NCBI GenBank assembly: GCA_902806275.1
Contig: CADCVY010000079.1
Span: 1-35,365 of the forward strand
Reading direction: 5' to 3'
DNA: 35,365 nt
Source: an uncultured Sphingomonas sp.
Lineage (GTDB): Bacteria; Pseudomonadota; Alphaproteobacteria; Sphingomonadales; Sphingomonadaceae
Below the pieces are notes generated by a model, which was not told the origin of the DNA, made no database searches, and saw only the letters and a program-made list of their open reading frames with translations. Shown piece by piece: positions 1-35,365 of this stretch. Within the stretch, counting starts at the first letter, position 1; every line of letters starts with the position of its first letter. The position numbers and the translations under genes were made by a program.

Positions 1-1
1 G

Positions 2-2131
2 ATCAACCCGACCAACACGCGCCATCTGGTCGGCGCCGACGATGCCGGCCTGTGGATCAGCTATGACGGCGGGAACCGCTGGCACCACAGCATGAACCTG
101 CCGCTCAGCCAGTTCTACCACGTCAGCGTCGACAATGCCGACCCGTACCAGGTGTATGGCGGGCTGCAGGACAATTCGAGCTGGGTCGGCGACCAGGAAT
201 ATCCCGGCGGCATCACCAATAATCGCTGGGAGAACCTTTACGGCGGCGACGGCTTCTGGGTGTTCGCCGATCCGGCCGATCCCAATTACGTCTATGCCGA
301 ATATCAGGGCGGCCACATTGCCCGGATTCACCGCAAGACCTTGCAAGGGCGCGACATCCGACCGACCGCCAACTACAAGGAAAAGCTGCGCTTCAACTGG
401 AACTCGCCGATTCACTTGTCGCCCAACGAAAAGGGCACGCTGTACATCGGCTCCCAATATCTGTTCCGCACCCGCGACCGTGGCGTCACCTGGGACCGTA
501 TCTCGCCTGACCTCAGCACCAATGACCCCACCCGCCAGCAGCAGGAAAAGTCCGGCGGCATCACCGTCGACAACTCGTCAGCGGAGATGAATACGACGAT
601 CTACTCGATCTCCGAGAGCCCCAAAGCGCCGGGCCAGATCTGGGTCGGAACCGATGACGGCAACGTCCAGCTGACCCGCGATGCGGGGCGCAACTGGGAG
701 AACGTCACCGCCCGGCTCGGGATGCCTGCCGGCAACTGGATCAGCTGGGTCGAGGCGAGCCGCCATCACCCCGCCGTCGCCTACGCCACGAACGACCGGC
801 ACATGTTCGGCGACATGCAGCCTTACCTCTACCGCACCGGGGATTACGGACGGACCTGGCAGCGGCTGGTCGGACCCGGAACGCCGGGCGTGCGCGGCTA
901 TGCCCATGTGATCAAGGAGGACCGCGAGAACCCGAACATCCTGTTCCTCGGCACCGAAATGGGGGCTTTCACCAGCATCGACGGGGGCCGGACCTGGGCG
1001 CAGTTCAAGCCCAACAACTTCCCCGACGGGCTGGCGGTGCGCGACATCGCTCTGCAGGATCGCGAGGACGATCTGGTGCTTGCCACCCACGGGCGCGGCA
1101 TCTGGATCGTCGACGACATCAGCCCGCTGCGCCAGCTCAACGCAACGACGCTGGCCAGCGGCGCGGCGCTGATCCCCAGCCGTCAGGTCGAACAGCGCAT
1201 TGAGGGCGGTGGCGGCTGGCCGGAAGGCAATGCGACTTTCTACGGCGACAACCCGGCCGACGGCGCCACCATCACTTACTACCAAAAGGCGCGGCATGTG
1301 ATCGGCCGGATGAAGCTGGAGGTGCTCGACGCCGCCGGCAATGTGGTCGAGGAGCTGCCGGCATCCAAGCGGCGCGGCCTGAACCGGGTCAGCTGGGGCA
1401 TGCGTACCAAGCCGCCGATGGTCCCTCCAGCAGCCTCGCTCGCCTACAATTCCACGCGAGGTCAGCGCGTGCTCCCCGGCACCTACACGGTGCGGCTGAC
1501 CAAGGCGGGCCAGGTGACCACGGCGCCGCTGACGGTGGCGCTGGACAGAAGGGCGTCGTTCACCGTCGCTGACCGCCAGGCGCAGTTCGCTGCTGCGGAG
1601 CGGGTCAAAGGGCTGTTCGAGCGCATGAGCACGCTGGTTGGTCAGATAAACGGCGTCCGCACGCAAGGCACGGCGCTGGCCTCGAGCGCTTCGGCGCCGG
1701 CCGAGGTCAAGGCCGCAGCCGCGCAGCTGACCGCCAAGGCCGACACGCTGCGCAAAGCGATCGTCGCCACCACCGAAGGCGGTGCGATTACCGGCGAAGA
1801 GCGCCTGCGCGAGAATGTCGATGAGGTCTATGGCGCCATCAACTCGGTCGAGGCTCGGCCGACGTCGTACCAGATGGCGCGCATCGACGCACTCGAGCGC
1901 GAGCTCAAGGATGTCGAGGGGCAGTGGGCGGCATTCCAGGCGAGCGACCTGGCGCCGTTCAACTCGCGGCTACAAGGTGCCGGCTTGCCACCGCTCAAGG
2001 TCGCGGCCGTGACCTTTGATCGCGAGCAGCTGGCGCGCGGCGGCCGCGTGTCGGCGCTGGTCCGCGGGCTGGTGGGCACCCGTTTCTATGGCGACATGCG
2101 GGCGCTGACCGGCACCGGCGAGAAGGACTAG
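2..2131 (+). CDS. Sortilin/VPS10- or BNR (Asp-box)-repeat glycosyl-hydrolase-like protein, C-terminal part (5' truncated by window edge)
   Basis: Frame is open from base 2 (INPTNTRHLVGADDAGLWISYDGGNRWHHS...) through the listed ORF at 92; repeated Asp-box motifs (YDGGNRW, RDRGVTW, RDAGRNW, GDYGRTW, IDGGRTW). Confidence 0.85.
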   Translation: MNPTNTRHLVGADDAGLWISYDGGNRWHHSMNLPLSQFYHVSVDNADPYQVYGGLQDNSSWVGDQEYPGGITNNRWENLYGGDGFWVFADPADPNYVYAEYQGGHIARIHRKTLQGRDIRPTANYKEKLRFNWNSPIHLSPNEKGTLYIGSQYLFRTRDRGVTWDRISPDLSTNDPTRQQQEKSGGITVDNSSAEMNTTIYSISESPKAPGQIWVGTDDGNVQLTRDAGRNWENVTARLGMPAGNWISWVEASRHHPAVAYATNDRHMFGDMQPYLYRTGDYGRTWQRLVGPGTPGVRGYAHVIKEDRENPNILFLGTEMGAFTSIDGGRTWAQFKPNNFPDGLAVRDIALQDREDDLVLATHGRGIWIVDDISPLRQLNATTLASGAALIPSRQVEQRIEGGGGWPEGNATFYGDNPADGATITYYQKARHVIGRMKLEVLDAAGNVVEELPASKRRGLNRVSWGMRTKPPMVPPAASLAYNSTRGQRVLPGTYTVRLTKAGQVTTAPLTVALDRRASFTVADRQAQFAAAERVKGLFERMSTLVGQINGVRTQGTALASSASAPAEVKAAAAQLTAKADTLRKAIVATTEGGAITGEERLRENVDEVYGAINSVEARPTSYQMARIDALERELKDVEGQWAAFQASDLAPFNSRLQGAGLPPLKVAAVTFDREQLARGGRVSALVRGLVGTRFYGDMRALTGTGEKD

Positions 2132-2168
2132 GAAGCTGAGCCTCAGCTCCAGCGCTGCGGCGAAGCGC

Positions 2169-2243
2169 TGGAGCGGGCGAAGGGATTCGAACCCTCGACC
2201 CCAACCTTGGCAAGGTTGTGCTCTACCCCTGAGCTACGCCCGC
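2169..2243 (-). tRNA. tRNA-Gly (anticodon GCC), CCA encoded
   Basis: Reverse complement GCGGGCGTAGCTCAGGGGTAGAGCACAACCTTGCCAAGGTTGGGGTCGAGGGTTCGAATCCCTTCGCCCGCTCCA folds as a cloverleaf: acceptor GCGGGCG/CGCCCGC, anticodon stem CAACC/GGTTG with loop TTGCCAA, T-arm GGTTCGAATCC. Confidence 0.95.
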
Positions 2244-2404
2244 TCGTGCGCTGACGCCGGCGCGTGAATACGCGGGACCGGCGGAGGTGAGGCGCGCGCC
2301 TAGCATGGCCCGCGGCGATCCCGCAAGGGCGTCGGCAAGCGCTTGTGACGATGGCCGCAGCCGCCCATATGGCGGCCAACTGCCGTAGAGGAGACTGGCC
2401 AAGC

Positions 2405-3313
2405 GTGGCGACCCTGGGTCTGAGCGAAGCCGACCGCGAATCGGTCGAAAAATTCGAACGCGACGTTATCGAACCGTCGATGACCGCGCTGGTCGTGCTC
2501 GATTTCTGGGCCGAGTGGTGCGGGCCGTGCAAGCAGCTGTCCCCAATCCTCGACAAGATCGTCAAGGATTATGCGGCCAAGGGCGTGAAGCTCGCCAAGA
2601 TCGACGTCGACAAGGACAAGCTGATCGCGTCCCAGTTCCGCATCCAGTCCATCCCGACGGTTTACGCGATCTACCAAGGGCAGCCCGTCGCCGATCTGAC
2701 CAACTATCGCACCGAGGGCCAGCTAACGCGGGTGCTCGACCAACTGCTGGCGCAGCTCAAGGTCGAGCCGGCCGGCGCGGCTCCCCAGGCCGAGATCGAG
2801 CCGCTGATCGCGATGGGCGAGCAGGTGCTGGCCGAAGGCGACGCGCCACGGGCTGTGTCGATCTTCAGCCAGATCGTCGAGCTTGCGCCGGACAACCCGC
2901 AGGTGATCGGCGGACTGTTGCGGGCGCTGATCGCTGCCGGCAGCAGCGACGAGGCGCAGACGATGATCGACGGCCTGCCCGCCGAACTTGCCGTCAAGCC
3001 GGAAATCGCGCGTGCGAAGGCCGCGCTGGAGCTGGCCTCCGCTGCGCCTGCCGGCGAGACCGCGGCGCTCGAGGCTCGCCTCGCCGCCGATCCCGGCGAT
3101 CACCAGGCACGGCTGGAGCTTGCGGGCGCGCTGGTCGCGTCCGGCGACCGTGACGGGGCCGCCGACGCGCTGCTGGAGATTATCAGGCGCGACCGCGACT
3201 GGGAGGACGGGGCCGCGCGCAAGCGCTTCCTGCAGCTGCTTGAGGCGCAAGGCCTGGGCGACCCATGGTCGAGCGCCCAACGGCGGCGGCTGTCGGCGCT
3301 GCTGTTCACATGA
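2405..3313 (+). CDS. Thioredoxin-domain/TPR protein (YbbN/CnoX-like)
   Basis: FWAEWCGPCKQL thioredoxin active site, followed by TPR-like helices; GTG start at 2405 preceded by GAGGAGA is more plausible than the ORF-track ATG at 2345. Confidence 0.85.
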   Translation: MATLGLSEADRESVEKFERDVIEPSMTALVVLDFWAEWCGPCKQLSPILDKIVKDYAAKGVKLAKIDVDKDKLIASQFRIQSIPTVYAIYQGQPVADLTNYRTEGQLTRVLDQLLAQLKVEPAGAAPQAEIEPLIAMGEQVLAEGDAPRAVSIFSQIVELAPDNPQVIGGLLRALIAAGSSDEAQTMIDGLPAELAVKPEIARAKAALELASAAPAGETAALEARLAADPGDHQARLELAGALVASGDRDGAADALLEIIRRDRDWEDGAARKRFLQLLEAQGLGDPWSSAQRRRLSALLFT

Positions 3314-3948
3314 GCCGGCTGCTACGGGTTCCCTTGTTTCCACTGCCGGGCGCAATTCTGTTTCCGCGATCGCAATTGCCCCTGCATATCTTCGAGCAGC
3401 GCTATCGCGAGATGGTGCGCGACGCGATCGAGGGTCCCGGGCAGATCGCGATGGTCCAGCCGCACGGCCGGGACGGTGACGACATTGGGACAGCGCTTTA
3501 CGATGTGGGCTGTGTCGGCGACGTCGTCGGCGTGGAAGAGCTGGACGACGGGCGCTTCAATATCGTGCTGCTCGGGACCAATCGTTTCCGCCTGCTGCGT
3601 GAGCTCGCGTCGGAGGCCGCGTACCGCTCTGCGGAGATCGACATCGAGGCGTTCGACGACGGCGAGCCGCCGGCGTTGTCGCTTGGTCAGCGGGCGGAGG
3701 TCGAGCGCGAAGCGCGCAGGCTTGGCGACGCGATGGGGCTCGCGGTCGACTGGAGCGCCGTGGCGCGGCTCGACGACGAGATGCTGGTCAATGCCATTGC
3801 ACAAGTGGCGCCGTTTGATTTCGGCGCCAAGCAGGCGTTGCTGGAGCAAGCGAGCCTTGACGGCCGCGCCGACCTGCTGGTTCAGTTAATGCAATTCCAG
3901 CGCGCTGCCGTCAGCGGGGGTGTCGAAGTGGAGCCGACCCTGCAGTAA
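3310..3948 (+). CDS. LON peptidase substrate-binding (N-terminal) domain protein
   Basis: VPLFPLPGAILFPRSQLPLHIFEQRYREMVRDA is typical of the LON_substr_bdg family; ATGA overlap with the upstream stop codon. Confidence 0.9.
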   Translation: MSRLLRVPLFPLPGAILFPRSQLPLHIFEQRYREMVRDAIEGPGQIAMVQPHGRDGDDIGTALYDVGCVGDVVGVEELDDGRFNIVLLGTNRFRLLRELASEAAYRSAEIDIEAFDDGEPPALSLGQRAEVEREARRLGDAMGLAVDWSAVARLDDEMLVNAIAQVAPFDFGAKQALLEQASLDGRADLLVQLMQFQRAAVSGGVEVEPTLQ

Positions 3949-5163
3949 TCAGATGGGGAGGCCGCGCAGCAGCAGCGGAAGCTCGCCGCAGGTCCCGCGC
4001 GCTTCGCTCTTGAAGCGGTCCTTGAGCGGCGAAATGCGCTCGATCACGCCCATACCGAGCCTGCGGACTGTCGAGGCGGCGCGGCCAGAGATGCCGTAGA
4101 TGCGGGTCAGGCTGTCGGTTGCGAACGCGACCGACAACGTGTCGAGCGAGCGCCAGCGCTGATAGCGATCGAGCAGCTGGCGATCGCCAAGGTCGAGGCC
4201 GATGCGCGCACCTTCGACCAGTACTTGGGCGAGCGCTGCGGCGTCGCGAAAGCCGAGGTTGAGCCCCTGCCCGGCAATCGGGTGGATGGCATGCGCCGCG
4301 TCGCCGACAAGCGCTAGCCGCTGGCCAGTCATCTGGGCGGCATGATGGAAGCCAAGCGGGTAAGACGAGCGCGGCGCCAGCATTGCGATGGGGCCGAGGA
4401 AGCCGCCCATCGCCGCCTCGGCCTCGGCCGCGAATTCCTCGTCATCAAGCGAAAGCCAGCCCGCGGCGTCATCCCGCGGGACTGACCAGACGATCGCTGA
4501 GCGGTGCCCTTGCGTGTCGTCGATCATCGGCAGCAGCGCGAACGGGCCGCCCGGGTAAAAGATCTCGTACGCGATGTTGTCGTGTTGGCGCTGGTGCCGC
4601 AGCACCGAGACAATCGCCTGATGCCGGTAGTTCCAGCGCGCCACCCGAATGCCGGCGGCTTCGCGCATCGGCGAGTTGCGGCCGTCGGCGGCGATCAGCA
4701 CCGGCGCGCTTAGCTTGCGACCGTCATCGAGCGAAATTACGACGCCATTTTCCCCGCGTTGCACTTCCGCAATGGCGGACTTCCAAAGCAGCCAGCAGTT
4801 GCGGCCGTTCTCGGCCCGCGCGTGGAGCGCGGCACGCAGGTGCCGGTTTTCGTGCATCCAGCCGAGCGGCCCATCCTCATCGGCATCGAAGTGCAGGCCG
4901 CCCGGGGCAAGCCCGTCGGCGACGGCAATGGTCAGGATCGGGCAGCCGGGCTCGGCCACCTGGCCGGTGACTCCGATGGCGTCGAGCATGCGCATCGAAC
5001 TGGACGAAACGGCGCTGGTACGGCCATCGAAGCTGGCGCTACCCCGGGGCGCGGGATCGGCCGGATCGACGACGATGGCGGAAAGGCCGCCCGAATCGAG
5101 CGCGGCGGCGAGCGCCAGGCCGACCAGGCCGCCGCCCAAGATGATGACGTCAGCGCGGTCCAT
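3949..5163 (-). CDS. FAD-dependent UbiH/UbiF-family ubiquinone biosynthesis hydroxylase
   Basis: GGGLVGLALAAAL Rossmann motif, LVGDAAHAIHPIAGQGLNLGFRD motif; start MDRADVIILGGG at 5163. Confidence 0.9.
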   Translation of the reverse strand: MDRADVIILGGGLVGLALAAALDSGGLSAIVVDPADPAPRGSASFDGRTSAVSSSSMRMLDAIGVTGQVAEPGCPILTIAVADGLAPGGLHFDADEDGPLGWMHENRHLRAALHARAENGRNCWLLWKSAIAEVQRGENGVVISLDDGRKLSAPVLIAADGRNSPMREAAGIRVARWNYRHQAIVSVLRHQRQHDNIAYEIFYPGGPFALLPMIDDTQGHRSAIVWSVPRDDAAGWLSLDDEEFAAEAEAAMGGFLGPIAMLAPRSSYPLGFHHAAQMTGQRLALVGDAAHAIHPIAGQGLNLGFRDAAALAQVLVEGARIGLDLGDRQLLDRYQRWRSLDTLSVAFATDSLTRIYGISGRAASTVRRLGMGVIERISPLKDRFKSEARGTCGELPLLLRGLPI

Positions 5164-5263
5164 TGCCAACTCCCTACAAGCCCGGCGCAATGACGCCAAG
5201 AAGTTCGCTTGACCGGCGAGTCCGGGTGGGTGACTCTACGGCGGAACAGAGGGGGGTTAGGAC

Positions 5264-7582
5264 ATGGCGACCGTTGCCGCACGCGCACCGAAGCGCGAAC
5301 TGGCGCCGGACTGGCGCGACGAGCTGCGGGGATCGCTGCGCCGGCTGTCGTCGCGGCTCGCCGGAGCGATGCTGCTGGCGCTCGCCCTCGCCCTGGCCGT
5401 GGCGCTGGCAAGCCACAATCCAACTGACCCATCCCTCAGCACCGCTGCCGGCGGTCCGCCGGGCAATTGGGTGGGCACCGGCGGCGCCTATGCAAGCGAT
5501 GCGTTGCTGCTGTTGTTCGGCATCGGCGCGGCGTTCTTCCTGCCGGTCGTGGCGGTGGCAGGCCTGCGCATGGTGCACCTGCAACCCGCGGGCCGGGTGG
5601 GTCGCGGCTTGCTGCTTGCCGCCTTGGGGGCAGCGCTGCTCGGGGTGGCCCTCAGCCTGACCAGCGGATCGGCGGTCTCCGGCCTTCCAGCCGGTTGGGG
5701 CGGCGTGATCGGCCTAGCCTCGGCGTATGGGGTTGATGCTGCGGTCGGAATGATCGGCAATCCGTCGCTCGCCGGACCGGTGCGGCTGACGGTGCTGCTC
5801 CTGCTGGCCGTGGCGGGTGCCGCATGCGGATATTTCGCGGTAGGCTTGGCGCCGGACGAACGCGGCTGGCTGGCCAGCTTGCTGTGGCGCCGCCCACGCG
5901 AACGCCGTGCCGCTCCGCGGGCGACGGAGATGCGCGAAGATGGAGTCGCTCCCGCTGCTCCGCCGAGGCCCAGGCCCGCAGTCGCCGTTACCGAACCCGC
6001 CAAGCCAGTAGCGCCCGCAGGCCGCCAGGCCCGCAAGGGCTCGGCACAGCCCAAGCTTGCGCTGGGGGACAGCTACCAGCTGCCGACCGTCGACCTGCTT
6101 GCGGCAGCGTCGGAGAAAGGCCGCCAGCAAATCGACCGCGCCGGCCTGGAGCGCAACGCGCGCCTGCTGGAGTCGGTACTCGAGGATTTTCACGTCCGCG
6201 GCGACATTGTCGAGGTTCGCCCGGGACCGGTGGTCACCATGTACGAGCTCGAGCCGGCAAGCGGGATCAAGGCGAGCCGGGTGATCCAGCTGGCCGACGA
6301 CATCGCCCGCAACATGTCGGCGCTGTCCGCCCGCGTCGCCACGATCCCCGGGCGAAGCGTCATCGGCATCGAGTTGCCGAACCAAAAGCGGGAGACGGTC
6401 AGCCTGTCCGAACTGATCGGCAGCCAGGCCTTCGAGGACCAGAACATGGCCCTGCCGCTGATCCTGGGCAAGAACATCGCCGGCGATCCGGTCATCGCCG
6501 ACCTCGCGCCGATGCCGCACCTGCTGGTCGCGGGCACCACCGGCTCGGGCAAGTCGGTCGGGCTCAACTGCATGATCCTGTCGCTGCTGTACCGCTACGG
6601 TCCCGACGACTGCAAAATGATCATGATCGACCCCAAGATGCTCGAACTGAGCATTTACGACGACATCCCGCACCTGCTGGCGCCGGTGGTGACGGAGCCC
6701 GCCAAAGCGATCCGGGCGCTGAAATGGACCGTCGAGCAGATGGAGGAACGCTATCGCATGATGGCCAACCTCGGCGTGCGGGCGCTGCCCAGCTTCAACG
6801 TTAAGGTGCGCGAAGCCAAGGCCAAGGGCTCCAAGCTCGGGCGGCGGGTGCAGACCGGTTACGACGCCGACAACGGACAGCCGGTGTATGAAGTGGAAGA
6901 ACTCGAATACGAAGTCCTGCCGCAAATCGTGGTGGTGGTCGACGAACTGGCCGACCTGATGATGACGGCCGGCAAGGAAGTCGAGTTTCTGATCCAGCGG
7001 CTCGCGCAAAAGGCGCGCGCCGCCGGCATCCACCTGATCATGGCGACCCAGCGCCCGTCGGTCGACGTCATCACCGGCGTCATCAAGGCCAATCTGCCGA
7101 CCCGCATCAGCTTCCAAGTCACGAGCAAGATCGACAGCCGCACGATTCTTGGCGAGCAGGGCGCGGAGCAGCTGCTGGGCAAGGGCGACATGCTGTACAT
7201 GCCCGGCGGCAAGCAGATCATGCGCGTCCACGGACCGTTCGTCAGCGACGAAGAGGTGCGGAGCGTCGCCGAGCACTGGCGCAAGCAGGGCGCGCCCGAT
7301 TACGTCCAGGCCGTCACCGAAGAGCCGGAGGATGGCGGTTACCTGTTCGACGGGCAGCCGGCCGGCGAAGACGATGCCGAAAGCCAGCTGTTCCGCAAGG
7401 CGGTGCAGATTGTCGCCGAAAGCCAGAAGGCGTCCACTTCCTACCTGCAGCGGCAACTGCGGGTCGGCTACAACAGCGCGGCGCGGCTGATCGAGCGGAT
7501 GGAAAAGGAAGGGCTGGTTGGCCAGCCGGACCACGTCGGCCGCCGCGAAGTACTGATCGACCCGGACGGGCACCCCGTCTGA
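5264..7582 (+). CDS. ftsK: DNA translocase FtsK (4TM type, with C-terminal gamma domain)
   Basis: N-terminal hydrophobic segments; Walker A GTTGSGKSVGLN; VVVVDELADLMM; C-terminal winged helix ASTSYLQRQLRVGYNSAARLIERMEKEGLV. Confidence 0.96.
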   Translation: MATVAARAPKRELAPDWRDELRGSLRRLSSRLAGAMLLALALALAVALASHNPTDPSLSTAAGGPPGNWVGTGGAYASDALLLLFGIGAAFFLPVVAVAGLRMVHLQPAGRVGRGLLLAALGAALLGVALSLTSGSAVSGLPAGWGGVIGLASAYGVDAAVGMIGNPSLAGPVRLTVLLLLAVAGAACGYFAVGLAPDERGWLASLLWRRPRERRAAPRATEMREDGVAPAAPPRPRPAVAVTEPAKPVAPAGRQARKGSAQPKLALGDSYQLPTVDLLAAASEKGRQQIDRAGLERNARLLESVLEDFHVRGDIVEVRPGPVVTMYELEPASGIKASRVIQLADDIARNMSALSARVATIPGRSVIGIELPNQKRETVSLSELIGSQAFEDQNMALPLILGKNIAGDPVIADLAPMPHLLVAGTTGSGKSVGLNCMILSLLYRYGPDDCKMIMIDPKMLELSIYDDIPHLLAPVVTEPAKAIRALKWTVEQMEERYRMMANLGVRALPSFNVKVREAKAKGSKLGRRVQTGYDADNGQPVYEVEELEYEVLPQIVVVVDELADLMMTAGKEVEFLIQRLAQKARAAGIHLIMATQRPSVDVITGVIKANLPTRISFQVTSKIDSRTILGEQGAEQLLGKGDMLYMPGGKQIMRVHGPFVSDEEVRSVAEHWRKQGAPDYVQAVTEEPEDGGYLFDGQPAGEDDAESQLFRKAVQIVAESQKASTSYLQRQLRVGYNSAARLIERMEKEGLVGQPDHVGRREVLIDPDGHPV

Positions 7583-7667
7583 GCCTGAACAAGGCGGAAC
7601 AGCAGGGTTCAGTGCGCATTCAACGCGCGGTCGCCACTTCTTGGGCGAAGATCCCCAGGAGTTTGTT

Positions 7668-8273
7668 ATGCCTTTTGCCGCTTCTTTCGCGCGTGCCTTG
7701 GTGCCCGTCGCCCTTCTCGCCGCGCCGGCTGCGGCGCAGTCTTCGGCGGACCTCGCCAAGGTTGGCGCCCACATATCTGCGGTGCAGACGATGAGCGCCA
7801 GCTTCGTGCAGGCCGATCAGCGCGGGCGCTCGGCAGCCGGCAAGCTGCAGCTTAAAAGGCCCGGCCGGGTGCGCTTCGAATATGGCAGCGGCGACCTGCT
7901 GCTGGTCGCCAATGGCAAGACACTGACCTACGTCGACTACCAGGTCGGCCAAAAGTCGAGCTGGCCATTGAACCGCACTCCGCTTGGCGTGCTATTGTCC
8001 GGATCGCCAAACCTCAAGGGCCGGGCGCAAGTCGTGGCGAGCAACGATCCCCGCGTGGTGATGGTCCGCGCGCGCGACCCGGCGCAATATGGATCGATCC
8101 TGCTGGCCTTCCTCCGCAACCCGTCGTCGCCCGGCGGTCTGCAGCTGCACGGCTGGACGGCAATCGATGCGCAGAACAAGCGCACCACCGTGCGGCTGTC
8201 CGGTGTGCGATACAACGTTGCCGTGCCGGAAACGGCGTTCCGCTACGCGGAGCCGAAAAGGCGTGGAAAATAA
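7668..8273 (+). CDS. lolA: Outer membrane lipoprotein carrier protein LolA family
   Basis: Signal peptide, then MSASFVQADQRGRSAAGKLQLKRPGRVRFEY...; AGGAG upstream of ATG 7668. Confidence 0.87.
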   Translation: MPFAASFARALVPVALLAAPAAAQSSADLAKVGAHISAVQTMSASFVQADQRGRSAAGKLQLKRPGRVRFEYGSGDLLLVANGKTLTYVDYQVGQKSSWPLNRTPLGVLLSGSPNLKGRAQVVASNDPRVVMVRARDPAQYGSILLAFLRNPSSPGGLQLHGWTAIDAQNKRTTVRLSGVRYNVAVPETAFRYAEPKRRGK

Positions 8274-8420
8274 ACCGGTTGCACATCGGAACCCGTTCAT
8301 CGCCCCGTCAGCCGGATGGGTGTAGGCGGAAAGCCGATCCTGCTTAGGCCGGGGTTTCCCCCTGTTACCCGGGTTCACAGGATCCCTTGCGTGACGAACG
8401 CTTGGCGGCCCTCGCTCCAC

Positions 8421-8443
8421 GCCCCCGGAGCGGGGGCCTTTTG
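8421..8443 (+). terminator. Probable intrinsic terminator
   Basis: GCCCCCG-GAG-CGGGGGC perfect 7-bp stem followed by CTTTTG. Confidence 0.6.
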
Positions 8444-8475
8444 ATTCGCGGCAACGGCGGGCTAGACGCGGCGAC

Positions 8476-9270
8476 GTGAGCAAACGGCTGAAAATCGCAT
8501 CCTGGAACATCAATTCGGTGCGCGCGCGCATGCCGATCATCGAGCGGCTGGTCGCGGAGCAGCAGCCGGATATCCTCTGTCTCCAGGAGACCAAGGCGCT
8601 TGACGACGTGTTCCCGGGCGACCTGTTCCGCCGCCACGGCTACAAGCATCAGCAGCTCAACGGGCAGCGCATGCACCATGGCGTTGCCATTCTCAGCCGG
8701 GTGCCGCTCGGGGACCCCGACCGGCACGACTGGCAGGACAATGGCGAAGCTCGCCATGTCGGCGCCCGGCTCGAATGCGGCATTCGCCTCGAGAACGTCT
8801 ACGTGCCTGCGGGTGGCGACATCCCCGACCGGACGCAAAACCCGAAGTTCGGCCAGAAGCTCGACTTCATCGAGCGCATGACGCGCTGGTCGGAGGAGCT
8901 TCGGGAGCCGACGATCATAGTTGGCGACTTCAATGTCGCGCCGCTGGAGTGCGACGTGTGGAGCCACAAGGCGTTGCTCGGCGTCGTCAGCCACACGCCG
9001 GTGGAGGTCGATGCGCTAACGCGAATGCAGCAGGCGCATGACTGGATCGACATCGGGCGCAAGTTCGTGCCGGCGCCAGAGCGCTGCTTCACCTGGTGGA
9101 GCTACCGCTCGCCCGACTTCACCAGGAACGACCGCGGCCGCCGGCTCGACCACATGTGGGCCTCGCCAGCACTGGCCGGCCACCTCGCCTCGCACCAGGT
9201 GCTGGAGCCCTGTCGGGCCTGGGAGCGGCCATCCGATCACGTGCCGCTAATCTGCGAGGTCCAGGTTTGA
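8476..9270 (+). CDS. xth: Exodeoxyribonuclease III
   Basis: KIASWNINSVRARM, ILCLQETK, VGDFNVAP, RRLDHMWAS, SDHVPLICEV motifs of the AP endonuclease/ExoIII family; GTG start. Confidence 0.95.
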   Translation: MSKRLKIASWNINSVRARMPIIERLVAEQQPDILCLQETKALDDVFPGDLFRRHGYKHQQLNGQRMHHGVAILSRVPLGDPDRHDWQDNGEARHVGARLECGIRLENVYVPAGGDIPDRTQNPKFGQKLDFIERMTRWSEELREPTIIVGDFNVAPLECDVWSHKALLGVVSHTPVEVDALTRMQQAHDWIDIGRKFVPAPERCFTWWSYRSPDFTRNDRGRRLDHMWASPALAGHLASHQVLEPCRAWERPSDHVPLICEVQV

Positions 9271-10319
9271 GCCATCAGAGCTCGACCCGCCGCGGAATCG
9301 CTGCGCTGCGGGCGGGACGCGCGGTGCGGATCGTGGGCGGAGACCCGATCACCGTGCTGCCAGTGGAAACCGCAACTCCGGAGCTGCTGGCGCTCCTCGA
9401 CCCGGCGAGCACCGCCAAGCTGCTGATCAGCGGAGAACGGGCGGCGGCGCTGTCCCTGGCCAATGTCCGCGAGGCCGCGGACCCGAGCCGGCCGGTGCTG
9501 ATCGACCGTGCACCCTGGCTCGACTCGCGAACCGCGCTCGAGCTTGCCGATCCCGGGCGCGATCTTGCCCGCCCGCCGGTCGGCCCGTTGCAGCCGCTGG
9601 CGGTTACCGCCGTTGAGCCGATGCAGGCGGCGCTGCAGCTGGCGCGCTTGGCCGGGCTGTTGCCGGCCTTGTGGCTGGTCCCAGAAGCAGATGCGGCAGC
9701 AGCCGTGGCGGCGGACGAGATTGCCCACGCCCAGCCGCAGGTCGAGCTGGTCGCCCGCGCCCGGTTACCGCTGCAGGGCATGCCGAGCACGCAGGTCGCT
9801 GCCTACCGCGCTCTTGGCGACGGGCAGGAGCATGCCGTCCTGCTGATCGGCGCATTTGGTGGCAAGCCGCCGCTGGTGCGGCTGCATAGCGAGTGCCTGA
9901 CTGGCGACGTGTTCGGCTCGCTCAAGTGCGATTGCGGGCCCCAGCTGCAAGCCGCGCTACGGATCATCGGCGATGCGGGCGGCGGGCTGTTGCTCTACCT
10001 GCGGCAGGAAGGGCGCGGCATCGGGCTCGGCAACAAGCTGCGCGCCTACAGCCTTCAGGATCGTGGTCTGGACACCGTCGATGCCAACCGCCGACTGGGG
10101 TTCGCGGACGATGAACGCCAATATGGGCATGCGGCGGCCATCCTGCGCGCGCTGGGGGCCGACCGGGTGCGGCTGCTCACCAACAATCCGAACAAGGTTG
10201 CCAGTCTGGAGCAAGCGGGGATCGAGGTTGTCGAGCGGGTCGCCCACCACATGCCGGCCAACCCCCACAATGCGCACTATCTCGCCACCAAGCGCCGCAA
10301 GAGCGGGCACCTGGCTTAG
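9267..10319 (+). CDS. ribA: GTP cyclohydrolase II
   Basis: RLHSECLTGDVFGSLKCDCGPQL zinc motif, RQEGRGIGLGNKLRAYSLQD, RLLTNNPNK; TTG start overlapping the xth TGA (TTGA). Confidence 0.93.
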   Translation: MSHQSSTRRGIAALRAGRAVRIVGGDPITVLPVETATPELLALLDPASTAKLLISGERAAALSLANVREAADPSRPVLIDRAPWLDSRTALELADPGRDLARPPVGPLQPLAVTAVEPMQAALQLARLAGLLPALWLVPEADAAAAVAADEIAHAQPQVELVARARLPLQGMPSTQVAAYRALGDGQEHAVLLIGAFGGKPPLVRLHSECLTGDVFGSLKCDCGPQLQAALRIIGDAGGGLLLYLRQEGRGIGLGNKLRAYSLQDRGLDTVDANRRLGFADDERQYGHAAAILRALGADRVRLLTNNPNKVASLEQAGIEVVERVAHHMPANPHNAHYLATKRRKSGHLA

Positions 10320-10972
10320 TCTTCGAACAGCGCGCTGCCGACCCGCACCGTGGTGGCGCCGAGCATGACCGCCGCCCGGTAGTCCGAGGACATGCCCATG
10401 CTGAGGCCGGTGACGCCATGACGGCGCGCGAGCTTGGCTAGCAAAGCGAAGTAGGGCGCAGGTTCCAGCCCGAGCGGCGGAATGCCCATCAGCCCGGCAA
10501 GAAGCAGCGGGGACGCGCGCACCCGCTGGACGAGGTCGCCGACGTCGGCAATGGCGCAGCCGCCCTTCTGCTCCTCCTCGCCGATGTTGACCTGGACATA
10601 GGCGGCCGGGAAGCGACCCGCCTTTACCGCCTCCTTCGACAGTACCTTGAGGAGCGATGGCCGGTCGAGCGAGTGGATGACGTCGAACAGCTGCACGGCC
10701 TGCGCCGCCTTGTTGGACTGCAGGCGCCCGATCGCGTGCAGGCGCACGTCCGAGTGGCTGGCGAGAAGGGGAGGCCATTTGGCGAGCGCCTCCTGAACCC
10801 GGTTCTCGCCGAAGTCGCGCTGCCCGGCATCGAGGAGCGGCGCGATAGCTTCGATCGGCCGGCCCTTGCTGATCGCGATGACGGTGATGTTTGCCGGGTC
10901 ACGCTGCCCCAGCTTTGCAGCGGAAGCTATGCCGGCAATAACCTGGCGCCGCCGCTCTCCCGCGTCTCCCAT
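10316..10972 (-). CDS. YggS-family PLP homeostasis protein
   Basis: VIAISKGRPIEAI, FGENRVQEALAKW, HAIGRLQSNKA, GLSMGMSSDY. Confidence 0.93.
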   Translation of the reverse strand: MGDAGERRRQVIAGIASAAKLGQRDPANITVIAISKGRPIEAIAPLLDAGQRDFGENRVQEALAKWPPLLASHSDVRLHAIGRLQSNKAAQAVQLFDVIHSLDRPSLLKVLSKEAVKAGRFPAAYVQVNIGEEEQKGGCAIADVGDLVQRVRASPLLLAGLMGIPPLGLEPAPYFALLAKLARRHGVTGLSMGMSSDYRAAVMLGATTVRVGSALFED

Positions 10973-11027
10973 GACAAGTGCTTATAGGTGCCGTCCTGCA
11001 CCCTCGCCAGACGGCGAAATCCCGCCC

Positions 11028-11747
11028 TTAGAACTTGAGCGCGGTGCCCACGTAAACGGCCTGGCTGTCGCGCCGCTCGTCGCGCAGGGCCGTGGCCCGA
11101 TCCCGCTCGACATTGTAGCGGACGCCGCCGGTCAGCGCCACGCGCCGCGACAGGGAGTAGGAGCCGCCGACATCGACTGAATATTTGTCGCCTTCGCGAA
11201 GGGCGGGGACAGGGTCGCCGTCCGGCCGGTCGGCGCCGACCGCGACTCGCCCGGTGGAGCGCTTAAGCGAGTAGCTGACGCCGACAACGGCGCTTTCGCG
11301 CCCGCCAAGCGCCGGAACCGCCGGCTTCACCTTGGCAACGTCGCCGGCAACGGCAAAGCGCCGCCAGCCGACCGCGACGCCGAGATTGTAGGTGGTAGGC
11401 GCCAAAGTAGTGACCGAAGCCGGAACCGCCGCCGCCACTTGACCATCAGGCGTGCGCACCGGAGCCGCGGCGCGCGCTCGAATGGCCACGCGCACTTGCG
11501 ACGGGCGGCCCTTGGCAGGAGCGGGAGTGAACTTGAAATCCGTCAGCGACGAACTGCGCCCGCCAAGCGCGGCCGCGAGCTTCGGATCGGCATTGGCCGG
11601 AGTGAAGGAAGCAATCGGGTCGAAGCTCAACGAAACAGCCGCTGGCCGCTTCTTGCTGCTTGCCGCGAACGCCGGAGTCAGCAACAGACCGCCCGCGGCA
11701 ATGGCCGCAAGCAGCTTGGCTTCCTTCCGTTTGAACGTCCTCGACAC
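11028..11747 (-). CDS. Hypothetical secreted/outer-membrane beta-barrel-like protein
   Basis: Signal peptide (MSRTFKRKEAKLLAAIAAGGLLLTPAFA), alternating amphipathic strands (YNLGVAVGWRRFAVAGDVAKV; SAVVGVSYSLKR; YSVDVGGSYSLSRRVALTGGVRY) and terminal F (AVYVGTALKF). Confidence 0.65.
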   Translation of the reverse strand: MSRTFKRKEAKLLAAIAAGGLLLTPAFAASSKKRPAAVSLSFDPIASFTPANADPKLAAALGGRSSSLTDFKFTPAPAKGRPSQVRVAIRARAAAPVRTPDGQVAAAVPASVTTLAPTTYNLGVAVGWRRFAVAGDVAKVKPAVPALGGRESAVVGVSYSLKRSTGRVAVGADRPDGDPVPALREGDKYSVDVGGSYSLSRRVALTGGVRYNVERDRATALRDERRDSQAVYVGTALKF

Positions 11748-11936
11748 GTCGACGAACTCCCTGTTCGTGAGTCGATATAGTCTGCGGGGCTTGAAGGTTC
11801 CATAACCCGAATCGATTCGGTTGGCGGCTGTTGCCTGTTCACCACAGACTCGCCCCTGATCGGGACATGCTTGCGAGCGGCCCTTGACGATCTATAAGCC
11901 GCTGGAGGCCCGAATGCCCGGGATCAAGGATCGCCG

Positions 11937-12371
11937 ATGAACCGTCTGCATACCACCGCCGCAGCTCTTTTGATCGTCGCCGTTGCGGCATCCGGCTGCG
12001 CCAGGAACCGGTCGATCCCGAACCGCTTGGCGCCGTCCCGCGCGACGGTGATTGGCGTCAACAGCTATCTGTGGCGGGCAGCGGTCGACACCGTGTCGTT
12101 CGCCCCCTTGCTTCAGGCCAATGCGACGTCCGGCGTCATCATCACCGACTGGTACGCCAATCCCAAGGCGCCCGGCGAGCGCGTCAAGCTGACGGTCGCC
12201 ATTCTTGACCAGGATCTTCGTGCCGACGCGCTGCGCGTCGCGGCATCGCGGCAGGTGAATCAGAATGGCGCATGGGTCGACGCACCGGTGGCGGCGGCGA
12301 CGGTCCAGAAGCTTGAGGACATCATCCTGACCCGGGCCCGCGACCTTCGCCGCGCCGCGATCGCGGGATAA
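11937..12371 (+). CDS. DUF3576 domain-containing lipoprotein
   Basis: Lipobox-like [43 protein letters not shown] typical of DUF3576, upstream of leuS. Confidence 0.87.
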
Positions 12372-12381
12372 CCTGAGGGCA

Positions 12382-14901
12382 ATGACGGGCCGTTTCGACC
12401 CGAGCCAGGCCGACCGCCGCTGGCAAGCGCGCTGGGAAGACGAGCGCACGTTCGAAGCGAATAGCACCAGCAGCAAGCCCAAGACTTACGTGCTGGAGAT
12501 GTTTCCCTATCCGTCGGGGCGCATCCACATGGGCCACGTGCGCAATTATACGATGGGCGACGTCATCGCCCGCTATCGCCGCATGCAGGGGCACGAGGTG
12601 CTCCACCCGATGGGTTGGGACGCGTTCGGCATGCCGGCCGAAAATGCCGCAATGGAGCGCAAGGTGCACCCGGGCCAGTGGACCTGGGCCAACATCGCCA
12701 CCATGCGTCGGCAGCTCAAGCAGCTCGGCTTCGCGCTCGACTGGTCGAGGGAGCTCGCGACGTGCGACCCCTCTTATTATGGCCACGAGCAGGCGCTGTT
12801 CATCGACCTGTTCAATGCGGGCCTCGTCTATCGCAAGGAGAGCGAGGTCAACTGGGACCCGGTCGACATGACCGTGCTCGCCAACGAGCAGGTCATCGAC
12901 GGCAAGGGCTGGCGATCCGGCGCGCCGGTGGAGCGCCGCAAGCTCAGCCAATGGTTCCTCAAGATCACCGACTTCGCCGAGCATTTGCTCGAGGGCCTCG
13001 CGACACTCGACCATTGGCCCGACAAGGTCCGGCTGATGCAGGAGAATTGGATCGGCAAGAGCCGGGGCCTGAAGTTCCGCTTTCGCTTGGTCGAGCCGAC
13101 CGCGGAGACGTCCGAGATCGAAGTGTTCACGACCCGCCCCGACACGATTTTCGGCGCGAGCTTCGTTGCGGTCTCGCCGGAACATCCGATCGCGCTCGGC
13201 CTTGCCGCCCGCCCGGACGCCGCCGAGTTCATTCGCCGCTGCAAGGCCGGCGGCACCACCGCGGCCGAACTGGAAACGCAGGAGAAGCTAGGGTTCGACA
13301 CCGGGCTCGAGGTCGCCCACCCGCTCGATCCCGATTGGCGGCTGCCGGTCTACATCGCGAACTTCGTGCTGATGGACTACGGCAGCGGCGCGATCTTCGG
13401 CGTGCCCGGCCACGACCAACGCGATTTCGAGTTCGCCACCAAGTACAAGCTGCCGATCCCCCGTGTCGTGGCGCCGAGTGTGGCGGAAGCTTCAGCGCCC
13501 ATCGGCAGCGAAGCCGATGTCGGCCACGGCATCGCAGTGAACTCGCGCTTCCTTGACGGAATGATCACCGAAGCGGCAGCCGCGGAAGTGATCCGCCGGG
13601 CCGAGAGCGCCGGCTGGGGCGAAGGCACCGTTGCCTGGCGGCTGCGCGATTGGGGCGTTTCGCGGCAGCGCTACTGGGGGACGCCCATTCCCATCATCCA
13701 CTGCCAAGGCTGCGGACCCGTGCCGGTGCCAAGCGGCCGGCTGCCGGTCACCCTCCCCGAGGACGTCAGCTTCGACGTGCCGGGCAACCCGCTCGACCGA
13801 CACCCGACGTGGAAACACGTGGGTTGCCCGTCCTGCGGGGCTGCGGCGGTGCGCGAGACCGACACGCTCGATACCTTTGTCGACAGCAGCTGGTACTTCA
13901 TCCGCTTCGCCAGCCAGCCGGCCGACCGGCCGTTCGACCGCGCGGAAGCCGAAGCCTGGCTGCCGGTCGCTCAATATATCGGCGGCGTCGAGCACGCCAT
14001 CCTGCACCTGCTCTATGCCCGCTTCTGGACGCGCGCGCTCCAGCGTATCGGCCGCATTGGCGTCGCGGAGCCGTTCAAGGGCCTATTCACCCAGGGCATG
14101 GTCACGCACGAGACCTATCGCGCCGGCGACGGCAGCTGGCTGAGCCCGGACGAGGTGCGCCGCGATGGCGACGATTACGTACAAATCGCCACCGGGCAGC
14201 CAGTGGCGCTCGGCCGCGTCGAGAAAATGTCCAAGTCGAAGCGCAACACCATCGATCCGGAGCCGATCCTCGAAAAATACGGCGCCGACGCAGTGCGCTG
14301 GTTCATGCTTTCCGACAGTCCGCCCGAGCGCGACTTGGAATGGTCCGAGGCCGGCATCGAGGGTGCCTCGCGTTTCGTGCAGCGGGTATGGCGGCTGGCG
14401 ACGGCTTCCGCGGCGCATAGCGAGCGCGAGGATGACGGCTTCGAGCGCAAACTTCACCGGACGATCGCCGCCGTGGGGGAGGCAATCGAAGGCCTGCAGT
14501 TCAACAAGGCCGTCGCGCAGCTCTACGAACTGGTCAGCGCCGTTGAGAAAGCGCCGCCTTCGGCCTCCCGCGCGCAGGCAGTGCGGATATTGGTGTTGCT
14601 GGTGGCCCCCATGGCGCCGCACCTCGCCGAGGAAGCCTGGGCGCACCTAGGCGAGCAGGGCATGGTCGCCGATGCGCCGTGGCCCACCTTTGACTCGTCG
14701 CTGATGGTCGATGAGCAGGTGACCCTTGCGGTGCAGGTCAACGGCAAGCTCCGCGACACCCTCAACGCGCCGCGTGGGCTCGACCGGGCCGCTGCGGAGG
14801 CGCTCGCTCTCGCTTCCGACAAGGTCCAGCGGCAGCTCGACGGGGCGATGCCGCGCAAGGTGATTGTCGTGCCCGACCGGCTGGTCAATATCGTCGCCTG
14901 A
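12382..14901 (+). CDS. leuS: Leucyl-tRNA synthetase
   Basis: [18 protein letters not shown] (HIGH region) and [15 protein letters not shown] (KMSKS). Confidence 0.98.
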
Positions 14902-15398
14902 TGCGCGCCGCCGCCGTCTTTCTAGCTGCTTTTGCTTTGGCCGGATGCGGGTTGCGCCCGCTCTATGGCGATGGCGCCGCGAGCCCGGTCGCCGCAACGC
15001 TCCGAGCCGTCCAGGTCGGTCCGATCGAAGGTCAGGCCGGCTGGTTGGTCCGAACCAAGCTGATGGACCGGCTCGGTGCGGCAGGCGAGGCCAGCCCGGC
15101 GTACCGCCTCGACATCGTGCTCGACGACGATATCACCGCATTCGGCATCCGACGCGATCGCGCCGCGACCCGCGAGCGACGTACTCTGCGCGCGCGCTAT
15201 CAGTTGGTAAGCATCGCCACCGGCCAAGTGGTGCTGGACGCGACTGCCGGGTCCGACGCCGGCATCGACATCGTCGGCTCGGAATATGCAACCGTCGCGG
15301 CGGAGCAAACCGCCCTTGAGCATCTGGCCGAGATTCTGGCGGACCAGGTCGTTGCCCGGGTCGGCCTGTACGCGGCCCGGACCGGCGCCCCACAGTGA
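14901..15398 (+). CDS. lptE: LPS assembly lipoprotein LptE-like
   Basis: Lipobox LAGCGLRPLYG; position between leuS and holA; TGATG overlap with leuS. Confidence 0.85.
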   Translation: MRAAAVFLAAFALAGCGLRPLYGDGAASPVAATLRAVQVGPIEGQAGWLVRTKLMDRLGAAGEASPAYRLDIVLDDDITAFGIRRDRAATRERRTLRARYQLVSIATGQVVLDATAGSDAGIDIVGSEYATVAAEQTALEHLAEILADQVVARVGLYAARTGAPQ

Positions 15399-16411
15399 AG
15401 GCGGCGAAGGCGGGCATCGGCCGCGCGGTCGACCGGCCCAGTCCCGACATCCGCTTCTACCTGTTCCACGGTCCTGACGAGGCGCAGTCGCGCGCGCTGG
15501 GAGACCGGCTGCTGCAGAGCCTGGCGGCCGAGCGGTTCATTGTTGCGTCGGGCGCGGTGAAGACGGACCCGGCTGCGTTGGTGGATGAGGCTGGGGCGAT
15601 GAGCCTGTTCGGTGGCAAGCGCGCGATCTGGGTCGAGCCGGCGCGCGAGGAAGTGTTCGCGGGCGTCGAGGCCTTGCTGCAGGCACCCGCCGCCGAGAGC
15701 CCGGTGATCGCCATTGCCGGCGCGCTGCCCAAGAGTTCGGCTTTGCTGAAGCTCGCCGAGAGCTCGCCGGCCGCGCTCGCATTTGCCGCTTACGTTCCCG
15801 AAGGCGCGGATGCGCAGCGGATGGTAATCGACGTCGGGCGACGGTTCGGTCTGAAGATCGCTCCGCCAGTGGCGGCGCGGCTTGCGGAGGCATGCGGTAA
15901 CGACCAGGCGGTCGCCGCCCAGGAGCTGCAGAAGCTGGCGCTGTACATCGACGCATCGCCGCAGGGCCCGCGTGAGCTCGATGACGGGGCGGTGGACGCC
16001 GTCGGCGCCGAACTGGAGGGCAGCGACTTGCCGCGCTTGGCAGACCTGGCGTTGGCAGGGGAGGTCGGGGAACTTGCCGACGAGCTGGCGCGGCTGCCCG
16101 GCGCCGCCGAGGCCATCCCGATCGTCCGCGCACTGCATCGGCGCTTGCTGATGCTGGCGCCGGCGCTAGCTCGGATCGAACGCGGCGAGCGGCCGGATGC
16201 CGTCATGACGGCACTTGGCAAGTCACTGTTCTGGAAGGACAAAGCGCTTTTCGGAAAACTTCTTGCACTGTGGGACGCCAAAGGTCTCGCGCGGATTACC
16301 GAGCGCGCCGGCCAGCTCGAACGCGGGCTGCTGTTCAGCCCGGCCCCCGACCGAGAAGCGCTAGGCGAGGAGTTGCTTTCGATCGCGCGCGCAGCACGCG
16401 GGCGCTGCTAG
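15395..16411 (+). CDS. holA: DNA polymerase III subunit delta
   Basis: IRFYLFHGPDEAQSRALGDRLLQ, SLFGGKRAIWVEP; delta-subunit organisation; gene order leuS-lptE-holA. Confidence 0.92.
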   Translation: MKAAKAGIGRAVDRPSPDIRFYLFHGPDEAQSRALGDRLLQSLAAERFIVASGAVKTDPAALVDEAGAMSLFGGKRAIWVEPAREEVFAGVEALLQAPAAESPVIAIAGALPKSSALLKLAESSPAALAFAAYVPEGADAQRMVIDVGRRFGLKIAPPVAARLAEACGNDQAVAAQELQKLALYIDASPQGPRELDDGAVDAVGAELEGSDLPRLADLALAGEVGELADELARLPGAAEAIPIVRALHRRLLMLAPALARIERGERPDAVMTALGKSLFWKDKALFGKLLALWDAKGLARITERAGQLERGLLFSPAPDREALGEELLSIARAARGRC

Positions 16412-17313
16412 ATTGGTTCGCCGCTCAGTCGCTGACAGATCATGTCGAGCTGGTCGAGGCTGGAATAACTCAATGTCACCGCCCCACCCTCGCCGTGATG
16501 GGCGACCTGCACCTTGAGGCCAAGCATGTCGCCGAGTTGCCGCTCAAGCGCAGCAAGATCCGGATCGATCGTCTTGTAGTTTCGCGCGCTTCCCCGGGCG
16601 ATGTCGCTACCGGGCCCCGGCAGGACCTTTTCGCGGCGCGCGCGCGCCTCCGTCTGCCGAACTGAGAGCCCCCTGTCGACGATCTCGCGGGTCAGCAACT
16701 CGGGGTCTTCGGCCGCGGCAACAGCACGTGCATGCCCCATGCTGATATCGCCTCGCAATAGCGATTGTCTAACGAACTCGGGAAGTTCAAGCAGTCTCAA
16801 TAAATTAGCAATGTGGCTACGCGATTTGTGGACGATCCGACCGACCTCTTCCTGCGTGTGGCCGTGGCGTTCGATCAGCTGCCTATAGCCGTCCGCCTCT
16901 TCGATGGCATTGAGATCCTGACGTTGGATGTTCTCGATGAGCGCCAGTTCGGCGGTGGTTGCTTCGTCGATTTCCCGGACGATAGCTGGGATCGAATGGA
17001 GCCGAGCCCGCTGCGCCGCACGCCAGCGCCGTTCGCCGGCGATGATCTGGTACCCGTCGCCATCGGGTCGGAGCAAGATCGGCTGGAGCACGCCGCGTTG
17101 CCCGATGGATTCGGCGAGCTCGTCGATGGCCGCCTCGTCGAAATGCACCCGCGGCTGGTTTGGGTTGGGCCGGATGCGCGCCACCTCGATTTCGCTGACT
17201 CCGCCCCGCGGTGGCAGAGACTTGGCTGCACCGGGAGTCGCCGGCCGCGCCGCCGCCTCGCCGAGTAGAGCCGACAGACCCATGCCTAGCCCCTTCGGCT
17301 TGTCGGCGCTCAC
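16408..17313 (-). CDS. parB: Chromosome partitioning protein ParB
   Basis: GLGMGLSALLG, RPNPNQPRVHFDEAAIDELAESI, IIAGERRWRAAQRA, ENIQRQDLNAIEEADGYRQL, HTH KSRSHIANLLRLLELP; GTG start overlapping the parA stop. Confidence 0.97.
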   Translation of the reverse strand: MSADKPKGLGMGLSALLGEAAARPATPGAAKSLPPRGGVSEIEVARIRPNPNQPRVHFDEAAIDELAESIGQRGVLQPILLRPDGDGYQIIAGERRWRAAQRARLHSIPAIVREIDEATTAELALIENIQRQDLNAIEEADGYRQLIERHGHTQEEVGRIVHKSRSHIANLLRLLELPEFVRQSLLRGDISMGHARAVAAAEDPELLTREIVDRGLSVRQTEARARREKVLPGPGSDIARGSARNYKTIDPDLAALERQLGDMLGLKVQVAHHGEGGAVTLSYSSLDQLDMICQRLSGEPI

Positions 17314-18092
17314 GCCGCCACCGCCAGCTGGGGCAAACGCCCGATTAGCTCGCGTGCAAGCCGGACGTAGGCCTCGGACCCGGGACAGCGCAGATCGTAG
17401 ATCAACGCGGGCAGCCCGTGACTGGGGGCCTCGGACAAACGGACGTTGCGCGGCACCATGGTATCGAACACGGCCTCACCAAGGCAGGCGCGTACGTCCT
17501 CAGCGACAGCTTGCGAAAGGTTATTGCGGCGGTCGAACATCGTCAGCGCCACTCCAAGGATTGCCAGTTGTGAATTGAATGCTAGGCGGATGCGCTCCAC
17601 CGTCTGCAGCAACTGGCTGAGCCCCTCTAGCGCGAAAAACTCGGTTTGAAGTGGGACGAGGAGATGGCGAGCAGCGACAAGAGCATTCACCGTCAGCAGT
17701 CCAAGTGAGGGCGGGCAGTCGATCAGGCAGATGTCCCATCGTGCGGCCGGCGCCGACGCCAGCGCCCGGTCGAGGCGGTGGGCGCGATCATCAAGGCCGA
17801 CCATCTCAACCTCGGCGCCGGACAAGTCGACGGTTGCCGGCAGAAGATCCAGCCGCGGCACGCGCGTCGCCACCGCAGCATCCACCACCGATACACTGCC
17901 GATTAGTACGTCATAGCTAGAGCGCGATCGCTGCGACGGCCCGACCCCGACGCCGGTAGAGGCGTTGCCCTGCGGGTCGAGGTCGATCAACAGCACGCGG
18001 GAGCCGATCGCCGCCAGTGCAGTGGCCACATTGATGGCGGTGGTAGTCTTCCCCACACCGCCCTTCTGGTTTGCAACTGCGATGCGGATCAT
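17310..18092 (-). CDS. parA: Chromosome partitioning ATPase ParA
   Basis: [27 protein letters not shown] deviant Walker A; DLDPQGNASTGVG; start at 18092 (the ORF-track start at 18560 runs through rsmG). Confidence 0.97.
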   Translation of the reverse strand: MIRIAVANQKGGVGKTTTAINVATALAAIGSRVLLIDLDPQGNASTGVGVGPSQRSRSSYDVLIGSVSVVDAAVATRVPRLDLLPATVDLSGAEVEMVGLDDRAHRLDRALASAPAARWDICLIDCPPSLGLLTVNALVAARHLLVPLQTEFFALEGLSQLLQTVERIRLAFNSQLAILGVALTMFDRRNNLSQAVAEDVRACLGEAVFDTMVPRNVRLSEAPSHGLPALIYDLRCPGSEAYVRLARELIGRLPQLAVAA

Positions 18093-18697
18093 GGCTTTGG
18101 CCTCACATCTGTCCCGACGATAACGAACGAATCCGCACCGGTCACACTTCGTTCCACGTGAAACGTACCGTGCCACGTTCGTTGAGCTTCTGCCAGTTCG
18201 ACTAACCCGCTTTTGCCCCGAGGAAGCGCCCAGACGGTTTTTCTTGTGGACAGATGCTGGGATATTTCCAGCAGCTTGCCGAGCGGCGCAACAGCGCGGG
18301 CAGTGATCACATCGAAGGATCCAAAAAGACGTTCCGCCTTTCCACAAACCACTTCGGCTCTCAGACCTAACGCCGTGCAAACTCTGCGCAGAAAGTCTGC
18401 GCGTAACCGCCTTGGCTCGACGAGGGTGACCGATCCCTGGATGATGCAGGCCACGACAATGCCGGGCAAGCCGGCACCCGAGCCGATGTCGACCCATGTC
18501 GCGCCCGCATGCGGTTCGAACCGCAGGAGCTGAGCCGAATCGGCAATGTGGCGTTCCCACACGGTGGGCAAGCTTGAGCGGGCAACCAAATTTTGCCGAG
18601 ATGCTTCTTCAGTTAGGAGCGCCACATAGGCTTTCAGCCGCTCCATCGTTTCACGTGGAACAGACCGCTTCGCTGCTGCTTCGACGAGCCCAATCAC
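18089..18697 (-). CDS. rsmG: 16S rRNA (guanine527-N7)-methyltransferase RsmG
   Basis: [19 protein letters not shown] motif; RHIADSAQL; position in the mnmG-rsmG-parA-parB operon. Confidence 0.95.
18151..18164. promoter_or_regulatory. parS-like site 1 (GTTCCACGTGAAAC), inside the 3' end of rsmG
   Basis: Matches the parS core GTTYCACGTGRAAC; about 60 bp upstream of the parA start. Confidence 0.9.
18648..18661. promoter_or_regulatory. parS-like site 2 (GTTTCACGTGGAAC), inside the 5' end of rsmG
   Basis: Exact reverse complement of site 1; matches parS core. Confidence 0.9.
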
Positions 18698-20376
18698 GCT
18701 GCTGCGCGGCGGTGTGCTGCCATGAACAGCGCGGACAGCGCTGCAGGCGTTACACCCGCAACACGTGACGCCTGGTCCAGTGTCTCCGGCCGGGCAGAGC
18801 TCAACCTCTCGATCATCTCGTTCGAAAGCCCGGCGATCGCGCGATAGTCTAGGCTCTCAGGGATGCGCACAGCGACATCGCGCCGAACCGCCTCCCATTC
18901 GCGTTGCTGGCGCTCTACGTACGGCGCGTAAAGCGCATCTGCCTTACCTTCTTCGGTGCCGCTCCACGCCGGTGCAGACCTTTGCATGAAGTGCTCTTCA
19001 ATCTGTTCGCGCCGCGATTCCGTCACGCATTCCGCGTCCAGCGCCGCTTGTCCCAACCGGGTGGTGGCATTGTCGGCCCGCAGAGAAAGTCGATACTCGG
19101 CGCGCGCGGTCATCATACGATACGGCTCGCTGACTCCCTGAACCGTCAGGTCGTCGAGCATTACGCCGATGTAGCTGGTGCGGCGGTCGAAGCGCACCTC
19201 CTTCGCGCCGCGCGAAACGGCCGCTGCGTTCAACCCCGCGACAAGCCCCTGCGCGGCAGCCTCTTCATAACCGGTGGTCCCGTTGATCTGTCCGGCGAGG
19301 AACAGGCCAGGCATCTCGCGAACCTCCAAGGTGGTGCGCAGCCGGCGAGGGTCGATGTGCTCGTACTCCACGGCATAGCCAGGCCTGACGATCTCCGCAC
19401 GCTCAAGCCCCCTGACGCTGCGAACGAACTCAATCTGCACATCAGCCGGCAGCGAGGTCGAGATACCGTTTGGGTAAACGAGGGAGTCGTCCAGACCTTC
19501 CGGCTCAAGAAAGATCTGGTGGCCATCGCGTCCGCCGAAACGCAGAACCTTGTCTTCGATCGAGGGGCAGTAGCGCGGGCCGCGCCCCTCGATCGCGCCC
19601 GCGAACAGTGGCGACCGATGGAAGCTGCCACCGACAATGTCATGCGTGCGGCTGTTGGTGCGGGCGATCGCACAACGCAGCTGCGGCAGCTCGCCACCAC
19701 TCCCGGTCAGTGCGGACATGGTCCACCGCTCCGGGTCGCTCGGCTGCTCCTCAAGCGCAGACCAGTCGATCGTACGCCCATCAAGGCGCGGCGGCGTCCC
19801 GGTCTTCAACCTTCCCTGCCCCAGCCCGATCTCCCGGACCTGCTGCGCCAAGGCAATCGAAGCCTGCTCGTCGCGTCGGCCGCCGGGGGCTACCTCCTCA
19901 CCGACGAACAGCTTTGCATCCAGGAACGTGCCGGTGGCAATAACAACCGCGCGGCACGAAAGTTGTCCTTGGGTCGTCTCGACGCCGATGACCCGGCCGC
20001 CCCTGGTGATCATCCTGGTGCCCTCGGCGACGATGATTTCCACACCGGAGCGGCTAAGCGCCCCGGCGATAGCGGCGCCGTACTGCCGCCGGTCCGCCTG
20101 GATCCGCGGGCCCCACACAGCCGGTCCCTTGCTGCGGTTCAGCATTCGGCGATGGATCATCGCGCAATCCGCGGCGCGCGCCATCAGCCCATCGAAGACG
20201 TCGAGTTCGCGAACGAGATGACCCTTGCCGACGCCCCCTATCGAGGGATTGCACGACATCTGCCCGGCATCTTCAATGCGAAAGGTCAGCATTCCAACCC
20301 GGGCGCCGCGGCGAGCGGCAGCAGCCGCAGCCTCACAGCCGGCGTGACCAGCGCCAATGACCAAGACGTCGAACAT
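18694..20376 (-). CDS. mnmG: tRNA uridine-5-carboxymethylaminomethyl modification enzyme MnmG (GidA), short form
   Basis: [88 protein letters not shown]. Confidence 0.97.
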
Positions 20377-20424
20377 TTCCGGTCGCTTAGCCGATGCAGT
20401 GGCAATAAGCTATGCGAGTGTGCC

Positions 20425-20438
20425 GTTCCACGTGGAAC
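20425..20438. promoter_or_regulatory. parS-like site 3 (GTTCCACGTGGAAC), intergenic mnmE/mnmG
   Basis: Perfect 14-bp palindrome matching the parS core, in the 64-bp gap between the mnmE stop (20441) and mnmG start (20376). Confidence 0.93.
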
Positions 20439-20440
20439 AA

Positions 20441-21724
20441 TTATTTGCCCAAACAGAACCTGGAGAACAAAGCGTCCAGCACGTCTTCAAAGCCGGCGCG
20501 GCCAGTAAGTTGGTCAAAAGCCGTTCGGGCGGCGCGGAGGTTTTCTGCCGCGAGGATAATCTCGACTTCGTCCGCCGCGGCCGCCAGAAAGTTGGCCGCG
20601 TCCTGGATGTGACCGGCCTGGCGGCGGTTCAGCGCAATTGCATCATCCGCCGGCAGCATCCGCTCCGCAAGCCTGCCAATGCGGGCAAGCAGATCCACGA
20701 TCCCCTCGCCGGTTTTCGCGGATAGCGGGAGCGCGGCGCTGCCTGAGTCCGGAGGAACAATGTCGGCTTTGCCATGCACGAGAATAGTGCGCGAGTGTTG
20801 TGGCGCGTTAGCCGGCGGCCCCATCCACACCAGGATGTCGGCCGCTTCACTTAGTCGCTCGGCCCGGGCCACGCCGATCGTCTCGACGGGATCGCTAGTC
20901 GCGCGCAAGCCGGCGGTGTCGGTCAGCAGCAATGGGATGCCGGCAAGCGCAAGCGGCACTTCGATATGGTCCCGCGTGGTGCCGGGCACATCGCTTACAA
21001 TCGCTCGCTCACCTCCAGCTACTGCATTAAGAAGGCTGGACTTTCCAGCATTCGGCGGTCCGGCAATAACGACCCTGACCCCATCCTTGAGAGGCTCAGC
21101 CCGCGGCCGGGCAAGCCACCGGTTCAACTCTTTTGCTAAGGCACCGCATTCTCGTGAAAGCGAGAGGTCGCCAACTTCATCGTCCTCACCCGCATAATCA
21201 ATTGCGCGCTCGGCCTGGGCCGCCAGTGCAAGCACCCGCTCCTGCCACTGGCCGGTCTGCTTGCGCAGTCCGCCCTCGGCAAGCATCAATGCCGCCTTGC
21301 GCTGTGACTCGGTTTCCGCCTCGAGGAGGTCGGCGAGCCCTTCGGCTTCGGTCAGGTCGATGCGGCCGTTCTCAAACGCGCGGCGGGTGAACTCCCCCGG
21401 CTGGGCTTGGCGCAGGTCCGGCAGCGTCCCGAGCGCCGGCAGCACCGCATCGACCACCGCGCGGCCGCCATGGCAATGGAGTTCGACCACGTCCTCGCCC
21501 GTGGCGCTTGCCGGAGCATCAAAGCGCAGGACGAGCGCATGGTCGAGCAGCTCGTCGGTTTGCGGATGCCGGATTTCCCGCACCGCCGCAGTTCGCTCGG
21601 CAGGCAGCGATCCCGCCAACCGTGTCCCGGCGCCGTGCGCGGACGGTCCGCTGACCCTGATGATGGCGATCGCTGCCGGTGGGCGGCCGCTGGCGAGAGC
21701 GTAGATCGTCGCCGCGGCGCTCAA
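20441..21724 (-). CDS. mnmE: tRNA uridine-5-carboxymethylaminomethyl modification GTPase MnmE (TrmE)
   Basis: TIYALASGRPPAAIAIIRVSG, GPPNAGKSSLLNA (G1), VSDVPGTTRD (G2), DTAGLR (G3), C-terminal FCLGK. Confidence 0.96.
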   Translation of the reverse strand: MSAAATIYALASGRPPAAIAIIRVSGPSAHGAGTRLAGSLPAERTAAVREIRHPQTDELLDHALVLRFDAPASATGEDVVELHCHGGRAVVDAVLPALGTLPDLRQAQPGEFTRRAFENGRIDLTEAEGLADLLEAETESQRKAALMLAEGGLRKQTGQWQERVLALAAQAERAIDYAGEDDEVGDLSLSRECGALAKELNRWLARPRAEPLKDGVRVVIAGPPNAGKSSLLNAVAGGERAIVSDVPGTTRDHIEVPLALAGIPLLLTDTAGLRATSDPVETIGVARAERLSEAADILVWMGPPANAPQHSRTILVHGKADIVPPDSGSAALPLSAKTGEGIVDLLARIGRLAERMLPADDAIALNRRQAGHIQDAANFLAAAADEVEIILAAENLRAARTAFDQLTGRAGFEDVLDALFSRFCLGK

Positions 21725-21727
21725 AGC

Positions 21728-22459
21728 CTAGCCGGCGAGGCCGAGCACCGGGGCGACGTCATGCCAGCCTTCCCAGATCATCTTAACGGCAACCCACAGG
21801 ATCACGGCCAGGCCAACGTAGGCGATCCAGCGGTACCGCTCGATGTACTTGGCGATGACATTGGCCGCGATGCCCATCAGCCCGACCGCGAAAATCAGGC
21901 CGACGATCAGGATGCCAGGGTGCTCACGCGCCGCTCCGGCCACCGCCAGCACGTTGTCGAGGCTCATGCTCACATCGGCCACCGCGACCGCCCAGGCGGC
22001 GCTCGCAAAGCTCTTGGCGGGTTTGATGCCTGAATGCTCGTCGCCCTTGACCTCGGGCGAGCCGGCGCTTTCACCGGCGCCGCCGTGAGTGAGCTCACGC
22101 CACATCTTCCACGCCACCCACAGCAGCAGAACGCCGCCGGCGAGGATCAGGCCGACGATCTGCAGCAATTGGGTGACGATCAGCGCGAAGCCGATGCGCA
22201 AGACGAGGGCAGCGAGCACGCCGATCAGGATGACCTTGCGGCGCTGCTCGGCCGGAAGCCCAGCTGCCAGCGCTCCGACGACGATGGCGTTGTCGCCCGC
22301 CAGCACCAGGTCGATCATCAGCACCTGCACGAACGCCGCAAAGGCGGCCGGCTCGGTGATGTTCGAGAAGTCGTTCACGATGGCGCGCCACATGTCGGCC
22401 GGCCCGCCGAGATCGACGGGCGCTGCCGCGCCGGCGGCGGCGATCAAGAGATCGATCAT
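21728..22459 (-). CDS. TerC-family (YjbE-type) integral membrane protein
   Basis: VLMIDLVLAGDNAIVVGALAAGLP and DVSMSLDNVLAVAGAA paired TerC motifs; multiple TM segments. Confidence 0.92.
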   Translation of the reverse strand: MIDLLIAAAGAAAPVDLGGPADMWRAIVNDFSNITEPAAFAAFVQVLMIDLVLAGDNAIVVGALAAGLPAEQRRKVILIGVLAALVLRIGFALIVTQLLQIVGLILAGGVLLLWVAWKMWRELTHGGAGESAGSPEVKGDEHSGIKPAKSFASAAWAVAVADVSMSLDNVLAVAGAAREHPGILIVGLIFAVGLMGIAANVIAKYIERYRWIAYVGLAVILWVAVKMIWEGWHDVAPVLGLAG

Positions 22460-22484
22460 CTGTTCGGCCCCTGCAAACCGGCGG

Positions 22485-23741
22485 CTATTGGTTCATGCTG
22501 GCGAAGAAGTCCTCGTTGGACTTGGCGTCTTTCATCTTGTCGAGCAGGAACTGCATGGCGTCGACCGTGCCCATCTGCATCAGAATGCGGCGCAGCACCC
22601 ACATCTTGGTGAGGATGTTCTGGTCGACCAGCAGCTCCTCCTTGCGGGTGCCGGACTTGCCGACATCCAGCGACGGGAAGATGCGCTTGTCGCTGACCTT
22701 GCGGTCGAGCACGATCTCGCTGTTGCCGGTGCCTTTGAACTCTTCGAAGATGACCTCGTCCATCTTGGAGCCGGTGTCGATCAGCGCCGTGGCAATGATC
22801 GAGAGCGAGCCGCCTTCCTCGATATTGCGGGCGGCGCCGAAGAAGCGCTTGGGCCGCTGCAGCGCATTGGCGTCGACGCCGCCCGTGAGCACCTTGCCCG
22901 AGCTCGGCACCACCGTGTTGTAGGCGCGACCCAAGCGGGTGATAGAATCGAGCAGGATCACCACGTCCTTCTTGTGCTCGACCAGTCGCTTGGCCTTTTC
23001 GATCACCATTTCCGCGACCTGGACGTGGCGCTGCGCCGGTTCGTCGAAGGTCGAGGAGATCACCTCGCCATGCACCGAACGCTGCATGTCGGTGACTTCT
23101 TCGGGGCGCTCGTCGATCAGCAGGACTATTAGGAAGACTTCCGGATTGTTGTCGGTGATGGCGCGGGCGATGTTCTGCAGCAGCACGGTCTTGCCGGTGC
23201 GGGGCGGCGCCACGATCAGCGCGCGCTGGCCCTTGCCGAGCGGCGAGACGATGTCGATAACCCGCGCGCTCTTGTCCTTGATGGTTGGATCAAGCGTGTC
23301 GAGCCGCAGCTTCTTGTCCGGGTAGAGCGGCGTCAGATTGTCGAAATTGACCCGGTGGCGGACGGCCTCGGGATCATCAAAATTGATGTTGGAAACGCGA
23401 GTCAGAGCGAAATAGCGCTCGCCGTCCTTGGGCGCGCGGATCTCGCCTTCCACCGTGTCGCCGGTGCGAAGGCCGAAGCGGCGGACGACGTTCGGCGCGA
23501 CATAGATGTCATCAGGTCCGGCGAGGTAATTGGCTTCCGGCGAGCGGAGAAAACCAAAACCGTCGTTCAGCACCTCGATAGTGCCGGTGCCCATGATCTC
23601 GACGCCGCTCTCGGCCTGCGCCTTGAGAATCGAGAACATGATGTCCTGCTTGCGCAGCGTCGAAGCGCCCTCGACGCCCATCTCCTCGGCCATGGCAACG
23701 AGTTCGGCAGGAGCCTTCTTCTTCAATTCTTTCAAATGCAT
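22485..23741 (-). CDS. rho: Transcription termination factor Rho
   Basis: [118 protein letters not shown]. Confidence 0.98.
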
Positions 23742-23875
23742 GATTGAGGTCTTCTTGTTGAGAATTTGGCTCAGCCGTCTCGTGTCGGAAGCTGCAGATG
23801 CGGCAGGACGCCGCATAGTGAAGGAGGAACGGTCGCCGGCGGGAAGGAGAAGGGGCCGAAGAGCCGTCGCGATTC

Positions 23876-23904
23876 GCGGTATGGCGGCCCGAACCCCCTG
23901 TCAA
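23876..23904 (-). promoter_or_regulatory. rho: Candidate sigma70-type promoter upstream of rho
   Basis: Minus strand TTGACA-N17-TACCGC, about 135 nt upstream of the rho start; -10 match is weak. Confidence 0.4.
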
Positions 23905-23969
23905 TCAGCGGTAACGGCCAGCATCGCCGAAGCGTTTAAAAAAGGCGGACAGTTTTCGCGTCGTCCAGC

Positions 23970-24422
23970 CTAGAATGGCCGGACGATGACCAGGACCACG
24001 ATGATTGCCGCGGCGATGCCGGGAACCTCGTTGATCATCCGCACGGCTTTCCCGGAGAGCGGCCGCACGCCAGACGCCAGCTTCTTGCCGTAGGCGCCCA
24101 GCCAGCCCTGGTAGGCGCTGAGCGCAACCACCAGCGCCAGCTTGCCGTGGAACCAGCCCTGGCTGAAGGCGTCGATGTGGAGCGCCAAGGCAAGCCCGAG
24201 CCCCCACACCAGGATCATCGCCGGGTTGAGGATGATCGAGCGAACCCGGCTTTCACGTTCGATCCATGCTCGGTCCTCCGGCGACCCTGCCGCGGTCTCC
24301 TGATGGTAGACGTAAAATCGCGGCAGCAGGAACAGCCCCGCCATCCAGAAGATCACAAAAGTGACATGGGCGGCCTTTACCCAAAGGTAGGCTGGCCCGA
24401 GGAACCCCGCCAGATCCGTCAT
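23970..24422 (-). CDS. hemJ: HemJ-type protoporphyrinogen IX oxidase (CopD-like membrane protein)
   Basis: YLWVKAAHVTFVIFWMAGLFLLPRFYVYH; FHGKLALVVALSAYQGWLG; RMINEVPGI; overlaps hemE by 4 bp. Confidence 0.92.
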   Translation of the reverse strand: MTDLAGFLGPAYLWVKAAHVTFVIFWMAGLFLLPRFYVYHQETAAGSPEDRAWIERESRVRSIILNPAMILVWGLGLALALHIDAFSQGWFHGKLALVVALSAYQGWLGAYGKKLASGVRPLSGKAVRMINEVPGIAAAIIVVLVIVRPF

Positions 24423-25480
24423 TGCTGCCCCTTCACCAGCGCCATCAGCCGCTCGACGTGCGCAATCGGCGTTTCCTTGCTGATGCCGTGCCCCAAGTTG
24501 AAGATATGGGGACGACCGGACAGCGCCCGCAAGATGTCCCCGACGCCGTGCTCGAGATCGTCCGTTCCAGCAAGCAGCAGGAGCGGGTCGAGATTACCCT
24601 GCACCGGCATGCCGGCCGGCAGCTCGCGGTCCGCCCACACTGGGTCTACGGTCTCGTCGAGGCCGATCGCATCGATGCCGGTCTCCCGCGCATAGGCGCC
24701 GAGCTTGCCGCCTGCGCCCTTGGGAAAGCCAATGATCGGCACGCCGGGGTGACTGGCCCCCAGCGCCGCCACGATCGCCGCCGTGGGGGCAATCACCCAC
24801 CGCTCAAACTCCTTCGGCGCAAGGCTGCCCGACCAGCTGTCGAACAGCTGCACGGCGTCAGCCCCGGCCTCGATCTGCCCGGCCAGGTACTCAATCGTTA
24901 TCGTGACGATCCGGTCGATCAGCGCGCTCATGGGCCCGCTGTCGCGATAGGAGAACAACCGTGTCTCCGCCTGCTCACGGCTGCCCTGCCCGGCGACCAT
25001 GTAAGTGGCCACGGTCCAAGGACTGCCGGCGAACCCGAGCAGCGTCCTCGACGGATCGAGTTGCGCTTTGACCTTCGCCACGGTTGCGTAGATCGGCTCC
25101 AGCCGGGCTGGGAATGGCGTCAGCTGATCAAGTGCCGCGTGGCTCAGTGGCGGAGTGAGGCGCGGTCCTTCGCCGGCGATAAAGGTCAAGTTTTGGCCCA
25201 TGGCGAACGGCACGATGAGGATGTCGGAGAACAGTATCGCGGCGTCGAGCTCGGCGAAGCGCCGGAGCGGCTGCAGCGTGATCTCGGCGGCCGCGTCGCT
25301 GTCGTAAACCAGATTGAGGAAGCTGCCCCGGTCGGCCCGGAGCGCACGATATTCGGGAAGGTAGCGGCCGGCCTGGCGCATCATCCAGACGGGCGGCGGG
25401 TCTAGCCGCTGACCGTGAAGGACGGCCAGCACCGGCTTGTCGGCCTGGTGATCATGAGATTCGCCAGGCGCCTGAGCCAC
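24419..25480 (-). CDS. hemE: Uroporphyrinogen decarboxylase
   Basis: PPPVWMMRQAGRYLPEYRALR, ILFSDILIVPFAMGQ, GFAGSPWTVATYMVAG, FNLGHGI; GTG start. Confidence 0.97.
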   Translation of the reverse strand: MAQAPGESHDHQADKPVLAVLHGQRLDPPPVWMMRQAGRYLPEYRALRADRGSFLNLVYDSDAAAEITLQPLRRFAELDAAILFSDILIVPFAMGQNLTFIAGEGPRLTPPLSHAALDQLTPFPARLEPIYATVAKVKAQLDPSRTLLGFAGSPWTVATYMVAGQGSREQAETRLFSYRDSGPMSALIDRIVTITIEYLAGQIEAGADAVQLFDSWSGSLAPKEFERWVIAPTAAIVAALGASHPGVPIIGFPKGAGGKLGAYARETGIDAIGLDETVDPVWADRELPAGMPVQGNLDPLLLLAGTDDLEHGVGDILRALSGRPHIFNLGHGISKETPIAHVERLMALVKGQQ

Positions 25481-25772
25481 CCTTCTTACTCCCTTATATT
25501 ATATTGAAAGAAGGATTGATGTTGTAATTGGTCGCTTGGCAGCGGGGTTTAGGCGCGGCTCCCGGAATTGCCAACAAACGACCGCTTCCGGCGTGCTCTG
25601 TGTAAGCGCGAGTCGCTTGAGGCTGCTCCCGTGATTCACAGCTTGGGGATGATTTCCGCCCCCGTGGATAGATGATCGGAAAGTTCACGCCGGCGCTTGG
25701 CCCATCGCCGATTACGGGGCATCCCCACGCTCGCCCTACGCTCCAGACCGCGCTTTTCCACAAGGTTGTTCG
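25481..25772. other. Probable chromosomal replication origin (oriC), hemE-maf intergenic region
   Basis: Divergent hemE/maf intergenic region (conserved alphaproteobacterial ori context), AT-rich tract at about 25484-25530, DnaA-box-like TTTTCCACA (25754-25762) plus degenerate boxes, gene polarity switch, parABS nearby. Confidence 0.75.
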
Positions 25773-26354
25773 TTGACCCTGATCCTCGCCTCAACCAGCG
25801 CGATCCGCCGCTCGATGCTCAGCGCAGCAGGCGTGGGGTTTGAGGCCGTTGCGCCGAATGTGGATGAAGCCGCGATCAAGGCCACACTGCCAGTGGCGGC
25901 GAACATCGCGTCCGAACTCGCCGCGGCCAAAGCGCTAGCGGTTAGCGCTAAGCGGCTCGAGGAATGGGTGATAGGCAGCGACAGCGTGGTCGAGGTCGAC
26001 GGCCGCGACTTCAGCAAGCCGGCAAACCTAGCCGACGCCGCTGACCACCTGCGCTTCTTTTCCGGGAAGGCGATGCGTCTCACCAGCGCAGTCGCGCTTG
26101 CGCGGTTCGGCGGTGTAGACTGGAACCATCAGGAAACGGCCACGCTGAACGTCCGCCAGCTCTCGGACCAGTTCATTGACGATTATCTCGCCGCCGAATG
26201 GCCACAGGTGGGCTATTGCGTGGGGGTCTTCCGCATGGAGGCCCGCGGCGTGCAATTGTTCGAATCGGTCGACGGCGACCATTTCACCATCCTCGGTATG
26301 CCCCTGCTGCCGTTGCTGGGCGCGCTGCGGACCCGCCGGCTGCTGCCGGCATGA
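25773..26354 (+). CDS. Maf-family nucleoside triphosphate pyrophosphatase
   Basis: LILASTSAIRRSMLSAAG; VIGSDSVVEVDG; DYLAAEWPQVGYCVGVFRMEARGVQLFESVDGDHFTILGMPLLPLL; TTG start. Confidence 0.93.
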   Translation: MTLILASTSAIRRSMLSAAGVGFEAVAPNVDEAAIKATLPVAANIASELAAAKALAVSAKRLEEWVIGSDSVVEVDGRDFSKPANLADAADHLRFFSGKAMRLTSAVALARFGGVDWNHQETATLNVRQLSDQFIDDYLAAEWPQVGYCVGVFRMEARGVQLFESVDGDHFTILGMPLLPLLGALRTRRLLPA

Positions 26355-26944
26355 CAAGGATCGCGCTCACCGGGTCGATCGGCATGGGCAAGTCGACCGT
26401 GGCGCGCATGTTCGAAGCGGCGGGCGTACCAGTGTTCGATGCCGATGCCGTGGTCAGGCAATTGCAGGCCGAAGACGGAGAGCTGATCGCGGCCCTGGCC
26501 GAACGTTTTCTTGGCACGGTGACCGACGGGGTGCTCGACCGCGAGGCCCTTGCGGCGCGGGTGCTCGGACGGCCCGAGGACCTGGCCGCGCTGGAGGCGC
26601 TCGTCCATCCGGCCGTTCACCGGGAGCGCGCGCGCTTCATAATCGACAACAAGGACCGGCCGGCCCTGCTGTTCGATATTCCGCTGCTCTTCGAAACCGG
26701 CGGTGAAGAGGCGTTCGACGAGGTGGTCGTCGTTTCCGCGCCTCCCGCTGTCCAGCGCGCGCGGGTGCTGGCGCGGCCGGGAATGACCGAGGCGAAGCTC
26801 GCCGCCATCCTGGCTCGCCAGCTGCCCGACGAGGAGAAACGGCGGCGGGCCGACTTCGTGATCGATACCGGCGAGGACCTATCCACAACTGAGGCCCAGG
26901 TGCGCAAAATCCTCGCTTGTCTGGACCTCTCCGGACGCCGATAA
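26351..26944 (+). CDS. coaE: Dephospho-CoA kinase
   Basis: IALTGSIGMGKSTVARMFEAAGVPVFDADAVV; HPAVHRERARF; LLFDIPLLFETG; ATGA overlap with maf. Confidence 0.96.
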   Translation: MTRIALTGSIGMGKSTVARMFEAAGVPVFDADAVVRQLQAEDGELIAALAERFLGTVTDGVLDREALAARVLGRPEDLAALEALVHPAVHRERARFIIDNKDRPALLFDIPLLFETGGEEAFDEVVVVSAPPAVQRARVLARPGMTEAKLAAILARQLPDEEKRRRADFVIDTGEDLSTTEAQVRKILACLDLSGRR

Positions 26945-26952
26945 AATCGCCC

Positions 26953-27651
26953 ATGCGCGAAATCGTTTTCGATACGGAGACCACCGGGCTCAATCCCGCC
27001 GGCGGCGACCGCATGGTCGAGATCGGCTGTGTCGAGATCTTCAACCGCATGGAGACCGGCAAGCACTTCCACGCCTACTTCAACCCCGATCGCGACATGC
27101 CGGGCGAAGCGGAGGCGGTGCATGGGCTCACCGCGATCTTCCTGTCCGACAAGCCGCGGTTCGGCGAGAAGGTCGGCGATCTGATCGAGTTCATCCAGGA
27201 CTCGCCGATGGTGGCGCACAATGCGTCGTTCGACTTCGGCTTCCTCAATCATGAGCTGCAGCATTGCGGTCAACCGCCCGTCTGCATGAGCCGAATGGTC
27301 GACACGCTATCGCTGGCACGGACGCGCCACCCGGGTGCCAAGCACAGCCTGGATGCCTTGTGCATGCGCTTCGGCATCGACCGCAGCCACCGCGTCAAGC
27401 ACGGCGCGCTGCTCGACGCGCAATTGCTGGCGCAGGTCTATGTCGAACTGACCGGCGGTCGGCAGATCGGGCTTGGCCTAGTCGCCGAGGCCGGTGAAGT
27501 GAGCGTTCCGGCGGCCGCCGGGCCGGTCACCATCCGCGAGCCCCGGCCGCCGCGGCCGCATCATGCCGCCGCCGAGGAACTTGAGCGTCACCGCGCGTTT
27601 ATTGCCCGGCTCGCCGATCCGCTCTGGTCACGTTTCGCCAGCATCGGTTGA
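26953..27651 (+). CDS. dnaQ: DNA polymerase III subunit epsilon
   Basis: REIVFDTETTGLNPAGGDRMVEIGCVEI; VHGLTAIFLSDKPRF; AHNASFDFGFLNHEL; HGALLDAQLLAQVYVELTGG. Confidence 0.97.
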   Translation: MREIVFDTETTGLNPAGGDRMVEIGCVEIFNRMETGKHFHAYFNPDRDMPGEAEAVHGLTAIFLSDKPRFGEKVGDLIEFIQDSPMVAHNASFDFGFLNHELQHCGQPPVCMSRMVDTLSLARTRHPGAKHSLDALCMRFGIDRSHRVKHGALLDAQLLAQVYVELTGGRQIGLGLVAEAGEVSVPAAAGPVTIREPRPPRPHHAAAEELERHRAFIARLADPLWSRFASIG

Positions 27652-27708
27652 CGGGCAATTCCGGGCCGCCCTAACCGGCGCGGCCCATCGGACAAGGAGC
27701 ATCGCCAA

Positions 27709-28272
27709 GTGGACGTTCGGGTCGCGGGTCATCAGGTCGAAACCGGGGAATCATTGCGGGCGCATGCGGAAACCCGCATGGCCGAGATCACTGAAAAATA
27801 CTTCTCCCGCTCGATCGGGGCGAACGTGACCTTCGGCCGCGGGCCGAATAACGATTACCGCTGCGACATCATTGCACCAGTCGCGCAAGGCGTGGTGTTG
27901 AAAGCGAGCCACGGCGCGCGTGAGGCGGACATCGCTTTCAACGGTGCCGCGGACCGAATTGAAAAGCAGCTTCGCCGTTATGCCAAGCGCCTGCGTGAGC
28001 ATCGCGCGGACGAGGCCCTGCCGTTCACAGAAAATGCGGGTTACACGGTCTTTTCAGGCGCTGGCGACAACGATCAGGAGGAGCTCGCTCCGGCGATCGT
28101 CGCGGAAACGCGGGTCGACATTCCCGAGACCAGCGTGTCCGACGCCGTGATGCTGATGGACCTGCGCAATACGACGGCACTGATGTTCAAGAACGGCGCG
28201 ACCGGCGATCTCAACATGATCTATCGCCGCGATGACGGAAATATCGGATGGGTTGAGCCGCAGTCGGCCTGA
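27709..28272 (+). CDS. hpf: Ribosome hibernation-promoting factor (long form)
   Basis: VRVAGHQVETGESLRAHAETRMAEITEKYF; C-terminal SVSDAVMLMDLRNTTALMFKNGATGDLNMIYRRDDGNIGWVEP. Confidence 0.93.
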   Translation: MDVRVAGHQVETGESLRAHAETRMAEITEKYFSRSIGANVTFGRGPNNDYRCDIIAPVAQGVVLKASHGAREADIAFNGAADRIEKQLRRYAKRLREHRADEALPFTENAGYTVFSGAGDNDQEELAPAIVAETRVDIPETSVSDAVMLMDLRNTTALMFKNGATGDLNMIYRRDDGNIGWVEPQSA

Positions 28273-28335
28273 CTCCATCTTCTAAGCCGCGGCAAGGAGT
28301 GCGAGCGGTCGCCTAGAGGTATTGAGTACAGCCGC

Positions 28336-28800
28336 ATGCATCTTTCCGCATTTCTCGACTTCGATGCGATCAAGACCACGCTTCCCGGCGGCAACAAGCG
28401 TTCGCTGCTGCAGCAAGTGGCGAACCTTGCCGCACACCGGCTCGGCATCGACGCGGCGCCGATCGCCGCAAGCGTCGTCGACCGGGAACAGCTCGGGTCG
28501 ACCGGATTCGGGCAAGGCGTCGCGATCCCGCACGCTAAGATCGAGGGGCTGGCCCGCATCTATTGCCTGTTCGCGAGGCTCGCCGAACCGATCGACTACA
28601 AGGCGATCGATGGCCGTCCGGTTGACCTCGTGTTCCTGCTCCTCTCGCCACCGGATGCGGGCGCCGAGCACCTGAAGGCGCTTGCCGCGATCAGCCGGGT
28701 CACCCGCCAGGTCGCGACGCTTGAGCAGATGCGCGGCGCCCGCAGCCGCGACGCACTCACCGCGGTGCTGATGGGCGCGGATGAACGCGACGCCGCCTGA
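28336..28800 (+). CDS. ptsN: PTS IIA-like nitrogen-regulatory protein PtsN
   Basis: REQLGSTGFGQGVAIPHAKIEGL active-site region; VDLVFLLLSPPDAGAEHLKALAAISR. Confidence 0.94.
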   Translation: MHLSAFLDFDAIKTTLPGGNKRSLLQQVANLAAHRLGIDAAPIAASVVDREQLGSTGFGQGVAIPHAKIEGLARIYCLFARLAEPIDYKAIDGRPVDLVFLLLSPPDAGAEHLKALAAISRVTRQVATLEQMRGARSRDALTAVLMGADERDAA

Positions 28801-28809
28801 GCCGCGGCA

Positions 28810-29154
28810 GTGACGAACGACCGGTTGGCGGCGCATATCGAAGTCGGCGCCATCGTGCGCCGGGCGCAAGCGGCCGGGGATTTCGCGACAATCCTGCGCA
28901 AGGGCGATGCGGAGCGGGGCTCGGTGCTCCTCGTCGTCAGCAGCCGCGGGCGGCATGTCGCCTGCCTGGAGCGCGTCCTGAGCGCAGCAGGCAGCTACTC
29001 CTGGCAGCAGGTTGGGCCGACCGAATCGGTAAGTTCCGCCGAAATAGCGGCGTTCCTCACGAAGCGGGCACGGTTCGACGAGGATTCCTGGGCCGTCGAA
29101 CTGGACATCGCGGACGCCGAACGGTTCATCGCTGAAACGACCGCCGTGGGTTGA
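28810..29154 (+). CDS. DUF1491 family protein
   Basis: AHIEVGAIVRRAQAAGDFATILRKGDAERGSVLLVV...; FDEDSWAVELDIADAERFI typical of DUF1491. Confidence 0.83.
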   Translation: MTNDRLAAHIEVGAIVRRAQAAGDFATILRKGDAERGSVLLVVSSRGRHVACLERVLSAAGSYSWQQVGPTESVSSAEIAAFLTKRARFDEDSWAVELDIADAERFIAETTAVG

Positions 29155-29331
29155 CCCCGTCGTTCATGCGGCAGAAACCGGCCTCAACAACAAGAGCGGG
29201 GGGCATTCAGCACGGTAATAAGCCGGCAGATGCCACGCGAGACGGGGAACATCCTTGGGGCACCGGCGGAAGTAATCGCCACTATATTGCCTGTCGTTTA
29301 ATGGACGTTCACCGCACGCTTAGCGGTACCG

Positions 29332-29982
29332 ATGCTTATTTCACTTCGATCTGCGCTGTGCACATGTGCTGCGCTCACGATTGCATTGATTGCACCCGCC
29401 CAGGCCGAGCCGGCCATTGAGCCCTTGCTCCCGGTCACGAGCGCCGACCTGCCGCGGGTCGCCGTACCGGAACTGCTTACCAATGACGCCGAAGCGCCCC
29501 TTGCAGAGGCCGCACCCGAGGTCGGCGAGGCTGACTCGGCGCCCGCACCGCAGGTTACGCGCCCAGCCGCCAATCTGACGGCGATGGTTGCCGACCTTCG
29601 TTCATCCGAGCCCGGCAGCCGCGAGCTCGAATGCCTCGCCACGGGCATCTATTTCGAATCCAAGAGCGAGCCGCTGAGCGGCCAGCTCGCCGTCGGCAAG
29701 GTGATCGCCAATAGGGCGAACTCCGGCGGCCGCTTTCCGTCCTCCTATTGCGGCGTGCTGTTCCAGCGCGGCCAATTTTCCTTCATCCGCGGCCGCTCGT
29801 TGCCGTCGGTTCCGCGCGGCAGCAAGCAATGGCAGACCGCCGTCGGCGTGGCCAAGGTGGTCGATCAGGAGTTGCATGTGTCGCCGGTCGGCAAGGCGCT
29901 GTTCTTCCATGCGCGCTACGTGTCACCACGCTGGCGCCTGAAGCGGGTCGCCGCAGTCGGCAATCACATCTTCTACCGTTAA
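29332..29982 (+). CDS. Cell wall hydrolase, SleB-like (Hydrolase_2)
   Basis: LECLATGIYFESKSEPLSGQLAVGKVIANRANSGGRFPSSYCGVLFQRGQFSFIRG; N-terminal signal peptide. Confidence 0.92.
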   Translation: MLISLRSALCTCAALTIALIAPAQAEPAIEPLLPVTSADLPRVAVPELLTNDAEAPLAEAAPEVGEADSAPAPQVTRPAANLTAMVADLRSSEPGSRELECLATGIYFESKSEPLSGQLAVGKVIANRANSGGRFPSSYCGVLFQRGQFSFIRGRSLPSVPRGSKQWQTAVGVAKVVDQELHVSPVGKALFFHARYVSPRWRLKRVAAVGNHIFYR

Positions 29983-30055
29983 GCGGGTCTTCGAAAGCGG
30001 GTGGGCCGGGACCATTGCGCTTTGCGGCGATCCCGTTTCGTTCTAGTCGTGGAGC

Positions 30056-30541
30056 ATGGCTACCGCTCCCGAGTCTCCCTGTTTCATCGACGCAACGCCG
30101 GTGGCGACCGATGTCGCGCGGGGTGTGACGCGCCTGTTCTGCCGCCAGGACCTGTTCGCCATCTGCGAAATGCCACTGCCGAACGGGCGCCGCGCCGACC
30201 TGATGGCGATAGACGCCAAAGGCGGCTTGACCATCGTCGAGATCAAGGTCGCCAAGGCGGACCTCGCCGGCGACTGCAAATGGACCGACTATCTCGACTA
30301 TTGCGACCGCTTCTTCTGGGCGGTGCCCCCGGCGCTCGCGGCCATGCTCGAGCAGGATCGGTACCTGCCAGACGAAGCGGGCCTGATCGTCGCCGACCGC
30401 TACGACGCCGCCATCGTCCGCCAGGCGGCCGATCGCCCGCTTGCTCCGGCACGGCGCAAGGCCGAAGTGCTACGCTTCGCGCGGCGGGCGGCGCGGCGTC
30501 TGTCGGCGCAGATCGACCCCTCGTTTGGCGACGCCTGCTAG
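30056..30541 (+). CDS. mmcB: MmcB-family DNA repair protein
   Basis: DVARGVTRLFCRQDLFAICEMPLPNGRRADLMAID..IVEIKVAKADLAGDCKWTDYLDYCDRFFWAVP. Confidence 0.9.
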   Translation: MATAPESPCFIDATPVATDVARGVTRLFCRQDLFAICEMPLPNGRRADLMAIDAKGGLTIVEIKVAKADLAGDCKWTDYLDYCDRFFWAVPPALAAMLEQDRYLPDEAGLIVADRYDAAIVRQAADRPLAPARRKAEVLRFARRAARRLSAQIDPSFGDAC

Positions 30542-31131
30542 CGGCTGGCCGCCGCCGGCACCTTGGGCTTTTTCGCTTCGATCAGCTGCAGGATTTGCCG
30601 CGAGCGGGTGTCCCGCAGAGCATAGTCGCGCGCTGAAAACCCGGCCGCCGAATCCGTCTTGTCGGGGTTGGCGCCGGCAGTCAGCAGGCGCCGGACCAAC
30701 TGGGCGCTGCGCTGCTGAACCGCAACGATCAAGGCCGTTTCGCCCATCCTGTTCGTGGCATCGACTTTTGCGCCCATTTCGAGCAGCCAATCGGCCGCGT
30801 CCTCGAAGCCGGTCCGGGCCGCCACGATCAGCGGCGTGTCGCCACTCTTGCCGGCAAGATTGGGATCGGCGCCTTTGGTCAGCAGGAAGCCGGTCCACTG
30901 GTCGTCCTCGCGGGCAATGGCGATGATCAGCGGTGTGTTGCCGTCACCGTCGCGGACGTTGAGGATTCCCGGCGGGTTCGATTCGATCAGCGCGTTGGCC
31001 TTGGCTCCGTCCCGTTCCCGAACGGCGCTCAGGAACTCGGAACCGGCGGGTGGGCTCGCAGCGGCTCCCTGGGGCTGCGCCACGAGCAGGCCGAACACTG
31101 TCGCAGCGTAGAGGAAGTGCAATGTCTTCAC
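30538..31131 (-). CDS. Secreted ankyrin-repeat protein
   Basis: Signal peptide; repeats GNTPLIIAIAREDDQWTGFLLTKGADPNLAG, GDTPLIVAARTGFEDAADWLLEMGAKVDATN, GETALIVAVQQRSAQLVRRLLTAGANPDKTD. Confidence 0.92.
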   Translation of the reverse strand: MKTLHFLYAATVFGLLVAQPQGAAASPPAGSEFLSAVRERDGAKANALIESNPPGILNVRDGDGNTPLIIAIAREDDQWTGFLLTKGADPNLAGKSGDTPLIVAARTGFEDAADWLLEMGAKVDATNRMGETALIVAVQQRSAQLVRRLLTAGANPDKTDSAAGFSARDYALRDTRSRQILQLIEAKKPKVPAAASR

Positions 31132-31193
31132 AGGCTTGACCCCCGGTTGCCGGCTTGATCGCCAGCGGATAGCAGAGCAAGGGTGGCCTTGTC

Positions 31194-31631
31194 ATGAATG
31201 CTCGCACGGTCTTTTGGGAACAGCCGCTCCAGTCGCTCGACCGCGGGGAGTGGGAAGCTTTGTGCGACGGCTGCGGCCGCTGCTGCCTGCACAAGCTCGA
31301 GGATGAGGAAACCGGCCTGCTGTATGCGACCAATGTCGCGTGCAAGCTCCTCGACCGCCGCAACGGCCAATGTCTCAGCTACCGCAACCGCAAAAAGCTG
31401 GTGGCCGATTGCGTCAGGCTTGATCCCGACAACCTGGATGCGCTCGACTGGCTGCCGGAAACTTGCGCTTACCGCTTGCGGGCAGCCGGCCAGCCGCTGC
31501 CCCAGTGGCACCATCTGATTTCCGGCAGCCGCGAGACGGTGCACGAGGCCGGCCAGTCGACCCGCGGCTGGACGGTCAGCGAAGAGGATGCGGGGGAGCT
31601 CGAGTGGCATGTGGTCGAGCGGCCGATCTGA
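31194..31631 (+). CDS. YcgN-family cysteine cluster protein (UPF0260)
   Basis: [32 protein letters not shown]...[35 protein letters not shown]. Confidence 0.95.
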
Positions 31632-32325
31632 AGCATCGCTCGAGGCGGCGCTGCCGGTGCCGATCGACATCCGCCCGATCCGTTCCGCCAGGCGCCTGCG
31701 CCTGCGCTTCGATGAAAGCTCCGGCACCCTCAAGCTGACCTGCCCGGTGCGCACGGGACGCCGCGCAGCTCTGGCCTGGGCGCTCGATCAGCGCGAGTGG
31801 ATCGAAGCCCAGCTGCGCCGGTCGCTGCCGCCGCTGCCGTTCGCCGACGGCATCAGCATCCCGCTCGAAGGCACGGATGTACGGCTGGAGTGGGTTGCCG
31901 GCGGGTCGCGCACCCCGGCGCTGGTTGAGGGGGTTTTGCGGTGTGGCGGTCCGCAATCGGGGTTCGACCGGCGCATCGAGGGCTACCTGAGGGGTTATGC
32001 GCTCAAGACCATGTCGCGCGAGGTTGGCGAATATGCCGCGGCAGCCGGAGCGAGCGTGAGCGGAGTGTCGGTGGGCGACCCCGCCAGCCGGTGGGGAAGC
32101 TGTTCGTCGCAGCGCCGGATCAGGCTCAGCTGGCGCCTGATCCTCGCGCCGCCGAACGTGCGCCGCTACGTCGTCGCTCACGAAGTGGCGCACCTCGTCC
32201 ATCTCAACCACGGCCCGGAGTTCAAGGCGCTCGAAGCGCGGCTGTTCGGTTCCGGGATCGGCGAAGCCAAGGCTGCGTTACGGCGTGTCGGACCGCGGAT
32301 CCGAAGGGTCGGGCTTCGGGTCTGA
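31609..32325 (+). CDS. YgjP-like M48/DUF45 metallopeptidase
   Basis: [49 protein letters not shown] (HExxH); start uncertain (ORF opens at 31588). Confidence 0.92.
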
Positions 32326-34380
32326 CTGCGGGTCGGCGGGCGGCTGCTGGGGTTGCTGAGGCTGCTGCTGCGGCGGAAGCACCTGGTCGAGCCACTGCTG
32401 GCTCGGCTCGCCGGTGCCGTCGGGGCGTACCATTGGCTGCTGCTGCGGAATTCCGCCTTCGGAGGGCAGCGGCAAGGGCATGCCGTTTTCGTCGACCATA
32501 GGAGGCGGCATGCCAGGATCGAGCGGGACATCGCCGAACACCTGCTCTTCCGGCGTCAGCTGCCAGTCGGGGATCGGCACCTGCGTCTCGAACGGCTGCA
32601 CCGGCCGCTTGGCGACAGCCACGGTCATGAAGTCGTGAAAGGCGCGCGCCGGCGCCGTGCCGCCCTGCAAGCCGGCGATCGGCCTGGCGTCGTCGCGGCC
32701 CATCCACACGCCGGTGGTCAGGCCGCTTGAGAAACCGATGAACCATCCGTCCTTGTTGGAACTGGTGGTCCCGGTCTTGCCGGCGACGGGCCGGCCGATC
32801 TGCGCCGCGCTCCCAGTTCCAGTCAGCACCGCCGACTGCAAGAGGTCGGTCATTTCCGCTGCAACCCACGGCGCCACCAGCACGCGCTCGTCGCCCCCGC
32901 TGTGCTGGTAGAGCAGGCGCCCTTCGGCAGTTACCACCTTGCGGATGCCATAGGGCATCACCGCAACGCCCTTGTTCGACACCGCGGCAAAGGCGCGGGT
33001 CATGTCGATCAGTCGGACGTCGCTGGTACCCAGGACCATGGAGGGGAACACCGAGATCGGCGTTGTAATGCCGAAGCGCCGCGCCATGTCGGCGATGGTG
33101 GAAAAGCCGAGCTGGGCGCCGATCTTGGCGCTGACCGTATTGATCGAGCGCGAGAACGCTTCGCGCAAGGTCACCGGGCCGAGGTTGGTGCGGGTCGAGT
33201 TGCGCGGCGTCCAGCCGTCGATGGTCACCGGTGAATCAACAATCGAGTCGGTGGGCTTCATCCCCGATTCGAGGGCGGTCAGATAGACGAACAGCTTGAA
33301 CGCCGATCCCGGCTGCCGGGTCGCCTGCGTGGCGCGGTTATAGATCGAGTTGATGTAGTCCTTGCCGCCGACCATGGCGCGAACCGCTCCGTCGCGGTCG
33401 ATCGCCACTAGCGCGCCTTGCGCGCCGCGCGGTGCATTGCGGCCGATGGCGCGTTCCGCGGCGGTCTGCATCGATGGGTTCAATGTGGTCCAAACGTCGA
33501 TGGGTTCCGAAGTCTCGTCGATCAGAGTGTCCAGCTGGGGGATCGCCCAGTCGGTGAAATAGCGCACGCTGTTCTGCCGCGTGGTCGGCTGAATGCGGAT
33601 CTGCGCCGGGTCAATGGAGGCCGCGGCGTCGCTACCGATGAAACCGTTGTCGACCATCGACTTGAGGACAACGTCGGAACGTTGGCGGGCGGCTTCGGCA
33701 TCGGCGGTCGGCGCATAGTTCGACGGCGCCTTGACCAGCCCGGCGATGATTGCCGATTCACCCAGGCTCAGCCGCTCGGCGCCATGACCGAAGAAGCGGC
33801 GCGAAGCGGCATCGATCCCGTATGCTCCGCCGCCGAAGTAGACGCGGTTGAGATAGAGTTCGAGGATCTGATCCTTGCTGAACTTGCGCTCGATCGCCAA
33901 CGCGAGGATCATCTCCTTGAGCTTGCGGCCGAACGTACGGGTGTTGGTCAGGAAGATGTTGCGCGCGAGCTGCTGCGTGATGGTCGACCCGCCCTGGCGC
34001 CACTGGCCGGTCTGTCCGCGCACCTTGATCGAGCGGGCGATGCCGATCGGGTCGACCCCGATGTGGCCGCGGAAGCGGCGGTCCTCGACGGCGATCATCG
34101 CCGCCCGCATTTCGGCCGGGATCTGCTCGTACGGCAGCCATTTGCCGAAGCTCGGGCCAAGGGACACAAGCACGGCGCCGTTGACGGCGCGAACCCGGAT
34201 CATCTGCCCGAGGTCGGAGCGCTGGGTGAGCTGCGAGTAGCTCGGCAGGTAGGCGGTGGCGACCGCAACCGCCACGATCAGACCGAGAAGCCCGAGCAGC
34301 GCCGCATAGGCGAGCCCCTTTGCCACCCCGCCGAATGTCAGGCGCCTGGACGCGGCGGTTGCTTGGGGCGTTCGAGCCAT
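32278..34380 (-). CDS. Penicillin-binding protein 1A (bifunctional transglycosylase/transpeptidase)
   Basis: AVEDRRFRGHIGVDPIGIARS, GGSTITQQLARN; TRQPGSAFKLFVY (SxxK), SINTVSAK (SxN), GKTGTTSSNKDGWFIGF (KTG); P/Q-rich C-terminal tail. Confidence 0.96.
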   Translation of the reverse strand: MARTPQATAASRRLTFGGVAKGLAYAALLGLLGLIVAVAVATAYLPSYSQLTQRSDLGQMIRVRAVNGAVLVSLGPSFGKWLPYEQIPAEMRAAMIAVEDRRFRGHIGVDPIGIARSIKVRGQTGQWRQGGSTITQQLARNIFLTNTRTFGRKLKEMILALAIERKFSKDQILELYLNRVYFGGGAYGIDAASRRFFGHGAERLSLGESAIIAGLVKAPSNYAPTADAEAARQRSDVVLKSMVDNGFIGSDAAASIDPAQIRIQPTTRQNSVRYFTDWAIPQLDTLIDETSEPIDVWTTLNPSMQTAAERAIGRNAPRGAQGALVAIDRDGAVRAMVGGKDYINSIYNRATQATRQPGSAFKLFVYLTALESGMKPTDSIVDSPVTIDGWTPRNSTRTNLGPVTLREAFSRSINTVSAKIGAQLGFSTIADMARRFGITTPISVFPSMVLGTSDVRLIDMTRAFAAVSNKGVAVMPYGIRKVVTAEGRLLYQHSGGDERVLVAPWVAAEMTDLLQSAVLTGTGSAAQIGRPVAGKTGTTSSNKDGWFIGFSSGLTTGVWMGRDDARPIAGLQGGTAPARAFHDFMTVAVAKRPVQPFETQVPIPDWQLTPEEQVFGDVPLDPGMPPPMVDENGMPLPLPSEGGIPQQQPMVRPDGTGEPSQQWLDQVLPPQQQPQQPQQPPADPQSDPKPDPSDPRSDTP

Positions 34381-34515
34381 TCAGCCGCAGGGATAGGAAG
34401 TCGCGGGGCCACCGACAATAGTGCAGCTGCCATTCGCCTTGGCGCTTGAGTGGTAACAGTGCGGTTAGCGCGGCTTTAACCCTGTTTTAGCGTCTCGGGC
34501 CTAGGCCAACCGACG

Positions 34516-35040
34516 ATGGGCCGCGTTCGACCTTTTGCCTTCGGGCTTGCAGCAGGTGCTGCGGTCGCCGCCGGTTCACCGCCGGCGCGCGGGCAATGCC
34601 GCTTGTGCGATGCGCGGACGATGATGGTGACGGTCGACCAGAGCGCAAAGGACGTCGCCCTTGAAATCGAGAGCAGCATCGACTTCGGCCGGCTGGTCGT
34701 CGCTGCCGTCGGCGAAGGCAGCGCAACGCTCCGTCCTGACGGTTCCGCCACGGCCAGCGGCTCCGTGGCCGAGCCAGGCAGCCGCGCGATGGTGGGAAGT
34801 GCGGTGATCCACGGGCAGCCGGGGAAAGCCGTGCGCGTGATCTTGCCGGCTCGGATCGTTCTGACTGCGGTAACCGGCGGCGAGATCGTGTTCGAAGAGG
34901 TTGCGAGCGACTTGCCGTCGCAACCGCGCCTCGATTCCGCAGGGCGCCTGGCCTTCCGCTTTGGCGGGCGGCTGCGGGTCAGCGGCGATGCCGAAGGCCA
35001 GTATCGCGGCGACCTCCCGATCCTCGTCGAATACCCCTGA
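34516..35040 (+). CDS. DUF4402 domain-containing secreted protein
   Basis: Signal peptide; SIDFGRLVVAA..GSATLRPDGSATASGSVA...; PRLDSAGRLAFRFGGRLRVSGDAEGQYRGDLPILVEY typical of the DUF4402 C-terminus. Confidence 0.87.
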   Translation: MGRVRPFAFGLAAGAAVAAGSPPARGQCRLCDARTMMVTVDQSAKDVALEIESSIDFGRLVVAAVGEGSATLRPDGSATASGSVAEPGSRAMVGSAVIHGQPGKAVRVILPARIVLTAVTGGEIVFEEVASDLPSQPRLDSAGRLAFRFGGRLRVSGDAEGQYRGDLPILVEYP

Positions 35041-35195
35041 CACAACGACCCAATCCGACGCGGACCGAAGCCTAACGCCGCTTTAACCAAGCCCTTGAGG
35101 GAAGCCGTAAGCGGGCAGGGTTAATGGGGGTGGCACGGACGGCCGGACTCAGCTCGGACAGCCGGCCAAACTCGGAACAGTGGGGATACTTACGC

Positions 35196-35365
35196 ATGAC
35201 CAAGCTTCTTCGTTACACGCCGCTCGCCGCCACCGTAGCGGCCCTGTCGCTGACGTCGGCGCCGGCCTTTGCCGCCGCTTCGACGGCCAGCGCCAATCCG
35301 CAAGCCACTGCTCAGGCTCGCATCCTCAAGCCGCTGACCCTCAAGTCGCTGCAGAGCCTCGACCT
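35196..35365 (+). CDS. Secreted protein, probably a second DUF4402 protein (3' truncated by window edge)
   Basis: MTKLLRYTPLAATVAALSLTSAPAFAAASTASANPQATAQARILKPLTLKSLQSLD: signal peptide plus ARILKPLTL.. DUF4402-like N-terminus. Confidence 0.75.
   Translation, partial: MTKLLRYTPLAATVAALSLTSAPAFAAASTASANPQATAQARILKPLTLKSLQSLD

Follow-up and report, generated by a model that had tools for sequence, protein, structure and literature searches.

The window, by which is meant the whole 35,365-nucleotide stretch of DNA analysed here, belongs to the MAG of an uncultured Sphingomonas sp. (1.62 Mb in 114 contigs, 72% complete), for which whole-chromosome skew was read from relatives. Within it hemE and maf diverge, as the sequence-only reading had it and as direct reading and the Pfam matches bear out, and between them lies a gap of 292 bases (Table 1). 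Left of this gap nine genes are on the minus strand (parB, parA, rsmG, mnmG, mnmE, terC, rho, hemJ and hemE) and right of it eight are on the plus strand (maf, coaE, dnaQ, hpf, a ptsN-like gene, DUF1491, a cell-wall hydrolase and mmcB), confirming the co-orientation first noted; a minus-strand ankyrin gene comes after mmcB and ends the plus series.

Table 1. Features in and near the hemE-maf gap, with positions counted from the first base of the window
Feature	Position	Strand	Basis or remark
parB	16408-17313	-	PF02195/PF17762; origin-proximal partition gene
parA, ORF with ATPase domain in its second part	17310-18560	-	PF13614; origin-proximal partition gene
parS-like site CGTTCCACGTGAAACG	18150-18165	+	Motif search of window
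parS-like site CGTTTCACGTGGAACA	18647-18662	+	Motif search of window
parS-like site CGTTCCACGTGGAACA	20424-20439	+	Motif search of window
hemE, flanking marker	24419-25480	-	PF01208, E 2e-107
Predicted chromosomal origin (oriC), hemE-maf gap	25481-25772		Positional homology with about 75 sphingomonads and 28 genus mates; skew minima in relatives
AT-rich tract, predicted DNA unwinding element	25494-25529		Most AT-rich 36-mer and least stable 41-mer of window; genus-conserved
Conserved block GCGGGGTTTAGGCG	25542-25555		Genus alignment; no DnaA box
Conserved block TTGCCAACA	25568-25576		28/29 genus gaps, 24/76 others; no DnaA box
Conserved GCGAGTCGC with GANTC (CcrM) site 25610-25614	25608-25616		Counts in genus and other sphingomonads
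DnaA box 1 (predicted), TGATTCACA, with internal GATTC (CcrM) site	25632-25640	+	Column of TTATCCACA elsewhere
Weak DnaA box 2 (predicted), TGGGGATGA; minus strand TCATCCCCA	25644-25652	-	2 mismatches; aligns with minus-strand TTATCCACA of other sphingomonads
Weak DnaA box 3 (predicted), CGTGGATAG; minus strand CTATCCACG	25663-25671	-	2 mismatches; aligns with conserved minus-strand box
Box-like GCATCCCCA	25719-25727	+	CCCCA core conserved in genus
Strongest DnaA box (predicted), TTTTCCACA, 10 bases ahead of maf	25754-25762	+	Genus conservation
maf, right flank	25773-26354	+	PF02545, E 4e-39

The comparison set comprised 80 sphingomonad hemE loci, with 29 gaps from the genus (the window's included) and some 75-76 gaps from outside it. 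The genus, which we take to be possibly GTDB's Sphingomicrobium, was taken to include Sphingomonas hankyongi SE220 and Sphingomonas sp. BN140010, and 70 further genomes were available besides the MAG; these and the related loci mark the window as sphingomonad DNA. At nearly all sphingomonad loci with enough flank the order is hemE, a gap of about 300 bp, ppsR (a DUF299 regulator) and maf. In the window and at loci L003-L005 maf directly adjoins the gap, without ppsR between, and ppsR (Kinase-PPPase, PF03618) is found in none of the 71 genus genomes searched (G000, G008-G077), nor in any of the 53 high-quality ones, and so has been lost and not merely moved. The loss of this usual oriC neighbour from the genus is possibly a new observation. 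Further right, coaE directly follows maf in the window (26351) and likewise at L003, while about 0.8 kb, probably aroE, separates the two in most other sphingomonads and at L004 and L005. Two records, L016 ('Bacillus sp. 2B10') and L067 ('Microvirga sp. SRT01'), possess a sphingomonad-type hemE-ppsR-maf locus and so are probably mislabelled.

Direct reading places TTTTCCACA, TGATTCACA, TGGGGATGA and CGTGGATAG, and also the two GANTC sites (GAGTC at 25610 and GATTC at 25633), exactly where the sequence-only reading had put them; GCATCCCCA is present one base to the left of its claimed 25720-25728, and DnaA binding there is doubtful. Boxes within two mismatches of TTATCCACA number four in the gap against 0.54 in shuffled sequence, with none of 300 shuffles reaching four, and one box is within a single mismatch (0.03 in shuffles, P 0.03); the excess disappears once three mismatches are allowed (7 versus 4.2, P 0.13). 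The scarcity of perfect boxes first remarked upon holds, in that the window gap has none matching TTATCCACA exactly. The DnaA of the MAG has an intact recognition motif (FGGRDHTTV).

Alignment of the gaps beside hemE in relatives, proposed at the outset as a check, works well and puts the boxes of the window on conserved box columns. Across 58 loci, 78 of 335 gap columns exceed 70% identity and 21 exceed 90%, as compared to 18 and 9 of 176 columns in the hemJ-rho gap and to 2 and 0 of 324 in shuffled gaps. The 76 sphingomonad gaps together hold 178 boxes within one mismatch where 4 are expected, and 58 perfect ones where 0.05 are expected. In other sphingomonads the columns of the window's weak boxes hold the TTATCCACA / TGTGGATAA pair and the final CTTATCCACAG. 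In the genus the last box, TT[A/T/G]TCCACA, occurs near the place of 25754-25762 in 28 of 29 gaps, and box 1 reads GATTCACA in 22 of 29 but in none of 75 others, the same column being TTATCCACA elsewhere; the window's form, TGATTCACA, with the T-to-G and a second change, is seen in 14 of the 29 genus gaps. Of these 29, 6 have perfect boxes, versus 38 of the 75 others. These genus counts are not independent, since a single inherited ancestral change would yield them. The suggestion of a weak-box architecture gains support from alignment, in which the same weak boxes recur at matching positions throughout the genus, and that the box nearest maf should usually be the sole near-consensus box of the gap is possibly a new feature.

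The AT-rich tract is real, and needs only to be moved one base left of the roughly 25495-25530 first given for it, to 25494-25529. This 36-mer is 81% AT, the highest value in the 35-kb window, and the least stable 41-bp stretch of the window is also at this tract. In the right part of the tract the genus alignment shows a trinucleotide-like block, GATTGATGTTGTAATT, to be conserved. Where the tract borders a G+C-rich stretch, a run of trinucleotide-like units, GATTGATGTTGT, recalls the DnaA-trios of the Bacillus subtilis type (PMC8287927), although its polarity and middle adenine fit the published motif unclearly. Several genus members have a run of CAN triplets on the minus strand; with a polarity opposite to the published motif and so small an excess (4.0, versus 3.5-3.6 in shuffles), it is not claimed as a DnaA-trio element. 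At the place of GCGAGTCGC, CGAGTCG or CGATTCG is found in 26 of 29 genus gaps versus 15 of 75 others.

Conservation of this kind could be regulatory, the gap being a mere promoter region for the two genes with the origin elsewhere. hemE and maf do diverge here, and the conserved blocks GCGGGGTTTAGGCG, TTGCCAACA and AAGGTTGTTC are no DnaA boxes and may serve transcription. Such a reading leaves the box excess (178 versus 4) without a cause, as it does the skew and FtsK-motif minima that fall at the gap in relatives, as set out below; no Rfam, promoter-like or terminator-like match, and no sigma-70-like promoter, was found in the gap, and its sequence has been kept in the genus although the gene to its right is maf and not ppsR. 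A promoter region and nothing else is consequently very improbable, and a replication origin is the reading pursued here.

The sequence-only reading was to fall if the skew minimum lay elsewhere, for instance near dnaA, and in relatives it survived. For the near-complete S. phyllosphaerae FA2 (a 3.8 Mb scaffold, 40 sample tiles and a dense 400 kb), the cumulative GC-skew minimum is at a tile boundary placed on the gap, at 3.0715 Mb, and the minimum for the FtsK motif GGGNAGGG is likewise at the hemE gap. On a 276-kb contig of S. hankyongi, of the same genus, the skew minimum at 201,388 lies some 500 bp away from the gap (about 200.7-201.0 kb) on the hemE side, the same side as in the window. 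The skew of the window itself is shallow, with a minimum after 15 kb at 25,081, inside hemE, and an absolute minimum at 1,488, away from the gap. In Erythrobacter NAP1 the FtsK-motif minimum (2.53-2.69 Mb) spans the gap at 2.677 Mb, and the GC-skew minimum is flat and shallow, about 0.1 Mb to the right of it; a 400-kb stretch of BN140010 has a noisy GC skew with its minimum at 34 kb as against a gap at 102.7 kb.

For the same-genus genomes the FtsK-motif matches listed are mainly forward sites, and the switch was localised only in G071. There, among the matches listed, forward GGGCAGGG occurs 5 times over the 1.02 Mb that precede the gap and 26 times in the next 0.57 Mb, and its density change point, again among the matches listed, is at 0.946-1.061 Mb, a range that takes in the gap (1.024 Mb) and leaves out dnaA (1.99 Mb). 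A two-rate model on one strand and the matches listed gave change points away from the gap in G041 (2.05-2.12 Mb; gap 1.745 Mb) and G031 (1.08-1.21 Mb; gap 1.797 Mb), which a motif density increasing toward the terminus probably explains; mean densities either side of the gap differ in the right sense in both (in G041, 8 versus 50 per Mb among the matches listed).

An origin at or near dnaA is the common arrangement in bacteria outside the Sphingomonadales. Here dnaA is 0.38-1.8 Mb distant from the hemE gap in every genome with both on one contig, and in FA2 (G001:C1:1242916) it is near the skew maximum, on the terminus side, some 1.83 Mb from the gap. In Sphingomonadales dnaA has been reported to be away from ori, with parAB a good anchor (PMC8116508). 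That replication should start at dnaA is accordingly hardly credible, and the hemE gap stands as the preferred site.

The partition genes are indeed close by, parAB and three parS-like sites being 5-9 kb left of the gap. Three such sites in the window, in and near parA, mnmG and mnmE, compare with 0.02 by chance and likely make up a centromere cluster, and 47 of 58 relatives have parS-like sites no more than 10 kb from hemE. It could be argued that replication begins in this neighbourhood but outside the gap, for example at parABS, with the gap as a DnaA-titrating or regulatory site, since skew minima localise only to some hundreds to thousands of bases, the window minimum at 25,081 is inside hemE and the parS cluster is at 18.1-20.4 kb. 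Yet the unstable tract, the boxes and the gene strand switch coincide in the gap, and it is the hemE gap that published predictions name (PMC4741004), so an origin displaced to the surroundings has very little probability.

Overall the gap at 25481-25772 is almost certainly the chromosomal replication origin, as first proposed, a prediction built on a conserved, box-bearing, AT-rich non-coding gap, on the skew and FtsK-motif switch in relatives and on parABS nearby. What marks a hemE-linked alphaproteobacterial oriC is found here: a position immediately next to hemE amid a conserved order of flanking genes, a DnaA-box cluster above chance and on conserved columns, an AT-rich unwinding element predicted from duplex stability, parABS close at hand, and a GC-skew minimum that is present in FA2 and S. 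hankyongi, shallow in NAP1 and not seen in BN140010. DoriC predictions put oriC near hemE in most Sphingomonadaceae, and the Sphingopyxis origin is described as having conserved boxes and a DUE (PMC4741004), so the finding is right but ordinary in kind. The origins of Sphingopyxis granuli TFA and its relatives (PMC4741004; DoriC) share with this one the hemE side, the conserved gap of about 300 bp, the DnaA boxes and the AT-rich unwinding element; they differ in that here ppsR is missing and maf is the right neighbour, that there is a single near-consensus box, and that most of the genus has GATTCACA as box 1. A literature text search with the supposed genus name and oriC gave nothing on the origin, as judged by title and abstract.

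DnaA would first occupy the near-consensus box beside maf (25754-25762) and from there may help to fill the three weak middle boxes (25632-25671). A DnaA-ATP filament could then extend toward hemE and melt the AT-rich tract at 25494-25529, where helicase would be loaded for bidirectional replication. More weakly, the methylation state of box 1 may alter DnaA affinity after fork passage, given a GANTC site inside the box and a CcrM-type methylase in the genus.

The genus-wide GATTCACA places GANTC, the methylation site of CcrM, within a predicted DnaA box, and is possibly new. GANTC sites are enriched about fourfold, at 4.5 per genus gap and 4.8 per other sphingomonad gap versus 1.1 and 1.3, with two in the window gap itself. 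A methylase with an N6_N4_Mtase domain is present in 70 of the 71 genus genomes, the sole one without being the MAG, and the one genus methylase examined shares with CcrM a RAMA domain. GcrA and the N6/N4 methylase were not found in the 72% complete MAG, which is put down to its incompleteness given the 70 of 71.

The work of Brassinga in 2001, cited in PMC4741004, is reported to have placed the Caulobacter crescentus Cori beside hemE. The origin here resembles Cori in that position, in having boxes predicted to be weak and in a T-to-G change at position 2 of box 1 that may make it a G-box. Cori has G-boxes and W-boxes, the G-box being a T-to-G change, according to PMC4468827, which draws on Taylor 2011. 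The second change in box 1 here, C to T at position 5, which makes the GANTC site, is a difference, and so is the lack in this gap of the CtrA sites that mark Cori: the CtrA-type TTAA-N7-TTAA is in none of the 29 genus gaps, the window gap has no TTAA of any kind, and there are no CtrA sites overlapping DnaA boxes as at Cori. According to PMC8116508, which cites other work, CtrA is dispensable in S. melonis, the Sphingomonas tested. It is conceivable, if rather unlikely, that the origin was rebuilt in the genus around a methylation-switchable box 1, in which hemimethylated GATTC in GATTCACA would alter DnaA binding and help to block re-initiation without CtrA sites at oriC.

The origin would now be fixed for a sphingomonad genus with small genomes, making possible estimates of replication rate from metagenomes, where a coverage peak is expected at the hemE-maf gap. 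The 29 aligned gaps supply natural variants that separate box 1, the GANTC sites and the last box from one another. Should the GATTCACA box prove methylation-sensitive, CcrM would have a tie to origin control in a lineage whose tested Sphingomonas can dispense with CtrA.
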